Shown: piece by piece, positions 1 through 64,000 of the stretch
How positions within the stretch are numbered: the first letter of the stretch is position 1
Layout of the letters: each line of letters opens with the position of its first letter
Assembly (NCBI RefSeq): GCF_000092405.1
Contig: NC_014220.1
Span: forward strand, 496,001-560,000
Reading direction: 5' to 3'
Source of the DNA: Syntrophothermus lipocalidus DSM 12680
GTDB taxonomy: Bacteria; Bacillota; Syntrophomonadia; Syntrophomonadales; Syntrophothermaceae
Length of the DNA: 64,000 bases
Made by a program: the position numbers and the translations under genes
The notes under the pieces: generated by a model
Database searches by the model: none
What the model was told of the DNA's origin: nothing
Seen by the model: only the letters and a program-made list of their open reading frames with translations

Positions 1-804
1 TTTTCCCACAATGTTATCTACGCTAAAGCGGGCTGCATGTCGACGTTGGAATTCTTCTCTATATGAGTGCAGTTGCATCATAATCGCGTCAATATCAGCG
101 ATAATCTCTCTGAGTTCCATGCTTGCCACCAAATTAAGGTATTCCCCGCCAAACTTGGTAATATCCTTAATGTCAATGCTAAAGTATCGACCCAATGCTC
201 CGGCGAATCTCCCGTTGCGGTACACAGGTCGTATAGAACCTATAGCTCGCTTGTTGCCGACCCCTGTAACTACCCCTAACGGTTTGATCTCGCGCGTCTT
301 CAACACCTGATCAAGGTTTTCATCCAGGGGAAAATCCTTGTGGTTGAGTCCCACTATCTGGTCCACACTGAGGTTGAAATACTTAGCCAAGGTATTATTC
401 ACATAACGAATCACACCGTGCTCGTCCACATACGCATACCCTTCGTAAGGACTATCAAGTAAACCCTGCAATATCTCATAATGATCAATATAGAAACTCA
501 AGCGCGCCTTCAAGACATCGATGTTCTCCAAGAGTACGACAGTCGTCTGTTGATCAATATCCGGGTAGCTGGTAAGCAGGTACTCGACCCCGTCTATATG
601 AACCTTGACCTGCGCATTCGCCCCAAGAATATCATCTGTCGGTAGGTCAGGCACAACATCACTTATATTCCTGCCGACGGGGAGACAAGGAACATCGACA
701 GAGCTGTTGCTCCACTCTATGATTCCATTTCTATTTATGACAGCTGCAGGAGTCAGATTGTCTACACTCAATCCCTGAGGGAGACTTGGACGCTCGGCTT
801 TCAA
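1..804 (-). CDS. Sigma-54-dependent transcriptional activator, N-terminal sensor part (truncated by window edge)
   Basis: The frame is open from the window edge up to a TTG at 804, preceded by an AAAGGTGG Shine-Dalgarno; 268 residues are visible. Residues about 15-80 look like a first PAS-type fold (NRNGIIEWSN). Residues about 125-235 are a second, clearer PAS domain (GYAYVDEHGVIRYVNN, then a VGLNHKDF turn). The last visible residues, FSVDNIVGK, match the usual entry into the AAA+ sigma-54-interacting domain, which would lie outside the window. The AAA+ and Fis-type HTH domains are therefore inferred, not seen. The gene is divergent from a crotonase-family gene that has a -24/-12 promoter, so it probably activates that gene in response to a ligand bound by its PAS domains. 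No ATG occurs in frame near the start, so the exact start is uncertain. Confidence 0.75.
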   Translation of the reverse strand, partial: MKAERPSLPQGLSVDNLTPAAVINRNGIIEWSNSSVDVPCLPVGRNISDVVPDLPTDDILGANAQVKVHIDGVEYLLTSYPDIDQQTTVVLLENIDVLKARLSFYIDHYEILQGLLDSPYEGYAYVDEHGVIRYVNNTLAKYFNLSVDQIVGLNHKDFPLDENLDQVLKTREIKPLGVVTGVGNKRAIGSIRPVYRNGRFAGALGRYFSIDIKDITKFGGEYLNLVASMELREIIADIDAIMMQLHSYREEFQRRHAARFSVDNIVGK

Positions 805-892
805 AGATAACGCCACCTTTCGTAGCCCAAGTATCAATAAAATTATAACACACTGGTTTCAATTTTGAGACTGCCGATTGATGTGGTGAAAC

Positions 893-916
893 TTGATCTC
901 AGCCGCGAATGATCAA
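893..916. promoter_or_regulatory. Interrupted palindrome, possible enhancer (UAS) for the 1012 promoter
   Basis: TTGATC (893-898) and GATCAA (911-916) are perfect inverted half sites separated by 12 bases. They lie about 100 bases upstream of the -24/-12 promoter at 1012, inside the divergent gap next to a sigma-54 activator gene. This spacing is typical of activator binding sites. The functional assignment is inference. Confidence 0.35.
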
Positions 917-1011
917 AAGCCGTGACGATTTACTGCTACGGTGTTTTGGTATCCCGCCGCAGGCCCGAATTCTCCTTTGTTCGCTGTAATTACAAATACC
1001 TAAGACGGATA

Positions 1012-1027
1012 TGGCACGTTTCTTGTA
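1012..1027 (+). promoter_or_regulatory. Sigma-54 (-24/-12) promoter
   Basis: TGGCACGTTTCTTGTA matches the consensus TGGCACGNNNNTTGCW at all fixed positions except one (TTGT for TTGC). The start of the crotonase-like gene lies 69 bases downstream, and a sigma-54 activator is encoded divergently on the other side of the gap. Transcription should begin near 1038. Confidence 0.75.
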
Positions 1028-1095
1028 ATGGGGTGGTTAGAGAATCGTTCTACTTTCATAAATACCGGTTGTAAATCATTACGAAAGAGGGATGG

Positions 1096-1896
1096 GTGAG
1101 AACAGTGGAATTCACCAAGGTGAAGTATAAGAAATCGGGTTGTGTGGCCGAAATTACCCTGGACAATCCCAAAAGGCTTAATTCGGTGGACCTCGCCATG
1201 CTGCAGGAGCTCCGTAGTATGCTAAGTGCATGCGAGGAAGACAAAGAAGTGAAAGTGATAGTGCTTTCTGGCGAAGGCAACTCTTTTTGTGCGGGAGCAG
1301 ATCTTCAAAGTATAATGGAAGCCGGCCCCGACGATATACCCTTCTTGATCAAGAACATGGCCCGGGTGGCAGGAGACGCTGCTATAAAGATACGACACAT
1401 TGAAAAGCCGGTAATCGCATCCTTGAAAGGAGTTGCAGCAGGTGCGGGACTTAATTTAGCTTTGGTAAGTGACTTTCGAATTGCCGCTGACAATTGTAGA
1501 TTTATCCAGGCCTTCGTTAATGTCGGGCTGATTCCAGATGCGGGTGGCACGTTCATTCTTAACCGTTTAATAGGAGTAGGGAAAGCGACGGAGCTCATCA
1601 TGACTGGAAGAACGATTACTTCTGAGGAAGCTAGGGCGATGGGGCTATTGACTAAAGTTGTACCTCTTGACGACCTGGAACATGAAACCCTGAAATTGGC
1701 CGAGGATTTGGCCAAGGCCCCCGGAGAAGCAATCAGAAGGATGAAAACCCTGATGAACCGATATGTCTTTTCAGATTTCGAAACTTACGTGGAAAACGAA
1801 GTCGAGTACCAATTTGAATGTGCCAAAACACAAGACTTCCTAGAAGGAGTCAACGCGTTCCTAGAGAAGAGAAAGCCAAGATTTGTGTCCAAGTGA
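1096..1896 (+). CDS. Enoyl-CoA hydratase/isomerase family protein, PaaG-like
   Basis: A 266-residue crotonase-fold protein acting on acyl-CoA esters in the cytoplasm. The oxyanion-hole segments are FCAGADL (64-70) and GVAAGAGLN (112-120). In classical crotonase two glutamates catalyse hydration; here they are replaced by Asn120 and Phe140. Asp148 in GLIPDAGG is kept, as in PaaG-type ring-epoxide and enoyl-CoA isomerases. An isomerase or a specialised hydratase is therefore more likely than plain crotonase. The GTG start at 1096 follows GAAAGAGGGA. The gene stands alone between a -24/-12 promoter and a terminator, so it is probably monocistronic and sigma-54 controlled. The family is sure; the substrate is unknown. 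Confidence 0.85.
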   Translation: MRTVEFTKVKYKKSGCVAEITLDNPKRLNSVDLAMLQELRSMLSACEEDKEVKVIVLSGEGNSFCAGADLQSIMEAGPDDIPFLIKNMARVAGDAAIKIRHIEKPVIASLKGVAAGAGLNLALVSDFRIAADNCRFIQAFVNVGLIPDAGGTFILNRLIGVGKATELIMTGRTITSEEARAMGLLTKVVPLDDLEHETLKLAEDLAKAPGEAIRRMKTLMNRYVFSDFETYVENEVEYQFECAKTQDFLEGVNAFLEKRKPRFVSK

Positions 1897-1983
1897 TTTA
1901 CCTTATGTATTTATTAGCGGTTTAATTTCCCGGATTTCCCATTGTTATATTGTCGGAGTAGACAGACGAGCATCATTTGCCGA

Positions 1984-2016
1984 CCTCAGGATGTTAAACC
2001 CTGAGGTTTTTCTTTT
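1984..2016 (+). terminator. Rho-independent terminator after the crotonase-like gene
   Basis: CCTCAGG (1984-1990) pairs with CCTGAGG (2000-2006) around a 9-base loop and is followed by TTTTTCTTTT. The rest of the gap up to 2214 shows no gene or clear promoter. Confidence 0.85.
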
Positions 2017-2214
2017 GTATTGGTGGCCAATTTAAAAATACTTCACGGTGCCAAGATGCTGGGCGTGACAAATTCAAACAACGTGCTTTTATAAACCCTG
2101 ACGTTGTGGGGCTCTTCTGCTGAATCAGGCCAGGGGATAAGCAATCGTCGTCAGGCATAATGCTGAAGATTTCACCATAGACTGTCCCAAGGAGTTGGAT
2201 GAGGGGATTGGGCC

Positions 2215-2832
2215 ATGATCAAAAACCTCGTAAAACAACATATAGTAAGGAATGCATGGCAGTATACGGTTATATCGCTGGTCTTTCTGGTTGGAGTTAT
2301 GTTGGGGGAGATCAATGCGGCTAACCTGGCAGGGGGTACAAGAAATCACCTCATCCAAATTATAGACGGTTTTCTAAAAGGGGGAGTGACTGCTTCTCGA
2401 GAAGGAGAAGGCTACAGGCTTTTTTTGACGGCATTTTTTAACCAGACCAGAGCAGTGGGGCTGATATGGTTTCTGGGGCTAACCGTCATCGGAGTGCCGT
2501 TTATCCTGGCTATCATTTTCTTCAAGGGTTTTTCCTTAGGGTTTACAGTGGGATTTCTCGTTAGGGAAAAGGCCTGGCTTGGCGGCCTGATATCGTTGGC
2601 CTCTGTCTTTCCCCAAAACCTGCTTTATGTTCCGCTTACTGTTGCCTGGGCTGTCATAGGTATCAATTTCTCTGTTTACTTGGTGCGGGGAAGGTTCAGT
2701 CGCGGTTTAGCTTTGGGACAGGGGTTAGTGACTTATACCGGAGCAATGCTTCTGTTCTTGCTCATTCTATTGCTGGGCGCATTCATTGAGGCTTTTCTCT
2801 CCCCGTGGTTGCTAAGTCTGGTGGTGAAATAG
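2215..2832 (+). CDS. spoIIM: Stage II sporulation protein M
   Basis: A 205-residue integral membrane protein. A hydrophobic segment near residues 17-32 is followed by an extracytoplasmic stretch, then several more membrane segments (about 80-105, 115-135, 140-160 and 172-200). Length and layout match SpoIIM, which with SpoIID and SpoIIP drives septal peptidoglycan remodelling and engulfment of the forespore. The gene is followed by a small membrane protein and xerD, the same order as spoIIM-yqzK-(fur)-xerD in Bacillus. The ATG lies behind a GAGGGGAT ribosome site. I did not find a convincing SigE promoter upstream. Confidence 0.88.
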   Translation: MIKNLVKQHIVRNAWQYTVISLVFLVGVMLGEINAANLAGGTRNHLIQIIDGFLKGGVTASREGEGYRLFLTAFFNQTRAVGLIWFLGLTVIGVPFILAIIFFKGFSLGFTVGFLVREKAWLGGLISLASVFPQNLLYVPLTVAWAVIGINFSVYLVRGRFSRGLALGQGLVTYTGAMLLFLLILLLGAFIEAFLSPWLLSLVVK

Positions 2833-2853
2833 CCGAAAGGGAGGTCGAAGCGA

Positions 2854-3117
2854 TTGGTAATTGTTATCAAAGGTTGGAGAAGAAAGATGGTTAACCTGGC
2901 CAAGATATTGGTAGTTATTCTGGCATTTGCTGTTCTTGTTCCTCAAATCATGGCTTTTTTGGGTGACCACAGGCCTGTGTTCTTTGGTTGGACCAAAGAC
3001 GAGACACCGACCGGAAACCCGATGCGAGTGGAAAACAACCCCAAAACGAAGTTTACCGAGGTGGTGGACCAGTTTGTGGTCAAGTTACAAGACTTTTATT
3101 ATCAAGAAAAGGAATGA
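2854..3117 (+). CDS. Small single-pass membrane protein of unknown function (YqzK position)
   Basis: An 87-residue protein with one hydrophobic segment (about residues 15-35, LAKILVVILAFAVLVPQIM) and a short polar C-terminal part predicted outside the membrane. It has no recognised catalytic motif. The TTG start at 2854 follows AAAGGGAGG at good spacing; an ATG at 2887 is possible and would give 76 residues. It begins 21 bases after spoIIM, so it is likely co-transcribed. It occupies the place of Bacillus yqzK (DUF4227) between spoIIM and xerD. Homology to YqzK is suggested by position, size and topology only. Confidence 0.6.
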   Translation: MVIVIKGWRRKMVNLAKILVVILAFAVLVPQIMAFLGDHRPVFFGWTKDETPTGNPMRVENNPKTKFTEVVDQFVVKLQDFYYQEKE

Positions 3118-3187
3118 AAGGGCAGGAAACGGGTCACCTTCCGTGTAATTAGTCTAGTAATATAGCTGATGCCCGGAGAGGTGAACC

Positions 3188-4078
3188 ATGGAGGAATACT
3201 TAGGGCTGTTCATAGGATACCTTAATTTTGAGCGGGGCTTGTCGGAAAATACTCTGCAAGCCTATCGACGCGATATCGGAAGCTTTCTGGTTTACTGCGA
3301 AAAGGAGCGCGGTATTTCCGATATTAGTCAGGTTAAGCGGCACGACGTGGTAGATTTTCTCGGATGGCTGCTCAAGGGCGGTAGGGCTTACTCTAGCCTG
3401 GCCCGAACCTTATCGGCTCTGAAATCGTTTTTTCGTTTTATGCAGAAGGAGAGGTACATTTTGACCAACCCCACCGATAACATCGAGAGCCCGCAAGTGG
3501 TTCGCCGCCTGCCCAGGGTTCTTTCTGTCTCTGAGGTGGAAAAGCTTCTGGAGCAGCCTAATCCGGTGACCGTTCGCGGTATAAGAGACAGGGCCATGCT
3601 GGAGCTCATGTATGCCACAGGGCTCAGGGTGTCGGAACTGCTGGCCTTGCAATTAGAGGATATTAACCTGGTTGCCGGCTTCGTACGCTGTTTAGGTAAA
3701 GGTCGAAAGGAACGTATCGTTCCTGTAAACAAGACTTCGGTCTTTTGGGTGGAGAGGTACATATCCAGGTCCCGGAATCACCTGGTCAAGAGTTCTTTAG
3801 AAAGGACGCTCTTCGTCAACGCCAAGGGGAAAAAACTTAGCCGGCAAGGGTTCTGGAAGATACTGAACGGTTACGCGCGACAGGCGGGGATAGAAAAAGA
3901 GATTCATCCTCACACGCTCCGCCATTCTTTCGCTACCCATCTCTTGGAAAATGGAGCAGACCTGAGAGCTGTTCAGGAAATGTTAGGACATGCAGATATC
4001 AGTACAACCCAGATCTATACCCATTTGACCAAGAGCCGGTTGAGGGAAGTATACGAGAAGAGCCACCCGCGGGCATAA
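3188..4078 (+). CDS. xerD: Site-specific tyrosine recombinase XerD
   Basis: A 296-residue recombinase, the usual XerD length. The N-terminal SAM-like core-binding domain (about 1-90) is followed by the catalytic domain with all six active residues: Arg147 (ATGLRVSEL), Lys171, His242 and Arg245 (HTLRHSF), His268 (LGHADIS) and nucleophile Tyr277. With XerC it resolves chromosome dimers at dif; no dif site was recognised in this window. The ATG follows GGAGAGGTG. The position after spoIIM and before deoB is the conserved place of xerD (ripX) in Firmicutes, which favours XerD over XerC. Confidence 0.92.
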   Translation: MEEYLGLFIGYLNFERGLSENTLQAYRRDIGSFLVYCEKERGISDISQVKRHDVVDFLGWLLKGGRAYSSLARTLSALKSFFRFMQKERYILTNPTDNIESPQVVRRLPRVLSVSEVEKLLEQPNPVTVRGIRDRAMLELMYATGLRVSELLALQLEDINLVAGFVRCLGKGRKERIVPVNKTSVFWVERYISRSRNHLVKSSLERTLFVNAKGKKLSRQGFWKILNGYARQAGIEKEIHPHTLRHSFATHLLENGADLRAVQEMLGHADISTTQIYTHLTKSRLREVYEKSHPRA

Positions 4079-4080
4079 AT

Positions 4081-4316
4081 GGAGGTTAGAGGCCCGAGGT
4101 AGGAGGTTAGAATGGAAGTTAGAAGTTGGAGGCTGGAGGCTAAATGGAGGTTGGAGGCCGGAATAGAAGTTAGAGGCCGGAAGTAGGAAGTTAGAATTGA
4201 AGTTGAGAGGTCATATGGGAGTTAGAAATGGGTGGTTGGAGGTTGGAATTGAGGCGGGAGGTTAGAATGGAAGTTGGAAGTTAGAGGTAGGAGATCGGGG
4301 CTCGGGGCTCGGAAAT
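4081..4316. repeat. Purine-rich degenerate tandem repeat (GGAGGTTAGA-like)
   Basis: About 235 bases between xerD and deoB consist almost only of A, G and T on the plus strand, with very few C. The segment is built from shuffled variants of GGAGGTTAGA, GGAAGTTAGA and GGAGGTTGGA, repeated roughly every 10-20 bases. It ends with a duplicated CGGGGCT. No open frame, promoter or hairpin explains it. It resembles a degenerate minisatellite. The 4317-4434 remainder holds only the deoB leader. Confidence 0.8.
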
Positions 4317-4434
4317 GGGATGTTGGCAAGAAGAAGTCTGTGATATAGTTGGTGTTACAAGACGGTGTGATTATTTTTACCAATAAGGTTTAGCCGGTTA
4401 CTTAGGAGTGTTCGTTAGGAAAGGAGAAGTGTTC

Positions 4435-5610
4435 ATGGCCCGCAGGATATTTCTTGTTGTCTTGGACAGTGCTGGTATAGGTGCTTTGCCTGACGCGGCG
4501 GAATACGGGGATGAAGGAAGCAACACCCTGGGGAATATCGCTGCTGTCAGGGGTTGTTTAAAGGTACCGAATCTGGCAAGGCTCGGCTTGAGCCGGTTGG
4601 TAGACCTGCCGGGATACGACCGCAGCACTACGCCGGCAGGGGCTTATGGAAGGATGGCCGAGAAATCCTGCGGGAAAGACACTACCACGGGTCATTGGGA
4701 ACTCATGGGAATAATACTCACGAGGCCTTTTCCTACGTATCCTCATGGCTTTCCGCCTGAAGTAATAGAAGCTTTCGAGCAACGCATAGGGCGGCAGGTA
4801 CTTGGCAACAAACCGGCTTCAGGCACGGTGGTAATTGAAGAACTGGGCCAAGAACACATGGCGACCGGTTTTCCCATCGTGTACACTTCTGCCGACAGCG
4901 TGTTTCAGATAGCAGCCCACGAAGAGGTAATCCCCGTTGAACAACTGTACGAGATGTGCCGTATCGCGAGGGAGATTTTGGTAGGAGAGCATGCAGTGGG
5001 GAGGGTTATTGCTCGACCTTTTGTGGGACAACCAGGGCATTTCGTCCGCACCGAACGAAGGCATGACTTTTCTCTGAAACCGCCGGGACCGACGGCGCTG
5101 GATTACCTGGCGGGTACCGGGCTGGATGTCATCGCCGTGGGCAAGATCAACGATATTTTCGTCGGGCAAGGTATAACTGCAAGCCGCCCTACAGCCGACA
5201 ACCGCGAGGGGATGGCAGTCATTCTGGAGTTGGTGAAAGAGGATTTCAAAGGGCTGGCTTTTGCTAACCTGGTTGATTTTGACATGAAGTATGGACACCG
5301 GAACGACGTCGAAGGTTATGCCCGGGCTTTAGAGGAGTTCGATGAATTTTTGCCTCGGTTGATGGATAGCATGAAAAGCGAAGACATCCTGGTCATCACG
5401 GCCGACCATGGCTGTGACCCCACCACTGCCAGCACCGACCATTCGCGGGAGTACGTTCCGGTTCTTGTTTACGGGGGCGGGATACGTGCTGGTGTGGATA
5501 TAGGGACCAGGGAAACTTTCGCGGACTTAGGTGTAACCGTTGCTGAGCTTTTAGGGGTAAAGGCAGAAGGGTTACCAGGACTGAGTTTTGCGCCTTTGAT
5601 AAGGAGGTGA
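4435..5610 (+). CDS. deoB: Phosphopentomutase
   Basis: A 391-residue alkaline-phosphatase-superfamily enzyme that interconverts ribose/deoxyribose 1- and 5-phosphates, linking nucleoside breakdown to central metabolism. Family motifs are present: [13 protein letters not shown] at the N-terminus, [12 protein letters not shown] with the phosphorylated Thr, and the C-terminal metal-binding ADHGCDPTT and TDHSREYVP. The ATG at 4435 follows AAGGAG at 8 bases; an in-frame GTG at 4408 lacks a usable ribosome site. The next gene, pyrimidine-nucleoside phosphorylase, begins 7 bases downstream and supplies the pentose 1-phosphate substrate, so the two form an operon. Confidence 0.95.
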
Positions 5611-5616
5611 GCGGCT

Positions 5617-6945
5617 GTGAACGCATACGACATCATCAAGAAAAAGCGGGATGGAGGCGAGCTTTCGAAAGAAGAGATAGAGTTCCTGGTCAAGGGTATA
5701 GCCAACGGCAATGTCCCTGATTACCAGATAGCGGCCTGGGCTATGGCGGTGTACTTCCAAGGGATGAACGAGCGCGAAACCACTGACCTTACGCTGGCCA
5801 TGGCTCACTCCGGAGATACAGTTGACCTGAGTAAAGTGCAAGGGATACCTGTAGATAAACACAGCACCGGCGGGGTAGGGGACAAAACTACTTTGGTGGC
5901 AGTGCCTTTGACCGCAGCTGCCGGAGTCCCGGTGCCCAAGATGTCCGGCCGGGGCTTGGGGCACACCGGGGGAACCATCGATAAGCTGGAATCCATACCT
6001 GGATTCAAAGTTGAAATAGACGTGGCTGAATTCGTTCAGCAGGTAAACAGGGTAAAGGCTGCGGTAATTTCTCAGTCTGGCAATCTGGTGCCTGCAGATA
6101 AAAAGCTTTACGCCATAAGGGATGTAACCGCCACCGTTGACAGCATACCGCTCATAGCTTCCAGCGTTATGAGCAAGAAGCTGGCAGCAGGAGCTCGCGG
6201 TATAGTGCTGGATGTAAAGGTGGGGAAAGGGGCATTCATGAAAGACTTGGACCAGGCGTTTCAGCTGGCCCAGCTCATGGTGGATATAGGATTTAAGGCC
6301 GGTCGTGAAGTCGTGGCGGTTCTGAGCGACATGGACCAGCCTCTCGGGTGCGCGGTAGGGAATGCCCTGGAGATAGAGGAAGTAGTTAAGACCTTGAAAG
6401 GAGAGGGAGCCCCGGATCTTACCGAACTTTCAGTTACCTTGGCCTCTTACATGCTACTGGTAGGGGGAAGGGTTGGGGACTTCGCGTCGGCTCGAGAACT
6501 GGTGCAGAAAAACCTGACCAGCGGGGCCGGGTTTGAGAAATTCCGGGAAATGGTTATCGCTCAGGGAGGAGACGCGAGGTGCTTGGACCGGCCTCAAGAT
6601 TATTTTCGGGCTAGCCTGCAGGTAAGTGTGCCGTCGCCTTCAGACGGATATGTAACTGACATAGATGCTGAGCAGGTGGGCTTGGCAACTATGAGGCTAG
6701 GAGCCGGGAGAGAACGGGCCGGAGAACGTATAGACCATTCAGTGGGCGTTGTTTTGCGACGTAAGAAAGGAGACAGTGTGCGCTCCGGGCAGGCTCTGGC
6801 TGTAATTCACGCTAACGACCCTTACCGGCTGGAAACCGCGCGGGCAATGCTGGCCCAGGCTTACCGGCTGGACCAGCAGCCGCCGCCAAAACGCCCGTTG
6901 ATTTTGGGCGTAGTAACCCAAGACGAGGTCATAAGATACGTATGA
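5617..6945 (+). CDS. pdp: Pyrimidine-nucleoside phosphorylase
   Basis: A 442-residue protein of the thymidine/pyrimidine phosphorylase family, cleaving (deoxy)uridine and thymidine with phosphate. It has the small alpha domain, the phosphate-binding signature DKHSTGGVGDK (80-90) and SGRGLGHTGGT, the central glycine-rich domain and the C-terminal barrel-sandwich domain. The GTG start follows a near-perfect AAGGAGGTGA that overlaps the deoB stop region. Co-transcription with deoB is very likely. Family evidence does not separate a broad pyrimidine phosphorylase (Pdp) from strict thymidine phosphorylase (DeoA); Pdp is usual in Firmicutes. Confidence 0.92.
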   Translation: MNAYDIIKKKRDGGELSKEEIEFLVKGIANGNVPDYQIAAWAMAVYFQGMNERETTDLTLAMAHSGDTVDLSKVQGIPVDKHSTGGVGDKTTLVAVPLTAAAGVPVPKMSGRGLGHTGGTIDKLESIPGFKVEIDVAEFVQQVNRVKAAVISQSGNLVPADKKLYAIRDVTATVDSIPLIASSVMSKKLAAGARGIVLDVKVGKGAFMKDLDQAFQLAQLMVDIGFKAGREVVAVLSDMDQPLGCAVGNALEIEEVVKTLKGEGAPDLTELSVTLASYMLLVGGRVGDFASARELVQKNLTSGAGFEKFREMVIAQGGDARCLDRPQDYFRASLQVSVPSPSDGYVTDIDAEQVGLATMRLGAGRERAGERIDHSVGVVLRRKKGDSVRSGQALAVIHANDPYRLETARAMLAQAYRLDQQPPPKRPLILGVVTQDEVIRYV

Positions 6946-7091
6946 AAGGTCAGAGACAGATTTACGCAATAAGTTTTGGGTGAACATGTTTTAGCCAGCA
7001 GAAACGTGCCATAAAGAACACTTGTGATTTATAAAAAGTCTGGAAATGGAAGCTTTAAAAGGGTCTGCGTTAATCAGCGTCAAAAATAATG

Positions 7092-7745
7092 CTACTCCTT
7101 GCCGTTTACGTTTTCTACTTCGAACCCGGACTCTTTGAGCCTGGAAACAACTGCAGACGGGTCAGAGCAGGTTATACGCAAGACCAGGTGCACTTTATCA
7201 TCACCCGGCAAGTCGATCCGTACAATGTTTGCGATGTTGCCACCTAAATCGCTGATGATGTTGGCGATGCGGGCCAGCTCTCCGGGGCGGTCGACCAGTT
7301 TCATATCGATACGGGTGGTGTCCTTGTTTCCGAACCCCATGATACGGGTAAAAGCGTCGAAAATGTCGGTCTCAGTAATAATGCCCACTATCTTGTCATT
7401 TTCCAGTACGGGCAAGGCACCGATCACGTGTTCCCTCATCAAAGCCGCGGCTGTCTCCAGGTAATCGTCCGGGCCAACCGTTATGACTTCTCGATTCTCG
7501 GGCATGATATCCCGCAGCAAAGTTTTTTCCAACAGGTAACTGGTCCCGAAGAAGTTGAGAGTGGTAGGCTTGTTAATGGGGACATTCTCTAAGTCGCTCA
7601 GGGTCACTATTCCTACCAGTTTACCGTTTTCCACGATTGGAAGCCGGCGAATGTTGTTCCGGTTCATTAGAACGAAGGCGTCGATGACAGAAGCATCGGG
7701 ACTTATGGTCTTAACATCGGTGCTCATGTAGTACTTGACTTTCAC
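7092..7745 (-). CDS. AcuB-like protein with two CBS domains and an ACT domain
   Basis: A 217-residue cytoplasmic regulatory protein: CBS 1 (about residues 2-60, IRRLPIVENGKLVGIVTLSD), CBS 2 (about 75-135, IGALPVLENDKIVGIITETD) and a C-terminal ACT domain (about 145-215, DRPGELARIANIISDLGGNI). CBS pairs usually bind adenine nucleotides and ACT domains bind amino acids. The architecture is that of AcuB of the Bacillus acetoin/acetate locus, but no acuA or acuC neighbours it, so the target is unknown. The GTG at 7745 is chosen because AAAGGAGGG lies 8 bases upstream; an ATG ten codons earlier would overlap that ribosome site. It is convergent with pdp. Confidence 0.85.
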   Translation of the reverse strand: MKVKYYMSTDVKTISPDASVIDAFVLMNRNNIRRLPIVENGKLVGIVTLSDLENVPINKPTTLNFFGTSYLLEKTLLRDIMPENREVITVGPDDYLETAAALMREHVIGALPVLENDKIVGIITETDIFDAFTRIMGFGNKDTTRIDMKLVDRPGELARIANIISDLGGNIANIVRIDLPGDDKVHLVLRITCSDPSAVVSRLKESGFEVENVNGKE

Positions 7746-7890
7746 CGGGCAACTCCCTCCTTTAATCTTGTACATTTTATCCTTCGCCGTGAGTTGGCTA
7801 TTTACCTTCTACCGGCTTCAACAATACTCAGCAGGGTGACATGCCTCGAAAAACATTTTGCCGACGGAGTGTTAGCCAGCTCGCTCCAAG

Positions 7891-8013
7891 ACTCCTCCAC
7901 AGTTCCATTTTCATTCTCTAGTGGTGACTCTTTCAAGAGTCATGAGGGTCTGCGTGAATCAGCGTCCAATAAACATCAGTGCAAATCTTGGCTCATCTGC
8001 GTACATCTGTGGC
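7891..8013. repeat. Intergenic dispersed repeats: hairpin element plus TCTGCGT...ATCTGTGGC units
   Basis: Positions 7891-7954 (ACTCCTCCACAGT ... GGGTCTGCGTG) are about 80% identical to 35768-35831. The core TGACTCTTTCAAGAGTCA (7924-7941) is a near-perfect palindrome. It is followed by GGTCTGCGTGAATCAGCGTC (7947-7966) and CATCTGCGTACATCTGTGGC (7994-8013), units that recur in other gaps of this window. A further unit, TCTGCGTTAATCAGCGTC, lies at 7064-7081. No gene is present. Confidence 0.75.
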
Positions 8014-8024
8014 TCTGGCTTTGG

Positions 8025-8774
8025 TCACAGCCTGCGGTTGATTTCTTCTAAAACCGCCCCGGTGTTGTCGGTATCGACCTTTACCAAGGCCGCGTGGTCT
8101 AGTTCGGTACGGCCTTTGTTGATTATGACCAAGTCTTGATAGAAGGTGGAAAACTCCTTAACAAAACCGGCCAACGGATACACAGTTAACGAGGAACCTA
8201 TGACGACAAGTAATTTGGCTCTCAAAATGAGGTCGCGGGCGTCGAAATAGTGATGGATGTGCTCGCCGAACAGCACTACATCCGGCTTCAGTATGCCCCC
8301 GCATTTTTCGCAAAGCGGAACTAGTTCAGGGTAAGCCTCGATATAACTCGCCGGATGAACATGGCCGCAGCCGTGGCGAGTACAAATGAAACGGTCACCG
8401 TTACCGTGGATGGGTATCACGTTCCGACTGCCGGCCCTTTGATGCAGGTTATCGATGTTCTGGGTGACGATACCTTTAACGAAGCCGCGTTTTTCCAGTT
8501 CGGCCAGCATAAAATGGGCTTTACTGGGCTCTACGGGCGGGAACATAAAGTGTTTACGGTAGAACTCGTAAAAGGCTTCGGGATTGCGCTTGAAAGCATC
8601 GATGTTTATGATGTTCATTACCCGCTGTTCACATAGAGTCCGGTATATGCCTTTTTCCCCGCGAAAATCCGGTATACCTGCCTCGGTGCTGATGCCGGCA
8701 CCGGTCACGACTACCGTATTTTTAGATTTAGACATGAGGTCTACGATGCGGCTTATCGCTTGCTCGCGATCCAC
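8025..8774 (-). CDS. NAD-dependent protein deacylase, sirtuin family
   Basis: A 249-residue Sir2 protein. The NAD-binding motif GAGISTEAGIPDFRG lies near residues 25-40, followed by TQNIDNLHQRAG, the catalytic His in PIHGNG, and a Zn module with Cys-X4-Cys (CTRHGC) and Cys-X2-Cys (CEKC). It removes acyl groups from lysines using NAD. In syntrophic fatty-acid oxidisers sirtuins may counter non-enzymatic acylation by accumulated acyl-CoAs; that role is inference. The GTG start at 8774 follows GGAGGTGA at 5 bases. It is on its own between the AcuB-like gene and the GGDEF/HD-GYP gene, all on the minus strand. Confidence 0.93.
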   Translation of the reverse strand: MDREQAISRIVDLMSKSKNTVVVTGAGISTEAGIPDFRGEKGIYRTLCEQRVMNIINIDAFKRNPEAFYEFYRKHFMFPPVEPSKAHFMLAELEKRGFVKGIVTQNIDNLHQRAGSRNVIPIHGNGDRFICTRHGCGHVHPASYIEAYPELVPLCEKCGGILKPDVVLFGEHIHHYFDARDLILRAKLLVVIGSSLTVYPLAGFVKEFSTFYQDLVIINKGRTELDHAALVKVDTDNTGAVLEEINRRL

Positions 8775-8838
8775 TCACTTCACCTCCATCTATAATTATA
8801 GCTTTACGGCATGCGAGCACAAATCCGCTATGTCTCCA

Positions 8839-11574
8839 TTATGAAAACGAGGATTCAATAGCCGGCAGAACTACGGATATGAACAGATTAACCAGTTCAG
8901 GATCAAACTGGGTTCCGGCACAGGCCCTGAGTTCTGCCACAGCCTCGGCGGAGGAGCGGGCTTTCCGATAGGGACGATCGTTGGTTATGGCATCGTAAGC
9001 ATCGGCAATAGCAAATATCCGCGACTCCAGCGGTATGGCGGTTTCTTTCAAGCCCAGCGGATACCCCGAGCCGTCCCAGCGTTCATGGTGGTGGAGTATC
9101 CACTCGGCTATAGGAACCAACTCCGGAGCGGACAAGGCGATACGATGGCCGACGGTGCAGTGTTTTGCTACTTCTCTCTTTTCTTCAGGAGTTAGGGGGC
9201 CCGGTTTCATCAGGATGTGTTGAGGAACCCTGATTTTGCCGATGTCGTGGAAATACGCCATGAGACGGAAGTCATCCAGGCGGCTAGAAGGCATGCCCAC
9301 CGCTCTGGCCAAAAGAAGAAGAGTCTTTTGCAGTCGGTCTCCGTGCCCTTGGGCCAAAAAGTCACGTTCGGCCAAAGCGTGCATTAAAGTTTGTTTCAGG
9401 TACAGGTGGCTACCCTTATACTGGCGCAGTTTAGCTTGATACATGTTATTGTCCGCTCTTTCCAGAGCATCTTGGACTGCAGGACCCGGCTCTTGGCACA
9501 GCCCAACCCCTGCTGATATACTTAGGGGCAAGTCCGGATTAGTCGAGTTGTACAAATCAACGGCTTGATAGAGTTCGGCATATCTGGTTTCCATGTCTTG
9601 GTGGTCGTGCAGGGGAAAGATAGCCACGAACTCGTCTCCTCCGGTGCGGAATATCTTGGCTTTATTTTCAAAACAACTTTTCAAGAGCTGGGCAAAGACT
9701 TCGAGCAGGCGGTCGCCCGCCAGGTGGCCCAAGACGTCATTGACCAGCTTGAGGCCATCAACGTCGCAAACCATGATCCCCATAGGAAAGGTCTCCGATA
9801 GGGTCTGTATCCTCTCGAGTTCTTGTTGAAAAGCGTGGCGGTTGTGCACCTTAGTTAGGTTATCGTACAGGCTTATCTCCTGCAGGTACTTTGTATACTT
9901 GTGGTGTTCGGTCACGTCCCTTATGACGGCTACAGCTTGATCCCCGAAAAGCGGGACTACGTGAGCCTGAAAATAACGCTCGTCCGAATTAGAACAGCTG
10001 AACTGGGTAACACCAGCCTTCCGGGTTTGGATGACTTCGGAGAGGGTTTGTTCCAAGGCCCGATTTATGCTGGGGACAAAAACCTCCGGCAGGTTCTTTC
10101 CAACCGCTCGCGCGTAGTCTAGATCCAGGGCAGCGTTGTAACCGGCCCTGATGTCGAGTACGGTGCCGTCGGCTTTCAGCCTGAGGTAGAGATCGGGTAA
10201 GGCCTCCATTACAGCCTCTAGTTCGGACAAGGTGTTTTTCAGCTGTTCTTCCATCTGAACCCTATAGGTTATATCCCGGAGGGACTGGACTGCCCCCTTG
10301 ATTTTGCCCTTTCGGTCATAGATGGGCTTGGCTTTAGCCCAGAGCGTTTTTCCATCTAGCATCGGGACCTTGGTTTCAACAGTCAAGGTTTGGTCTTCGA
10401 TATGTAGTAGCTTGTCGTACAGTTCTACCGTTTCACTATCATAAGACAAGGCGAGATCGGCCAGCAATGGCCGGCGGCAGCCGTAAAAAGGCAAGGCGTA
10501 TTCGTAGTCACCTTTACCGATGATTTCACCAGCCTTGACCCCACTAAGTTGTTCCATAGCCTGGTTCCAGACTGTAACCTTTCCTTCGGCGTCGATGGCA
10601 AAGAAGGGATCGGGGAAAAAGTTTACGATATCCTGTAGCAACCGGGCGGATTCGTGTATAATTCGGTCCGACCGGCAACGCTGGATAGCGTGGGCAATGC
10701 ATTGAGCAGCCATAGATAATAACCGGATGCTGTCCTCGTGCCACTCTCTTTTTTCTCTGACCGCGTCGAAGCCCAGAAAGCCCAGCAAATTACCCCCGTG
10801 ACCCGGTACAGACACGACTATGAGGGATTGTATGTCCTGCATCTCCAGGAGTTGTCTTTCGACCTCGGCTTCGGGGGGGAGTTCGGACACACTCGGGATG
10901 TACAGGTAAGGTTCAGTGTAAAGTTGTTTCATCCACCAGGAAAAGACTTCGGCTGGCAGCTTTTGCAGGTTGTGTTTCTGTGGTGAAATTCCGGGAGCAC
11001 ACCACTCGTGGGTATTGCTGGTGGTCCTCATGTCAGCAGAAAAAAGAAACAGGTAGCTGCGGTCTGCACCCACGAATTCACCTAATTTGGCCAGAGCTAG
11101 TTCTATGCAGGAGTCGAGGTTGGCTTCGTTGGATAAAAACAGAACCTGACTGATATGAGCTAGAAGCTTTTCAAACTGCAACTGGTGGTCCAAAAGCTGT
11201 TCGGCCTTCTTGCGAGCCGAGATATCCCGCAGAACCCCGCGAAATCCTGCTATTCTACCGTCGCCATTGATAACCGGGCTGACTGAGGTTTCTACCCAAA
11301 GCGTGGAACCGTCTGGGCGCAAGAGCTCCCATTCGAAGCCTCTTACCGGCTCACGGGTGAGAAAGACGCCGCTAAAAACCTTGTAAACCAGTTGAGCAGT
11401 CTCAGCTTTCATATATTCGGTGTAATTCTTACCCAAGAGTTCTGGGACGGGATAGCCGATTATCCGGGCCAATGCCCGGTTACAGACCAGCATGTTCCCT
11501 GCGAGGTCCACCTCAAAAAAGCCGTCTTCAATGGTGTCAAGTATGGTTTGGATTGTGTCATCTCTCGGCTGCAA
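8839..11574 (-). CDS. PAS-GAF-PAS-PAS-GGDEF-HD-GYP signalling protein
   Basis: A 911-residue protein without clear membrane segments. In order: PAS (about 5-122), GAF (about 140-295), PAS (about 310-430), PAS (about 440-560), GGDEF (about 570-725) and HD-GYP (about 735-905). The GGDEF motif is intact (TGGDEF at 644-649), but the RxxD inhibitory site is absent (NKAK instead). HD-GYP has HDIGKI and HHERWDGSGYP, as in active c-di-GMP phosphodiesterases. It may both make and degrade cyclic dinucleotides, or use GGDEF as a GTP sensor. The TTG start at 11574 follows GGAGGTGAA. The signal is unknown. Confidence 0.9.
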   Translation of the reverse strand: MQPRDDTIQTILDTIEDGFFEVDLAGNMLVCNRALARIIGYPVPELLGKNYTEYMKAETAQLVYKVFSGVFLTREPVRGFEWELLRPDGSTLWVETSVSPVINGDGRIAGFRGVLRDISARKKAEQLLDHQLQFEKLLAHISQVLFLSNEANLDSCIELALAKLGEFVGADRSYLFLFSADMRTTSNTHEWCAPGISPQKHNLQKLPAEVFSWWMKQLYTEPYLYIPSVSELPPEAEVERQLLEMQDIQSLIVVSVPGHGGNLLGFLGFDAVREKREWHEDSIRLLSMAAQCIAHAIQRCRSDRIIHESARLLQDIVNFFPDPFFAIDAEGKVTVWNQAMEQLSGVKAGEIIGKGDYEYALPFYGCRRPLLADLALSYDSETVELYDKLLHIEDQTLTVETKVPMLDGKTLWAKAKPIYDRKGKIKGAVQSLRDITYRVQMEEQLKNTLSELEAVMEALPDLYLRLKADGTVLDIRAGYNAALDLDYARAVGKNLPEVFVPSINRALEQTLSEVIQTRKAGVTQFSCSNSDERYFQAHVVPLFGDQAVAVIRDVTEHHKYTKYLQEISLYDNLTKVHNRHAFQQELERIQTLSETFPMGIMVCDVDGLKLVNDVLGHLAGDRLLEVFAQLLKSCFENKAKIFRTGGDEFVAIFPLHDHQDMETRYAELYQAVDLYNSTNPDLPLSISAGVGLCQEPGPAVQDALERADNNMYQAKLRQYKGSHLYLKQTLMHALAERDFLAQGHGDRLQKTLLLLARAVGMPSSRLDDFRLMAYFHDIGKIRVPQHILMKPGPLTPEEKREVAKHCTVGHRIALSAPELVPIAEWILHHHERWDGSGYPLGLKETAIPLESRIFAIADAYDAITNDRPYRKARSSAEAVAELRACAGTQFDPELVNLFISVVLPAIESSFS

Positions 11575-11592
11575 AAGCAGTTCACCTCCACC

Positions 11593-11820
11593 GTGAGCAC
11601 AGTAGTGAAAATCTACTTATTACGCGGGTCCTCGGCAGCCGGAGCACAACAGTTCCGTTAACTCAAAGACAGTAGTAACCACGAGGTGAAGGCTGCCCTG
11701 ACGAACTGGCAATAAAATCAAACTGCTACCTACGTGTTCTACAATCAGAGGAAGAAAACCTGCCTGGATCTTCCACAAATATTCGTCAATGTTCGACATT
11801 CCGGAATGAGGAATCGAGAT
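11593..11820. other. Non-coding gap upstream of the GGDEF/HD-GYP gene
   Basis: The stretch holds the presumed promoter of the minus-strand GGDEF/HD-GYP gene, but no convincing -35/-10 or -24/-12 pair was seen. A short palindrome ATTCCGGAAT occurs near 11800. No gene was recognised. Confidence 0.5.
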
Positions 11821-11862
11821 AAAAAAAGGGGCAACGACTGATTTGTAGAAACGCCGTTGCCC
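11821..11862 (-). terminator. Terminator of the beta-oxidation operon
   Basis: Read on the minus strand, GGGCAACG (11862-11855) pairs with CGTTGCCC (11836-11829) around an 18-base loop and runs into seven T residues (the A run at 11821-11827). It lies 41 bases beyond the thiolase stop. Confidence 0.85.
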
Positions 11863-11903
11863 GTAAGGAGGGTGTATTTATTTGAATGCAGCGCACCCTT
11901 AGG

Positions 11904-13106
11904 TTATATGTCCCGGGTCCAGAGGGCAGCCATTGCCGGTCCACCACCCACGCAGAGTGAAGCTCCGCCGATGGTCAAACCGAGCCTTTCCATTTCGTAG
12001 TACATGGATACTTGAATACGAAGGCCGGTACAGCCCACGGGATGGCCGAGACCGATGCCGGAGCCGTTATGGTTGACCTTGTCGAGGTCGAGCTCGATTC
12101 CGAAGTCCTCCTTAAGCATCCGGCCGACTCCCAGCCACTGAGCGGCAAAAGCTTCGTTGATTTCCCAGTATTCCACATCCTCGAACTTCAACCCCGCTTT
12201 ATTCAGAACCTTAGGAATAGCTACTGCCGGTCCTAAGCCCATAAACTTGGGGTCAACTCCTTCACTGCATACATATAGAAGCTTCATTAAGGGTTTGATG
12301 CCGAGTTCTTCGGCCTTCTTCTTGGTCATGAGGACCGCCGCCGCAGAACCGTCGTTGATACCGGAGGCATTACCGGCTGTGACTACGCCGCCTTTCTTGA
12401 AGACCGGAGGTAGCTGGGCTAATTTTTCTAGACTTGTATCCATAGGATGTTCGTCTTTGTCAACTACTTTGACTCCTTTCTTGGTCTTGATCTCCACCGG
12501 CACAATCTCCCGGGCGAAGATACCCTCGGCGTTGGCCTTAAGGGCACGGGTATGGCTCAACAGCGCTAGCTCATCGCATTCTTCCCTAGTTATTCCGTAC
12601 TTTTCGGCAACATTTTCGGCCGTGATCGCCATGTGTCCGGGTACCATTTTGTCAAACAGGCCATCGCAGATCATAGCGTCCTCGGCCTTGTCACCGTCAA
12701 ACAAGCGATAGCCGAATCTGGCTTTACGCAGAATGTACGGCACGTTGGTCATGCTTTCCGTTCCCACAACCAGGCTTATCTCGCTCTTGCCCAGCATGAG
12801 CTCGTTGGCTGCGATTTCAAGGGCGCGCATGGCGGAGGCGCAATTCTGATTGACCATGCAGGCCCAGCTGCTATGTCTCATGCCAATCGCCATAGCTACC
12901 TGGCGCGCTGGCCCGGAATCGTTACCGTGGTGGAGGCACATGCCTAAAACAAGACTATCAACCATTTCCGGCTGGATTCCGGCTCTTTTCAGTGCTTCGG
13001 TCGCGGTTATTGCTGACAGGTCATTGGCTTTCAAATCTTTCAGGCTTCCCATAAAATCTCCTATGGCCGTGCGGCATGCACTGACCATTACGACTTCGTT
13101 AATCAT
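11904..13106 (-). CDS. thl: Acetyl-CoA acetyltransferase (thiolase)
   Basis: A 400-residue thiolase that cleaves acetoacetyl-CoA with CoA to two acetyl-CoA, the last step of butyrate oxidation. Catalytic Cys89 lies in NQNCASAM, His355 in GHPVGCTG and Cys385 in SLCVGGG; NEAFAAQ is also present. The ATG follows GAGGAGGTAGG. It is the last gene of the minus-strand cluster, 203 bases after the CoA-transferase, with a hairpin in the gap, so it may also have separate expression. Biosynthetic use (acetoacetyl-CoA synthesis) is possible, but the neighbours argue for degradation. Confidence 0.93.
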   Translation of the reverse strand: MINEVVMVSACRTAIGDFMGSLKDLKANDLSAITATEALKRAGIQPEMVDSLVLGMCLHHGNDSGPARQVAMAIGMRHSSWACMVNQNCASAMRALEIAANELMLGKSEISLVVGTESMTNVPYILRKARFGYRLFDGDKAEDAMICDGLFDKMVPGHMAITAENVAEKYGITREECDELALLSHTRALKANAEGIFAREIVPVEIKTKKGVKVVDKDEHPMDTSLEKLAQLPPVFKKGGVVTAGNASGINDGSAAAVLMTKKKAEELGIKPLMKLLYVCSEGVDPKFMGLGPAVAIPKVLNKAGLKFEDVEYWEINEAFAAQWLGVGRMLKEDFGIELDLDKVNHNGSGIGLGHPVGCTGLRIQVSMYYEMERLGLTIGGASLCVGGGPAMAALWTRDI

Positions 13107-13183
13107 TCAAACCTACCTCCTCACAAGATAAGAATTTAGTACTAAGGATCAGCCGGAACGTGCTCGTTTCCGGCCAGATGTTT

Positions 13184-13228
13184 AAAAAAAGGGATAGGGT
13201 CGGACAGCGGCGCGGCTCACTGCCCGAC
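13184..13228 (-). terminator. Possible internal terminator or attenuator between CoA-transferase and thiolase
   Basis: On the minus strand GTCGGGCAG (13228-13220) pairs with CTGTCCGAC (13207-13199), with one G-U pair. Eight bases later comes a run of seven T. The gap between stem and T run is long for a good terminator, so partial read-through or an attenuation role is plausible. Two smaller hairpins sit nearby: AGAGAAG/CTTCTCT (13256-13275 area) and GCCGGAA/TTCCGGC (13152-13175 area). Confidence 0.4.
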
Positions 13229-13309
13229 GACTATAATACGGGGAGGTAACTGAGCAGAGAAGTAAAAACTTCTCTGGAAACCGGCTCGTAAATAAGTGCG
13301 AAACATCAG

Positions 13310-14653
13310 CTAAATCTTATTACTCCTCACCCATATCCTGAGGCCCTCTGCTTCTTTGATGAGCTCATCGCGAAAGTCCGGGTGAGCTATTTCAATCAGG
13401 GCTTCGGCCCGTTCCCAGGTGGATTTACCTTTCATGTTGGCAATGCCGTATTCGGTTACCACGTAGAAGTTTATGGTCCTGGGTACGGTAACGATGGTAC
13501 CCGGTTCTAAAGTTGGCACGATGCGCGATTTGATGTTACCCTGATCATCTTTGTAGGTCGAGCTGAGGCAAATGAAGCCTTTACCGCCTTTGGATTTGTA
13601 CGAACCGAAGATGAAGTCGAGCTGGCCGCCGGTTCCGGAAATGTGTCGAGGACCAGACGATTCAGATGCTACTTGTCCGTACAGATCCACTTGTACGGCG
13701 TTGTTGATGCAGACCATGTTATCATTTTGACCGATGACGAAGGGGTTGTTCGTGTAGTTTACCGGATAACTGGCACAAACCGGGTTGTTGTTCATGAACT
13801 CGTAGAGCTTGTTGGTTCCCATAGCAAACGTATAGACCATTTTACCTTTGTCGATCTGTTTGCGCCGTCCGGTAATACGCCCGGCTTCGTACATGTCGAC
13901 AAAGGAGTCCACCAGCATCTCGGTATGGACGCCCAGGTCTTTAAGGTCGGACTGGGCAATCATGGCTCCAATCGCGTTGGGCATGCCGCCGATTCCGAGC
14001 TGGAGGCAAGATCCGTCGTGAATTTCTTGCATTATGATTTCAGCCACTTTCTTGTCTACTTCACTTACCGGAGCAGGGGGCACCTCAATCATTGGATAAT
14101 TGGGGCCTTCTACAATATAGTCGATTTCGGAGATATGCAAGCACTCGCGGTTTCCACCCAGGCACTTGGGGACAGAAGTATTGACTTCGGCAATAACGAC
14201 CTTGGCGGCGTCGACTGCGGCGTGAGTGATAGAGTTAGAAGTACCCAAGTTGAAGAAACCGTGTTCGTCCATGGGTGTGACCATGATGAGGGATACATCT
14301 GGCTTGATGTATCCTCGTTCATAGAACGAGGGGACCTCGTGATAGGTTAGGGGTAAATAATTACACAGACCCTGGTCATGCAGCTTGCGGCTGGCCCCGC
14401 TGAAATGCAAATCGTCATAAATTACATGTTTTCTTTCGGGATCTGCCAGGACTGCCTTGGGCGGGAAAGGACAGGTCACCGTTCTTATGATAATGTTCTC
14501 TAGCTCGGGGACCCGCTTTGCCAGGGATTCGTCCAGGTAACGGGAGTTCATGACGAACTCGCCGTAGTGTACGAGATCACCAGACTTGATTACCGACATG
14601 GCCTCCTCGACGGGTACCAGTTTCTTTTTGTATTCTTCTTTGTAACTCAACAT
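13310..14653 (-). CDS. Acyl-CoA:carboxylate CoA-transferase (butyrate/acetate type)
   Basis: A 447-residue class I CoA-transferase of the acetyl-CoA hydrolase / 4-hydroxybutyrate CoA-transferase family. The glycine-rich [13 protein letters not shown] (218-230) and the GVHTEM segment with Glu245 correspond to the catalytic region of 4-hydroxybutyrate CoA-transferase. The C-terminal half has [19 protein letters not shown]. Inside a beta-oxidation operon the likely job is to activate butyrate by taking CoA from acetyl-CoA. Substrate preference cannot be read from the sequence. The start follows GGAGGGG at the ATG; the gap to the upstream acyl-CoA dehydrogenase is 51 bases. Confidence 0.88.
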
Positions 14654-14704
14654 GGCTCATCAACCCCTCCTTACATCGGAAATCACAGTCTCCTCTAGAA
14701 TGTG

Positions 14705-15853
14705 CTACTTGGAAAACCGTCTGATGATGTCGTTGGCGATGACTATCCGCTGTACTTGAGCTGTTCCTTCGAAGATCTGCATTATCTTAGCATCGCGGAA
14801 ATACTTCTCTACCGGGTATTCCTTGGTGTACCCGTAACCACCGTAGATCTGTACAGCATCAGTAGCCACCTTCATGGCCACATCGCCGCAGAAGCACTTG
14901 GCTAGGGAAGCGGCGTCAGTATAGGGCAATCCTTGATCCTGTTTACAGGAAGCTTCGAGGTACAGTAGACGCCCGGCTTCGATTAACTGGGCCATATCCG
15001 CTAACATAAACTGGATGGCTTGGAAACTGATGATGGGCTTGCCGAACTGCTGCCTTTCCATGGCATACTTAACCGAGACTTCGAAGGCGGCCTGGGCAAC
15101 TCCCAAGGCCATAGCCGCGACGCAGGCCCTGGATATATCGAGGGTCTTCATCGCGATCTTAAAACCATCGCCTTCCTTGCCCAGCATGTTCTTGGCCGGT
15201 ACTTTTACATCCTCGAATATCACCTGTGTCGTATTGGAACTGCGAATGCCCAGCTTGTCTTCTTTCTTGCCGACCGAGATTCCAGGGGTATCGCGGTCAA
15301 CCATAAAAGCACATATGCCTTTGTGCCCGAGCTTCTTGTCCAGGGTTGCGAAGACCGTGTACTGCCCGGCTACCCCACCATTACTGATGAACTGCTTGGT
15401 ACCGTTCAGAATGTACTCGTCGCCAACCTTCTGGCAGCGGGTGGACAGCCCGGCTACGTCAGAACCGGCACCCGGCTCGGTCAGGCAAAATGCTCCGATG
15501 ACCCCTTCGAGCTCACGCCCGTACCACCATTTCTTTTGTTCGTCGGTAGCAGCGATCAATACCGGGTCAGCGGCCAAAAGGGTGCTGGCGGCCATAGTAG
15601 TGCAGATACCTGCGTCTCCACGTGCTATTTCCTCCACCACCAGGTTCTGTGCAACGTGGTCGAGGCCAGGTCCGCCGTACTCGGCAGGCACACCGATGTT
15701 CATCAAGCCTACTTCTTGCATCTTCTTAACGCATTCCCAGGGAAACTCGTCTTTGGCATCCCATTCTTGAGCATAGGGGACGATTTCGTTGTCCGCGAAA
15801 TCACGAGCCATCCTACGCATCATTTCTTGTTCTTCGGTAAATCTAAAATCCAT
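14705..15853 (-). CDS. bcd: Acyl-CoA dehydrogenase, probably butyryl-CoA dehydrogenase
   Basis: A 382-residue flavoprotein of short-chain acyl-CoA dehydrogenase length. FAD/substrate motifs include FCLTEPGAGSD (about 137-147) and the C-terminal YGGYGYTKEYPVEKYFRD. The catalytic base is Glu362 in IFEGTAQ. It oxidises butyryl-CoA to crotonyl-CoA, passing electrons to an electron-transfer flavoprotein; no etfAB gene is in this window. The ATG follows AGGAGGGAAT. The place between crt and the CoA-transferase fits butyrate oxidation. Longer or branched acyl-CoAs cannot be excluded. Confidence 0.9.
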   Translation of the reverse strand: MDFRFTEEQEMMRRMARDFADNEIVPYAQEWDAKDEFPWECVKKMQEVGLMNIGVPAEYGGPGLDHVAQNLVVEEIARGDAGICTTMAASTLLAADPVLIAATDEQKKWWYGRELEGVIGAFCLTEPGAGSDVAGLSTRCQKVGDEYILNGTKQFISNGGVAGQYTVFATLDKKLGHKGICAFMVDRDTPGISVGKKEDKLGIRSSNTTQVIFEDVKVPAKNMLGKEGDGFKIAMKTLDISRACVAAMALGVAQAAFEVSVKYAMERQQFGKPIISFQAIQFMLADMAQLIEAGRLLYLEASCKQDQGLPYTDAASLAKCFCGDVAMKVATDAVQIYGGYGYTKEYPVEKYFRDAKIMQIFEGTAQVQRIVIANDIIRRFSK

Positions 15854-15886
15854 CTCTATTCCCTCCTAAACTGGCTCATTCTCGGG

Positions 15887-16666
15887 TTACTTGCCTTGAA
15901 ATACCGGTTTTCTCTTTTCCAGGAAAGCTTTCATACCTTCCTTTTGGTCAGCGGTGCTGAACAGGAACGACCAGGTTTTTTGCTCAAAAAGCAGGCCGGA
16001 TGGAAGGTCTACGCTACCCCCATAGTTGATACAAGTCTTGGCCATTCTCATGGCAATCGGAGCCTTGCCAGCCAGTTTTTTGGCTATTTTCTTAGCTTCG
16101 TCCATAAGGCTCTCGAGGGGGACCACTTTAGTTACCAACCCTATACTTAAGGCGGTCTGGGCATCGATCGGATCTCCGGTGAATATCAATTGCTTCGCCC
16201 ATCCCTCGCCTACAAGCCTGGCTAGACGCTGGGTCCCACCTGCACCCGGCATGATGCCAAGGTTAATTTCCGGCTGCCCTATTGTCGTGCCTTCAGCCGC
16301 AATTCTGATGTCACACCCCATAGCCAGCTCGCAGCCGCCGCCCAGGGCAAGGCCAGCGATGGCTGCTATTACCGGTTTGGGCAGATTAGCTATCTTGTCG
16401 ATGGTTTGATGGCAGAGGGCTATAAAAGCTTCTGCTTTTAGGGAGTCCGCGTCCAGCATGTAGGCTATATCTCCCCCGGCTGCGAAAGCCTTACTCCCGC
16501 CCGTAATAATCACCGCTTTCACTTCGTCGTCAGCGGCAATCTGGTCGATGAGCTGGCCCAATTCTCTCATCAATACGTCGTTCAAAGCATTGAAGAACTT
16601 GGGCCGATTCAAGGTTATAATGCCTATATTGCCATCTTTCTCATACAGTAGGGTTTCAAACTCCAC
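15887..16666 (-). CDS. crt: 3-hydroxybutyryl-CoA dehydratase / enoyl-CoA hydratase (crotonase)
   Basis: A 259-residue crotonase with both catalytic glutamates: Glu113 (GGGCELAMGCDI) and Glu133 (GQPEINLGIMPGAGGTQR). It hydrates crotonyl-CoA to 3-hydroxybutyryl-CoA in the oxidative direction. It begins 11 bases after hbd and lies 33 bases before the acyl-CoA dehydrogenase, so all are one transcript. It contrasts with the PaaG-like paralogue at 1096, which lacks both glutamates. Confidence 0.94.
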   Translation of the reverse strand: MEFETLLYEKDGNIGIITLNRPKFFNALNDVLMRELGQLIDQIAADDEVKAVIITGGSKAFAAGGDIAYMLDADSLKAEAFIALCHQTIDKIANLPKPVIAAIAGLALGGGCELAMGCDIRIAAEGTTIGQPEINLGIMPGAGGTQRLARLVGEGWAKQLIFTGDPIDAQTALSIGLVTKVVPLESLMDEAKKIAKKLAGKAPIAMRMAKTCINYGGSVDLPSGLLFEQKTWSFLFSTADQKEGMKAFLEKRKPVFQGK

Positions 16667-16677
16667 GGTTTCACCCC

Positions 16678-17535
16678 CTACTTCTTGGTGTAATCATAGA
16701 ACCCCTTGCCGGTCTTCATGCCCAGGTGTCCTGCTCTGACTTTTTGCCGGAAGGCCAAGGACGGGCGATACTTGGAATCACCGAACTCTCTCCAGTAATA
16801 CTCGCAAATAGCCAGTACCACATCTATGCCTACCAGGTCGCACAAAGCCAGCGGGCCCATCGGCATATTCGCACCGAGTTTCATGGCCTTATCGATTTCT
16901 TCAGCGGAAGCTATGCCTTCTTGATAAACTATAGCTGCTTCATTGATGTACGGAACCAGGATGCGGTTGACTATGAAACCAGGGGATTCTTTAGCTCTTA
17001 CCGGCTCTTTACCAATCTTGCGAGATAGATCCATGACCGCTTCCACGACATCATCCGTGGTTTCGGCTCCGGGGATAACCTCTATTAACTTCATAACCGG
17101 TACCGGGTTGAAGAAGTGCATCCCTACCACCTTGTTTGGGCGGTTGGTGGCTGCCGCAATCTCGGTTATACTCAGGGCTGAGGTGTTGCTCGCCAGTATA
17201 GCGTCCGGACCGCATATTTCTCCGAGTTGCTTAAATACCTTTTTCTTGATATCGATGTTTTCGACAATTGCTTCTATTACTATGTCGCAATCCTTGAAAG
17301 CGGCGTTATCGGTACTGGTTGTGACCAAGGCGTTAAGCTTTTCGGCTTGATCGGCTGCCATCTTGCCCTTTTCCACAGCCTTGCTCCAGTTCTTGTTCAT
17401 GCCCTTTACTGCCTTGTCCACAAACTCGGGGGCTATGTCCACGAGTACCACTTTAAACCCGGCTTCTGCACAGACCTGAGCAATACCTGCTCCCATGGTG
17501 CCTGCTCCCAATACTCCTATAGCTTTGAATTCCAT
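16678..17535 (-). CDS. hbd: 3-hydroxybutyryl-CoA dehydrogenase
   Basis: A 285-residue NAD(P)-dependent enzyme with the Rossmann motif GAGTMGAGIAQ (10-20), catalytic His140 in GMHFFNPVPVMK, and the C-terminal dimerisation domain ending in GMKTGKGFYDY. It oxidises 3-hydroxybutyryl-CoA to acetoacetyl-CoA. It is the first gene of the operon, about 105 bases downstream of the expected start site of the sigma-54 promoter at 17653-17668. The ATG follows AAGGGAGGTA. Confidence 0.95.
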   Translation of the reverse strand: MEFKAIGVLGAGTMGAGIAQVCAEAGFKVVLVDIAPEFVDKAVKGMNKNWSKAVEKGKMAADQAEKLNALVTTSTDNAAFKDCDIVIEAIVENIDIKKKVFKQLGEICGPDAILASNTSALSITEIAAATNRPNKVVGMHFFNPVPVMKLIEVIPGAETTDDVVEAVMDLSRKIGKEPVRAKESPGFIVNRILVPYINEAAIVYQEGIASAEEIDKAMKLGANMPMGPLALCDLVGIDVVLAICEYYWREFGDSKYRPSLAFRQKVRAGHLGMKTGKGFYDYTKK

Positions 17536-17652
17536 CCCAATACCTCCCTTAGGCTGTTCAGGTTTTTGTAAGACGAAGTGGCAACTTTATCGATTTCGCC
17601 CCTTTCCCCTCCTTCCCGATATGGGTTCTAACCGTTCCTGTCGAAACCGTGG

Positions 17653-17668
17653 AGCAATAACCGTGCCA
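17653..17668 (-). promoter_or_regulatory. Sigma-54 (-24/-12) promoter of the beta-oxidation operon
   Basis: On the minus strand the site reads TGGCACGGTTATTGCT, a full match to the consensus TGGCACGNNNNTTGCW. It lies 118 bases before the hbd start, just after the terminator of the adjacent sigma-54 activator gene, with a 17-bp palindrome about 110 bases further upstream. Transcription should start near 17641. This is strong evidence that butyrate oxidation is controlled by sigma-54 and an enhancer-binding protein. Confidence 0.9.
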
Positions 17669-17694
17669 ACATACCCAGTGCAGCAGCGAGAGGA

Positions 17695-17736
17695 GAAAAA
17701 AACAGCATAAGCTCGGGGTTCCGAGCTTATGCTGTT
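17695..17736 (-). terminator. Terminator of the sigma-54 activator gene
   Basis: AACAGCATAAGCTCGG (17701-17716) and CCGAGCTTATGCTGTT (17721-17736) form a perfect 16-bp stem with a 4-base loop. On the minus strand it is followed by seven T. It lies 140 bases after the activator stop and insulates the downstream operon promoter from read-through. Confidence 0.9.
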
Positions 17737-17779
17737 CTATTTGTCAAGCTTGCCTTAAGTCCGAAAATCTTATCTCAAT

Positions 17780-17796
17780 TTGAGAGACTCTCTCAA
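17780..17796. promoter_or_regulatory. Palindromic upstream activating site
   Basis: TTGAGAGACTCTCTCAA is a 17-bp inverted repeat with an odd centre. An overlapping TCTCAATTTGAGA palindrome starts at 17773. The site lies about 110 bases upstream of the -24 element at 17668, a classical distance for an enhancer-binding protein. Binding by the product of the adjacent activator gene is inferred. Confidence 0.6.
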
Positions 17797-17874
17797 AACG
17801 GGAGAGGTGTCGAGGCCTACGATTCGGTGAGATTAACGGAAATGATGGATCCGATCATCCTTTTTTGCTAGTGT

Positions 17875-19260
17875 TTATCCGAGATTGTACTTTTTCAATT
17901 TGCGATACAGTACTGAACCATGCAGGCCCAAAAGCTTTGCGGTCTGGGCCTTATTATAATTAGTTTGTTTAAGCACCTGTCTTATCATCTCTTTTTCCAG
18001 CTGTTCAACCGCATCGGCCAAAGTTTCGCCCTTCTTATCGATAAGGATATTCTCTATGTTCTGCTTCTGCAAAGACGGGAAGTGCTTTGCAGTCAACTGC
18101 TTTTCATTATTAAGGTCGGCCAAGTTAATAGCGCGTTCCAAGAGGTTTTCTAGTTCGCGGACGTTACCCGGCCAGTGGTACTTTCTAAGCAATTGGATTG
18201 CTTCTGAAGATACGTTCGTCACATTGGTGTTAAGACGCTGGTTGAGACGAGGCAGAATAGCCTGAACTAAGAGCGGGATATCTTCGAGACGTTCGCGCAG
18301 TGGAGGGATATCGAGCACTACGACGTTCAACCGGTAATACAGGTCAGCACGAAACTTGCCCTGCTCAACTAAGTTTTCTAAATTGCAGTTGGTGGCAGCG
18401 ATTATGCGGACGTCCACGCGAACAGGCTTAGTGCCTCCCACCCTTTCAAACTCGCGCTCCTGCAAGACGGTGAGGAGTTTAGCCTGCATAGGCAGAGGCA
18501 TGTCCCCGATCTCATCGAGAAAAATAGTTCCTTTATTGGCAAGCTCGAACTTACCTGGTTTTCCACCTTTGCGGGCTCCGGTAAATGCCCCTTCTTCGTA
18601 ACCGAAAAGCTCAGATTCCAACAGGTGTTCCGGCAAAGCCGCGCAGTTTACCCGCACGAAAGGATAGTGAGCTCTAGGGCTGGAACGATGAATGGAGTGG
18701 GCAAACAGTTCTTTACCGGTCCCACTTTCCCCGGTAATGAGAACCGTAGAGCCGGTTTGGGCGACCTGTTCGGCCATAGACTTGAGCCGCGCCATTTTGC
18801 TGCTCTTGCCTACGATCACATCAAAGCAGTACTTGGGGCTGAATACACTTTTTATGGCATCCCGATAAAAAGCCAGTTCTTCTTCCAGGTCCGCCACTTT
18901 TTTGGCCAAGGCCTTGGCATCCCCAAGGTCCAAAAACAGGCTCTTGCCTACAGCTCCTATGAGGTCGCCTTCCTTGTTGTATATGGGGAACCTGGTAACG
19001 ATGAGGTCGTGACCGTTACAGGGCCAGTAATCGGCGATGTGAACTTCGCCGGTTTCCAGTATCTTTGGGAGTTGAGAGTTAGACGTAACGTCCATGATGT
19101 ACTTGCCGATAACTTCATCACGGGTTTTTCCAACGATATGGATATAAGTGTCATTGGCGACCGTAACATACCCGTTCTTGTCGACGATAACGATCCCCAT
19201 ATAAGGGTTTTGCACCAATGCAGCCACGATCTGGACAAAATCTGATGGCCACCCTTCCAC
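17875..19260 (-). CDS. PAS-containing sigma-54-dependent transcriptional activator
   Basis: A 461-residue enhancer-binding protein. An N-terminal PAS domain (about 10-115, [19 protein letters not shown]) is followed by the AAA+ domain with Walker A GESGTGKE, the sigma-54 contact loop GAFTGA and Walker [10 protein letters not shown]. The C-terminal Fis-type HTH ([17 protein letters not shown]) comes last. The intact GAFTGA loop means it should activate sigma-54 RNA polymerase. The GTG at 19260 is chosen for its AAAGGGGTGGAGG ribosome site; the frame is open 50 codons further to 19410 but without such a site. It lies directly upstream of the beta-oxidation operon and probably controls it. The gap 19261-19522 holds its own unidentified promoter. 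Confidence 0.9.
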
Positions 19261-19522
19261 GAGCCTCCACCCCTTTCGCCCACCAAGGTGCGCAACATTT
19301 TTTAAATTCCCCCCTCGCCTCGGTTGCTGTGACTCCTGATTCTCTGTCTCTTTATTCTCTCTATCCTGACAAAATGAGCCGCGTTGTCTCCCGTTATCTT
19401 TGCGACCCAATTAATTAACCCGTTAACTATATGCTAGCACACGCGGTTGCGTATATACAACTATTGTGAAATTAGTAATTTGCTGCACACTTGACAAGGT
19501 TTACATGGCGAAGAACTGGACC

Positions 19523-19551
19523 TTGACGGAAAGGCTGGTTTTCTGTAAAAT
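19523..19551 (+). promoter_or_regulatory. Sigma-A promoter for tRNA-Gln (and possibly gatCAB)
   Basis: TTGACG (19523-19528) and TAAAAT (19546-19551) are separated by exactly 17 bases. The tRNA gene begins 30 bases later. Confidence 0.7.
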
Positions 19552-19580
19552 CAACGTGTGAACATCAATCTTCAAGTGAA

Positions 19581-19655
19581 TGGGGCGTCGCCAAGCGGTA
19601 AGGCACTGGACTCTGACTCCAGCATTCGAGGGTTCGAATCCTTCCGCCCCAGCCA
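19581..19655 (+). tRNA. tRNA-Gln (anticodon CUG)
   Basis: The acceptor strands TGGGGCG and CGCCCCA pair, the anticodon stem-loop is CTGGA-CTCTGAC-TCCAG (anticodon CTG, codon CAG), and the T-loop is GGTTCGAATCC. The 3' CCA is encoded (19653-19655). No glutaminyl-tRNA synthetase is seen; the adjacent gatCAB supplies the amidotransferase that converts Glu-tRNA(Gln) to Gln-tRNA(Gln). Confidence 0.95.
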
Positions 19656-19667
19656 TTGGCGATAAGG

Positions 19668-19697
19668 GTGTGCGTGAACGCACACTTTATTTTATAG
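19668..19697 (+). terminator. Terminator after tRNA-Gln
   Basis: GTGTGCG (19668-19674) and CGCACAC (19679-19685) form a 7-bp stem with a TGAA loop followed by TTTATTTTAT. Some read-through into gatC, 54 bases downstream, is possible since no separate promoter was seen. Confidence 0.75.
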
Positions 19698-19751
19698 TTG
19701 GGCTCGGATATAGGTTGCCGTGCAAGCAGGATAGCGGGAGGTCTAAAGTCC

Positions 19752-20039
19752 ATGCTACTGACCAGAGAAGAAGTTGAACATGTTGCAGCATTGGCTCGTT
19801 TGAAGTTGAGTGATGAAGAATTGGAGAGGTTTGCGGAGCAGTTGACAGCCATCCTCGATTACATGTCGCGGCTGAACGACCTCGATACCAGCAAGATTGA
19901 GCCTCTAACTCACGTCCTTCCTCTGAGTAATGTCTTTCGCGATGATGGGGTGAGCCCGGAAGAGACTAACAGGGATGATATACTGGCCAATGCTCCTCTA
20001 GAGGAAAACGGGTGTTTTAAAGTGCCCCGAATTGTGTGA
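19752..20039 (+). CDS. gatC: Aspartyl/glutamyl-tRNA amidotransferase subunit C
   Basis: A 95-residue protein matching GatC in full (LTREEVEHVAALARLKLSD at the N-terminus, TILDYM-like helix, KVPRIV at the end). It stabilises the GatA-GatB contact in the amidotransferase. The ATG at 19752 is chosen over an open extension to 19698 because GGGAGG lies 10 bases upstream and the family begins here. It is followed by gatA after 53 bases. Confidence 0.93.
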   Translation: MLLTREEVEHVAALARLKLSDEELERFAEQLTAILDYMSRLNDLDTSKIEPLTHVLPLSNVFRDDGVSPEETNRDDILANAPLEENGCFKVPRIV

Positions 20040-20092
20040 ATTTTCGCGATCGCAGCCGATAGCACTAACTTGTGCAGTGAGGAGGAAGTCAG

Positions 20093-21547
20093 GTGCGGCT
20101 ATGTGAATTGACTGCCCATGAATTGAAAGACATGCTGGCCCAAAGAGAGATTACGGCCCAAGACATAGTGGAATCATGCCTGGACCGCATAGGTGAAGTG
20201 GAAGAGAACATCAAAGCGTTTGTTACGTTGACTCCGGAGGCGGCGCGCGATTCCGCGCGCAAACTGCATGAAGAAGGCGGTTACAGAGGGTTGGCCGGCA
20301 TCCCATGTGGATTGAAGGACAATTTGTGCACCCGCGGCATAAGGACTACCTGTTCTTCCCGCATGCTCGAAAATTTTGTTCCCCCTTATGATGCTACGGT
20401 TGTTTCCAAACTTCGGGGAGAAAAGGCCGTATTCATGGGTAAGCTCAATATGGACGAGTTTGCCATGGGTTCTTCCACAGAGAACTCGGCTTTCTTCCCT
20501 ACTCGCAATCCCTGGGATCCGGAACGGGTTCCCGGTGGTTCTTCCGGTGGTTCGGCGGCTGCAGTTGCTGCCGGCGAGGTGATATACGCCCTCGGTTCTG
20601 ACACGGGTGGTTCCATACGGCAGCCGGCGTCGTTTTGCGGGGTTGTGGGTATGAAGCCTACATACGGAAGGGTTTCTCGCTATGGTTTGGTTGCCTTTGC
20701 ATCGTCTCTGGATCAGATAGGGACTTTGACCAAGGACGTGACCGACTGTGCCCTGGTGATGAATGTTATCGCCGGCCATGACAGGCTGGACTCCACAAGT
20801 ATCGACGCTCCTGTACCTGATTATACAAAGTTTTTAGTACCTGATATAAAGGGCTTTCGGATAGGTTATCCCCGCGAGTATTTTCAAGAGGGAGTAGACG
20901 ATGCGGTTAAGGAAACCATCAACCGGGCCATGCTGAAGATGGAAGAGATGGGGGCAGTGGTAGAAGAGACTTCCCTTCCGCATACCGAGTTCGCTTTACC
21001 TGCATACTACATCATTGCCCCGGCTGAGGCCAGCTCCAATTTGGCCAGGTTTGACGGGGTAAGATATGGGTTGAGAGATGTTAAGGCCGAAAGCGTTATC
21101 GACATGTTTGCCAGTTCCAGGGCCTTAGGCTTTGGGCCAGAAGTGAAAAGGCGAATAATGCTGGGGACCTATGCCCTTTCCTCTGGGTATTATGATGCGT
21201 ATTACCTTAAGGCTTTGAAGGTAAGACGGCTGATTAAGGAGGATTTCGATTGGGCTTTTGATAAATACGATGTTTTAGTGACTCCAACTGCTCCCACAGT
21301 TGCCTTTAAGCTTCATGAAAAAACGGATAATGTTCTGGCCATGTATATGTCTGACATAGCTACCATTCCCGTGAATCTAGCAGGATTGCCAGCTATGTCC
21401 ATACCCTGTGGATTTGTAAACGGGTTACCGGTTGGCTTACAAATAATCGGTAGGCCGCTGGAGGAGGGAACTTTGTTGAGGGTGGCATACGCTTTTGAAC
21501 AGAGTACAGGGATGGCTCGTTTGAGACCTCGGCTGGGGGTGAACTGA
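20093..21547 (+). CDS. gatA: Aspartyl/glutamyl-tRNA amidotransferase subunit A
   Basis: A 484-residue amidase-signature protein that hydrolyses glutamine and passes ammonia to GatB. The Ser-cisSer-Lys triad is visible: Lys75 (LKDN), Ser150 (GGSSGGS) and Ser174 ([11 protein letters not shown]), with the spacing seen in other GatA proteins. The GTG start follows GAGGAAGTCAG. The stop TGA is directly followed by the gatB start, indicating tight coupling. Confidence 0.96.
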
Positions 21548-23002
21548 GTGCCGACAGGACGCTATGAGGCGGTAATAGGATTGGAAGTGCATGCCGAGCT
21601 GAGAACGGATTCGAAGATATTCTGTGCTTGTTCTACCCGTTTCGGGGCTGAACCGAATACTCAAGTATGTCCCATTTGTACAGGGATGCCCGGGGTTTTA
21701 CCCGTACTGAACCGTAAAGTAGTGGAATACGCGATAAAAACCGGCTTGGCTCTTAATTGTGAAATTGCGGAGTTCAGCAAGTTTGACCGCAAGAATTATT
21801 TTTACCCCGATTTGCCTAAAGCTTACCAGATATCGCAGTACGACCTTCCTATCTGTCGCAACGGTTATATTGATATAGAAGTCGAGGGGCGCAAAAAGAG
21901 AGTAGGGATTACCAGGGTGCATATGGAGGAGGATGCGGGAAAACTGTTACATCAAGGTACCATAGCCAGTACCCCGTATTCTCTGGTGGACCTTAACCGG
22001 TCCGGGGTGCCGCTCCTGGAGATCGTTTCGGAGCCGGACATGAGGAGTCCTGCCGAGGCCCGTCTTTACATGGAAAAACTGAGGTCCATTCTTCTTTTCC
22101 TGGGGGTATCGGACTGCCGGATGGAAGAAGGTTCCTTGCGCTGTGATGCCAACGTTTCGGTTCGCATACAGGGGCAGCAGGGGTTTGGGACCAAGACCGA
22201 GATAAAGAATTTGAACTCTTTCAAAGCCCTGGAAAGGGCTCTTGAGTATGAGATAAAACGGCAGATAGAGCTTTTGGAGGATGACGAGTCGGTGATTCAA
22301 GAAACCAGAACCTGGGATGAATCGCAACAAGCGACTCTTTCGATGCGCTCGAAAGAAGAAGCTCAGGACTACCGTTATTTTCCGGATCCCGACCTGGTTC
22401 CTCTAATCATCGATAGGGGATGGGTTGAAGAGGTACGATCGAGTTTGCCCGAGCTTCCTGATGCTGCTCGCGAACGCCTTATGAGACAGTTCAACTTGCC
22501 CGAATATGATGCCAACTTACTTACGATGACCAAGGACACGCTTGATTTTTTTGATGAATGTATGCAGTATTATCAAGACGCTAAGACTGTATCCAACTGG
22601 ATAATGGGAGAATTGAGCCGGCTCTTGAACCAGCACAACCTAGAGCTGAAAGATGCGAAGATCAAACCGGCTCATTTGACGGAAATGCTGAAAATGATTG
22701 ATAGCGGCCAGATAAGCGGAAAAATGGCCAAAACGGTATTTGAGGAAATGTTTGTTAGTGGGAAATCTCCCGAAACCGTGGTTAGGGAAAAGGGAATGGT
22801 ACAGATATCGGATGAGGCTGCTTTGGAACCTGTCATCGCCCGTATCATAGCTGAGAACTCAGGGGTCGTGGAGGATTATCGCAAAGGAAAAGAAAAGGCT
22901 TTTGGTTTCTTGGTAGGGCAGGTAATGAAGGCAACCCGGGGCCAGGCAAACCCGAAGGTTGTCAATGACATATTAAGAAGGATGCTCGTAGATGGTCAGT
23001 GA
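21548..23002 (+). CDS. gatB: Aspartyl/glutamyl-tRNA amidotransferase subunit B
   Basis: A 484-residue protein with the GatB catalytic core ([52 protein letters not shown]) and the C-terminal YqeY-like tRNA-binding domain ending in [16 protein letters not shown]. It phosphorylates and amidates misacylated Glu-tRNA(Gln) (and perhaps Asp-tRNA(Asn)). It begins directly at the gatA stop. Length is normal. The Zn ligands CACS and CPIC are present. Confidence 0.96.
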
Positions 23003-23063
23003 ATCGATAGCTGGTAATAGGCAAACGTCTTACCGAACAACGGAAGGGAAAGGAGTGACAGGT

Positions 23064-24245
23064 TTGACCAAAAGTTCGCTGAGCAAAGACTGGTTTCTGG
23101 CGAAGGACGCTAAGATTTACATCGTAGACACAACTTTACGCGACGGAGAACAGACGGCTGGAGTTGTCTTCGCTAACCAGGAAAAGATCCGCATAGCTAA
23201 ATACCTCGACGAAATAGGGGTAGACCAGATCGAGGCCGGGATACCCGTTATGGGAGGACACGAAAAGGAGTGTGTCAAGCAGATAGTATCCCTGGGACTG
23301 AGAGCTAGTATTATGGCCTGGAATCGGGCTGCCATATCGGACTTGAAACATTCTCTTGACTGCGGCGTGGATGCGGTAGCGATATCCATATCGACTTCCG
23401 ATATTCACATCGAGCACAAGCTTAAGACCACGAGGGAAGATGTTTTACGGAGGATGTCAGAGGCGGTCTCGTTTGCCAAAGACCACGGTCTCTACGTTTC
23501 GGTCAACGCGGAAGACGCATCCCGTACCAATATGGAGTTTCTTATCGAGTTCGCCCTAACCGCCAAACACTGCGGGGCAAACAGGTTGCGCTTTTGCGAT
23601 ACAGTAGGTATCCTGGATCCTTTAACTACTTTTCGTAAGATCAAGACCTTGCGAGACGCTATCGAGATGGATATCGAGATGCACACCCATAACGACTTTG
23701 GAATGGCTACTGCTAACGCTATAGCCGGGGTTTATGCGGGGGCTAACCACGTAGGGGTCACGGTAAACGGCCTTGGTGAGAGAGCCGGAAACGCTTGCCT
23801 GCAGGAAGTGGTAATGGCTTTGAAGTATCTCATGAACGTGGACCTGAACTTCAAGACTGAGAAATTCAGGGAAGTTGCCTTGTACGTGGCCCAGGCTGCA
23901 GGGAGAAAGGTGCCTCCCAGCAAGCCGATTGTCGGGTCTAACATTTTCGCCCACGAGTCGGGTATTCACGGCGATGGCGTGCTCAAAAACCCGTTGACAT
24001 ATGAGGTATTTAAACCGGAAGAAGTAGGATTGGAGAGGCAAATAGTCATTGGCAAACATTCGGGCACGGCGGCACTGAAGGCTAAATTCCGCGAGTACGG
24101 TTTAGAATTGGGCGACGAGGATGCAGAAAACATTTTAGAAAGGGTCAGGGCAACTGCGGTTGATCTCAAACGTTCGCTCTTTGATAAGGAACTGGTTTAC
24201 ATCTACGAAGACTACATGAAGGAGAGAGGGAGAAACGTTGGGTAA
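23064..24245 (+). CDS. Homocitrate synthase-family enzyme, probably Re-citrate synthase
   Basis: A 393-residue DRE-TIM metallolyase: DTTLRDGEQTAG near residues 22-33, the metal-binding MHTHNDFG, and the C-terminal GSNIFAHESGIHGDG. The catalytic part resembles NifV and LeuA; no long LeuA-type regulatory domain remains. The next genes are a two-subunit aconitase-family enzyme and an NADP-type isocitrate dehydrogenase, and no ordinary citrate synthase is seen. The best reading is Re-face citrate synthase (acetyl-CoA + oxaloacetate to citrate), as shown for a homologous family member in Clostridium kluyveri. True homocitrate synthesis is the alternative. The TTG at 23064 follows AAAGGAGTGA; the open frame upstream overlaps gatB. 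Confidence 0.8.
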   Translation: MTKSSLSKDWFLAKDAKIYIVDTTLRDGEQTAGVVFANQEKIRIAKYLDEIGVDQIEAGIPVMGGHEKECVKQIVSLGLRASIMAWNRAAISDLKHSLDCGVDAVAISISTSDIHIEHKLKTTREDVLRRMSEAVSFAKDHGLYVSVNAEDASRTNMEFLIEFALTAKHCGANRLRFCDTVGILDPLTTFRKIKTLRDAIEMDIEMHTHNDFGMATANAIAGVYAGANHVGVTVNGLGERAGNACLQEVVMALKYLMNVDLNFKTEKFREVALYVAQAAGRKVPPSKPIVGSNIFAHESGIHGDGVLKNPLTYEVFKPEEVGLERQIVIGKHSGTAALKAKFREYGLELGDEDAENILERVRATAVDLKRSLFDKELVYIYEDYMKERGRNVG

Positions 24246-25494
24246 GACTATAGCGGAAAAGATACTGTCGGCCAAAAGCGGGCAGGATGCTAGGGCTAAT
24301 GAAATCGTGGTAGCGGATCTTGACTTCGTCATGGGGCAGGACGGCACGTCGCCCCTGGCTATTCAGGCCTTTGAGGAGATGCAAGGAGACGGACCGTTTG
24401 ACCCGCGCCGCGTGGCGATGGTTATTGATCACAGCGCGCCCAGTCCTTTGGAAGGGGTCTCGCGTCTCCACGCCAAGATGAGGGATTTTGCACGCCGCTA
24501 CGGCATTATCCTGTACGACATCGGTGAGGGTGTATGTCACCAGCTGCTTCCTGAAAAGGGTCATGTGGGGCCGGGTAGCTTAGTCATCGGGGCTGATTCT
24601 CATACGTGTACTTACGGGGCCATCAACGCTTTTGCCACCGGGGTGGGGTCAACCGATCTGGCGGCGGGAATTATCTCGGGCAAGATGTGGTTCAAGGTTC
24701 CAGAAACGATAAAGTTTGTGATCAACGGTAGGCTACCTAAAGGAGTATATTCCAAAGACCTCATCCTCTATCTCATTGGAGACGTGACTGCCGATGGTGC
24801 CACTTACATGGCGGCCGAGTATACGGGTGAAGCGATCAAAACCTTGTCCGTGGAAGCTCGTTTTACCATCAGCAACATGGCCATAGAAATGGGAGCCAAA
24901 GTAGGGCTGATGGAAGCCGACGAGAAAACAATGGAATGGGTGAGAAAGCACACTGATCGGACCTTCGAACCGGTTGAAGCGGACCCGGACGCTGCATATG
25001 CAGCTGTCAAGGAATATGACGTGTCAGAACTGGAACCCCAAGTAGCCAAACCACACACCGTTGACAATGTGGTTCCGGTAAGTCAAGTTGCAGGAACTCC
25101 GGTGCAGCAAGGAGTAATAGGAACGTGCACGAACGGTCGTTTAGAAGATCTTAGAGTCGCAGCCAGCATACTGGAGGGGAGAAAAATACATCCCAACTTC
25201 AGGTTGATCGTAGCTCCTGCTTCGCGCCAGGTTATGCTCGATGCCATAAGAGAGGGAGTACTGCAAACTTTGATTGAGGCCGGAGCAGCGGTGGTTACGC
25301 CCGGATGCGGGCCTTGTGTGGGTACCCATAACGGGATTCCTTCTGATGGCGAAAGTGTAATTTCTACAGCTAACCGTAACTTCAAAGGACGGATGGGAAA
25401 CAACAAGGCCTTCATATACTTGGGCTCGCCTGCGACGGTAGCAGCGTCTGCCATTACTGGCATTATTACCGATCCTAGGGAATTCTTAAAATAG
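24238..25494 (+). CDS. Aconitase/isopropylmalate isomerase-family large subunit, probable aconitase
   Basis: A 418-residue protein of LeuC/HacA size. The [4Fe-4S] ligands are Cys297 (IGTCTNGR), Cys357 and Cys360 (PGCGPCVG). It overlaps the upstream synthase by 8 bases (TTG start inside its last codons, ribosome site GGGAGAA), so translation is coupled. With the small subunit at 25510 it forms a hydro-lyase that isomerises a tricarboxylic acid. The context with isocitrate dehydrogenase favours citrate to isocitrate. LeuC-like family membership alone would also allow 3-isopropylmalate or homoaconitate. Confidence 0.85.
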   Translation: MGKTIAEKILSAKSGQDARANEIVVADLDFVMGQDGTSPLAIQAFEEMQGDGPFDPRRVAMVIDHSAPSPLEGVSRLHAKMRDFARRYGIILYDIGEGVCHQLLPEKGHVGPGSLVIGADSHTCTYGAINAFATGVGSTDLAAGIISGKMWFKVPETIKFVINGRLPKGVYSKDLILYLIGDVTADGATYMAAEYTGEAIKTLSVEARFTISNMAIEMGAKVGLMEADEKTMEWVRKHTDRTFEPVEADPDAAYAAVKEYDVSELEPQVAKPHTVDNVVPVSQVAGTPVQQGVIGTCTNGRLEDLRVAASILEGRKIHPNFRLIVAPASRQVMLDAIREGVLQTLIEAGAAVVTPGCGPCVGTHNGIPSDGESVISTANRNFKGRMGNNKAFIYLGSPATVAASAITGIITDPREFLK

Positions 25495-25509
25495 GAGGAT
25501 TAGTCTGCT

Positions 25510-26010
25510 ATGGAACTTAGAGGGAAAGCACACAAGTTCGGTGATGATGTCAACACCGACTACATAATCTCGGGACGGTATAAGTTTAAAACCTTAGACA
25601 TGACAGAGCTGGCCAAGCACGTTATGGAGGACCTGGATCCCGATTTTTATTCGAAGGTTCAAAAGGGAGATATGATAGTTGCTGGGAAGAACTTCGGCTG
25701 CGGGTCGTCACGTGAACAGGCTCCATGGGCAATCATACATGCCGGTATCAGCGCGGTCCTGGCCAAGTCCTTTGCCCGCATTTTTTATCGCAACTGCATC
25801 AACACCGGGTTGCCTCTTATCGAGTGCGATACCGACCGCATTGAGCCGGGGGACGAGCTCGAGGTGGATCTGGAACGAGGGGTAATTTCTAATTTAACCC
25901 AGGGAACTGAGATTCCGATAAAGCCGTTGCCCAAGGTTATGATCAAGATCCTCTCGGACGGGGGGCTGGTGGAACACTTCAAGAAATACGGCACGTTCAA
26001 TTTTGACTGA
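25510..26010 (+). CDS. Aconitase/isopropylmalate isomerase-family small subunit
   Basis: A 166-residue swivel domain of LeuD type: [13 protein letters not shown] near the N-terminus, then [17 protein letters not shown], the substrate-carboxylate-binding loop. It begins 15 bases after the large subunit behind AGGAGG and completes the active site of the hydro-lyase. YKF in the loop after SGR differs from typical LeuD (usually YL or FL). This loop often decides substrate choice, but I cannot assign specificity from it with confidence. Confidence 0.85.
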
Positions 26011-26168
26011 CGGACAGCTTACAGTTCTCAGTTTATCATTCTTAATTCTGCATTCTAGATTCTCAATTACTTCCTGGCTCAGCTGAAACTTTTGCCTACG
26101 AAGACATCGGGCGGTATAGCTCGTTGACTTCAATCGGTAACGAGTAAACGTTATAAGGGGTGAATATT

Positions 26169-27437
26169 TTGGTCGAGGGTGAAAAAATCAGGGTGGTCAA
26201 CGGAGCGCTGCAGGTTCCGGATAATCCGATAATTCCTTTTATTATCGGTGATGGTACCGGGCCCGATATATGGGCAGCAGCATCAAGGGTACTCGAGGCT
26301 GCGGTAGAAAGAGCATATCAGGGCAAGAAAAAAATTGTATGGAAAGAGATTCTCGCGGGTGAAAAGGCTTTTAACTTGATAGGACAGTGGCTTCCTCAGG
26401 AAACCATAGATACCATCAGGGAGTACGTTATAGCAATAAAAGGGCCACTTACTACTCCTATAGGTGGCGGCATCCGTTCTCTGAACGTGGCTTTGCGGCA
26501 AGAGCTGGATCTATATGCCTGTGTTAGACCGGTGCGTTATTTCAAAGGAGTACCATCTCCGGTCAAAAGGCCCGAGGACACGGACATGGTGATATTTAGA
26601 GAAAATACAGAAGACATCTATGCAGGCATCGAGTGGCCAAAAGGGTCGGAAGAGGTCAAGAAGGTCATAAGGTTCTTAAAAGACGAAATGGGAGTGAAAA
26701 ACATAAGGTTTCCCGAAACATCGGCCATTGGCATAAAGCCCATATCGGAAGAAGGGAGCAAGAGGCTGGTTCGAGCGGCAATAAGGTATGCGCTGAGCGA
26801 AGGACGAAAGAGCGTGACCCTGGTTCACAAGGGGAACATTATGAAGTTTACTGAGGGAGGCTTCAAGAACTGGGGGTACGAAGTAGCGGAACAGGAGTTT
26901 GGGGACCACGTCTTTACCTGGAACCAGTACGATGAGATCAAGGAACGTAAAGGAGAAAAAGCAGCTAATGAGGCTCAAGCAGAGGCTGAGGCCCAGGGCA
27001 AGCTCATAGTTAAGGACGTAATTGCCGATATCTTTTTGCAGCAGATACTGACCCGTCCTCGAGAATTCGATGTTATAGCTACTATGAACCTCAATGGTGA
27101 TTACATTTCTGATGCGTTAGCCGCGCAGGTAGGGGGGATTGGAATTGCCCCAGGAGCTAACATCAACTATGATACTGGACATGCGGTATTTGAAGCAACC
27201 CACGGAACAGCTCCCAAATACGCCGGGCTGGACAAGGTCAATCCTTCCTCGGTTCTTTTGTCAGGGGAAATGATGTTGCGGCACTTGGGATGGCATGAAG
27301 CCGCGGATCTCATTATAGGAGCTGTGGAAAGAACCATAGCGAGTAAGATCGTGACCTATGACTTTGCCCGGTTGATGGAGGGCGCAACCGAAGTAAAATG
27401 CTCGGAATTCGGGGATGCTCTAATTCAAAACCTGTAG
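26169..27437 (+). CDS. icd: NADP-dependent isocitrate dehydrogenase
   Basis: A 422-residue enzyme of the E. coli Icd type, converting isocitrate to 2-oxoglutarate. The substrate loop [13 protein letters not shown] includes the serine that is phosphorylated in E. coli. [14 protein letters not shown] and VTYDFARLM carry the Lys-Tyr-Val and Tyr/Arg residues that select NADP. The TTG at 26169 is preferred because ATAAGGGGTG lies 8 bases upstream; a GTG at 26160 overlaps that site. It is 158 bases after the aconitase small subunit with no terminator between, so it is probably in the same operon. The product feeds glutamate synthesis. Confidence 0.93.
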
Positions 27438-27481
27438 CCCTTTGGATAGAACAAAATTGAGAAATACAGGATTAAGAGGAA

Positions 27482-27510
27482 AACCTGGCCAGGCCAGGTT
27501 TTTTTATTTG
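27482..27510 (+). terminator. Terminator of the 2-oxoglutarate operon
   Basis: AACCTGG (27482-27488) pairs with CCAGGTT (27494-27500) around a 5-base loop and is followed by a run of seven T. It lies 45 bases after icd. Confidence 0.9.
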
Positions 27511-27574
27511 CTCATAAAACACAGAGGGTATGACAAAAAATAAATTTGAATTCAGATCAAAGGAGGCGAAAAAG

Positions 27575-27877
27575 ATGGCTAGCGAAATCAGAATGCAAGG
27601 TGGAGTTGTGGCCAGCCCGTACCCGGTCAACACCGGGGAAAATCTAAAAATAATTTATAACGGGTTATTGGCACAGAGTGGAGCCGACCGGGTCTTTTTG
27701 CACATGGGTTACGGACCTTCCACCCATTGGGCGAGCATCCATGACCAGGAGATGATGCGGACAGATCGCGGGTTCGAAACTACCTTGAAGGTAGAGAGAC
27801 CTGACCGTATCAACTTTTGTTTCAAAGACTCGGCCAACAATTGGGATAACAACAACGGTATGAATTGGAGTGTGTGA
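27575..27877 (+). CDS. Stand-alone CBM25-like carbohydrate-binding protein (copy 1)
   Basis: A 100-residue protein made of one starch/glycogen-binding-like beta-sandwich. It shows GENLKIIYNGLL, the aromatic VFLHMGYGPSTHWAS, and NFCFKDSANNWDNNNGMNW, the WDNN hallmark of CBM25/CBM53. It has no signal peptide and no catalytic domain, so it should stay in the cytoplasm. The ATG at 27575 follows AAAGGAGGCGAAAA. A paralogue follows after 20 bases. The neighbouring glycosyltransferase and glgA suggest glycogen or another alpha-glucan as ligand. CBM25 membership is from motif memory. Confidence 0.8.
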   Translation: MASEIRMQGGVVASPYPVNTGENLKIIYNGLLAQSGADRVFLHMGYGPSTHWASIHDQEMMRTDRGFETTLKVERPDRINFCFKDSANNWDNNNGMNWSV

Positions 27878-27897
27878 ACCGAAGAGGAGGCCATGGC

Positions 27898-28221
27898 ATG
27901 GCTCGGGCAGAGATTGAAGGCGGGGTAATAGCGCATCCGGTGCCGGTTACGGCTGGGGCTGAGGTTAATATCAAGTACAATGGCCTCTTGGCTGCCAGCG
28001 GGGCAGATGCCGTCTACCTTCATTACGGGTACGGTCCAGCCGATCACTGGGCCGATGTTGCCGACTTGCCCATGCACCGAACTTCAGACGGGTTTGAAGC
28101 CAGCATCAAAGTAAAATCTAATGACCGGCTGAATTTCTGTTTCAAAGATAGTGCCAACAACTGGGATAACAACAGCGGCAAGGATTGGAGTTATACTATT
28201 CATTCTGGCAGGAAGCCCTAG
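27898..28221 (+). CDS. Stand-alone CBM25-like carbohydrate-binding protein (copy 2)
   Basis: A 107-residue paralogue of the preceding protein, with the same pattern: GAEVNIKYNGLL, VYLHYGYGPADHWAD, NFCFKDSANNWDNNSGKDW. The C-terminus is slightly longer. The ATG at 27898 follows GAGGAGG at 7 bases. The two copies are a tandem duplication that has diverged to roughly 60% identity. A pair of separate domains could cross-link glucan chains or recruit partner enzymes. A terminator follows directly. Confidence 0.8.
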   Translation: MARAEIEGGVIAHPVPVTAGAEVNIKYNGLLAASGADAVYLHYGYGPADHWADVADLPMHRTSDGFEASIKVKSNDRLNFCFKDSANNWDNNSGKDWSYTIHSGRKP

Positions 28222-28239
28222 CAATTCCCCTCGCTTGGT

Positions 28240-28267
28240 CCCGGGTTCAATTACCCGGGCTTTTTTA
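28240..28267 (+). terminator. Terminator after the CBM25-like pair
   Basis: CCCGGG (28240-28245) and CCCGGG (28254-28259) pair around TTCAATTA, followed by C and six T. Confidence 0.85.
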
Positions 28268-28379
28268 TGTTTGGGGAGCCGTATGCTTACCAAGAAACCG
28301 GAACATATTAATGAAAGATGCTGCTAAAATAGGCGTTTTGAACTTCGCTATTTGAAGAAGGTTGCTAGGAGGTACTTTT

Positions 28380-29645
28380 ATGCGAGTGATGATGCTTTCC
28401 TGGGAGTTTCCTCCAAGAGTGGTCGGGGGACTGGCTATGCACGTGTACGATTTGTCTACATCGATGGTTCGACAAGGACTGGAGGTAACGGTCGTAACCT
28501 GCGGCGGGTCAGAGTCACTGGAGAGAGAGAGGGTTGAAGGAGTAGAAGTATTGCGCGTTCGCCCTTATGACTTGCCTACCGCTGACATCCTGGGCTGGTC
28601 ACTTCAGTTGAACGTAGCTATCCTGGAAAGGGCCATAGACTATGTGAACCAGGAAGGAGAGGTGGATATAATACACGCTCACGACTGGTTGGTAGCATGC
28701 GCGGCTCGGGCGTTGAAACACGGCTACAGAATTCCTATGGTGGCTACTGTGCACGCTACCGAGTACGGGCGCAATAACGGGCTCCATAACCAGTTACAGA
28801 GAAGTATAAGTGACATCGAATGGTGGCTAACCTATGAAGCCTGGCGGGTCATATGTTGTTCTAGCTATATGGTCGATGAAGTGCGGCGGGTGTTTAATTT
28901 GCCTTCCGATAAAATACGTTTGATACCTAATGGGGTATACCCGGAAAGATTGCGGCAGAAGGAAGTGCCGACCGGTTTTAAAGATAGATGGGCCCTCCCT
29001 TACGAAAAGATAGTGTTTTTTGTGGGCAGGTTGGTGCCGGAAAAAGGGGTGCAAGTGCTTCTGGAGGCTGTGCCTAAAATTCTCGGGCATTGTCCTGAAG
29101 CAAAATTCGTTATCGCTGGAACCGGTCCTTTTCACGATTTCTTGCGACAAAAGGCAAACGACTTGGGTCTTGGGGATAAGGTCTGTTTCACAGGGTATAT
29201 CAGTGAAGAGGACCGTGACCGGCTGTACCAGGTAGCCGATGTAGCGGTCTTTCCCAGTCTTTACGAACCGTTTGGCATAGTAGCTCTCGAGGCCATGGCT
29301 GCAGGAACCCCGGTTGTGGTTTCGGACAGCGGTGGGTTAGCGGAGATAGTAAAAAACAACGAAGACGGGCTGTGGGCTATAACCGGGTCAGCCAATTCCC
29401 TGGCGGACAGGGTGATAGAGATATTAACAAACCGAGATCTAGCCCAAAAACTTGCCCACAATGCAATTGAGAAGGTGTACGCCCAATATGACTGGAGGAT
29501 AATCTCAGCTAAAACCGTGGAAGTGTACGAAGAAATTCTGAAAGAAAGCAAAAACAGCGGGTTTCGAGCTCCGCGCAAGTATGAATGGCCTTTTCGTCGG
29601 CAAAGCCTGGTTGCGAGGCGAGCCACAGACCCGGCACTCAGCTGA
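28380..29645 (+). CDS. GT4-family glycosyltransferase (glycogen synthase-like)
   Basis: A 421-residue GT-B enzyme. The N-terminal domain starts MRVMMLSWEFPPRVVGGLA, which carries the donor-binding glycine pair. The C-terminal domain has FVGRLVPEKGVQVLLEA and the EX7E motif EPFGIVALE. Members with this N-terminus are often annotated as glycogen synthase or sucrose-synthase-like; the sugar donor is not readable. The ATG at 28380 follows AGGAGGT. The last codons (ACAGACCCGGCACTCAGCTGA) lie inside the palindromic element at 29628, so the natural C-terminus has been rewritten by that element. Neighbouring CBM25-like proteins support alpha-glucan metabolism. Confidence 0.85.
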   Translation: MRVMMLSWEFPPRVVGGLAMHVYDLSTSMVRQGLEVTVVTCGGSESLERERVEGVEVLRVRPYDLPTADILGWSLQLNVAILERAIDYVNQEGEVDIIHAHDWLVACAARALKHGYRIPMVATVHATEYGRNNGLHNQLQRSISDIEWWLTYEAWRVICCSSYMVDEVRRVFNLPSDKIRLIPNGVYPERLRQKEVPTGFKDRWALPYEKIVFFVGRLVPEKGVQVLLEAVPKILGHCPEAKFVIAGTGPFHDFLRQKANDLGLGDKVCFTGYISEEDRDRLYQVADVAVFPSLYEPFGIVALEAMAAGTPVVVSDSGGLAEIVKNNEDGLWAITGSANSLADRVIEILTNRDLAQKLAHNAIEKVYAQYDWRIISAKTVEVYEEILKESKNSGFRAPRKYEWPFRRQSLVARRATDPALS

Positions 29646-29716
29646 CTGAAGTTGTAACATGACAGTAGGCTCCAAAACGCTAGTCAATAATCAAGATTTA
29701 AGCTGAGTGCCGGGTC
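29628..29716. repeat. 89-bp palindromic element, copy 1
   Basis: GACCCGGCACTCAGCT (29628-29643) and its exact reverse complement (29701-29716) enclose 57 bases. A second copy, inverted and about 88% identical over its whole length, lies at 35650-35736. No T run follows, so it is not a plain terminator. The left arm encodes the last residues and stop of the glycosyltransferase. No clear target-site duplication was seen. A non-autonomous (MITE-like) element or a mobile structured RNA are both possible. Confidence 0.85.
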
Positions 29717-29734
29717 AGCGGCGATTTCCAGTTT

Positions 29735-31477
29735 TTACGGGTTGGAAGGCACGATGACGTAGCTAGGTATTTCTACGTCGTAACGCAGCATAAGTTGAAA
29801 CAGGTAGTCTGCAGAAACGGGCAACCGTACTACCATGTGGCGTGCTGTGCCTGCAGTGCGGTTAAGGGTCTTCATGAACCGTATTAGACTGTTATCCGAG
29901 GCGAACGTTAGCTCACGAGCATCGATAATTATGCTGCAACAGGCCTTACCCAAGGCGGCGGCAAAGGATTTAACAGCTTTGCTTGCCGCTGTTTCGTTTA
30001 TTTTTCCAGTCATTTTAGCCAGGGCTTGAACCCCGTCCGTAAAAAGCTCGATTTTCGTCAGTTGGTGATGGATAACTTTGAAAATAGGTTGCTCTATTAG
30101 CGAGAAGGCGTCCCGCGACTCGGTTTCGCCGGGCTGGAGTAAGGTCTGGGCATAGTGCTTGTTTTCTCTCACCCATTTCCTTACCAGCCAGTAACCTACG
30201 GCGCGAAAGGCCACGGATCGCCATCCCGATACCTGGAAATTTGAAAAAAGGTTGCTTAAAGAGTAGAAACGCTTAAACGCTTCCTGGGTCTCGGCCTGCA
30301 ATGAATAAGACGACATGCCTGCGGGGGTAAATACTACGTGATGGGCGTCATACAGGCTCCATTCGCGGGTAAAGATGCGCCCAGCAGCTTCCAACTCGGC
30401 AAAGGTTCTGGTCCCCGGCAAAGGGGTCAGTATCATGAACTGAACGGTGTCGATGTGGTTCTTAAGCGCAAAAGACACCGTTTCTTCAATGGTTTCCGCA
30501 GTGTCTTCATCGCTTCCAAAGACGAACATTCCGTGCACCATTATGCCGTAATCGTGAAAACGTTTAACGCAGTACTCGATGTCGGATACTTCCTGGCGCT
30601 TGTTATAGTTTTTCAAGGTTTTGGGATTGATGGACTCCATCCCCACGTATACGTAACCACATCCGCTATCCCGCATGAGCGAGAGGAGCTCATCATCCCG
30701 CGCGCTTTCAGTACGTACCTGAGCAAACCAGCGGCGGGGTCTGGCGTTCTTCTCAATCATTGCTCGCATTAAGGCTTTGGCCCGGGCCGGACTGGCTGTG
30801 AAGTTGTCATCGACGAAGAAGACCTGCTTGCCTTTATACTGTTCCAGTTCTTCTACAATAGATTCAATGCTACGACAACGCATCTTGTGGCCGAACATAG
30901 GGGTTACACTGCAGAAAGTACAATCGTAGGGACACCCGCGCGAAGTTACTACCGGGTACGTCGAAAGCCTATTTGCACCGAAAACGGATATGTGGGGAAA
31001 AGGTAAAGTCGCGATGTCAACCCAGTCTGGTGCCGGGTTGTGTATGACTTCCCCGTTATGGACAAAACTGATACCCGGCACCTCGAACGGTATTTCCCCT
31101 TGATTTAGGCATTGTACAAGAGCGGGGAACGTGTAATCTCCTTCCATCCGCACCACGTAATCACAATGCCCTAGGGCTTCTTCCGGCATGAAGCTGACAT
31201 GCGGTCCGCCCATCACCACCGCTATGCCTTGGGAACGGGCGAAGTCCGCTAATCGGTAAGCATAAGGGGCGGTCGACGTGGTAGCAGATATTCCAACCAG
31301 CTGGGTGCCAGCCAGATCCGAAGCTTTCACATTGCGATAGGTACCGTAAACCAGGTTGACATGATGTCCTTGTTGTCTGAGAATGGTTCCTAGGATGGGC
31401 AGTCCCAAACGCGGCATCTTAACCGTGCTGAATACATGTTTGCCCGGGGGCTTGGGTTCAATCAAGGTAATGTTCAA
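29735..31477 (-). CDS. B12-binding-domain radical SAM protein with an unusual C-terminal domain
   Basis: A 580-residue protein. An N-terminal cobalamin-binding-type Rossmann domain (about 1-130, MPRLGLPILGTILRQQGH; GISATTSTAPYAYRLADF; VVMGGPHVSF) is followed by the radical SAM barrel with Cys-X3-Cys-X2-Cys in SRGCPYDCTFCS. A third domain near residues 480-580 (CSIIIDARELTFASDNSL ... MVVRLPVSADYLFQLMLRY) looks STAS-like. The TTG at 31477 follows AAGGAGG at 8 bases. The classical B12 DxHxxG motif is not evident, so cobalamin binding is uncertain. Substrate is unknown. The neighbours (glycosyltransferase, diguanylate cyclase) do not settle it. Confidence 0.8.
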   Translation of the reverse strand: MNITLIEPKPPGKHVFSTVKMPRLGLPILGTILRQQGHHVNLVYGTYRNVKASDLAGTQLVGISATTSTAPYAYRLADFARSQGIAVVMGGPHVSFMPEEALGHCDYVVRMEGDYTFPALVQCLNQGEIPFEVPGISFVHNGEVIHNPAPDWVDIATLPFPHISVFGANRLSTYPVVTSRGCPYDCTFCSVTPMFGHKMRCRSIESIVEELEQYKGKQVFFVDDNFTASPARAKALMRAMIEKNARPRRWFAQVRTESARDDELLSLMRDSGCGYVYVGMESINPKTLKNYNKRQEVSDIEYCVKRFHDYGIMVHGMFVFGSDEDTAETIEETVSFALKNHIDTVQFMILTPLPGTRTFAELEAAGRIFTREWSLYDAHHVVFTPAGMSSYSLQAETQEAFKRFYSLSNLFSNFQVSGWRSVAFRAVGYWLVRKWVRENKHYAQTLLQPGETESRDAFSLIEQPIFKVIHHQLTKIELFTDGVQALAKMTGKINETAASKAVKSFAAALGKACCSIIIDARELTFASDNSLIRFMKTLNRTAGTARHMVVRLPVSADYLFQLMLRYDVEIPSYVIVPSNP

Positions 31478-31663
31478 AAGAAAAACCTCCTTTAAAAATC
31501 CAGGGAATCGAGGGTTAGAATTGGCTATAAGAGCCAAAGGATTGTTTGTAACACAAAAAGCTTAAAGCGCAGGCATTGCGGGATTTACGAAGGTAACGGT
31601 AACGCCCTGTAAAGGTCGGGGTCAGCAACTGCACTGCGGGAATTATGAAATTGCCTAATGTCT

Positions 31664-31692
31664 TTGACCTTTTACTTTCTTAATAATATTAT
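31664..31692 (+). promoter_or_regulatory. Sigma-A promoter of the diguanylate cyclase gene
   Basis: TTGACC (31664-31669) and TATTAT (31687-31692) are 17 bases apart, about 90 bases before the gene. The rest of the 31478-31784 gap holds the leader of the minus-strand radical SAM gene. There the plus strand has GGGATTTACG (about 31580) and CCTGTAAA (about 31605), which can pair through TTTAC/GTAAA. Confidence 0.65.
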
Positions 31693-31784
31693 CATGAAAG
31701 GGAAGGCTTTACAAATTCATTAGAAAACGTGCAAAAAGGGATGATTCTTAAATTGCACGATTTCCAATTTGCATGAAGGGCTGA

Positions 31785-32993
31785 ATGGTTTTCATGGAAG
31801 GATTAGATTTGATAACGAGATTATACGGGCTGGCCTTGGTATGCATGTCTTTGCTGATATGGAGCTATGCTGTGTTGGTGGTGCCAGCGACCTGTCAATG
31901 GAAGAAACCCGGCGTGGGGTTCGTCGTGCCATTTGTGATAGGGGTGTTGGCCGTAGCCATGGGCAAAGGGACCGACATTACCTCGAGCTATATATTTGCC
32001 GAGGTTGCCGGGATGCTTGTTGTCGCCGGTTTAGCCGCGCTAGGAACCAGGTTGATGTACTCGCCGGAACTGGTGGCCGCTGTTTTGGGTAGTGCGGGCC
32101 TGTTTTCTTGGGTTTGGTTTTCTATGTCGTCGGTAAGGAGATTCTTGATATACCAAAATCCTCATTTTCTGTGGCTGCCGTTCGGGTGGCTTTTGCTCCT
32201 GGCTGCAATTCAGTTAGCACGAACAAGGAAGTGGCCGGATTGGGGAACTCCGACTGTCATACTTGCTGCCAGCTATCCAGGCTGGCTTTTTTTGTCGGGG
32301 AACAGGCTATTTTTACCGATTTTTCTGAAAACGCTCGGATTGGTATGGCTTTTTGCTTGCATGTATCGTGAGGCTGTTCGTGTAAGCCAGGCTGAGCTTC
32401 AGCAAGCTCGCACGGTTCTCGAGGACTTTGAAAGAGCGGTAGGCAGGGAAGTGAAGCTGAGGATGTTAGAACTGGAGAGGGCCAAGCAAAGGCTGGCCGA
32501 TAAGGCCTCAACCGACGCGTTGACCGGCGCCTTGAACAAGAAAGCTTTATTGCAGGAGATTGATTCGCTGCTGGTGGCCCGAGATAGAGATGTTTTTTGC
32601 CTACTAATGTTTGATATTGACGAATTCAAGCAGTTGAACGATAAGCTGGGTCATGTGGCGGGGGACATGGCTTTAAAACGGCTGTCTCGGATAGTAAAGT
32701 CTTCCATTCGAGAAGGTGACATTTTCGGACGTTACGGCGGAGACGAGTTCATAGTGGTGCTTCCCCACACGCCGTTGAGTGATGCCCGGCTGATTGCGGA
32801 GCGTATAAGGCAAAGGGTGGAAAACGACAAGACCGGCCCTCCCATAACTCTTTCGATGGGATTGGCTGCTTATCCGCTGGATGGAGAAACGGGAGTCGCC
32901 TTGGTGAAAGCGGCAGACGACGGGTTGTATCTCTCAAAAAGCAAAGGCCGCAATCGGGTCTCTCATGTGCGGACAGAGCAAAACGAGCAGTAG
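31785..32993 (+). CDS. Membrane-bound diguanylate cyclase
   Basis: A 402-residue protein: about six hydrophobic segments in residues 8-190, a coiled coil (about 195-235) and a GGDEF domain (about 240-400). The active motif is RYGGDEF (GGDEF near residues 318-322), preceded by REGD, a good RxxD inhibitory site. It should make c-di-GMP from GTP with product inhibition. The ATG at 31785 follows AAGGG at short spacing; an ATG at 31794 is an alternative. The membrane part is not a named sensor domain that I recognise. A bidirectional terminator follows. Confidence 0.88.
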   Translation: MVFMEGLDLITRLYGLALVCMSLLIWSYAVLVVPATCQWKKPGVGFVVPFVIGVLAVAMGKGTDITSSYIFAEVAGMLVVAGLAALGTRLMYSPELVAAVLGSAGLFSWVWFSMSSVRRFLIYQNPHFLWLPFGWLLLLAAIQLARTRKWPDWGTPTVILAASYPGWLFLSGNRLFLPIFLKTLGLVWLFACMYREAVRVSQAELQQARTVLEDFERAVGREVKLRMLELERAKQRLADKASTDALTGALNKKALLQEIDSLLVARDRDVFCLLMFDIDEFKQLNDKLGHVAGDMALKRLSRIVKSSIREGDIFGRYGGDEFIVVLPHTPLSDARLIAERIRQRVENDKTGPPITLSMGLAAYPLDGETGVALVKAADDGLYLSKSKGRNRVSHVRTEQNEQ

Positions 32994-33008
32994 AAACGTA
33001 AAAAAAAA

Positions 33009-33059
33009 GGGCGGTTCTGAGATGGCATGCCACGCCATATCAGAACCGCCCCTTTTTTT
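33009..33059. terminator. Bidirectional terminator
   Basis: GGGCGGTTCTGA (33009-33020) pairs perfectly with TCAGAACCGCCC (33041-33052, plus the T at 33040), and the loop contains a further ATGGC/GCCAT stem. A run of A precedes and seven T follow, so it can stop transcription from both sides. Confidence 0.9.
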
Positions 33060-33173
33060 GCACTTGTATTATTTGACCGGGGAGCGTGCATATTACTGGT
33101 TAAGGATTGCCGGTTCGGACCTGGTCTGTATGTGCCAACTTCCACCTTCAAGAACGACAAGGAGGAATAAGGG

Positions 33174-35651
33174 ATGAAAGCGGTGGTCATGGCTGGAGGG
33201 GAAGGAACACGTTTGCGGCCCTTAACTTGTAACTTGCCTAAACCTATGGTGCCGGTAATGAACAAACCGGTTATGGAATACGCGCTTCGGCTTCTGCGGG
33301 AAATCGGGATAACCGAGATTGCGGTGACTTTACAATACTTGCCTGAACACATCAAGGCATACTTCGGAGATGGCAGCGAATGGGGGGTCAACCTTCACTA
33401 CTACGAAGAGGAGACTGCACTGGGAACGGCCGGGAGCGTTAAGAACGCAGAGGATTTCTTGGATGAAACCTTCATCGTTGTGAGCGGGGACGCTTTAACC
33501 GACTTCGCTTTGGGCGAAGCCGTTGAATTTCACCGTTCGAGAAAAGCCCTGGCAACCCTAGTGCTGACTCGGGTTGAGTCTCCGCTTGAGTACGGCCTGG
33601 TGCTAACCGAACCGTCAGGAGCCGTAGCTCGTTTCTTAGAAAAGCCTTCGTGGGGCGAGGTGTTCAGCGACACGGTGAACACTGGAATATACATTTTGGA
33701 ACCGGAAATCCTTCAGTACATCCCACCGGACACGGTCTTCGATTTTTCGCGAGAGCTTTTTCCAAAGTTGCTACGTGACAAACAAGGGATTTTCGGGTGC
33801 GTGCTCAGTGGCTATTGGTGTGACATTGGGAACTGTGACATGTATTACCAGGTACACCTCGACATCCTTGACGGCAAGGTAAAAATCGAGATCGACGGTA
33901 GCCGCCAGGGGCTTGTGTGGATAGGGTCTGGGGCCTTTGTGTCGCCGGAGGCAGTGGTTCAGGGGCCATCTTACATCGGTCCAGGCTCGGAAATAAGGCC
34001 GGGAGCTTTTTTGGGGCCTTATTCGGTGTTAGGTGAGGGATGTCTGGTAGACAGGGGGGCTTCGGTCAAGAGGACGATAACCGGTAAAGGATGTTATTTG
34101 GGACCGCAAGCCGAGGTGAGGGGCGCAATTCTCGGGCGGGGGGTAAACATTCAAACCAAAGCCGGGGTATTTGAAGGGGCGGTAATCGGGGACCACTCTA
34201 AGGTAGGAGCCCAGGCTATGGTCAAGCCAGGGGTAAAGATTTGGCCACACAAACATATTGAAGAAGGAAGAAGCGTTTTGGAAAGCGTGGTATGGTCAGG
34301 CCGGGTGACCCGGAACCTATTCGGGATTGGGGGAATCAAGGGCAAAATCAACGAGGAGTTAACTCCTGAAAACACCGCACGTATCGGCAGGGCCTTGGGA
34401 ACGTATCTTCCTACCGGAGCGAGGGTGGTGGTAGGAACTGATTCGATTTCTGCCAGTCAGTTATTGAAAGATGCACTGACGAGCGGGCTCTCGGCTACCG
34501 GAGTAGAGGTCGCAGATGCCGGCCGGTGTTTGCTGCCGGTTTTGCGGTATGCGGCTCACAGCTTTCAGACCAACTGTGGGGTGTACTGTCGGGTTCTGGG
34601 GCCAGACGGGCATATGGCGAACCTGGTTGTGGTGAACGAGAACGGAGCGGATCTACCTAAGCGCGAAGAGCGTAAGGTCGAAAACATCTGGAACCGGGAA
34701 GAGTTCAGACAGGTACCGCCAGAAAGGATAAGAGAAAAAACCGTCTTGCCTGCCATTTCTTCTTCATACACCTCGGCGATGCTGGCCAAGGTCAACGGGG
34801 ATCGTATCAAACGCCGCAGGTTTTCGGTCGAGCTGGCGGCCGAGAATCCATATTTGTCTGGCACGATGGCTGAAATCCTGGACCAGCTGGGTTGCCGGGT
34901 GAATCGAGTCGATGGCCGGGCCAAGATGATGGACGGAGATTCTAGCCCTCTCGAGACGGGGATGGCGTTAAGCCAGTTGCGACGCAGGTTGTGCGAAAAA
35001 AACTTCGGGATAGGGTTGTATCTTTACGATGGGGGGCAGAAGCTGGCCTTGGTAGATCGGCAGGGGCGGGTGATTAAAGAAGAGGAGTATATTGCTTTAC
35101 TTGTAAATCTGTTTGGCCGCTGTTTTCAAACTGTATACATTCCGCTCTATCTACCGCAGGCAGTAGAAAACTCGCTTCGTGGTTCTGGACAAAAAGTGAT
35201 ACGAACCAAGTCTAGCCCCGACAGTCTGATGGAAGCCATGCTAAAAGGAGGAGAAATTGAGCAGTTCTGCCTCTACGCTGACGGCTTGTATGCTGCTATG
35301 AAGATACTCGAACACCTCGCAAATCATGATAGAGAACTGGAGGATGAGATAGAGGTTTTGCCGGTTTTGAATTACCACAAGCGAGAAACCAGGGTAGCAT
35401 GGGAACATAAGGGAAGGGTAATCAGAAGGCTGGCGGAAGAAAAAGGGCTGGGATTGACCGATGATCACTTGGAGGGGGTGCGCCTCGAAAACCCAGATGG
35501 CTGGACCCTGGTACTTCCGGATGATGAGAGACCGGTATGCCGCATATACTCGGAAGCTTTTTCCCAGGAAGTAGCCGAGGCCTTAACCGATTTCTATGAG
35601 CAAAAGATAAAGGAAATATGCTCCGAAGACGTAACCACTGATGTACACTGA
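33174..35651 (+). CDS. Nucleotidyltransferase / hexapeptide / phosphomannomutase-like fusion (Mpg1-type)
   Basis: An 825-residue protein. Residues 1-235 are a sugar-1-phosphate nucleotidyltransferase with [13 protein letters not shown] (7-19), PKPM and the GTAG motif near residue 84. Residues about 250-370 are left-handed beta-helix repeats. The rest is a phosphohexomutase fold. The mutase part looks dead: where the catalytic phosphoserine loop (TASHNP) should be, near residue 467, it reads [14 protein letters not shown]; the Mg loop reads YDGGQK near residue 618 instead of DGDxDR. It probably makes an NDP-hexose, with the C-terminal part regulatory or structural. The ATG at 33174 follows AAGGAGGAATAAGGG. 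The stop overlaps the first bases of the palindromic element at 35650. Confidence 0.88.
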
Positions 35652-35736
35652 CCCGGCACTCAGCTCTGCTCTTGATTAGCGACTAGCGTTTTCGGAACCT
35701 GCTCTCATGTTACAGCTTCAGTCAGCTGAGTGCCGG
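35650..35736. repeat. 87-bp palindromic element, copy 2 (inverted)
   Basis: GACCCGGCACTCAGCT (35650-35665) pairs with AGCTGAGTGCCGG (35724-35736). The reverse complement aligns with 29628-29716 with about ten differences. The GA of the preceding stop codon is shared with the element, the same 3'-end position as copy 1. Confidence 0.85.
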
Positions 35737-35767
35737 AGCTCGTCATACGTCGCTTCGCCCGGCTAAC

Positions 35768-35844
35768 ACTCCTCCACAGTCGCATTTTCATTCTCTAGTG
35801 GTGACTCGGATGAGAGTCATAAAGGTCTGTGTGTATCTGTGGCT
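35768..35844. repeat. Dispersed hairpin repeat upstream of the GalT-family gene
   Basis: It starts ACTCCTCCACAGT like 7891 and contains TGACTCGGATGAGAGTCA (stem TGACTC/GAGTCA). It ends with GGTCTGTGTGTATCTGTGGC, a variant of the TCTGCGT/ATCTGTGGC unit. It lies 40 bases before the galT-like start, so it may be part of its leader. Confidence 0.7.
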
Positions 35845-35884
35845 ACACTTACGAAGCAGCGTCAAAAAGAATGGAGGGAAGAAA

Positions 35885-36904
35885 ATGCCTGAAATGAGAC
35901 AGAATCCGGTAAATGGACAGTGGGTAGTGATAGCGGCGGAAAGGGCGATGAGACCCCAGGATTTTCCGGCCACGCGCGAGGAACCGCGGGTATCAGACTG
36001 CCCTTTTTGCGGGGGGAGGGAAGAAGAGACTCCTCCCGAAATATGGGCCTACCGCCAAGCAGGGACCGATAGAGACGCCCCGGGCTGGTGGGTGAGGACA
36101 GTACCGAACAAATACCCGGCTTTGGTTCCTGACGGGATTTTGGCTGAACATAATGAAGGGGTTTATAGTCGCATGACCGGTATCGGGGCTCACGAGGTAA
36201 TCATCGAGACGCCGCGTCACCAGGTTCATTTTCACGAACACCCGGTTGGCCAGGTAGAGGAAATAATTAGGATGTGGCGGGACCGTTATTGTGATCTGGC
36301 TAGGGACTACCGGATAAAGTATATTCAGGTATTCAAGAACCACGGAAGAGAAGGCGGTGCTTCCATAGAACACACTCACTGCCAGCTCATAGCCACCCCG
36401 GTAGTTCCCAAGTCAGTGATGGATGAAGTTGTTCACGGGATTGAGCGGTACCGTCAAACCACTGGTAGGTGCGTATTCTGCGATATGATGGTCCAGGAAC
36501 AGGCTGCGCAAGACCGCCTGGTGCTCGAAGCCGAGCATTTTTTGGCCTTTTGCCCATTTGCTTCTCGTTTTCCGTTTGAAACTTGGATACTGCCCAAGCA
36601 TCACAAAACCGATTTTGGAGCCATATCGGAGGATGAGATAAAGAGCTTGGCCTGGATCCTGCGCGAAACTTTTACCCGTTTGGCTCAGGTCCTAAACAAC
36701 CCTCCCTACAACTTGATACTGCATTCCTCTCCGGTTAACATTCCCTGGGATCCGGGGTACCACTGGCATTTGGAGATACTGCCCCGCTTGACCAGAGTTG
36801 CTGGGTTTGAGATGGGGACCGATTACTACATTAATCCTACTCCGCCAGAAATGGCGGCTAAGATACTGCGCGAGACAATTGAGGATCTGGGCCCTTCGCA
36901 TTAA
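35885..36904 (+). CDS. GalT-family nucleotidyltransferase (galactose-1-phosphate uridylyltransferase or ADP-glucose phosphorylase)
   Basis: A 339-residue HIT-superfamily enzyme. It has Zn-type pairs CPFC (39-42) and CVFC, and the active-site sequence His163-Thr-His165-Cys-Gln167. Classical GalT has His-Pro-His; the loss of the proline and the neighbour glgA make ADP-glucose phosphorylase-like action on glycogen precursors plausible. The ATG at 35885 follows GGAGGGAAGA; an open extension to 35798 runs through the repeat and is rejected. glgA starts 40 bases later, so the two are probably co-transcribed. Confidence 0.82.
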   Translation: MPEMRQNPVNGQWVVIAAERAMRPQDFPATREEPRVSDCPFCGGREEETPPEIWAYRQAGTDRDAPGWWVRTVPNKYPALVPDGILAEHNEGVYSRMTGIGAHEVIIETPRHQVHFHEHPVGQVEEIIRMWRDRYCDLARDYRIKYIQVFKNHGREGGASIEHTHCQLIATPVVPKSVMDEVVHGIERYRQTTGRCVFCDMMVQEQAAQDRLVLEAEHFLAFCPFASRFPFETWILPKHHKTDFGAISEDEIKSLAWILRETFTRLAQVLNNPPYNLILHSSPVNIPWDPGYHWHLEILPRLTRVAGFEMGTDYYINPTPPEMAAKILRETIEDLGPSH

Positions 36905-36944
36905 ACCCGTCCCTGGCTGGGGAAAGAAGAAAGAAGGTAGATTG

Positions 36945-38399
36945 ATGAAAATACTGATGGCTGCTTCCGAGATGGTCCCGTTTGCCAAGACCGGAGGTTT
37001 GGCGGACGTAATCGGATCCCTACCCAAGGCCTTACAACGGTTGGGACACGACGTCAGGGTGGTGATCCCGAATTACAAACAGATCAGCGGAGGGCGGTAC
37101 GTTACCGATTTGCCGGTCCCCATGGACGGACATTTAGAGACCGCTATTGTAAGGCAAACGGCAATAAGGTCTGGAGAAACGGAAGTACCGATCTATCTGG
37201 TCAACAATTACCGCTACTTTTACCGCGATTATATTTACGGCTATGTTGATGAGGGAGAAAGATTCAATTTCTTCTGCAAGAGCATCTTGGCTATGCTACC
37301 TTACCTGGAATTTAGACCTGACGTAATTCACTGTAACGACTGGCATACCGGTTTGTTGCCGCTGTTCTTAAAGATACGTTTTTCGGGCGAGCCTTTCTTT
37401 GAGACGATGGCCACGGTGTTTACGATTCACAATCTCCAGTACCAAGGAAGGTTCCCGCGGGCCATATTGAAGCCATTGGGACTGGGCGACGAGTTTTTTA
37501 CTCCGGAAGAGCTGGAATTCTACGGCGAAGTCAATTTTATGAAAGGCGGGCTTCTGTACGCCGATGTGATAAACACAGTCAGCCCGAAGTATGCCATGGA
37601 AATACAGACCCCGGAGTTGGGCGAAGGACTCGACGGGTTACTGCGCAAAAGGGCTCTGGATCTTTACGGGATTATCAACGGCATCGATTACGAGGAATTC
37701 AATCCCGCTACCGACAAAAGGATATACGTGAACTATGACGAGAATTCATTAGAGAGAAAGAAACTGAACAAGTACGAGTTGCAGAAGGAATTGGGGTTGG
37801 AAGTGTGTGACCGTCCGCTTTTGGGCATAATCAGCCGCCTGGTCGGGCAAAAAGGTTTAGACCTGGTAGCAGAAACGGTAGAACCCGTTCTGGCAGGTGG
37901 AGCCCAGATGGTCTTGCTCGGCACCGGCGAGGACCACCTTGAAAAAACCTTTGCCGACCTTCAGCTCCGGCATCCCGGACGAATGTCGGTTAACCTCGGG
38001 TTTAATTCGGTTTTAGCCCAAAAGATATACGCTGGTGCAGACATATTTCTGATGCCATCCCGGTTCGAGCCATGCGGATTAGGGCAGCTAATAAGCCTGG
38101 CCTACGGCACCATCCCCGTGGTAAGGGCGACCGGGGGCTTGAGCGATACTATCCAGGACTATGATCCCTCAACCGGCGAAGGTAACGGGTTTTCTTTTTC
38201 CTCTTATTCAGCGGAAGCTCTGCTTGCGGCTATAAACAGAGCTATTAACCTTTATCGCGATGACCGGCCAGCGTGGTTAAACCTGATGCGCCGGGGCATG
38301 AAGATGGACTTCTCCTGGAACCATTCCGCCATTAAATATGTGCAGCTGTACGAAAAAGCTGTGAGCCGCCGCCAGCAGCGCATTACGAGGGCGGTGTGA
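36945..38399 (+). CDS. glgA: Glycogen (starch) synthase
   Basis: A 484-residue GT5 enzyme of normal length that transfers glucose from ADP-glucose to alpha-1,4-glucan. The N-terminus has AKTGGLADVIGSLP (donor-binding KTGGL) and HCNDWHTGLLP. The C-terminal domain has ISRLVGQKGLDL and PSRFEPCGLGQL with YGTIPVVRATGGLSDT. The ATG at 36945 follows AGAAGGTAG. No glgB, glgC, glgP or glgX is seen in the window, so the rest of glycogen metabolism must lie elsewhere. Confidence 0.95.
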   Translation: MKILMAASEMVPFAKTGGLADVIGSLPKALQRLGHDVRVVIPNYKQISGGRYVTDLPVPMDGHLETAIVRQTAIRSGETEVPIYLVNNYRYFYRDYIYGYVDEGERFNFFCKSILAMLPYLEFRPDVIHCNDWHTGLLPLFLKIRFSGEPFFETMATVFTIHNLQYQGRFPRAILKPLGLGDEFFTPEELEFYGEVNFMKGGLLYADVINTVSPKYAMEIQTPELGEGLDGLLRKRALDLYGIINGIDYEEFNPATDKRIYVNYDENSLERKKLNKYELQKELGLEVCDRPLLGIISRLVGQKGLDLVAETVEPVLAGGAQMVLLGTGEDHLEKTFADLQLRHPGRMSVNLGFNSVLAQKIYAGADIFLMPSRFEPCGLGQLISLAYGTIPVVRATGGLSDTIQDYDPSTGEGNGFSFSSYSAEALLAAINRAINLYRDDRPAWLNLMRRGMKMDFSWNHSAIKYVQLYEKAVSRRQQRITRAV

Positions 38400-38494
38400 A
38401 AAGCGTTGGGACTTGTAAGCTTCTGAATACAAACTAAAAAGAGGATGAGGCAATCGACTCGACCAAGAAAAACAATAAGCTTAAAATTAGAGAC

Positions 38495-38528
38495 AAGGAA
38501 CAGGCGAATGTTTGTTCCTTTTTCTTTT
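38495..38528 (+). terminator. Terminator after glgA
   Basis: AAGGAACA (38495-38502) pairs with TGTTCCTT (38513-38520), followed by TTTCTTTT. Confidence 0.8.
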
Positions 38529-38555
38529 GCCAGGATGAGGTGGGTACCGTAAAAT
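38527..38555 (+). promoter_or_regulatory. Sigma-A promoter for addB
   Basis: TTGCCA (38527-38532) and TAAAAT (38550-38555) are 17 bases apart, 80 bases before the addB start and immediately after the glgA terminator. Confidence 0.55.
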
Positions 38556-38634
38556 TATTTTGTAGGGAGATTAATTTCAACAAAGCAGCGTGGATCTTTG
38601 GTCATACAATAGGAATCGGGAGGAGGGTGAAAGC

Positions 38635-41600
38635 ATGACTTTGCGGTTTGTAATCGGCAGGGCGGGAGCTGGGAAAACCACTTACTGCCTGGAGGAGATA
38701 CAAAAGGAGCTCCAGGACCGCCCTTTGGGGCCCAGTATTATCATCCTCGTCCCTGAACAGAGCACTTTCCAGATGGAGCAAAAGCTTACCGGGCTACCGG
38801 GGCTGGAAGGGTCTTTTCGGGCTCAGGTTTACAGCTTCCGTAGGTTGGCCTGGCGGGTTTTGCAGGAAACAGGAGGGGCTAACCGCCCGTTTCTGGGTGA
38901 TAACGGCAAGAGGATGGTGCTCTGCCGCCTCCTGGAGGAAAATCGGCACCGGCTGAAGGCTTTCGCCCGGGTAGCGAAGCAGCCGGGTTTTTACGACCGG
39001 CTGGCCCAGGCCATAGGTGAGCTTAAGGCTTATCACGTTAAGCCGGAGGACCTGCAACAGGTGCTGGCCTCTTGGCAGGGGGAGTCGCTGGCCAAAGACA
39101 AGCTGGCGGACCTTCTCGTGATTTATCGAGGTTTTCAGCAGGTTTTGGAAGGAAGGCTGATTGATCCGGACGATTATCTCGATTTTTGTGCCCGGAAGAT
39201 CGGGGAATCGCAGACATGCCAGGGCAGCGAGGTATGGGTCGACGGTTTTAAGGGATTTACGCCCCAGGAATACGAGGTTCTGGTTTCGCTTTTGAAAACC
39301 TCGAGCCGGGTGAACTTCTTGCTATGTCTAGACCCCGGGGCTTTGACAAAGACCGTGAAGCGGGAAGAAGTCTTTTTCTGCACTTACAATACATACACCC
39401 GTCTTTTGCAAATCGCCAACCGGGCAGGGGTTGAGGTGGAGCCGGCCTTAATTCTAGGCGAGAACGGACTCCCGAGGTTCAGGGAGAACGAGGCCTTGGC
39501 CCATCTCGAACGCGAGTTTCCGGCCTGGCCCGGCCGCGTTTTCTCCGGGAAAGTTCAGGGGCTGAAGCTGGTAGCCGCAGAGGACCGGCGGGCGGAAGTC
39601 GAGGCCGTGGCCCGCGAGATACTCGCTTTATGCCGGGAACGGGAATACCGCTTTCGGGATATCGCGGTTCTGGTCCGTGACCTGTCCATATACGGAGAAC
39701 TGGTGCCCCAGGTTTTCCAGGTATATGGGCTACCCTGCTTTGTCGACTCCAGAAGGCCGGTTACCAGTTACCCCTTGATCGAGCTCGTCAGGTCGGCCTT
39801 GGAGGTGGTGCTGTCCGGGTGGTCTTACGAGGCGGTTTTCCGCTTCCTGAAAACGGACCTGGTTCCGGTTTCCCGCGAAGAGGTGGACGAGCTCGAGAAC
39901 TACGTCTTGGCTCACGGAATAAAGGGGTCGAGGTGGGCCGATGGCAAGCTCTGGGCATACCGGCGGCGGTACTCGCTAGGCGAAGAAGACCCCGAAGAAA
40001 CGGCGGACCTTGCGCGCATAAACAGAATTCGGGAAAAGGCGGTAGCAGCCCTGGCATGGTTTGAGGAACAGGTCAAAAACAGCCCGACTGCTGGATCGGT
40101 GACCAGGGCTCTCTACCTGTTATTGGAACAACTTGGGGTACGGAAAGAGCTGGAGGCTTGGAGCAGGGCGGCCGAAGCCGAGGGGAGGCTCGAGGAGGCG
40201 GCGGAACACGCCGAGGTCTATAACCAGTTTCTGGGCCTGCTGGATGAAATGGTTGACGCCCTGGAAGATTACCCAGTATCACTGGAGGAGTACCTGCGCG
40301 TTCTGGATGCGGGTTTAGGGGGGCTGACGCTTGGTCTGATACCTCCTGGGCTAGACCAGGTCTTTGTGGGTTCACTCGAACGCTCGCGGCCTTCGGAGGT
40401 GAAGGCGGCTTTCATCTTAGGGGTCAATGACGGGGTGCTGCCGCAACCGCCCCGGCGGGATGGTCTCTTGAGCGAGAAAGAACGGGCCGAGTTGGCAATC
40501 TTCGGGGTAGAGCTGGCCCCAGGGAGACAAGAGCGGCTGTTCGAGGAGCAGTTTTTGGTTTATACTGGCCTGACCAGGGCGAGCGAATACTTGTGGGTCA
40601 GCTACCCTCGGGCTGATGAAGAAGGCAGAGCGATGAACGCTTCTCCCGTCATCGATAGGCTAAGAGAGGTGTTCCCAAGCATCGAGGTCGCGACGGTTTC
40701 CCTGGAACCTCCTGGGGGGGCGGGCGACCTCGCGTATGTGGCGGTTCCCGGCAGGGCCCTTTCTTTTTTGGCGGCGAGGCTGCGGGAGGCCGGAAGCCTG
40801 GGGGCACTGGACCCGGTGTGGGCCGGTGCGTACAAATGGTTGAAAAAGAATCATACCCAGGCTTTGCACCGGGTGCTGGAAGGGTTCTTTTACCGGAATG
40901 AAGAACAACCGCTGGGGGGGGATTTGGCGCAGAGGCTCTACGGTTATCCCCTCCACCTGAGCGTGAGCCAGCTGGAGCAGTTTGCGTCGTGTCCTTTCGC
41001 TTATTTCATAAGGTACGGTTTGCGAGCTAAGGAAAAGGAGACCGCTAAGATAAGGCCGGCAGACCTGGGGACTTTTTTCCATGACGCCCTGAAGAGGTTT
41101 GTGGAAGAAGTTAAAATTCGGAGGCTTGCCTGGGAAACCGTAGGCCGGGACGAATGCCGGGAACTGGCAGACGAGATAGTCTCGGAGATGGTAACCGCGA
41201 TGGAGTCGGAGATGCAAACCTTGAGCGAGCGGCGGCGTTATCTCGTAAGCAAGCTGAAGGAAATTGTGGAAGTATCAGCCTGGGCCGTGGCCGAACACTT
41301 AGCTTGCGGCGATTTCAGGCCTGTAGGGCTAGAACTGGAGATAGGGAGGAACGGGATTCCACCGCTTGTGGTGGACGATGGTGACGTAAAACTGAAACTG
41401 GTGGGGAAGGTAGACCGGGTAGACGCCGCCCCTAACGGAGAAGGGGTTTACCTGCGGGTCATAGATTACAAGTCGGGTTCGACCGGCTTCAAGCTGGACG
41501 AAGTGTATTACGGTCTCCGCCTGCAGCTTATCGCCTACCTGGACGCGGTGGTCGAGAACGCCGCTGTTCTGTGGGGGAAAGAAGCGGTCCCGGCGGGGGT

Positions 41601-42078
41601 TTTTTACTTCGAGGTCAAGAACCCTCTTATACAGGGGAATGTGGACGGGCCAGAAAAAGCGGAGCTCGAGGTGCTCAAATCCTTCAGGCTAAAAGGATTG
41701 GTTCTGGCGGAGGGGGAAGCGGTAGAGCTTATGCACCGGGGACTGGCTGGCAATTCCCACGTTATACCGGTAGGTGTGAAAAAGGATGGAAGCTTCACCG
41801 CCCGCTCCAAGGTAGTTTTGAGGGAGCAGTTCGAGTGGCTGAGACGGCATTTCCGGGATATGGCCAAAAGAAGAGGCCAGAGGATACTGGCAGGAGAAAT
41901 CGCGGTAAGCCCGTTTGCCAAAGGGAATCGTACGGCTTGTGACTACTGCGGGCTCAAGGCTGTTTGCCGGTTCGACGTGGCTTGCGGGGACTCGTACCGG
42001 GTGTGGGATAGCCTGGAGGAAGCGATGGTCTGGCAGAACCTCAAGCGGAACCAAGGGGGCAAAATAGATGGAGAATAG
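38635..42078 (+). CDS. addB: ATP-dependent helicase/nuclease subunit B
   Basis: A 1147-residue subunit of the AddAB double-strand-break resection complex. The N-terminal Walker A is GRAGAGKTT, and the C-terminal RecB-type nuclease has VIDYKSG. The four iron-sulphur cysteines are Cys786 (FASCPF), Cys1102, Cys1105 and Cys1111, the spacing known for AddB. It recognises Chi-like sites and cuts one strand during end processing before RecA loading. The ATG at 38635 follows GGAGGGTGAAAG; the frame is open 15 codons upstream. It overlaps addA by 11 bases. Confidence 0.95.
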   Translation: MTLRFVIGRAGAGKTTYCLEEIQKELQDRPLGPSIIILVPEQSTFQMEQKLTGLPGLEGSFRAQVYSFRRLAWRVLQETGGANRPFLGDNGKRMVLCRLLEENRHRLKAFARVAKQPGFYDRLAQAIGELKAYHVKPEDLQQVLASWQGESLAKDKLADLLVIYRGFQQVLEGRLIDPDDYLDFCARKIGESQTCQGSEVWVDGFKGFTPQEYEVLVSLLKTSSRVNFLLCLDPGALTKTVKREEVFFCTYNTYTRLLQIANRAGVEVEPALILGENGLPRFRENEALAHLEREFPAWPGRVFSGKVQGLKLVAAEDRRAEVEAVAREILALCREREYRFRDIAVLVRDLSIYGELVPQVFQVYGLPCFVDSRRPVTSYPLIELVRSALEVVLSGWSYEAVFRFLKTDLVPVSREEVDELENYVLAHGIKGSRWADGKLWAYRRRYSLGEEDPEETADLARINRIREKAVAALAWFEEQVKNSPTAGSVTRALYLLLEQLGVRKELEAWSRAAEAEGRLEEAAEHAEVYNQFLGLLDEMVDALEDYPVSLEEYLRVLDAGLGGLTLGLIPPGLDQVFVGSLERSRPSEVKAAFILGVNDGVLPQPPRRDGLLSEKERAELAIFGVELAPGRQERLFEEQFLVYTGLTRASEYLWVSYPRADEEGRAMNASPVIDRLREVFPSIEVATVSLEPPGGAGDLAYVAVPGRALSFLAARLREAGSLGALDPVWAGAYKWLKKNHTQALHRVLEGFFYRNEEQPLGGDLAQRLYGYPLHLSVSQLEQFASCPFAYFIRYGLRAKEKETAKIRPADLGTFFHDALKRFVEEVKIRRLAWETVGRDECRELADEIVSEMVTAMESEMQTLSERRRYLVSKLKEIVEVSAWAVAEHLACGDFRPVGLELEIGRNGIPPLVVDDGDVKLKLVGKVDRVDAAPNGEGVYLRVIDYKSGSTGFKLDEVYYGLRLQLIAYLDAVVENAAVLWGKEAVPAGVFYFEVKNPLIQGNVDGPEKAELEVLKSFRLKGLVLAEGEAVELMHRGLAGNSHVIPVGVKKDGSFTARSKVVLREQFEWLRRHFRDMAKRRGQRILAGEIAVSPFAKGNRTACDYCGLKAVCRFDVACGDSYRVWDSLEEAMVWQNLKRNQGGKIDGE

Positions 42079-45000
42079 TGCTTGGTCGAGTGAACAGCTT
42101 GATGCGATTAACTGGCGGGGAGGGAACCTTTTGGTTTCGGCGGCGGCCGGAACCGGAAAAACGGCGGTACTGGTCGGGCGTATTATGGGCCACCTCAAGG
42201 ACCCGGTAAACCCTATCGACATCAACCGGTTGCTGGTCGTAACTTATACGAATGCTGCTGCTGCGGAAATGAGAGAAAGGATAAGGGCAGAACTGGCAAG
42301 TGAGATCAGCCGTAACCCGGAATCGATGCATCTTCGGCGCCAGATGATTCTTTTGAACGACGCCTGCATCGCCACTATGCACTCCTTTTGCCTGGACGTG
42401 GTGAGGGAACACTTCTATATGGTCGGATTGGACCCTGCATTTCGCCTAGCTGACGAGACCGAGGCCGAACTCCTGCAACTGGAGGTGCTGGAGGCTTTGC
42501 TGGAAGAAAAGTACGCGGGAGGAGATGCTAGCTTTTTTGCTCTGGTCGACCTTTACGGAGGGGAGCGGGACGACGAGGGCTTAAAGGAACTGGTTTTGAA
42601 GCTTTTCCGCTTCTCCCGCAGCTTGCCCTGTCCTGGAGATTGGTTGAGACAGGTTGCGGGGGAATGGGCGAAACAGGTGGAGTCCATAGACGCGTACGCG
42701 TGGTGCGAAGAATTGAAGCAGGGTATCGGCCTGGAGATCGGCGGTTGTATCGAGGAGATAAAAAGGGCCATCGCCCTTTGCCTCAAGCCCGGAGGGCCGG
42801 TAGCTTATATTGACAACCTTAAGCAAGACCTCAAGATGCTCGGCAGCTTGTCCTCTTTGTGTAAGAGAAGCTGGGCCGAATTGGGAGAGGGGTTTGACGG
42901 CGCGTCTTTTGCCGGTCTGAAGCCGCTGCGCAAGAAGGACGGGATCCGCTCCGAGCTACAGGAACAGGTAAAGACCATCCGGGATCAGGTGAAAAAACGG
43001 ATCGATTCCATCCGTAAAACCGTCTTCAGCAGGACCCCCGAGCAGCAGGCGAACGATATGCGCAGGATGGCCCCGGTAGTCGAGGCTCTGATCGGCCTAG
43101 TGAGCGAATTCGGCGAAAGGTACCGGGGGGCCAAGGAGCGGCGGTCGGTGCTTGACTTCAGCGACCTCGAACACTATTGTTTGAGGATTTTGTCGAGAGA
43201 GGATGAAGGGTGTGACAGGTTTACCCCGTCATCGATCGCATTGGAGTTCAGAGAGAGGTTCGTAGAAATCTTGGTCGACGAATACCAGGACATTAACGCG
43301 GTACAGGAGGCGATTCTTAACCTGATATCGAAGCAAGAAGCGAAAAGATCCAGTATTTTCATGGTCGGGGACGTAAAACAGAGTATCTATCGTTTCCGGT
43401 TGGCCGAACCCGGGCTTTTCCTAGAAAAATACCACCGCTACCCACGGCAAGCCGACAATGGAGAGCGGCGAATAGACTTGAAGCAGAACTACCGCAGCCG
43501 GGACAGGGTGATAGAAGCCGTGAATTACCTCTTCGGCCAGATCATGGCTCCGGGGGTGGCTGAGATGAAATATGGTGGTGAATCAGAACTGGTCCCGGGG
43601 TCTGTCTACCCGGACTCGGATGACGGTAAGGATCTCGGCACCGAACCAGTTCAACTGGTGATTGTCGATGCGGCTGGGGATGGGGTAGAACCCGGGGACG
43701 ACAGCCTGGAGGAGCAGTGGGACGACGATGGGGTGTTTTCAGGGTCAGAGGAACAGGGGGACAATCGGGTGCTCTTCAACCAGGCCCAGCTCGAAGCCAG
43801 GCTGGTAGCGGCGGAAATAGAGAGGTTGCGTAAGGAAGGCGTGAAGGTGTGGGACCGGGAAGCCGGGGACTACCGCCCGCTGTGTTTTCGCGACATCGCC
43901 GTTTTGCTGCGAACGACCCGCGGGGCAGCCCAGGCTTTCGTAGAAGAGCTTCGACGAGCAGGTATACCGGCCTACGCCCAGGTTGATACCGGGTACTTCG
44001 ATGCCATTGAGGTAAAAACCGTATTATCTTTACTAAACATCATCGATAACCCCCGGCAGGACATTCCACTCCTGGCGGTTCTGCGCTCGCCGATTGGGGG
44101 ATTCAACGCGGCGGAACTGGCGGAGATCAGGGTACACCTCCCCGAGGGCAGTTTCTACGAGGCGGCGGTTAGGGTGGCGGGTAAAGGCGACAACCCTGTA
44201 GGGAAAAAGCTCCAGGAGTTTTTCCGTAAACTGGAGGGGTGGCGTACCGTGGCCCGGAGAAGAGGGACCAAGGAACTTCTCTGGAACTTGTTCGAGGATA
44301 CCGGTTACTACGATTACGCAGGGGCCATGCCAGGCGGTAAGCAGAGACAGGCCAACCTGCGGCTGCTCGAAACCTGGGCAGCGCGGTATGAAAACTCTTC
44401 TTTCACGGGGTTGTTTCACTTCCTGCGGTTCGTGGAGAGAATGCAGGAAAACGGCTGGGAAATGGGAACCGCAGCGGTGACCGCCGAGAACGATGATGCC
44501 GTACGGGTGGTCAGTATTCACCGGAGCAAGGGATTGGAGTTTCCGTTAGTTTTCGTGGCTGGCTTGGGACGGATGTTCAATTTTGCCGACCTCAGGGGCA
44601 AGGTGCTGGTTCACCGGAAGCTGGGAATCGGACTGGAGTTCGTGGACCGCGATCTTGCCGTGACCTACCCTACCCTGGCGAAACTGGCGGTGAAGAACAG
44701 GATCAGGCGGGAGATGCTGGCGGAAGAGATGCGGCTTCTGTATGTGGCCATGACCCGGGCCAGGGAAAAGCTGGTTCTGGTAGGAACGGTGAAGAACCTG
44801 AACAAGAGTGCTGGGGAGTGGTGCCGTGCTGCCAGTACCGGGGCGGACACTCTACCCGAAGCGGTTTTAGCTCGAGCCAGGTGCTACCTGGATTGGATAG
44901 CTCCGGCAGCAGTCAGACAGGCAGGTGGATTAGAGCTATGGCAGCGGGCGGGCGAAGAGAACGGGCAGCAGGAGGGAGAAGTGTATTTTGACGTAAGGGT

Positions 45001-45820
45001 GGTGAAGGCGAGCGAGCTCGAAGAGCGGGCGGCTACTGCCCCAAGGCCCAAAGACGATGACTCCTTGTTTACGACGGGGGAAGGAGTCGAGCTGGCAGCC
45101 GGGGATGGCCTGGGCGAGGTGGAACGCAGACTATCGTGGCGCTATCCGTGGGAAAAGGCTTTAGGGAAGAAGGCCAAATTCTCGGTTACCGAAGCCCGAA
45201 ACATTTTTGCCGCTTCCGGAGAATGGTACGGGCCAGAAGAGGAGATGCGTAGGACCGATTTCGTTTCTCATCCCCGGTTCTACCGCAAGACCGGGGGCAT
45301 TACCGCCGCCGAGCGGGGGAGCATAATGCACCTGGTGCTGCAGCACGTTGACCCGGCTAAAGCGGGAGATGTCACGGGGGTAAAACGGGAATTGGAAGAG
45401 ATGGTCGCCAGGGAGATCCTGGGTCCAGACCAGATCGAGGTCGTCGATATCGATGCCATCGCGGGCTTGTTTGCGGGAGAACTGGGACGGCGTATAGTGC
45501 GAGCCGGAGAAGCGGTCTTACGGGAGCTGCCTTTCAGCCTGTCCTTACCCGCGGAAGAACTGTACTCGGGTGAGCTTTGCGGGTACGGCGAACGGGTCCT
45601 GGTGCAGGGGGTTATCGACTGCCTCCTGGATGAAGGTGATGGTTTTGTACTCATCGACTACAAAACCGACGAACTGCGACCGGGACGGGTGGAAGAATTG
45701 GTGGCAAAGTACCGGCCTCAGGTTGATCTCTACGCCCTGGCGGTTGAACGGATACTGAAGAAGCCGGTCAAAAAAAAGTACCTGTATTTCCTGTCCGGTG
45801 GTCTGGCGGTCAAGATTTGA
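42068..45820 (+). CDS. addA: ATP-dependent helicase/nuclease subunit A
   Basis: A 1250-residue UvrD-like helicase with nuclease domain. Visible motifs are the Walker A SAAAGTGKTAVL (about 22-33), the DEYQDIN Walker B, QNYRSR, the VVSIHRSKGLEFPLVFVAGL motif V/VI area and the C-terminal nuclease LIDYKTDE. It unwinds from double-strand ends and degrades the other strand together with AddB. The ATG lies within the last codons of addB, so translation is coupled. Confidence 0.95.
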   Translation: MENSAWSSEQLDAINWRGGNLLVSAAAGTGKTAVLVGRIMGHLKDPVNPIDINRLLVVTYTNAAAAEMRERIRAELASEISRNPESMHLRRQMILLNDACIATMHSFCLDVVREHFYMVGLDPAFRLADETEAELLQLEVLEALLEEKYAGGDASFFALVDLYGGERDDEGLKELVLKLFRFSRSLPCPGDWLRQVAGEWAKQVESIDAYAWCEELKQGIGLEIGGCIEEIKRAIALCLKPGGPVAYIDNLKQDLKMLGSLSSLCKRSWAELGEGFDGASFAGLKPLRKKDGIRSELQEQVKTIRDQVKKRIDSIRKTVFSRTPEQQANDMRRMAPVVEALIGLVSEFGERYRGAKERRSVLDFSDLEHYCLRILSREDEGCDRFTPSSIALEFRERFVEILVDEYQDINAVQEAILNLISKQEAKRSSIFMVGDVKQSIYRFRLAEPGLFLEKYHRYPRQADNGERRIDLKQNYRSRDRVIEAVNYLFGQIMAPGVAEMKYGGESELVPGSVYPDSDDGKDLGTEPVQLVIVDAAGDGVEPGDDSLEEQWDDDGVFSGSEEQGDNRVLFNQAQLEARLVAAEIERLRKEGVKVWDREAGDYRPLCFRDIAVLLRTTRGAAQAFVEELRRAGIPAYAQVDTGYFDAIEVKTVLSLLNIIDNPRQDIPLLAVLRSPIGGFNAAELAEIRVHLPEGSFYEAAVRVAGKGDNPVGKKLQEFFRKLEGWRTVARRRGTKELLWNLFEDTGYYDYAGAMPGGKQRQANLRLLETWAARYENSSFTGLFHFLRFVERMQENGWEMGTAAVTAENDDAVRVVSIHRSKGLEFPLVFVAGLGRMFNFADLRGKVLVHRKLGIGLEFVDRDLAVTYPTLAKLAVKNRIRREMLAEEMRLLYVAMTRAREKLVLVGTVKNLNKSAGEWCRAASTGADTLPEAVLARARCYLDWIAPAAVRQAGGLELWQRAGEENGQQEGEVYFDVRVVKASELEERAATAPRPKDDDSLFTTGEGVELAAGDGLGEVERRLSWRYPWEKALGKKAKFSVTEARNIFAASGEWYGPEEEMRRTDFVSHPRFYRKTGGITAAERGSIMHLVLQHVDPAKAGDVTGVKRELEEMVAREILGPDQIEVVDIDAIAGLFAGELGRRIVRAGEAVLRELPFSLSLPAEELYSGELCGYGERVLVQGVIDCLLDEGDGFVLIDYKTDELRPGRVEELVAKYRPQVDLYALAVERILKKPVKKKYLYFLSGGLAVKI

Positions 45821-45825
45821 GCAGA

Positions 45826-45877
45826 CCTCCATGACACCTGGTGGTGACACTCTTAAGTGTCATAGAGGTTTGTGGCT
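45826..45877. repeat. Hairpin repeat between addA and sbcD
   Basis: TGACACTCTTAAGTGTCA (45845-45862) is a third, diverged version of the hairpin at 7924 and 35801, followed by TAGAGGTTTGTGGC. Here the palindrome is larger: ACCTCCATGACAC (from 45826) pairs with GTGTCATAGAGGT (to 45869) with one mismatch, giving two alternative stems. Confidence 0.65.
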
Positions 45878-45935
45878 AGATTTTCGGGAAGATTTTAGCA
45901 GGGGTGGCGTATTTCATCTGTTAGGAGGGGTGTTC

Positions 45936-47087
45936 TTGAGGTTTTTACATACAGCCGATTGGCACCTGGGGCGGATTTTTTACGGGGTTCACCTGACTGA
46001 TGACCAGGCGTATGTTCTGGATGAACTGGTCAGGCTAGTGAAGGATACTGAGCCGGACGTGGTTTTAATCGCGGGGGATGTCTACGACCGGGCGGTGCCG
46101 CCGATCGAGGCGGTAAAGCTCCTGGACGATGTTCTAACCCGGCTGGTTATGGAGTGCGGGGTTCAGGTGATTCTGGTGGCGGGTAACCACGACAGCCCTG
46201 AAAGGCTGGGATTTGCCGGACGGCTACTGGTCACCCGGGGGTTACATATCGTGGGCAAGCCCAGAAATGATGCACAGCCTCTGGTGATTTACGATCAGTG
46301 GGGACCGGTTTATTTCTGCCCCATTCCCTATGCCGAGCCGCCGGTGATCCAGGAACGGTTCGGGATGCAAGAGGTAGGTAATCATGAGCAGGCCATGAAG
46401 GCCGTAGTTTCCCAAATGGTCAGCCGTCTTCCCCGGGGCGCAAGATCGGTTGCGGTAGCCCATGCGTTTGTGGCCGGGGCAGAGGCGAGCGAATCGGAGA
46501 GACCGTTGGCCGTCGGGACAGCAGGAACCGTGAGCCGGGAATGTTTCTTGACTTTTAACTACACCGCTCTGGGCCACCTTCACCGGCCGCAGTCGGCAGG
46601 TGGTGATAGCATCCGCTACTCGGGGTCTCTTTTGAAGTACTCGTTCGCCGAGGCTTCTCACCGCAAATCCGTAAGCTTGGTGGAGTTAGACGGGGAGGGG
46701 AACGTAACCCTGGAAGAGATACCTTTGTCTCCCCGGCGAGATGTCCGGTGCTTGGAAGGGTACCTGGCCGACCTTTTAAAGGGACCTCACGGTGGAGGTT
46801 CTTGCCACGATTACCTCATGATTACCCTCAACGATGAAGGGGCGATTCTCGATGCCATGGGCAGGCTGCGAGAAGTTTACCCGAATCTCCTTCACGTCGA
46901 CCGACCCCACCTTGTTCCGCGAGCGGAGAATATCCGCCCGTCAACAGACCACCGCAAAATGACGGTCTTAGATCTTTTTTCATCGTTTTTCGAGCAAGTG
47001 ACCTCCCGACCGCTGGCGCAAGAAGAGTCGAAGGCCTTCGCCCGAGTGGTTGAGGATTGGGGGCGAAAGGAGCGGGAAACGGAATGA
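45936..47087 (+). CDS. sbcD: Exonuclease SbcD (Mre11 family)
   Basis: A 383-residue metallophosphoesterase. It starts with RFLHTADWHLGR; further metal ligands lie in LIAGDVYDR, VAGNHDSPERL, AVAHAFV and ALGHLHRPQ. With SbcC it nicks and degrades hairpins and blocked DNA ends. The TTG at 45936 is chosen because TAGGAGGGG lies 6 bases upstream and the family begins here; the open frame to 45798 runs through the repeat. Its stop overlaps the sbcC ATG. Confidence 0.95.
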   Translation: MRFLHTADWHLGRIFYGVHLTDDQAYVLDELVRLVKDTEPDVVLIAGDVYDRAVPPIEAVKLLDDVLTRLVMECGVQVILVAGNHDSPERLGFAGRLLVTRGLHIVGKPRNDAQPLVIYDQWGPVYFCPIPYAEPPVIQERFGMQEVGNHEQAMKAVVSQMVSRLPRGARSVAVAHAFVAGAEASESERPLAVGTAGTVSRECFLTFNYTALGHLHRPQSAGGDSIRYSGSLLKYSFAEASHRKSVSLVELDGEGNVTLEEIPLSPRRDVRCLEGYLADLLKGPHGGGSCHDYLMITLNDEGAILDAMGRLREVYPNLLHVDRPHLVPRAENIRPSTDHRKMTVLDLFSSFFEQVTSRPLAQEESKAFARVVEDWGRKERETE

Positions 47088-50000
47088 AACCGATCAAGAT
47101 AATCGTGACCGCTTTTGGACCTTATGCCGGCACTCAGGTTGTGGACTTTAATGAACTGGGTGGACATTCCCTGTTTCTGGTTCACGGTCCTACCGGGGCC
47201 GGGAAAACCACGGTTCTCGATGCCATTTGTTTTGCCCTCTACGGTGAAACAACCAGTACGGGACGCGACGGTAAAAACATGCGCAGCCATCATTGTTCCC
47301 TCGGGGAAGAAACCAAGGTTGTTTTCGAGTTTGCCTTGGGAGACGGGGTTTACAAAGTGGAACGCTGGCCGGAACAGGAACGTCCCAGGCAACGGGGGCA
47401 GGGGACGAGGGTTCAGCCGGCAGCGGCGACGCTTTATCAGAAAGGGGTGTCATGTCAGGACGGGGAGTGGGCGGTTCTGGCATCTGGGGTAAATGCGGTA
47501 AACGAAAAAGTGGAAAGCCTTTTGGGTTTTACCGCCGCCGAGTTTCGCCAGGTGGTAGTCTTACCCCAGGGCGAGTTTCGCAAACTGTTAACGGCGAGTT
47601 CCCGGGAGCGCCAGGATATCCTCCAGACCCTCTTTCACATCGACAACTACGGCCGCATAGAGGAAGCCCTGCGGGAGTCCGCTGCGGAGGCCAAAAAACA
47701 AGTAGAAAAACTTTCTCAGCAGCGGAGTCTGATTCTGCAGGCAGCCGAAGCCCGGGACGCACAAGAATTGGAAGCAAGACGTCATCGGAGCGAGATGGAG
47801 CTGAAAGAGGTAGCCGAGGCCCTGGGAAAGGCCGCGGAGGAAGTTAAACGGAGGCAGCTGGTTCTAAACGAGGCCCAAAAGGTCGAGGAAAAAATTAAGG
47901 AAAAAGAAGAAGCGGAGACTGCTTGGATCCAACTCGAATCGCAAAGGGCTCAAATGGAGGCGGCGAAACGCGAGTTGGAACAGGCCAGAAGAGCGGCAGC
48001 CTTGGTCGATTTGGAGGAAGCGGTGCTATCGCGCCGAAAGGAGGCTGCCCGGCTAAAACAGGCAGTGGAAAAAAGCGATCGGGAGCTTAAAACCGCGAGG
48101 GAAAAGAAACAGTCGGCAGACCAGGCCTTGAAGAGCCACTTGGAACAGGAACCGGAAAGGGAAGATCTCCGGCAGAAACTGGGCTGGCTTCGAGACTTAC
48201 TGGAGAAGATAGAGCTTCTCCAAAACGCGCGCCAGGCCGAAAACCAAGCCTTTGCAGTTTTGAAGAAAGCAGAGGTGCGGTGGGACCAAGTCCAAAAGAA
48301 GGTTGCCGATATCGAAACCAGGCGGGAAGAGGTTATGAAAGCGCGCTTGGCGGCCTTAGAAGTGGCAGCAGAGGCTGGGGCTCGCGAAAAACAGTACCGG
48401 GACTGGGAAGAAAACCTACAGCGCCGCCAGCGGCTGGAAGAGTTGAGGCAGGAGCTGTCCTCTGTCCAAGAAAGCTATCAAACAGCAGAGCTGGCTCTTA
48501 GCCAAGCCCAGGAAGGTCTGAATCGGGCCCGGGGACGCTACAAAGAGGTGCAGGACAGTTGGGTGCGGGCCCAGGCGGTTGTCCTCGCTAACCAGCTGGT
48601 TCCCGGAAGGCCCTGCCCGGTTTGCGGATCAGTTGAGCACCCGGCGCCGGCTCAGGCGGCAGGTGAATTTCAGGGAGAAGATGCGTTGAGAGCCGCCGAA
48701 AGAGAATGGCAGCGGGCTGAGACGGGTTTCCAACGGGCGCTCAAAGAATTCAATTCCAGTTCTGCCCAAAAGAACACGGCTGAAAACAGGGTTCGGGATC
48801 TCGAAGCCGAGCTGGGGAACGTGGCGAAAACAGACATCCAGAGGCTTCAGGCCCGAGTTGTCGAGGCCAGACGCCTCTGGCAAGAAGCGCTCAAGGCCTC
48901 TCGGGACGCCGGAAGTTTGGCCTCGGAACTCCAAGAGCTGGAAAGGCAGGCGGGACAGGCTAAAGAAGAGGCATCTCGGATCGAAAAGGAGGTGAAAGAT
49001 GCGCAGGCGAAGTGGGAAACGGCTCGGGCGGTTCGGGAGGAGAGAGAAGCCGGGGTTCCGCCTGAGCTGAGGGAGAAACCTGTCATCGAAGCCGAAATCA
49101 GATCGGTTCAAACAAGGCTGAAAAGCCTGAACGATGCCTTAGAAAACGCCAGAAAAGATGCGGAAGAAGCGGGAAGGGCTGCGGCTCGTGCGGAAGCAAT
49201 GCTACAAGGATTAACTAATGAATTGGAAAGAACCGATACTCGGCTAAGAGAGGAGGAAACCCGTTTCTATTCACGCTTGCAAGAAAACGGGTTTCCCGAC
49301 TTGCATTCATACCACCATGCTCGGAAAGCCCTCGAAGAAATCGCCGAAATGGAGCAAGCAGTCAGCCAGTTCGAGCGAGCATTGCATACGGCCAAAGAGC
49401 GTTACGAGCGGGCCCGGAGGGCAGCAGAGGGGTTGCCCCCTCCAGATTTGCCAGCACTGGCGGCCGAACTAGAAATAGCCCGCAATAGGTGGGAACAACT
49501 GGAGACCAAAAAAATAGAACTGGAGAACGGTATCAGGGCCGACCAGAAATGGCTTAAGGCTTTGCTCAAGGTAGACGAAAAGCTGGAAAAAGCCGAAGCC
49601 GAATACGGGGTATTAGGTCGCCTGGCAGATGTGGCCAGCGGGAAAAACAGCCTCGGCCTTAGCTTCCGGAGGTTTGTACTAGGTGCTTTGCTGGACGATG
49701 TAGCCCTGGCCGCCAGCGAGAGGTTGAAGGTTATGAGCCGGGGACGTTACCAACTACGGAGGACGGTAGAGCGTACGAGAGCGCGGGGAGCTGCAGGATT
49801 GGACCTGGTTATATTCGATGCCTATACCGGACTGGAACGATCGGCAGCCACCCTGTCCGGAGGAGAAAGCTTTCTTGCTGCCTTATCCCTGGCCTTGGGT
49901 TTGGCCGACGTGGTAGAAAGCTATGCCGGGGGTATTCGGCTGGATACCATTTTCGTGGATGAAGGCTTTGGCAGCCTCGATCCGGAGACCCTGGACCTGG

Positions 50001-50146
50001 CTATGGATGCTCTAATCGACCTTCAACTATCTGGACGCCTGGTAGGTATCATTTCGCATGTACCGGAATTGAAGGAGAGGATTCCAGCCCGGCTCGAGAT
50101 ACGGCCTACAGAAAAAGGCAGCACCGCCCGGTTCGTGGTCGGCTAA
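47084..50146 (+). CDS. sbcC: Exonuclease SbcC (Rad50 family)
   Basis: A 1020-residue SMC-like ATPase. Walker A is GPTGAGKTT near residue 40. Two long coiled-coil arms flank the zinc hook PCPVCG at about residue 510. The C-terminal lobe has the ABC signature LSGGESF and Walker B IFVDEGFGSLD. It dimerises through the hook and gates SbcD nuclease activity. The ATG at 47084 overlaps the sbcD stop (ATGA). Confidence 0.95.
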   Translation: MKPIKIIVTAFGPYAGTQVVDFNELGGHSLFLVHGPTGAGKTTVLDAICFALYGETTSTGRDGKNMRSHHCSLGEETKVVFEFALGDGVYKVERWPEQERPRQRGQGTRVQPAAATLYQKGVSCQDGEWAVLASGVNAVNEKVESLLGFTAAEFRQVVVLPQGEFRKLLTASSRERQDILQTLFHIDNYGRIEEALRESAAEAKKQVEKLSQQRSLILQAAEARDAQELEARRHRSEMELKEVAEALGKAAEEVKRRQLVLNEAQKVEEKIKEKEEAETAWIQLESQRAQMEAAKRELEQARRAAALVDLEEAVLSRRKEAARLKQAVEKSDRELKTAREKKQSADQALKSHLEQEPEREDLRQKLGWLRDLLEKIELLQNARQAENQAFAVLKKAEVRWDQVQKKVADIETRREEVMKARLAALEVAAEAGAREKQYRDWEENLQRRQRLEELRQELSSVQESYQTAELALSQAQEGLNRARGRYKEVQDSWVRAQAVVLANQLVPGRPCPVCGSVEHPAPAQAAGEFQGEDALRAAEREWQRAETGFQRALKEFNSSSAQKNTAENRVRDLEAELGNVAKTDIQRLQARVVEARRLWQEALKASRDAGSLASELQELERQAGQAKEEASRIEKEVKDAQAKWETARAVREEREAGVPPELREKPVIEAEIRSVQTRLKSLNDALENARKDAEEAGRAAARAEAMLQGLTNELERTDTRLREEETRFYSRLQENGFPDLHSYHHARKALEEIAEMEQAVSQFERALHTAKERYERARRAAEGLPPPDLPALAAELEIARNRWEQLETKKIELENGIRADQKWLKALLKVDEKLEKAEAEYGVLGRLADVASGKNSLGLSFRRFVLGALLDDVALAASERLKVMSRGRYQLRRTVERTRARGAAGLDLVIFDAYTGLERSAATLSGGESFLAALSLALGLADVVESYAGGIRLDTIFVDEGFGSLDPETLDLAMDALIDLQLSGRLVGIISHVPELKERIPARLEIRPTEKGSTARFVVG

Positions 50147-50155
50147 AAGCATAAA

Positions 50156-50230
50156 GGCCCGCAAGCCTACCAGACGAACCGTGGATTACAGGGTATCATT
50201 ACCGACAGCCTGTAACCCAACTTGCGGGCC
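50156..50230. repeat. Stem-loop module A
   Basis: GGCCCGCAAG (50156-50165) and CTTGCGGGCC (50221-50230) form a perfect 10-bp outer stem. Inside, TTACAGG pairs with CCTGTAA. It lies 10 bases after sbcC. There is no T run, so it is not a standard terminator. Shared GAACCGTG and GGATTACA words link it to module D. Confidence 0.8.
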
Positions 50231-50235
50231 AACTT

Positions 50236-50342
50236 GAGCCGAAGGGATAACAGATACCCGGGATTTACTCTGTTTAACAGGAAAAGGATTTATCCTTTTA
50301 CAGGGACCTTTTCCTGTGAGGCTCTGCCTGCTTGATCCCTTC
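50236..50342. repeat. Stem-loop module B with possible pseudoknot
   Basis: GAAGGGAT (50241-50248) pairs with ATCCCTTC (50335-50342), and ACAGGAAAAGG (50277-50287) pairs perfectly with CCTTTTCCTGT (50307-50317). GAGCC (50236-50240) can pair with GGCTC (50320-50324), which crosses the first stem. Positions 50343-50525 contain no gene, one TCTGCGTCAATCAGCGTC unit (50487-50504) and a lone TTGACA at 50426. Confidence 0.7.
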
Positions 50343-50525
50343 AGCTACCCTTAGTATGTCCCCTTATCGCGGAGTAATTCGTTTTTCTTAACGAAAACAT
50401 CCAGGAAAATCATGGAAAAGAATGCTTGACATTCTTCGGTAAACGCGCACATTCGGATTCAATATATTAATTAATAAAAGAATAAGTCTGCGTCAATCAG
50501 CGTCTAATTTTATATGAAATAGAAA

Positions 50526-50604
50526 GACCCGCAAGCCATCTATATCAAACCGGTTATAACCGGATTTGAAGGGTTTCTACCGAGTAGAAGGCAGCTTGCG
50601 GGCC
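50526..50604. repeat. Stem-loop module C
   Basis: CCCGCAAGC (50528-50536) pairs with GCTTGCGGG (50594-50602); the arms are the same as in module A. Inside are the palindrome CCGGTTATAACCGG (50551-50564) and TTCTAC/GTAGAA (50575-50589), so the module can fold as a multi-branched structure. Confidence 0.8.
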
Positions 50605-50609
50605 TTTAA

Positions 50610-50702
50610 GAACCCGACTCCTGATGGCCATAAGGAATAGCGAACCGTGTCAAGTTACGCCAGACCTGGATTTACAAATCCCTGATGCCTCGAGTCGGGT
50701 TC
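50610..50702. repeat. Stem-loop module D
   Basis: GAACCCGACTC (50610-50620) and GAGTCGGGTTC (50692-50702) form a perfect 11-bp outer stem, with GGATTT/AATCC inside. It lies 5 bases after module C and about 130 bases before dacF. The stretch 50703-50833 holds the dacF leader with no convincing promoter. Confidence 0.8.
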
Positions 50703-50833
50703 TAGCTCTATTATTCCCCTGAAACCCAACGCTATACTCAGTTACCCGGCCAGCTGTTAACAGTTGCTTCACGAATAATACCGGCAACGAGAAAATAGAT
50801 TTTCAGTAAAAAGGGTACGAGGGGGGATAAATT

Positions 50834-51979
50834 ATGAAAACAAGAAAGCGGTTGTTGTGGTTGATGGCCTGGGTTTTGTTCTTTTCCCTGGCGTTTCCGA
50901 CGACCGCATGGGGCGCGGTGGTGGATGTTGAAGCCGATTCATACGTGCTGATGGACGCAGATTCCGGCAAGGTATTGTTAGCGAAAAACGAGCACAAGCG
51001 ACTTCCACCGGCCAGTATGACCAAGCTGATGACCCTAATTTTGGCTATGGAAGATCTATACAAAGGGAAAGTAGATTTAAAGGAGAAAGTGGTAGCCAGC
51101 GAAAACGCTTGGAAGCTCGGAGGGTCGCAGATTTACCTGGAACCTGGCGAAGAGATGACCTTTGAAGACATGGTGATAGCCATCGCGGTAGGGTCGGCCA
51201 ACGATGCCTGCGTGGCGGTAGCCGAACACTTGGACGGCAGTCACGAGGAGTTTGTTAAGAGGATGAACGCCAAAGCCAAAGAATTGAGGTTGAAAGACAC
51301 GCATTTCGTCAATGCTTACGGGTTACCTGATCCCGATCACTATTCTAGTGCCTACGACTTGGCGCTTATGGCCAGGTATGCCTTGTGTTATCCCAAACTC
51401 CTCGAGTTCACTTCCATCAAGGAATACAACCTGCGCCAAGGCGAGTTCAAGCTCTACAACACGAACAAACTCCTTTGGCATTATCCAGGTACTGATGGTT
51501 TCAAGACAGGTTGGACTAATGAGGCCAAGTTTTGCTTGGTATCCACGGCGAAACGTAACGGGCTGCGTCTTATTTGTGTAGTTATGGCTTCCCCCCAAAA
51601 AGGAGGAAATTTTCGGGATTCGATGAAGCTGTTTAATTACGGCTTTGCTAAGTATGCTTACCGTAGTTTCTTTGCACCGCAAAGCCAGTGCGGGCTGGTA
51701 AGTGTAGGCAAGGGAACCAACGACAGGGTCGAGGCCATATGCACGCAGGAGGTGGGTGCCAGTTGTTTGAAAGGTGAAGAAAAGAATATTACTTACAAAA
51801 GAAGCCTGGTGGACTATATCGATGCCCCGGTCAAGAAAGGTCAGAAGCTGGGAGAAATAAAAGTGTACAATTCGGGACGTTTGGTAAAGACTGTAGATTT
51901 AGTCGCATACCGGGATGTTGAGCGGTGTGGCATATGGAAGGAGATAACAAAAGCCATGAGCAAAATATTTTGTTTGTAA
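50834..51979 (+). CDS. dacF: D-alanyl-D-alanine carboxypeptidase (DacF type)
   Basis: A 381-residue penicillin-binding protein that trims the fifth D-Ala of peptidoglycan peptides. A signal peptide covers about residues 1-28 (basic start, hydrophobic core, cleavage near AWG-A). Active-site motifs are SMTK, SAN (VGSANDA) and KTG (FKTGWT), and a C-terminal beta-rich domain (PBP5_C type) follows. The position directly before spoIIAA-AB-sigF is that of Bacillus dacF, which acts in spore cortex formation. The ATG follows GAGGGGGGATAA. Confidence 0.93.
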   Translation: MKTRKRLLWLMAWVLFFSLAFPTTAWGAVVDVEADSYVLMDADSGKVLLAKNEHKRLPPASMTKLMTLILAMEDLYKGKVDLKEKVVASENAWKLGGSQIYLEPGEEMTFEDMVIAIAVGSANDACVAVAEHLDGSHEEFVKRMNAKAKELRLKDTHFVNAYGLPDPDHYSSAYDLALMARYALCYPKLLEFTSIKEYNLRQGEFKLYNTNKLLWHYPGTDGFKTGWTNEAKFCLVSTAKRNGLRLICVVMASPQKGGNFRDSMKLFNYGFAKYAYRSFFAPQSQCGLVSVGKGTNDRVEAICTQEVGASCLKGEEKNITYKRSLVDYIDAPVKKGQKLGEIKVYNSGRLVKTVDLVAYRDVERCGIWKEITKAMSKIFCL

Positions 51980-52096
51980 TACCATTTAATGGAAGGAATT
52001 ATTCTTAGATTTGGCGAAAGAAACAGGTGTAACCTCAACCGAGGTGCGGCAGCTATGCTTGCCGCGCTTTGGCATTGGAGCCGGGAGGGACAAGTT

Positions 52097-52429
52097 GTGC
52101 GGTTGGAGCTAAAGGTAATCAAAGATACTCTTTTGGTTCAAATAGGAGGTGAGCTCGATATACTGGCAGCGGATCGAATCCGGCAGGAGATAGACAGAGT
52201 TATGCAGGCCCGAAAAATTCAGAAACTGATACTGGACCTGGAAGAAATTTCTTTTATGGACAGTGCAGGTTTAGGAGTGATACTGGGGAGGTATAAGAAG
52301 ATTTCGGCAGTGGGAGGAAAGATGTATATAGTCAGAGCGCATCCCGGCATCCGAAAAATTCTTGAACTGGCGGGCGTGCATAAGCTCGTGACTCTATGCC
52401 AGGACGAAAAAGAGATTATCAGCTTGTAG
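52097..52429 (+). CDS. spoIIAA: Anti-sigma F factor antagonist SpoIIAA
   Basis: A 110-residue STAS protein. The phosphorylatable serine lies in SFMDSAGLGVILGRYK. Unphosphorylated SpoIIAA releases SigF from SpoIIAB in the forespore. The GTG at 52097 is chosen because GGGAGGGA lies 6 bases upstream and the family starts here; the frame is open 36 codons further upstream without similarity. Confidence 0.94.
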   Translation: MRLELKVIKDTLLVQIGGELDILAADRIRQEIDRVMQARKIQKLILDLEEISFMDSAGLGVILGRYKKISAVGGKMYIVRAHPGIRKILELAGVHKLVTLCQDEKEIISL

Positions 52430-52465
52430 ACAAGGGGAGGTGTTCCGGCGATCAAGCCGGGAAAG

Positions 52466-52912
52466 ATGAAGCTCAAGAATTACGTTAGACTGGAGTTTTG
52501 GAGTTTGCCCGAAAACGTGGCTTGGGCCCGTACCTGCGCCGCTGCCCTGGTAGCTCAACTAGATTGCACCTTGGAAGAGCTGGAGGAAGTAAAGCTGGTG
52601 GTGTCCGAGGCGGTTACAAACTGCATCATTCACGGTTACGAAAATCAAAGAGATGGGAGAATTGTTGTCGAACTTGCTCTATACGAGGAACGGGTGTTGG
52701 AGGTGGCCGTGATTGACTATGGCCGGGGCATAGAGGACTTAGAAAAGGCTATGCAAGCAGGTTATTCCTCGGACCCTGAGCGGACCGGAATGGGATTTGT
52801 CTTTATGAGGTCGTTCACGGACCACCTGGAAGTCGATTCTGCTCCAGGAAAAGGAACCAAGGTAAAGATGGTAAGGGACTTTGGGCAGCGAGATAGGCAA
52901 GCCCTGGCCTGA
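52466..52912 (+). CDS. spoIIAB: Anti-sigma F factor SpoIIAB
   Basis: A 148-residue serine kinase and anti-sigma factor of the GHKL family: N-box EAVTNCIIHGYEN, G1 DYGRGIEDL and G2 TGMGF. It binds SigF or phosphorylates SpoIIAA. The ATG at 52466 matches the family start and has only GGGAAAG upstream. A much stronger GGGGAGGTG lies 24 bases upstream, out of useful range. It is 36 bases after spoIIAA. Confidence 0.94.
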   Translation: MKLKNYVRLEFWSLPENVAWARTCAAALVAQLDCTLEELEEVKLVVSEAVTNCIIHGYENQRDGRIVVELALYEERVLEVAVIDYGRGIEDLEKAMQAGYSSDPERTGMGFVFMRSFTDHLEVDSAPGKGTKVKMVRDFGQRDRQALA

Positions 52913-52923
52913 GGGGAAGAGCG

Positions 52924-53670
52924 ATGAAGAATCGCACCGAGATTGATCAAGACAGGATGGAGGCTCTCCTCAAGGCTGCACAGGCAGGAGACCGGGACGC
53001 GGAAGAAGCGGTGTTTCAGAGTAACCTGGGTTTAGTATATATGGCTTTGGAAAGGTTTAAGAACACCCCATACGACTTTGAGGATCTTTTTCAAATCGGT
53101 GCTATCGGGTTACTCAAGGCCATTGCTAGGTTCGATTTTGGTTACGGGGTAAAGTTTTCGACCTATGCTGTACCGATGATCATCGGGGAATTGAAACGCT
53201 ACCTGAGAGATGATGGGATATTGAAAGTCCAGCGGAGTATCAAAGAGATCTACTATCGGGTCAAGTCGGCCCAGGATGACTTGCGAAGAGAGTTCGGAAA
53301 AGAACCGACGATCGGCGAAATAGCAGAACGGCTGGGGCTAGAATTAAATGACGTGGTAATGGCGGTAGAAGCGTGCCAGCCCCCGACATACATATACAAC
53401 TTGTTGCCTGGAGACGAGAAAGAACAACCTCTTCCCCTGATCAGCAAGGTTAGTGACCGAGAGGGGACAGAGGACTTATTGGAAAAAGTGGCCTTGAAAG
53501 AGGCGGTTATGCGATTGGATCCCAGGGAAAGGGAGGTTATCGTTCGCCGGTTTTTCAAAGACGAAACGCAGTCGGCCATAGCCGAAGATTTGGGTATATC
53601 GCAGGTACAGGTTTCGCGGCTTGAGAAAAGAGCTCTGAAAAAACTAAGGGGTTTACTCGATTCAATTTAA
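52924..53670 (+). CDS. sigF: RNA polymerase sigma factor SigF (forespore)
   Basis: A 248-residue sigma-70 family factor with region 2 (FEDLFQIGAIGLLKAIARFDFGYGVKFSTYAVP), region 3 and region 4 with HTH (QSAIAEDLGISQVQVSRLEK). It is the first forespore-specific sigma factor. The ATG follows GAGGGGAAGAG, 11 bases after spoIIAB, so the three spoIIA genes form one operon. A weak stem (GAGGAGTT/AACTCTTC near 53706) may end transcription. Confidence 0.95.
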   Translation: MKNRTEIDQDRMEALLKAAQAGDRDAEEAVFQSNLGLVYMALERFKNTPYDFEDLFQIGAIGLLKAIARFDFGYGVKFSTYAVPMIIGELKRYLRDDGILKVQRSIKEIYYRVKSAQDDLRREFGKEPTIGEIAERLGLELNDVVMAVEACQPPTYIYNLLPGDEKEQPLPLISKVSDREGTEDLLEKVALKEAVMRLDPREREVIVRRFFKDETQSAIAEDLGISQVQVSRLEKRALKKLRGLLDSI

Positions 53671-53780
53671 TAGCCGTTCTTTATGTGTCTCTTATTTAAG
53701 TTAGCGAGGAGTTGAGTGACGGAACTCTTCGTGTTGTTTTCCTACCTAATCCCTCCCTGGTCGCACCTTCTCGGCACAAT

Positions 53781-53818
53781 TAGTGCAAATCTGCGTTAAT
53801 CTGTGTCAATCAGTGGTT
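53781..53818. repeat. Dispersed TCTGCGT/ATCTGTG repeat cluster
   Basis: TAGTGCAAATCTGCGTTAAT is followed by CTGTGTCAATCAGTGGTT, a tandem of the unit seen at 7064, 7947, 7994, 35824, 50486, 58027 and 60716. It lies just upstream of the spoVAC promoter. Confidence 0.65.
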
Positions 53819-53835
53819 TATAGCCCTTATAGCTT

Positions 53836-53865
53836 GTATAATAGCGGGTTTTTGTTCGCATAATA
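53836..53865 (+). promoter_or_regulatory. SigG/SigF-type promoter of the spoVA operon
   Basis: GTATA (53836-53840) and CATAATA (53859-53865) are exactly 18 bases apart and match the forespore consensus GHATR-N18-CATnHTA. The spoVAC start is 24 bases downstream. Forespore control of spoVA is known in Bacillus. Confidence 0.7.
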
Positions 53866-53889
53866 CCCATGTAAAGGGTGGGTGAAATC

Positions 53890-54357
53890 ATGGTTGACCA
53901 GAGTGAACAGGCCAAGGTGCAGAAAATCGACGCTTTGGAGTATGACGAGATGGTGAAGCAAATAAAGCCCAAGCCCACGGTGTTAAAAAACAGCGTGTGG
54001 GCTTTTGTGGTTGGCGGGTTAATCTGTACCATTGGGCAAGGACTGCTCGAGTTGTTCAAAGCCACCGGGCTGGACGCCCGCGAAGCTGGAGCCGCGACCT
54101 CCGTGGTGCTTATAGGGATGGGGGCCATTTTAACCGGACTCGGGGTTTACGACGAGCTGGGCAAAAGGGCCGGAGCCGGTTCTATCGTGCCTATTACAGG
54201 GTTTGCGAACAGCATAGTGGCAGCGGCCATGGAATTTAAAAGAGAAGGTTACGTGCTCGGGGTGGGGGCGAGGATGTTCCAGGTCGCCGGGCCGGTACTG
54301 GTTTATGGAATTACTACGGGTGTTCTAATAGGATTGGTAGCTTACTTGTTTAAATAG
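53890..54357 (+). CDS. spoVAC: Stage V sporulation protein AC
   Basis: A 155-residue membrane protein with about four hydrophobic segments and conserved family stretches (NSVWAFVVGGLICTIGQG; YDELGKRAGAGSIVPITGFAN). SpoVAC forms a mechanosensitive channel in the spore inner membrane for Ca-dipicolinate movement. The ATG at 53890 follows AAAGGGTGGGTGA; the frame extends four codons further. It is the first gene after the forespore promoter. Confidence 0.94.
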   Translation: MVDQSEQAKVQKIDALEYDEMVKQIKPKPTVLKNSVWAFVVGGLICTIGQGLLELFKATGLDAREAGAATSVVLIGMGAILTGLGVYDELGKRAGAGSIVPITGFANSIVAAAMEFKREGYVLGVGARMFQVAGPVLVYGITTGVLIGLVAYLFK

Positions 54358-54368
54358 AGGTGGGATGA

Positions 54369-55382
54369 ATGCCTCGGGTTTCCAAGAGAACCGGTCAGCA
54401 GAGTATTTACTTTGAAAACCCGCCCGTGATTACTAATTGGGCGAACATAGTGGGACCGATGGAGGGGCAGGGCCCGTACGGCCAGGAGTTTGACTGGGTT
54501 CTAGAAGACTACCTGTTCGGGGAACAGTCTTGGGAAAAGGCAGAGGCCAAAATGCTGCGGGAAACCGTAAAGCTGGTGGCGAGCAAGGCCAATTTGCCGT
54601 TGGGTAACATCGAGGTGTTGTTGGCAGGAGACCTTCTCAACCAGATTATTTCTGCCAACTTTGCGGCCCGGGAATTGAAGATTCCTTTTTTGGGACTGTA
54701 CGGAGCGTGTTCGACCATGGCTGAGGGGATTGCTCTGGGAGCGATGCTGATCGATGGCGGCTTTTACAGCACCTTGACGGTGGGAGTAACAAGCCACCAT
54801 CACACGGCTGAACGGCAGTTCCGTTTTCCCACCGAGCAAGGTGCTCAGCGGCTCCCCTCTTCCCAGTGGACGGTCACGGGATGCGGGTGCCTTATCATAC
54901 AAAGAGACGGTGTCGGGCCCAGGATAACGACGGCCACGGTAGGTAAGGTGATTGACCTGGGACAAAGCGACGTGAACGATATGGGAGCGGCCATGGCCCC
55001 GGCTGCGGCCGATACCATCGTCGCTCACTTTCGAGACACCGGGCGCGATCCTCGTTATTACGACCTGATTATAACCGGGGATCTGGGCAAGTACGGACTG
55101 GCTCTTATGGAATCCCTGTGCCAAAAACTAAACTGTCCGCTGGGACAACACGTAAGCGATTGTGGGGTACTCATCTATGATATCGATCAGGATGTTCACG
55201 CTGGGGGTAGCGGCTGTGGGTGCTCTGCAGTGATGTTATGCGGGCCGTTACTCAACCGGATGCAGGCCAAAGAGTTTAACCGGATATTGTTGGTCGGAAC
55301 CGGGGCTTTGATGAGTACCACCAGTTCGTTACAAGGGGAAACGATACCCTGCATTGCGCACGCGGTGGCTATCGAGAACTAA
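54369..55382 (+). CDS. spoVAD: Stage V sporulation protein AD
   Basis: A 337-residue soluble protein with a thiolase-like fold (LLAGDLLNQIISANFAAREL; LGLYGACSTMAEGIALGA; VTSHHHTAERQFRFP). Known SpoVAD binds dipicolinic acid and is needed for its uptake. It lies 12 bases after spoVAC. The length is normal. Confidence 0.95.
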   Translation: MPRVSKRTGQQSIYFENPPVITNWANIVGPMEGQGPYGQEFDWVLEDYLFGEQSWEKAEAKMLRETVKLVASKANLPLGNIEVLLAGDLLNQIISANFAARELKIPFLGLYGACSTMAEGIALGAMLIDGGFYSTLTVGVTSHHHTAERQFRFPTEQGAQRLPSSQWTVTGCGCLIIQRDGVGPRITTATVGKVIDLGQSDVNDMGAAMAPAAADTIVAHFRDTGRDPRYYDLIITGDLGKYGLALMESLCQKLNCPLGQHVSDCGVLIYDIDQDVHAGGSGCGCSAVMLCGPLLNRMQAKEFNRILLVGTGALMSTTSSLQGETIPCIAHAVAIEN

Positions 55383-55439
55383 CCCGGTTAACGACACGGA
55401 GTGAAAAAGGAGTAGACTCGTGAACCAAGGGGGTAACTC

Positions 55440-55799
55440 GTGTTGTCGTATTTCATGGCTTTCGTAATCGGAGGTGCACTTTGCCTCTTAGCTCAGTTAG
55501 TGATGGACCTGACCAAACCCGAGATTACGCCCGGGCATATTCTAGTGGGATACGTTACGATAGGCGCAATTCTCAGCGCCATAGGACTTTACCAGCCTTT
55601 GGTCAACTTAGGGGGGGCGGGAGCCACGGTTCCACTGTCAGGGTTCGGGCACCTGTTGGCTCAAGGTGCTTTGGAAGGGATGAACAAGTCAGGCATACTG
55701 GGGGCTTTTCGCGGGGGAGTCGAGGCTGCTGCTGCTGGGATCGCGGCCGCGGTTGTGTTTGGCTACGTAACAGCGGTATTGTTCACTCCCAAGGAATAA
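55440..55799 (+). CDS. spoVAE: Stage V sporulation protein AE (SpoVAEb)
   Basis: A 119-residue membrane protein with about four hydrophobic segments and family motifs (LAQLVMDLTKPEITPGHILVG-type start; GAGATVPLSGFGHLL). It is the short, hydrophobic SpoVAEb form; no SpoVAA, SpoVAB, SpoVAEa or SpoVAF is seen. A GTG start is used behind CAAGGGGG. The next gene begins 23 bases downstream, so it is likely in the same transcript. Confidence 0.9.
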   Translation: MLSYFMAFVIGGALCLLAQLVMDLTKPEITPGHILVGYVTIGAILSAIGLYQPLVNLGGAGATVPLSGFGHLLAQGALEGMNKSGILGAFRGGVEAAAAGIAAAVVFGYVTAVLFTPKE

Positions 55800-55822
55800 A
55801 AGTGGGAAGGAGGGCAGCAGCG

Positions 55823-56836
55823 GTGCAGACTGTAGGCATTCCTCGCGGTCTTTTTTACTACTACTATTATCCTCTATGGAAGACCTTTTTTTTGTCCCTG
55901 GGATTCAGGGTGGTGACTTCGCCTGCTACGAACTACCACGTTATGGATGAGGGGGTTCTGACGGCGGTGGACGAGGCTTGCCTTCCGGTTAAGGTGTACT
56001 TCGGTCACGTAAAGGAGCTTTGCCGAAAAGACGTAGACTACTTGTTTGTGCCACGTTTGGTCAGTGTTGAACCGCGCAGCTATATCTGTCCAAAGCTCAT
56101 GGGCGTACCGGACATGCTGAAGGCCCAAGTGCCGGGTTTACCCCCGCTTATAGAGCCCAAGATTGACATGTCGAAGCGAGAACGAGACCTCTTCTCGAGC
56201 ATCTATCAGGTAGGAAAACTCTTGAACTGTAAGCCAAAGCAGGTCGAAGCTGCCTACCGGGCGGGACAGGAAGAACAGAGAAGGTTTAACAGGTTGACCA
56301 GACAAGGGTACTCGTCGGATGAGGCCTTGGAAGCCTGGGAAACCGGCAATTTGGCGGGAAAAAACAGCGGTAACGTTGAAAGTGCCGGGACAGGAAAACT
56401 CAGAATAGGGGTCTTGGGACATGGGTACTCTTTGTACGATAAGGTAATCAGCTTGGATCTCTTGAATCGACTCAGGAGCATGAAGGTAGAAATCGTCACT
56501 TTAGAAATGTTGCCCGGGCAGGAAGTTGAAGCTCATGCCGCAACTTTGCCCAAGCGCATGTTTTGGACCTTGGGGCGAAAGCTCATCGGAGGAGCTTTAA
56601 AAATGGACAGTGACGAGACCATAGACGGGATAATTTACCTGGCTTGTTTCGGTTGTGGTCCGGATTCCCTGGTCGGGCAGATAATACAACGGAGGGTGAG
56701 GAAAACCCCTTTCATGCTGGTAACCGTGGACGAGCATACGGGGGAAGCAGGACTTGTAACGAGGCTGGAAGCTTTCTGCGACATGATATGGAGGAGGAAA
56801 CAAGTAAATGAAAGTCACCTTTCCCCACATGGGTAA
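55823..56836 (+). CDS. Acyl-CoA dehydratase activase-related protein (DUF2229-type), part 1 of a split system
   Basis: A 337-residue protein starting QTVGIPRGLFYYYYYPLWKTF, with conserved CLPVKVYFGHVKEL, a middle linker, and a Rossmann-like C-terminal half (IGVLGHGYSLYDKVISLDLLNRL; YLACFGCGPDSLVGQII). This matches the DUF2229 region of large 2-hydroxyacyl-CoA dehydratase activase-related proteins. The GTG at 55823 follows AAGGAGGG; a longer open frame to 55481 is only a shadow of spoVAE. It is 23 bases after spoVAE and overlaps the next gene by 29 bases. The substrate is unknown. Confidence 0.8.
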   Translation: MQTVGIPRGLFYYYYYPLWKTFFLSLGFRVVTSPATNYHVMDEGVLTAVDEACLPVKVYFGHVKELCRKDVDYLFVPRLVSVEPRSYICPKLMGVPDMLKAQVPGLPPLIEPKIDMSKRERDLFSSIYQVGKLLNCKPKQVEAAYRAGQEEQRRFNRLTRQGYSSDEALEAWETGNLAGKNSGNVESAGTGKLRIGVLGHGYSLYDKVISLDLLNRLRSMKVEIVTLEMLPGQEVEAHAATLPKRMFWTLGRKLIGGALKMDSDETIDGIIYLACFGCGPDSLVGQIIQRRVRKTPFMLVTVDEHTGEAGLVTRLEAFCDMIWRRKQVNESHLSPHG

Positions 56837-57911
56837 TCTTTGGATCTCGGTTAAATCTCTCTTCGAGGGATTGAATCTTGAAGTGGTAGTGCCTCCTCCT
56901 TGTTCGGCCCGGACAATGGAACTGGGAGTGCGGCATTCACCCGAATTTGCCTGTTTGCCGTTGAAGATCAACATGGGAAATTTTATCGAGGCTCTGGAAA
57001 ACGGGGCTGATACCATTGTTATGGCCGGTGGCTGGGGCCCCTGTCGTTTTGGGTACTATGCTCAGGTGGAAAAGGACATTCTTGTAGACCTTGGCTTTAA
57101 GTTTAGGCTGATCGTCTTGGAAGCTCCCGATTCCAGGCTGCAAGACCTGATTAAACAGTTAAAGCTTTTGGGCCAAAACGTATCCTTTTTCAAGGTTGTA
57201 CAGGCCATACGTCTTGGCTGGGAAAAACTGAAAGCAGTTGATGAGTTGGAATCAAAGCTTAGGTACTATTTGCCGCGCGTTTTAGATCCAGACCGGGCTG
57301 AAAAGGTATTTGCAGAAGGGCTAAAAAAGGTAGACAGAGCCAACACTTCGATGGAAATCAGAGAAGCAGTGTTGGCTACGTCAGATGAACTGGGCGGATT
57401 ACCTCAGAACGGGTGTACTCCACTCAGGATCGGGTTGGTAGGTGAAATATACACTCTCCTAGAACCGGCTAGCAACCTGCGGGTAGAAAGAAGACTGGGA
57501 AGATTGGGAGCAGAAGTGAAGAAAACAGTATCACTTCCCCAGTGGGTCAACGATCATCTTTTGGGTGGGGTGCTTAAGGTAGGAAGTTGTAGGGAAGCGG
57601 TTGCTTGCTCCAGCCCGTACCTTAATGACTGGGTGGGAGGGCACGGGAGAGAGACAGTGGGATACACGGTTCAGCTGGCCCGGCAAGGTTTTGACGGGGT
57701 GGTACAGGTGGGGCCTCTAACCTGCATGCCCGAGATCGTAGCCCAATCCGTCTTGGGTAAGGTGAGCCAGGTGGAAGGTATACCGGTGATGACCATGTAC
57801 TTCGACGAACAGTCGGCAGAGGCCGGGGTACAGACCCGGCTGGAGGCGTTTATCGATATGGTGCGACATAGGAAGCGGATGAACAACGGTAGCCTTTTCT
57901 CCTGCACTTGA
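56808..57911 (+). CDS. Acyl-CoA dehydratase activase-related protein, part 2 of a split system
   Basis: A 367-residue protein starting KVTFPHMGNLWISVKSLFEGL, then SPEFACLPLKINMGNF, GGWGPCRFGYYAQV, RIGLVGEIYTLLEPASN and VQVGPLTCMPEIVAQSVL. Together these correspond to the C-terminal CoA-dehydratase-like part of long fused activase proteins. Conserved cysteines (CLPLK, GPCRFGYY, PLTCMPE) could hold an iron-sulphur cluster, as in HgdB-like proteins. The ATG follows GGAGGAAACAAG inside the end of the preceding gene, so the two are coupled. The reaction is unknown. Confidence 0.8.
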   Translation: MKVTFPHMGNLWISVKSLFEGLNLEVVVPPPCSARTMELGVRHSPEFACLPLKINMGNFIEALENGADTIVMAGGWGPCRFGYYAQVEKDILVDLGFKFRLIVLEAPDSRLQDLIKQLKLLGQNVSFFKVVQAIRLGWEKLKAVDELESKLRYYLPRVLDPDRAEKVFAEGLKKVDRANTSMEIREAVLATSDELGGLPQNGCTPLRIGLVGEIYTLLEPASNLRVERRLGRLGAEVKKTVSLPQWVNDHLLGGVLKVGSCREAVACSSPYLNDWVGGHGRETVGYTVQLARQGFDGVVQVGPLTCMPEIVAQSVLGKVSQVEGIPVMTMYFDEQSAEAGVQTRLEAFIDMVRHRKRMNNGSLFSCT

Positions 57912-58026
57912 TTGAGGAGACGGGTTTTGGCAAGGCAATCAAGGTCTACTAATAGAACTCAAATAGTACTCCGCTTCATAGCGGTTCCTGTATTGTTCTG
58001 ATAATAATCGGTGTTTTTCAGTGGCT

Positions 58027-58046
58027 GTCTGCGTTCATCTGTGGCT
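58027..58046. repeat. TCTGCGTTCATCTGTGGCT unit of the dispersed repeat
   Basis: GTCTGCGTTCATCTGTGGCT lies in the 57912-58120 gap before the activase gene. Further units at 7064, 50486 and 60716 have the same layout. No other feature was recognised in this gap. Confidence 0.65.
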
Positions 58047-58120
58047 GGCAGAAGAACGACGTGGTGGGCGAAAGATGCGGTATGTGAGAGGAGAGGGGGA
58101 GGCAATACGGGGTGATATAA

Positions 58121-59104
58121 TTGGAACTCTATTTGGGCGTAGATATCGGTTCGGTAAGCAGCAATTTTGTTTTATCTAATGGTCAAGGCGAGGTACTGGC
58201 TTCTGTTTACCTTCGGACCATGGGCAACCCCGTGCAGGCTGTTAGAGACGGGTTGGCCAGGTTGGCAAAAGAGTTTCCCGGTACGCCTGTTAAGGGGGTG
58301 GGGACCACTGGCAGCGGGAGGCAACTGGCAGCTACGATGCTGGGGGCTGATGTGGTAAAGAATGAAATCACCTGTCATGCTATAGCCGCGTACCAGTACA
58401 ATCCGGAGGTTCGCACCGTTATAGAAATCGGGGGCCAGGACTCGAAGATAATCATTATCCGGGACGGAATAGTAGTTGACTTTGCCATGAACACCGTCTG
58501 TGCGGCGGGGACCGGTTCGTTCCTTGACCAGCAGGCAGCGAGGCTGAACATTCCTATTCAGGAATTCGGACAGAAAGCCCTAGCTGCCCGCCAGTCAGCT
58601 CGGATTGCCGGCCGTTGCGGGGTTTTTGCCGAATCTGATATGATACACAAGCAGCAGATGGGTTATCCGGTCGAAGACATCATAGCCGGCTTGTGCGAAG
58701 CTTTAGCCCGGAACTTCCTCAACAACGTAGGAAAAGGTAAGGATATCCAGGAACCGGTGATGTTTCAAGGGGGAGTAGCGGCCAACGTAGGACTGAAGCA
58801 AGCGTTCGAGAAGCTTCTGGGAAAACCGGTCATTGTACCGCAGTACCATAGTGTTATGGGGGCAGTAGGTGCCGCGCTATTGGCCCGGGAGACAGTAGCG
58901 GAAAAGGGCCGGCCCACGAACTTTAAGGGCATGGATTACGTTTTAGACGGCCATTTCACGACTCGAAGTTTCGAGTGTCAGGGATGCCCTAACCTTTGTG
59001 AGGTGGTCAGCATCAAGCGGGGAGGGGAAGTCCTGGCTTACTGGGGAGACCGCTGTCGAAGGTGGGAGACTTCTCTCTCGTCAGATTGCCGGGCACTAGC
59101 TTGA
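58121..59104 (+). CDS. CoA-substrate-specific enzyme activase (BcrAD/BadFG ATPase family)
   Basis: A 327-residue ASKHA-fold ATPase: LGVDIGSVSSNFVL (5-18), VIEIGGQDSKII (100-111), and the cysteines that bridge a [4Fe-4S] cluster between two subunits, Cys127 (NTVCAAGTG) and Cys166 (GRCGVFAESDMI). A short C-terminal Cys-rich part (CQGCPNLC) is as in standalone activases. It drives ATP-dependent electron transfer to a dehydratase-like partner, here probably the two upstream proteins. The TTG start follows GGGGTGA. It lies 209 bases after part 2, with a dispersed repeat in the gap. Confidence 0.88.
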   Translation: MELYLGVDIGSVSSNFVLSNGQGEVLASVYLRTMGNPVQAVRDGLARLAKEFPGTPVKGVGTTGSGRQLAATMLGADVVKNEITCHAIAAYQYNPEVRTVIEIGGQDSKIIIIRDGIVVDFAMNTVCAAGTGSFLDQQAARLNIPIQEFGQKALAARQSARIAGRCGVFAESDMIHKQQMGYPVEDIIAGLCEALARNFLNNVGKGKDIQEPVMFQGGVAANVGLKQAFEKLLGKPVIVPQYHSVMGAVGAALLARETVAEKGRPTNFKGMDYVLDGHFTTRSFECQGCPNLCEVVSIKRGGEVLAYWGDRCRRWETSLSSDCRALA

Positions 59105-59140
59105 TTCTGGCTGGCAAAACCCGATGACCCAAATTACTCG

Positions 59141-59169
59141 TTGTCTGGCTTATGATGGTCTGGTAAAAT
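59141..59169 (+). promoter_or_regulatory. Sigma-A promoter of trpB2
   Basis: TTGTCT (59141-59146) and TAAAAT (59164-59169) are 17 bases apart, about 57 bases before the trpB2 start. Confidence 0.6.
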
Positions 59170-59225
59170 ATCAACATGATTTCAATACGTAACAGCGACA
59201 GCTGAGGAGAGGAGAGATTAATGAG

Positions 59226-60587
59226 ATGAGTAGAGACGCCCTTACTAAGATTATCCTTCCGGAGGACAAGATTCCCAAGTATTGGTACAACGTGCAGGCT
59301 GACATGCCTAACCCGCTGGATCCGCCTTTGAATCCGCGCACTGGGGAGCCTGCGACTCCTGATGATCTATTGCCGATTTTTCCAATGGGTCTCATCGAAC
59401 AGGAGGTTTCTCAGGAGCGGTACATCGAGATTCCCCAGGAAGTTAGGGAAATTTATCGGCTGTGGAGACCGAGCCCTCTTTATAGAGCCCACAGGTTAGA
59501 AAAAGCCCTCGATACTCCCTGCCGAATCTACTATAAGTATGAGGGTGTCAGCCCGGTCGGCAGTCACAAGCTCAACAGCGCTATCGCACAAGCGTTCTTT
59601 AACAAGATCGCTGGGATCAAGCGCCTTACGACGGAGACGGGAGCTGGGCAGTGGGGAACAGCGTTAGCGTTAGCCTGTCGGGTCTTCGGGCTGGATTGTA
59701 CGGTGTACATGGTTAAGGTCAGTTATGAACAGAAACCCTACCGTCGCTCTATAATGGAAACCTACGGAGCGACTTGTCTAGCCAGCCCTACCGACCGAAC
59801 CGCATCCGGAAGGGCTGTGCTGGAGAGAGATCCCGATACCCCAGGTACCTTGGCCATAGCTATAAGCGAGGCGGTGGAAGATGCAGCCAGCCGGGACGAT
59901 ACCAACTACTCCCTGGGCAGCGTTTTGAACCACGTTTGCCTGCACCAGACGGTCATCGGGCAGGAAGTCAAGCTCCAGCTGGAAATGGTGGATGAGTATC
60001 CTGACGTGGTGATAGGGTGCTGCGGGGGGGGCAGCAACTTTTCGGGCATTGCTTTGCCCTTCATACCGGACAAACTTGCAGGAACCAATGTCCGCCTCAT
60101 CGCTGTGGAACCGGCAGCTTGTCCAACCCTGACCAAAGGGGTGTTTGCGTATGACTACGGGGACCAGGCCGGGTTTACCCCTTTGCTGAAGATGTATACC
60201 CTGGGCCACGATTTTACTCCGCCCGGTATCCATGCGGGGGGCTTGCGGTACCACGGGGATTCTCCGCTTATAAGCCGACTTTATCATGACGGGCTACTGG
60301 AAGCGAGGGCGGTATTCCAGAAGAATGTGTTCGAAGCGGCGGTGTTGTTTGCCCAAACCGAAGGCATTCTTCCTGCTCCCGAGTCGGCTCACGCCATAAG
60401 AGCGGCAGTCGACGAAGCCTTGGCTGGCAAAGAAGAGGGGGTCAGCCGCTGTATCGTTTTCAATTTAAGCGGGCACGGCCACCTCGATATCTCCGCCTAC
60501 GACAGTTACTTGAATGGCAGAATAGAAGACGTGGAGTTTTCGGACGAAGCACTGGCAGAGAGCCTGAAGACTCTGCCCCAGGTCTAG
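59226..60587 (+). CDS. trpB2: Tryptophan synthase beta-like protein (TrpB2)
   Basis: A 453-residue PLP enzyme. The length and N-terminal extension ([27 protein letters not shown]) are those of the TrpB2 family, not standard TrpB. The PLP lysine is Lys115 in VGSHKLNSA, and the phosphate loop is [10 protein letters not shown]. It can condense serine with indole. No trpA or other trp gene is nearby, so it may salvage indole. It has its own promoter and a terminator behind it. Confidence 0.93.
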
Positions 60588-60675
60588 TTACCGTGTATCA
60601 TGTATTATGCTTTGACACGATTTTCACGGCGATGTTACAATGCTGGTGAAATTGGTCATATTAGAAGGTGTTATG

Positions 60676-60712
60676 GCAGGCTGTTTAATGACGATAGCCT
60701 GCTTTGTTTTAT
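60676..60712 (+). terminator. Terminator after trpB2
   Basis: GCAGGCT (60676-60682) pairs with AGCCTGC (60696-60702) and is followed by TTTGTTTTAT. A copy of the dispersed repeat (AATCAGTGTCTATCTGTGGCT) follows at 60716-60736. Confidence 0.85.
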
Positions 60713-60764
60713 CTTAATCAGTGTCTATCTGTGGCTTACTATCGGAACGGAAAGGGTGAAAAGG

Positions 60765-62114
60765 TTGAGGCTGACGGGAACTATGCGGATCAACGCCCAG
60801 GGACACCTCGAGGTGGGAGGAATCGATGTTCTAGACCTGGTACGGGAATTCGGTACGCCCCTGTATGTGCTGGATGAAGAAGGATTTCGCGCTAACTGCC
60901 GGGCTTTTAGGGATGCTTTTGCCAAATACGGTCATTCCTTGGTTATTTATGCCAGCAAAACCCTGTCCTGCCTGGCGGCTTGCATAATCGTGGAAGAGGA
61001 GGGTCTGGGCCTTGATGTTGTATCCGGGGGCGAGCTTTATACGGCTCTCAGGGCTAGTTTTCCACCTGAGCGGATTTTCTTCCACGGCAACAACAAGACT
61101 CTGGATGAACTGGTTATGGCGGTAGAGTCCCGGGTAGGACGGGTGGTTGTTGACAATTTCTACGAGATTGAGCTTCTGGAAAACGTCTGTGAGCGGTTGG
61201 GACGCACCCAGAACATCCTTCTGCGGATCACTCCGGGAGTAGAGGCCCATACCCACGAGTATATAAAAACGGGGCAGATCGATTCAAAGTTCGGGTTTAC
61301 TCTGGCCAACGGGGACGCCCTAAAGGCAGTCGATACGGTCTGCCGAACGAAGAATCTCCGCTTGATGGGACTGCACTGTCACATCGGTTCCCAGATATTT
61401 GAAATGGATGCCTACGCTCATGCTACTGAGATAATGGTAGATCTTTTGGCCGAGATCAAAAACCGTTTTGGCTTGGAGTTGGAGGAACTGAATATGGGTG
61501 GGGGCTTCGGGATTTATTATCACAGCGGGGACGAGCCCCGGCAGCCGGAGGAATGGGCAAAGGCGGTTATGTCGACTTTGCGCAGTAAGACCGAGGCCAA
61601 CGCATTACGGATGCCGAAGGTTATAGTGGAACCGGGTCGGGCTATAGCGGGTCCGGCTGGCATTACTCTGTACACCTTGGGCAGTTATAAAGAGATTCCT
61701 GGGGTCCGCAAATACGTAGCGGTTGATGGAGGTATGACGGATAATCCCCGGCCTGCCTTGTACGGTTCGAAGTACGAGGCGGTTATCGCCAACCGGGCCG
61801 ACCGGGAGCCGGACGAACTGGTGTCGGTTGCCGGACGCTGCTGCGAATCAGGCGATATGTTGATATGGGATATAAAGCTTTCCCATCCGCAACCTGGAGA
61901 TATTTTGGCGGTTTTCGCTACTGGAGCATATAATTATTCAATGTCTAGCAACTATAACCGGGTAGGACGCCCGGCCATGGTGTTGGTCAGAGACGGTCAG
62001 GCAGACTTGATCGTGAAGAGGGAGTCTTATGAGGATCTCATCAGGAACGACGTGATTCCCGAACGTTTGGCCAGAGGCGACGTGGTCAAGATTGCGGCCG
62101 GCAAGAAGTTATGA
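60765..62114 (+). CDS. lysA: Diaminopimelate decarboxylase
   Basis: A 449-residue fold-III PLP enzyme that makes L-lysine from meso-diaminopimelate. The PLP lysine is Lys65 (YASKTLS); GLHCHIGSQIF, GGGFGIYY, VEPGRAIAGPAG and GRCCESGDML are the other active-site segments. The TTG at 60765 follows AAAGGGTGAAAAGG; an ATG at 60783 would shorten it by six residues. The frame is open back to 60600 through the repeat and terminator, which is rejected. No lysine riboswitch was recognised in the short leader. Confidence 0.93.
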   Translation: MRLTGTMRINAQGHLEVGGIDVLDLVREFGTPLYVLDEEGFRANCRAFRDAFAKYGHSLVIYASKTLSCLAACIIVEEEGLGLDVVSGGELYTALRASFPPERIFFHGNNKTLDELVMAVESRVGRVVVDNFYEIELLENVCERLGRTQNILLRITPGVEAHTHEYIKTGQIDSKFGFTLANGDALKAVDTVCRTKNLRLMGLHCHIGSQIFEMDAYAHATEIMVDLLAEIKNRFGLELEELNMGGGFGIYYHSGDEPRQPEEWAKAVMSTLRSKTEANALRMPKVIVEPGRAIAGPAGITLYTLGSYKEIPGVRKYVAVDGGMTDNPRPALYGSKYEAVIANRADREPDELVSVAGRCCESGDMLIWDIKLSHPQPGDILAVFATGAYNYSMSSNYNRVGRPAMVLVRDGQADLIVKRESYEDLIRNDVIPERLARGDVVKIAAGKKL

Positions 62115-62185
62115 TGACTGCAAAACAACGCAAACGCTTCAAATGCGAACTAACCGGGTGCTCGAAGCCCCGGTTCTCGCGTTAA

Positions 62186-62215
62186 TTGAGGCTTTTTCCA
62201 CGGGTGTGATATAAT
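62186..62215 (+). promoter_or_regulatory. Sigma-A promoter of the DHH-CBS-PAP gene
   Basis: TTGAGG (62186-62191) and TATAAT (62210-62215) are 18 bases apart, 32 bases before the start codon. A weak stem, AACCGGG/CCCGGTT (62152-62175), without T run follows lysA. Confidence 0.7.
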
Positions 62216-62247
62216 GCGAATGGGCAAGAAATCGCGGGAGAGAAGAC

Positions 62248-64000
62248 ATGGACATCATAACTTCACATAATGCCTTGGATTTCGATGGTTTGGCGGCCAT
62301 GGTGGCAGCAGGGAAGTTATACCCTTCTGCTGTCAAGGTGTTTGCCGGGACGCTTTCTAAGAACGTGAAGAAATTCATGGGTCTGTACAAAGACCATTTA
62401 TCCATCAGGTACCCACGAGAAGTGGGCTTGGGTCGGGTTTCGCGCATCATTATGGTGGACACCCGTAATCCTAATCGCCTCGGTCAACTACAGGGTTTAT
62501 GCCGGCGGCCTGGCATCGAATTTTACGTTTACGACCACCACCCTGCTTCGCCTGGAGATGTTGCCGGTGTTTTGGAGGAGGTACACGAGGTAGGGGCTAC
62601 TACGACTATCCTGGTGGAAAAGCTCATAAGCGAAAAAATTGCGGTTACCCCGTTTGAAGCTACTATCCTGGCCTTGGGTATTTATGAAGATACCGGGAGC
62701 CTTTTGTTTTCTTCGACTACTTGGCGGGATGCGGCAGCGGTATCTTTTTTGTTGAGCCGCGGAGCCAATTTGTCGGTTGTGTCTGTTTTTATCGAGGAGC
62801 CATTTTCCGACGAGCAGCGTTACCTTTTACACAAACTCATGGAAACGTCCCACCACTACCACGTAAAGGGAGCAGATGTGTTGGTTGCAACAGTCGAGAT
62901 CGACAACTTCGTTCCCGGTTTGGACCTAGTTACCCATCGTTTGGCGGAGATGGAACCGGCCGATGCTGTTTTTGTAATAGCCATGATGGAAGGGAAGGCA
63001 AACATCGTTGCCAGGAGCCGGACGAGCAATATCAAGGTAAACGAGGTGTTGTCTTTTGTTGGGGGGCGAGGTCATGAAAAGGCGGCCAGTGCTATGGTAA
63101 AGGGTCGAAGTTTGAGATCGTTGACAGAAGAGGTAATGAAAAGGGTGGAAGAAAGTGCCCGTCCCGGTCTTACCGCCCGTGACATCATGTCAACCCCGGT
63201 CAAGACTGTTTCGGCTCACCTGACCATGGAAGAGGCGGGGCGGATAATGCTGAGATACGGGCACACGGGAATGCCGGTAGTGGACGGGGAAAACGTTGTA
63301 GGCGTTATTTCCCGACGGGATGTGGACAAGGCGCGGATGCATGACCTGGGACATGCTCCGGTGAAAGGCTACATGTCGCGCACGGTGATATCCGTGGTTC
63401 CGGAGACGCCGGTCAAAGAACTGCAGAGACTTATGGTCGAGCACGACGTCGGTCGCCTGCCTGTGATTGAAGAAGGACGTCTGGTAGGCATAGTGTCTCG
63501 TACTGACATCCTTCGGACGCTGCACGGAGAAGACGAAGAAATTGAAGACCATGAGGTGCTTTATGTAAGCGATGAAGCTGGTTCAAGTGATGATTGCCGG
63601 GAGATTTTGTCACATAGATTACCCTCCCGGATCCAGTCACTTTTGGAAATAGCGGGGGTCGTGGCCGAGGACCTCGGATTCATGGTTTACATGGTAGGAG
63701 GTATCGTCCGCGACCTTCTCTTAGGGGTTCCGAATTACGATATCGATTTGGTAGTAGAAGGCGAAGGCCTTGTTTTTGCCAGGGCTTTGGCGCAAAGACT
63801 CGGGGGCAGGGCCCGAGTCCACGAGCGCTTTCAAACAGCGGTGGTGGTGTTGCCCGACGGTTTCAAAATAGATGTGGCTACAGCCCGCACCGAGTATTAC
63901 GAGTTTCCGGCTGCTTTGCCTGTGGTTCATAGGTCTTCGATCAGGGAAGATCTGTACCGGCGGGACTTCACCATCAACACGATGGCAATATGTCTCAATC
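62248..64000 (+). CDS. DHH-DHHA1-CBS-CBS-poly(A) polymerase/tRNA nucleotidyltransferase fusion (truncated by window end)
   Basis: 584 residues are visible and the frame is open at the edge. The order is a DHH phosphoesterase (SHNALDFDGLAAM, VDTRN, YDHHP) and DHHA1 (GGRGHEKAASAM) over about 1-310, then two CBS domains (about 315-430). The nucleotidyltransferase head follows, with GGIVRDLLLGVPNYDIDLVVEG from about 475 and RRDFTINTMAI at the end. Similar fusions exist in other Firmicutes and Deltaproteobacteria and are annotated as A- or CCA-adding enzymes. The DHH part suggests an added nanoRNase or cyclic-dinucleotide phosphodiesterase activity, and CBS suggests adenylate control. The ATG at 62248 follows GGGAGAGA. 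The tRNA-binding C-terminus is outside the window. Confidence 0.9.
   Translation, partial: MDIITSHNALDFDGLAAMVAAGKLYPSAVKVFAGTLSKNVKKFMGLYKDHLSIRYPREVGLGRVSRIIMVDTRNPNRLGQLQGLCRRPGIEFYVYDHHPASPGDVAGVLEEVHEVGATTTILVEKLISEKIAVTPFEATILALGIYEDTGSLLFSSTTWRDAAAVSFLLSRGANLSVVSVFIEEPFSDEQRYLLHKLMETSHHYHVKGADVLVATVEIDNFVPGLDLVTHRLAEMEPADAVFVIAMMEGKANIVARSRTSNIKVNEVLSFVGGRGHEKAASAMVKGRSLRSLTEEVMKRVEESARPGLTARDIMSTPVKTVSAHLTMEEAGRIMLRYGHTGMPVVDGENVVGVISRRDVDKARMHDLGHAPVKGYMSRTVISVVPETPVKELQRLMVEHDVGRLPVIEEGRLVGIVSRTDILRTLHGEDEEIEDHEVLYVSDEAGSSDDCREILSHRLPSRIQSLLEIAGVVAEDLGFMVYMVGGIVRDLLLGVPNYDIDLVVEGEGLVFARALAQRLGGRARVHERFQTAVVVLPDGFKIDVATARTEYYEFPAALPVVHRSSIREDLYRRDFTINTMAICLN

Follow-up and report, generated by a model that had tools for sequence, protein, structure and literature searches.

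The gap between sbcC (47057-50146) and dacF (50834-51979) in Syntrophothermus lipocalidus DSM 12680 raises the question of what kind of element is represented by an array of four large stem-loops, A to D, situated there. Coordinates refer to the window, i.e. the whole stretch of 64,000 nucleotides that was analysed, unless a genome position is named; the genome consists of one contig of 2,405,559 bp. A sequence-only reading had described the four stem-loops, and all of them are present at 50,152-50,703, with the arms of module A at 50156-50165/50221-50230, the outer stem of module B (GAAGGGAT/ATCCCTTC) within about 50240-50346, the arms of module C at 50523-50536/50594-50607 and those of module D, complementary at 12 of 12 positions, at 50609-50620/50692-50703. 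The folding of the array as a whole beats 100 of 100 dinucleotide shuffles (z -5.8) and is good on both strands; when the region was shuffled 2000 times, 11 of the shuffles contained a perfect arm of at least 12. Regarding the words said to be shared among the modules, the arm sequence common to A and C was confirmed, whereas the 9-nt match between A and D (BLAST E 0.02) does not exceed chance level, and neither do the GGATTTAC words; GAACCGTG and GGATTTAC were hence dropped as signals. According to BLAST, A-D are single-copy in the genome. No reading frame common to the units was found, and the region is structured and non-coding. Conservation and compensatory changes in relatives put the array far beyond chance.

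A DNA search covering 63 genomes of the order, in which Syntrophomonas and Thermosyntropha are the named relatives, matched A-D in two genomes of the same family, G001 and G003 (the latter with 79% over 150 bp, E 5e-28), and more weakly in genomes of a second family (G006, G008, G010 and G012). The homologous loci have the same architecture, a tandem pair of two-hairpin units, and G004 has a single unit; each carrier genome has one locus with one or two units. Altogether, 8 of the 63 genomes carry the RNA and belong to two of the three families: the window's family contributes 3 of its 4 genomes, the second family all 5 of its genomes and the third none. A 398-genome sample of the phylum added no further carriers, although the large genome searches used stricter filters by which weak members may be lost. 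Seen in this way, the array consists of a structured RNA of approximately 180-200 nt that occurs twice in tandem on the minus strand, as A+B and as C+D. An alternative delimitation as one 457-bp element bounded by a 15-bp inverted repeat (50152-50166/50594-50608) was rejected, because the units are separate in the homologues, and the inverted repeat is explained by the resemblance between the arms of the two copies.

A covariance search with R2, a model built from eight second-family units alone in minus-strand sense, recovers both units of the window on the minus strand, which bears out the suspected duplication of the A-B and C-D pairs. Unit 2 (D then C, 50525-50703, minus strand) is matched in full length (model positions 1-185) with 54.6 bits and E 1.5e-13. 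Unit 1 (B then A, 50155-50348, minus strand) is found at E about 1e-5; its score is 29.6 bits over 50155-50348 without filters and 24.2 bits over 50155-50325 with filters; its B part has 79% DNA identity in G003. In an alignment of 15 units, 41 of 57 pairs changed on both sides, the largest covariation figure, which rests on an alignment fitted to the model and on units from related genomes that are not independent samples; none of 500 shuffles was as good, and 97% of the cells pair, compared to 31-50% in slid controls. The unfitted alignment of eight units contains 14 pairs changed on both sides, a number reached in 1 of 500 shuffles, and its covariation score lies above all shuffles. The arms were claimed to be variable but complementary, and this is what the relatives display: the arm sequences vary yet stay complementary and are thus conserved as pairs.

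Each unit comprises two domains joined by a short linker. The 5' domain (D or B) is a stem of 11-13 pairs closing up to three hairpins, one of which has an asymmetric loop around UAANUCC that both the second family and the A-B units retain. It covers 50609-50703 (minus strand) in unit 2, where a 12-bp stem surrounds the inner hairpins and helix 1 shows both-side changes in 11 of 11 pairs, and 50240-50347 (minus strand) in unit 1, where it exceeds those of the other units in length. The 3' domain (C or A) is a three-way junction closed by a stem of about 12 pairs; most units have UUUGAUAU here, and a U-rich tract comes after the domain. In unit 2 it lies at 50523-50608 (minus strand), has both-side changes in 7 of 13 pairs of helix 6 and is followed by the tract CUUUCUAUUUC; in unit 1 it lies at 50152-50234 (minus strand) and is followed by UUUAUGCUUUU on that strand. 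The tract reads GGGCUUUUUU and GGGCCUUCUAUUUUU in the loci L172 and L173, respectively, and is weak in some units.

In the window, the units stand just upstream of dacF, which is followed by spoIIAA, spoIIAB, sigF, spoVAC and spoVAD; read from the minus strand, they are convergent with sbcC, and the dacF-spoIIA-sigF operon is oriented divergently to them. The homologues lie after sbcC in G003 and between an addA-like gene and dacF in G001, while in the second family they are found beside a CBS-domain gene, with neither sbcC nor dacF there. A comparison of dacF loci found no relative with sbcC adjacent to dacF; the homologues were located by the DNA search. The gene context is thus not conserved between the families, which speaks for an independent gene.

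How such a gene may be expressed is suggested by the sequence before the units. In 14 of 15 units, the pattern GNATA-N14/15-GGNNANANTA ends 4-6 nt upstream of the RNA and is, by prediction, of the forespore sigma-F/sigma-G promoter type; the consensus letters used for this pattern are general knowledge. The boxes vary among the units (GGTCATAATA, GGGCATATTA, GGGAATAATA, GGGTAAACTA and GGACAAACTA), and therefore the motif is kept beyond mere sequence. The predicted promoter of unit 2 (50709-50737, minus strand) consists of GTATA at 50737-50733, a spacer of 14 nt and GGGAATAATA at 50718-50709, and it ends 5 nt upstream of the RNA. It is the one match of the strict pattern in the window when either strand is searched, and one of 3 sites of the GTATA version genome-wide, compared to 2 for the reversed control. 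Another of these 3 sites is situated directly before a LysM-M23 peptidase gene (L218:613-1512, near genome position 2324072). Unit 1 has a -10-like box, GGACATACTA (50352-50361, minus strand), 4 nt upstream of the RNA, but its -35 (GAATT) is degenerate, and it is the sole unit failing the strict -35/-10 pattern. A forespore promoter at dacF of the window, which was tried as a control, was not found, and spoIIR, a classical sigma-F target, was therefore taken as control instead. Of 30 spoIIR genes in the order, 22 have the motif G.[AT]TA-N14/16-GG..A.A.T upstream, in most cases at a distance of 110-119 nt from the conserved domain, compared to 1% in shuffled sequence. In the window, spoVAC, a sigma-G target in Bacillus, has GTATA-N18-CATAATA, a sigma-G-like sequence 18 nt before its start (53878). 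In C. difficile, the sigma-F and sigma-G elements are reported to be similar to one another and to their B. subtilis counterparts, an upstream G marking sigma-F and a downstream A marking sigma-G elements (PMC3789822); the common spacing in B. subtilis sigma-F promoters is 15 nt (PMC5942855).

The presence of the RNA among relatives touches on sporulation as well. The spore-forming third family has spoIIR without the RNA, and therefore the RNA represents a lineage-specific addition that is not general to sporulation. G002, from the window's family, is without the RNA, without spoIIR and without a close dacF; it is perhaps asporogenous after loss of sporulation, a single weak point from a draft of about 360 contigs. 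Against a forespore role count this limited distribution, the lack of a forespore promoter at dacF, the degenerate -35 of unit 1, the weak U-tracts of some units and the fact that Syntrophothermus itself is not known to form spores. Because the array is conserved in relatives and equipped with a forespore-type promoter, A-D are probably sporulation small RNAs and not mobile hairpins: we consider it likely that they are tandem, independently promoted minus-strand forespore small RNA genes acting in trans. Each unit would be transcribed in the forespore from its own sigma-F/sigma-G-type promoter, starting at the base of the 5' domain (D or B), running on across the short linker into the 3' domain (C or A), and stopping at the U-rich tract after the 3'-domain stem. 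The conserved unpaired stretches, UAANUCC of the 5' domain and UUUGAUAU of the 3' domain, may then act in trans, through base pairing with mRNAs of the forespore or through a protein that binds them, two options with about equal chances. A more speculative idea, which we regard as doubtful, is that of an unusually elaborate lineage-specific spore RNA that, instead of being an ordinary antisense regulator, would be the scaffold of a spore ribonucleoprotein or be kept in the dormant spore as a stored molecule; it refers to the two multi-helix domains, the conserved internal loops and the mostly tandem pairs.

The sequence-only reading had grouped A-D with two further hairpin elements of the window, at 29628-29716 and 35653-35736. 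These belong to an interspersed family of approximately 85-110 bp with at least 40 copies, differing interiors and invariant, non-covarying arms (CCCGGCACTCAGCT); the genome has 124 occurrences of the arm word CCGGCACTCA, compared to 9 of the reversed word. Copies are inserted like intervening sequences in 16S rRNA (L150, L155, L156), 23S rRNA (L151, L152, L154) and RNase P RNA (L153), and those between genes have ATCTGTGTTCATCTG / TCTGTGTNCATCTGTGGCT repeats on their flanks. At one place in a 23S rRNA gene (L255:51-360, genome position G000:C1:51455-51755), CCGGCACTCA arms enclose an ORF for an 82-aa GIY-YIG nuclease (Pfam E 8e-14), a candidate mobiliser of this family; arms spaced in the same way are present at genome position 747746-748046. 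Other repeats of the window are a 73-bp intergenic repeat with 84% identity (7888-7960 and 35765-35837, the latter just past the 35.65-kb hairpin), a GA-rich degenerate tandem repeat with four copies of 51-52 bp (4076-4293) and the short repeat TCTGCGTTAATCAGCGTC, which lies between the two RNA units (50487-50506), recurs at 7064, 7949 and 53790 and has about 40 matches in the genome.

The grouping of A-D with this mobile hairpin family did not hold. Long complementary arms with ACCCG starts, two tandem copies and the existence of a genuine interspersed hairpin family in the genome had made it attractive, and both kinds of element indeed have a long stem closing a variable interior. However, R1, the covariance model of the 29.6/35.65-kb family, recognises its two members in the window with E about 1e-24 but, even when hits with E up to 10 are allowed, nothing in A-D; the arms of A-D covary and those of the family are invariant; and A-D occupy a single locus per carrier genome. 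Mobilisation of A-D is likewise unsupported by their neighbours, sbcC and dacF-spoIIA-sigF, and by the searches of phages and plasmids, which gave no match. Already contradicted in this way, the mobile reading is scarcely credible. Even smaller is the probability we give to hairpins acting as DNA, i.e. cruciform sites for SbcCD or replication. The sbcCD product cleaves DNA hairpins, and palindromic arms beside sbcCD would suit such a role, but the sbcC neighbourhood is not kept, covariation in the inner helices is accompanied by a one-strand G-U bias, and the promoters sit at the foot of each unit.

If A-D function as RNA, the strand and the sigma factor have to be considered. An RNA of the plus strand, belonging to sbcC as a 3' untranslated element or to dacF as a leader, would agree with the good folding of both strands and with the fact that dacF or sbcC adjoins the array in the window's family; the second family, however, has neither gene at this place. 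At the same place, R2 scores 54.6 bits on the minus and 9.1 bits on the plus strand, a difference to be read with the minus-strand origin of the model in mind. Among pairs predicted on both strands, G-U exceeds A-C in minus sense (11 vs 4 and 9 vs 3), which moderately favours the minus strand, the units being related. Since the promoters and U-tracts also fit the minus strand only, we consider a plus-strand RNA very unlikely. The same tandem minus-strand RNA could also be read by another sigma factor and have a housekeeping or stress role. The structural evidence is independent of the promoter assignment, and the motif is short, with the strict pattern rare genome-wide (3 sites, compared to 2 for its reversed control), both of which leave room for such a role. 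Nevertheless, the motif recurs with differing sequence at a fixed distance in nearly all units and agrees with the spoIIR control of the order, and no sigma-70-like promoter was found in the array region, so that we regard an RNA that is not forespore-specific as unlikely.

So far, only a small number of forespore small RNAs is known; those described best are from Bacillus and have few confirmed targets or none (PMC9147052). The reading of A-D as forespore RNA genes corrects the mobile-hairpin interpretation of the array and adds an uncatalogued RNA family with a strong covariation signal in anaerobic syntrophic spore-formers. Given this covariation, a start site and promoter predicted to the base and the natural presence and absence among relatives, expression and function are directly testable.

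Comparison with catalogued RNAs gave no Rfam 15 family at or above its gathering cut-off for A-D or the homologues. The 6S RNA (RF00013) resembles the units in its length, structure and own gene, but was rejected as their identity, since RF00013 has no match in the A-D region and a genuine 6S RNA is encoded elsewhere (G000:C1:809066-809251), as it is in all other carriers. CsfG is a forespore small RNA of Bacillus with the ylbH element on the other strand (PMC3574147), and the CsfG/ylbH family is absent from the cmscan lists of both strands, which extend to E 5 for the window region and to E 1 for four homologous loci. Like A-D, CsfG is read on the strand opposite to the gene of its first assignment; it is a single RNA of about 136 nt between ylbG and ylbH (PMC3574147), whereas A-D are two tandem two-domain units with other neighbours. 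Bvs196/S547, a forespore small RNA of B. velezensis with 294 nt, has its own promoter under sigma-F and mainly sigma-G (PMC9147052). It is a single gene known only from Bacillus and is likened to A-D by description, not by sequence: both are strongly structured, with conserved stems and variable loops.

Follow-up and report, generated by a model that had tools for sequence, protein, structure and literature searches.

Few spore loci have been studied as closely as the spoVA operon, chiefly in Bacillus. In B. subtilis, the order that we take as reference is sigF ... spoVAEB-VAEA-VAF-lysA. Enzymes of the BCR/HAD class are known for electron transfers at potentials that rank among the lowest in living systems. 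Within this class, the active [4Fe-4S] cluster of BzdO is bound by Cys95, Cys128 and Cys380 plus a water or hydroxide, and BzdN carries a double cubane bound by six cysteines (passages of PMC11971306).

The spoVA cluster of Syntrophothermus lipocalidus is followed by a trio of genes, D1, D2 and ATPase. We propose, with a probability of about 0.7, that the trio encodes a low-potential Fe-S reductase driven by ATP, which the forespore would make from a sigma-G-dependent spoVA transcript. The biochemical class of the trio is well supported by the features of its three proteins; its forespore role is suggested by genomic position.

Organization of the locus and the promoter ahead of spoVAC

The window, i.e. 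the whole 64,000-nucleotide stretch analysed, covers bases 496,001-560,000 of the single chromosome (2,405,559 bp in strain TGB-C1, a value given in a passage of PMC3035303). On the + strand it contains, in this order, a D-Ala-D-Ala carboxypeptidase gene, a spoIIAA-like ORF, spoIIAB, sigF, spoVAC, spoVAD, spoVAE, D1, D2, ATPase, a TrpB-like gene and lysA (Table 1). The carboxypeptidase gene occupies the dacF position. Profile models located all parts of the series from spoVAC to ATPase where the original prediction had placed them. The sigF gene scored 284 bits against TIGR02885, under the cut-off of 321, and an alternative ATG start for spoVAC is present at 53890.

Table 1. Features of the S. 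lipocalidus spoVA locus (positions within the window)
Feature	Position	Strand	Basis
spoIIAB, upstream context	52466..52912	+	TIGR01925 178 bits
sigF, upstream context	52924..53670	+	top models SigF/SigG type; order kept in relatives
sigma-G-type promoter TGTATA-18-CATAATA, 5' of spoVAC	53835..53865	+	10/10 scored positions
spoVAC	53878..54357	+	TIGR02838 188 bits (cut-off 164); PF03862
spoVAD	54369..55382	+	TIGR02845 455 bits; PF07451
spoVAE (SpoVAEB type)	55440..55799	+	TIGR02839 141 bits (cut-off 131)
D1, DUF2229 protein, predicted HadB/BzdO-like catalytic subunit	55823..56836	+	PF09989 188.4 bits (cut-off 29.4)
D2, partner subunit	56808..57911	+	PF09989 41.2 bits (cut-off 29.4)
ATPase, HgdC/BcrAD-type	58121..59104	+	TIGR00241 195 bits (cut-off 125)
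TrpB-like PLP enzyme, downstream context	59226..60587	+	NF009057 744 bits

D1 starts with a GTG preceded by an AGGAGG-like site, at the predicted distance of 23 bp from spoVAE. The coupling of D1 and D2 was also confirmed, the start of D2 lying inside the end of D1 with a 29-nt overlap; such an overlap is common to 105 of 125 unique loci. D2 and ATPase are separated by 209 bp in S. lipocalidus versus at most 60 bp in 89 of 100 related loci, and this gap contains a copy of a dispersed repeat. The TrpB-like gene was found within 4.5 kb 3' of D2 in 21 of 69 testable loci. D1, D2 and ATPase are intact, and comparison with a relative (L074) indicated purifying selection (pN 0.14-0.22, pS 0.73-0.80, near saturation).

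The forespore promoter that had been claimed at the head of the cluster corresponds to a perfect predicted sigma-G-type sequence. Scoring was based on TGNATA-N18-CATNNTA, which we take to be the sigma-G consensus; this motif has a single match within the 64-kb window, where 0.03 are expected. Scores of at least 9/10 were obtained in 17 of 59 (29%) regions 5' of spoVAC, the window counted, compared with 2% of shuffles, and Syntrophomonas-type relatives have near-matches in the corresponding position. Between 53600 and 59400, sites resembling promoters or terminators were no more numerous than expected by chance. By its sequence, the cluster is thus headed by a candidate promoter of the forespore regulon.

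The ATPase and the two DUF2229 subunits

The identification of the third protein as a BcrAD-type ATPase was upheld by its TIGR00241 score and by both cluster cysteines. Cys127 and Cys166 are kept in 103 of 103 ATPases and align with those of MbdQ and HadI, two cysteines per chain being the pattern of BCR/HAD superfamily activators. The C-terminal four-cysteine motif CxxCxxxC...C (286, 289, 293, 312) is present in 99-100 of the 103 proteins. The closest PDB relatives are MbdQ, HadI, HgdC and DCCP-R.

D1 and D2 share a common ancestry (hhalign E 1e-35), and both pass the curated cut-off of DUF2229 (PF09989). Their scores against PF06050 (HgdB/HGD-D) were 20.1 and 26.9 bits, respectively, under the cut-off of 28.4, which leaves both outside HGD-D despite the shared fold. 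Structures were predicted with AF2 from alignments of 57 rows each, window included, rows interrupted by stop codons or incomplete at an end being excluded (pLDDT 92.2 for D1, 90.4 for D2). The best Foldseek E-values of these models were 3e-9 (D1) and 9e-11 (D2). VIA-align Z scores against the main chains of DCCP, HadBC, BzdNO and MbdON were 14.3-16.1 for D1 and 14.3-15.6 for D2; lower values (11.7-13.2) came from the other subunit chain of HadBC and of BzdNO, and unrelated partial matches did not exceed 10. The predicted models of D1 and D2 therefore have the catalytic-subunit fold of the BCR/HAD radical enzyme superfamily. This likeness makes 'split activase', the name used in the original prediction, a misnomer for D1 and D2, which resemble catalytic dehydratase/reductase subunits and not the activase.

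Three cysteines are invariant in the 57-row alignment of D1 (Cys53, Cys89, Cys278) and three in that of D2 (Cys49, Cys79, Cys306). When D1 and D2 were compared with the DCCP-like protein of the same genome, hhalign aligned only the C-terminal part; the first two cysteines of each subunit are therefore unpaired residue by residue with the DCCP-like protein. Since three invariant cysteines per subunit are found, as in BzdO and not as in BzdN, the alignments favour a simple predicted [4Fe-4S] site in each of D1 and D2. A double-cubane enzyme was rejected, as the six cysteines required were not found in either subunit.

Linkage to spoVA genes and distribution among spore formers

Two sets of genomes were used, a phylum sample of 398 genomes and an order set of 61 (that of the window and 60 relatives). 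D1 matches (E<=1e-20) were found in 278 of the 398 genomes of the phylum sample and spoVAD in 337. D1 was typed on 149 rows among the matches listed for the 278 positive genomes (a second-copy row, G431:C80, was left out), and spoVAD was positioned on 150 rows among the matches listed for the 337. Among these listed matches, D1 lies 0.4-4.6 kb 3' of spoVAD on the same strand in 76 of the 102 genomes that have both, in 29 families; in many of the remaining 26, D1 and spoVAD are on different contigs. In a named collection of 80 loci, 58 were linked to spoVA or sigF genes (including Moorella, Desulfotomaculum, Pelotomaculum, Desulforadius and Syntrophomonas), 17 were unlinked and five were too short to tell. 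The trio thus holds a conserved same-strand position behind spoVA genes, as would a member of the forespore regulon, and the predicted linkage is widely conserved. A chance neighbourhood is ruled out by its recurrence across the 29 families among the matches listed.

The usual order is sigF, spoVAC-VAD-VAE, (spoVAEA), (spoVAF), D1, D2, ATPase, with spoVAEA recognized by PF14097 (206 bits) and spoVAF, of the GerA family, by PF03323 (542 bits). In 93 linked loci out of 125 unique ones, the nearest 5' spore gene was spoVAF (54 loci), spoVAE (23), spoVAEA (15) or only sigF/spoIIAB (one); these counts are not frequencies because the regions, linked and unlinked, were chosen by hand. The tight attachment to spoVA that had been proposed is therefore only partly right: the 23-bp junction is real, but it is secondary, since spoVAF and/or spoVAEA intervene in most linked relatives. 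PF14097 had no match anywhere in the S. lipocalidus genome, and its best spoVAF-like matches are 31-33% identical, compared with 52-79% for spoVAF in most linked loci. The trio was retained in S. lipocalidus when spoVAEA and spoVAF were lost. Conversely, lineages such as Desulforadius, Desulfoscipio and Sporotomaculum (L121, L148, L145) have sigF-spoVAEA-spoVAF-D1-D2-ATPase without local spoVAC-D-E. The trio persists through both kinds of loss.

These arrangements bear on the possibility that the trio reduces or oxidizes dipicolinate or one of its derivatives, by a Birch-type ring reduction or the reverse reaction, and is tied in this way to the dipicolinate channel. The trio adjoins the channel genes, and its close relatives BzdNO reduce an aromatic ring; however, four loci (L110, L121, L145, L148) have only spoVAEA-spoVAF next to the trio, which is there apart from spoVAC-D-E, and no CoA-ligase or dipicolinate-modifying gene was seen beside it. 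We consider this role highly unlikely.

The trio is found away from spoVA in Thermoanaerobacter/Thermoanaerobacterium, in the Alkaliphilus group and in family f74, a point against the forespore reading. In family f40, it is divergent from the gene of the radical-SAM spore photoproduct lyase in the two loci read (L168, L169), a hint that relocated copies can remain with spore genes; other relocated copies have transport, amylase or phospholipase-like neighbours. The f40 arrangement, and the relationship of the ATPase to the model for methanogenesis marker 15 (131 bits, under the cut-off of 456), would fit a maturation or repair factor, in which low-potential electrons from the pump activate another spore metalloenzyme (radical SAM, Fe-S or corrinoid) instead of reducing a metabolite. 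This is a sub-case of the forespore reductase that differs in its target, and we hold such a target to be rather unlikely, if by no means negligible. Against it, the lyase neighbour was seen in f40 alone among the loci examined, and spore photoproduct lyase also functions in Bacilli that lack the trio. A general tie between trio and lyase was rejected, as only L168 and L169 have it among these loci.

A second trio (B) is present in the S. lipocalidus genome (L001:7623-10697), 66% identical to the spoVA trio in the ATPase, 42% in D1 and 41% in D2. ORFs read by eye next to trio B include selA/selB-like genes and a branched-chain amino-acid-type transporter. In a D1+D2 tree of 123 loci (two of the 125 unique loci were dropped by length) rooted on B (L001, L050, L186), linked loci are spread over the non-B remainder and unlinked loci form several separate groups. 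This pattern is as expected if linkage was old and was lost several times, an interpretation that the tree weakly supports; its deep nodes are weak (0.31-0.83 near the base). A third form, of about 1,450 aa, has ATPase-ATPase-D1-D2 in one frame. The earlier suggestion that the three parts often form one long protein is thus correct in that a fused form exists, but this form has two ATPase domains and is only distantly related to the trio, of which it is not the intact version. Genome G002, of the same family as the window, has no spoVAD match and has kept B and the fused form.

The trio might also be a vegetative enzyme, for example an acyl-CoA dehydratase or reductase of fermentation, that lies behind spoVA by happenstance. 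The superfamily is mostly metabolic, unlinked copies exist (the 17 of 80 named loci), and the diverged trio B lies beside other genes in the same genome. We nevertheless regard a vegetative role as improbable, given linkage over 29 families (among the matches listed) from most of the tree and internal promoter-like sites at chance level. In addition, S. lipocalidus has a separate, putative dehydratase-type cluster (L002), identified by reading, with an HgdC-like ATPase (activase), two HgdB-like subunits and a CoA-transferase-like ORF; as this set is already present, the trio was rejected as the fermentation dehydratase of S. lipocalidus.

The original prediction of a role in spores could be judged from non-sporulating lineages, and equal presence there was not found. 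D1-type matches (E<=1e-20) occurred in 266 of 337 spoVAD-positive and 12 of 61 spoVAD-negative genomes (Fisher test, kinship ignored), a comparison in which spoVAD presence and kinship are confounded. Presence and absence tables were read by eye, 60 of the 61 spoVAD-negative genomes being named. Only one of the 12 matches, from a genome 63% complete (G312), clearly belonged to the spoVA-associated type (group A), and one was borderline group A (G293, 282 versus 248 bits); the others were B, fused, or about equidistant from both. In the order set, D1-type matches were present in 60 of 61 genomes and spoVAD in 56, and group A was found in 52 of 56 spoVAD-positive versus one of five spoVAD-negative genomes (Fisher p 6e-4, kinship ignored). 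About 71 of the 337 spoVAD-positive genomes had no D1 match at 1e-20 and four of the 56 in the order lacked the spoVA type; the trio is therefore not universally needed for spores. No DUF2229 match was found in the B. subtilis control genome. These patterns indicate that the trio tracks the spore formers of the phylum, though not all require it. S. lipocalidus itself is listed as a Spo0A-positive non-spore-former without spoVG, sleB and cwlJ in Table 5 of PMC3533761, a record that counts against the forespore reading.

Proposed function and comparison with known systems

D1, D2 and ATPase would form an oxygen-sensitive electron pump and reductase of the benzoyl-CoA reductase/2-hydroxyacyl-CoA dehydratase type. 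The ATPase dimer is predicted to hold one bridging [4Fe-4S] cluster through Cys127 and Cys166 of each chain, and hydrolysis of ATP would drive electrons one at a time from ferredoxin to a D1-D2 heterodimer. In each subunit, three cysteines would hold a [4Fe-4S] cluster that keeps one site open, and the D1-D2 cluster would reduce its substrate while the spore develops or germinates. The low-potential reduction driven by ATP that had been envisaged is consistent with these parts, which appear to be those of such a reductase. As substrate, we favour a small molecule or a metalloenzyme from the spore core of anaerobes over a fermentation intermediate. More tentatively, and with somewhat less than even confidence, we suggest that a dedicated very-low-potential Fe-S reductase is ancestral to the sigF/spoVA cluster of anaerobes, where it would perform radical or Birch-type chemistry in the forespore or spore core, for a step of maturation, dormancy or revival that has no counterpart in B. 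subtilis.

Searches of open-access full text, of which the broad co-occurrence ones are weak evidence of absence, found no paper tying the trio to spoVA; the main text of a 2012 survey of sporulation genes (PMC3533761) does not contain 'dehydratase', 'activase' or 'COG1924'. The conserved trio in the spoVA cluster of anaerobes points to a redox requirement of anaerobic spores that has gone unnoticed, and its arrangement in many anaerobic spore formers suggests an unrecognized redox step in making or waking spores. DUF2229 proteins thereby gain a testable physiological setting, and trio mutants in tractable anaerobes would be informative on dipicolinate handling, dormancy and germination.

Compared with HadBC/HadI (PDB 3o3m, 4eht) and HgdC (1hux), the ATPase shows homology across about 255 residues and has both cluster cysteines, and D1 and D2 have the fold of the HadBC subunits (Z 12-16), with three conserved cysteines per subunit. 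However, D1 and D2 belong to DUF2229 and show only some 12-16% identity to HadBC, the spoVA-linked ATPase has an extra four-cysteine C-terminal part, and the trio lies in a spore operon and not in a locus of amino-acid fermentation. The class I benzoyl-CoA reductases BzdNO/PQ and MbdONPQ (8s02, 9gai) similarly combine a two-subunit catalytic part with an ATPase, and BzdNO has one cluster of the three-cysteine type, that of BzdO. They differ from the trio by the double cubane of BzdN, where D1 and D2 have three invariant cysteines each, and by two ATPase genes instead of the single one at the spoVA locus.

DCCP/DCCP-R (6eno, 7yyl) gave the best or near-best fold match, and DCCP performs ATP-driven reduction of small molecules; its double cubane is held by six cysteines in one chain, whereas D1 and D2 are two different subunits without those extras. 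The fused DUF2229 activase-related proteins have the same domains, ATPase then D1 and D2, but are mostly 22-37% identical by domain (about 50% for the L203 ATPase) and also occur in spoVAD-negative genomes. Finally, the B. subtilis spoVA operon has the same gene frame, with lysA still downstream, but no DUF2229 match: in anaerobes, the place between spoVAF and lysA is taken by the trio.

Surroundings of the spoVA-trio cluster

The dispersed repeat TCTGCGTTMATCTGTG is present in 39 copies in the genome at ≤1 mismatch, compared with 1 for the control; three copies in the window are listed in the table. The window also encodes a SigF that scored 284 bits, below the NCBIfam SigF cut-off of 321, and its host, S. 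lipocalidus, is on record as a non-spore-former. In family f40, the relocated trio (D1, D2 and ATPase genes) and a spore photoproduct lyase gene are divergent at two relatives' loci, L168 and L169.

Features and their coordinates
Feature	Location	Remark
SigF	window 52924-53670
TCTGCGTTMATCTGTG copy	window 7996-8011
TCTGCGTTMATCTGTG copy	window 53790-53805	immediately 5' of spoVAC promoter
TCTGCGTTMATCTGTG copy	window 58028-58043	inside unusually long D2-ATPase gap
Spore photoproduct lyase	L168:9890-10969	divergent from relocated trio
Spore photoproduct lyase	L169:5073-6101	divergent from relocated trio
Second trio	L001:7623-10697	group B
DCCP-like/ATPase pair	L003:5093-7286	at 275 kb of the genome
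HgdB-like/ATPase pair	L004:5545-7339	at 2.09 Mb of the genome

Related loci elsewhere in the genome

A second D1-D2-ATPase trio, of the diverged group B, lies at L001; selA/selB-like genes are in its vicinity, as is an ABC transporter of the branched-chain amino-acid type. The ORF list contains a further small pair at L004 (HgdB-like protein and ATPase); two genes close by resemble those for glutamate racemase and fumarase, respectively. At L003, also from the ORF list, a 424-aa protein resembling double-cubane cluster proteins (DCCP) adjoins an HgdC-type ATPase; this pair may be a double-cubane system of S. lipocalidus.
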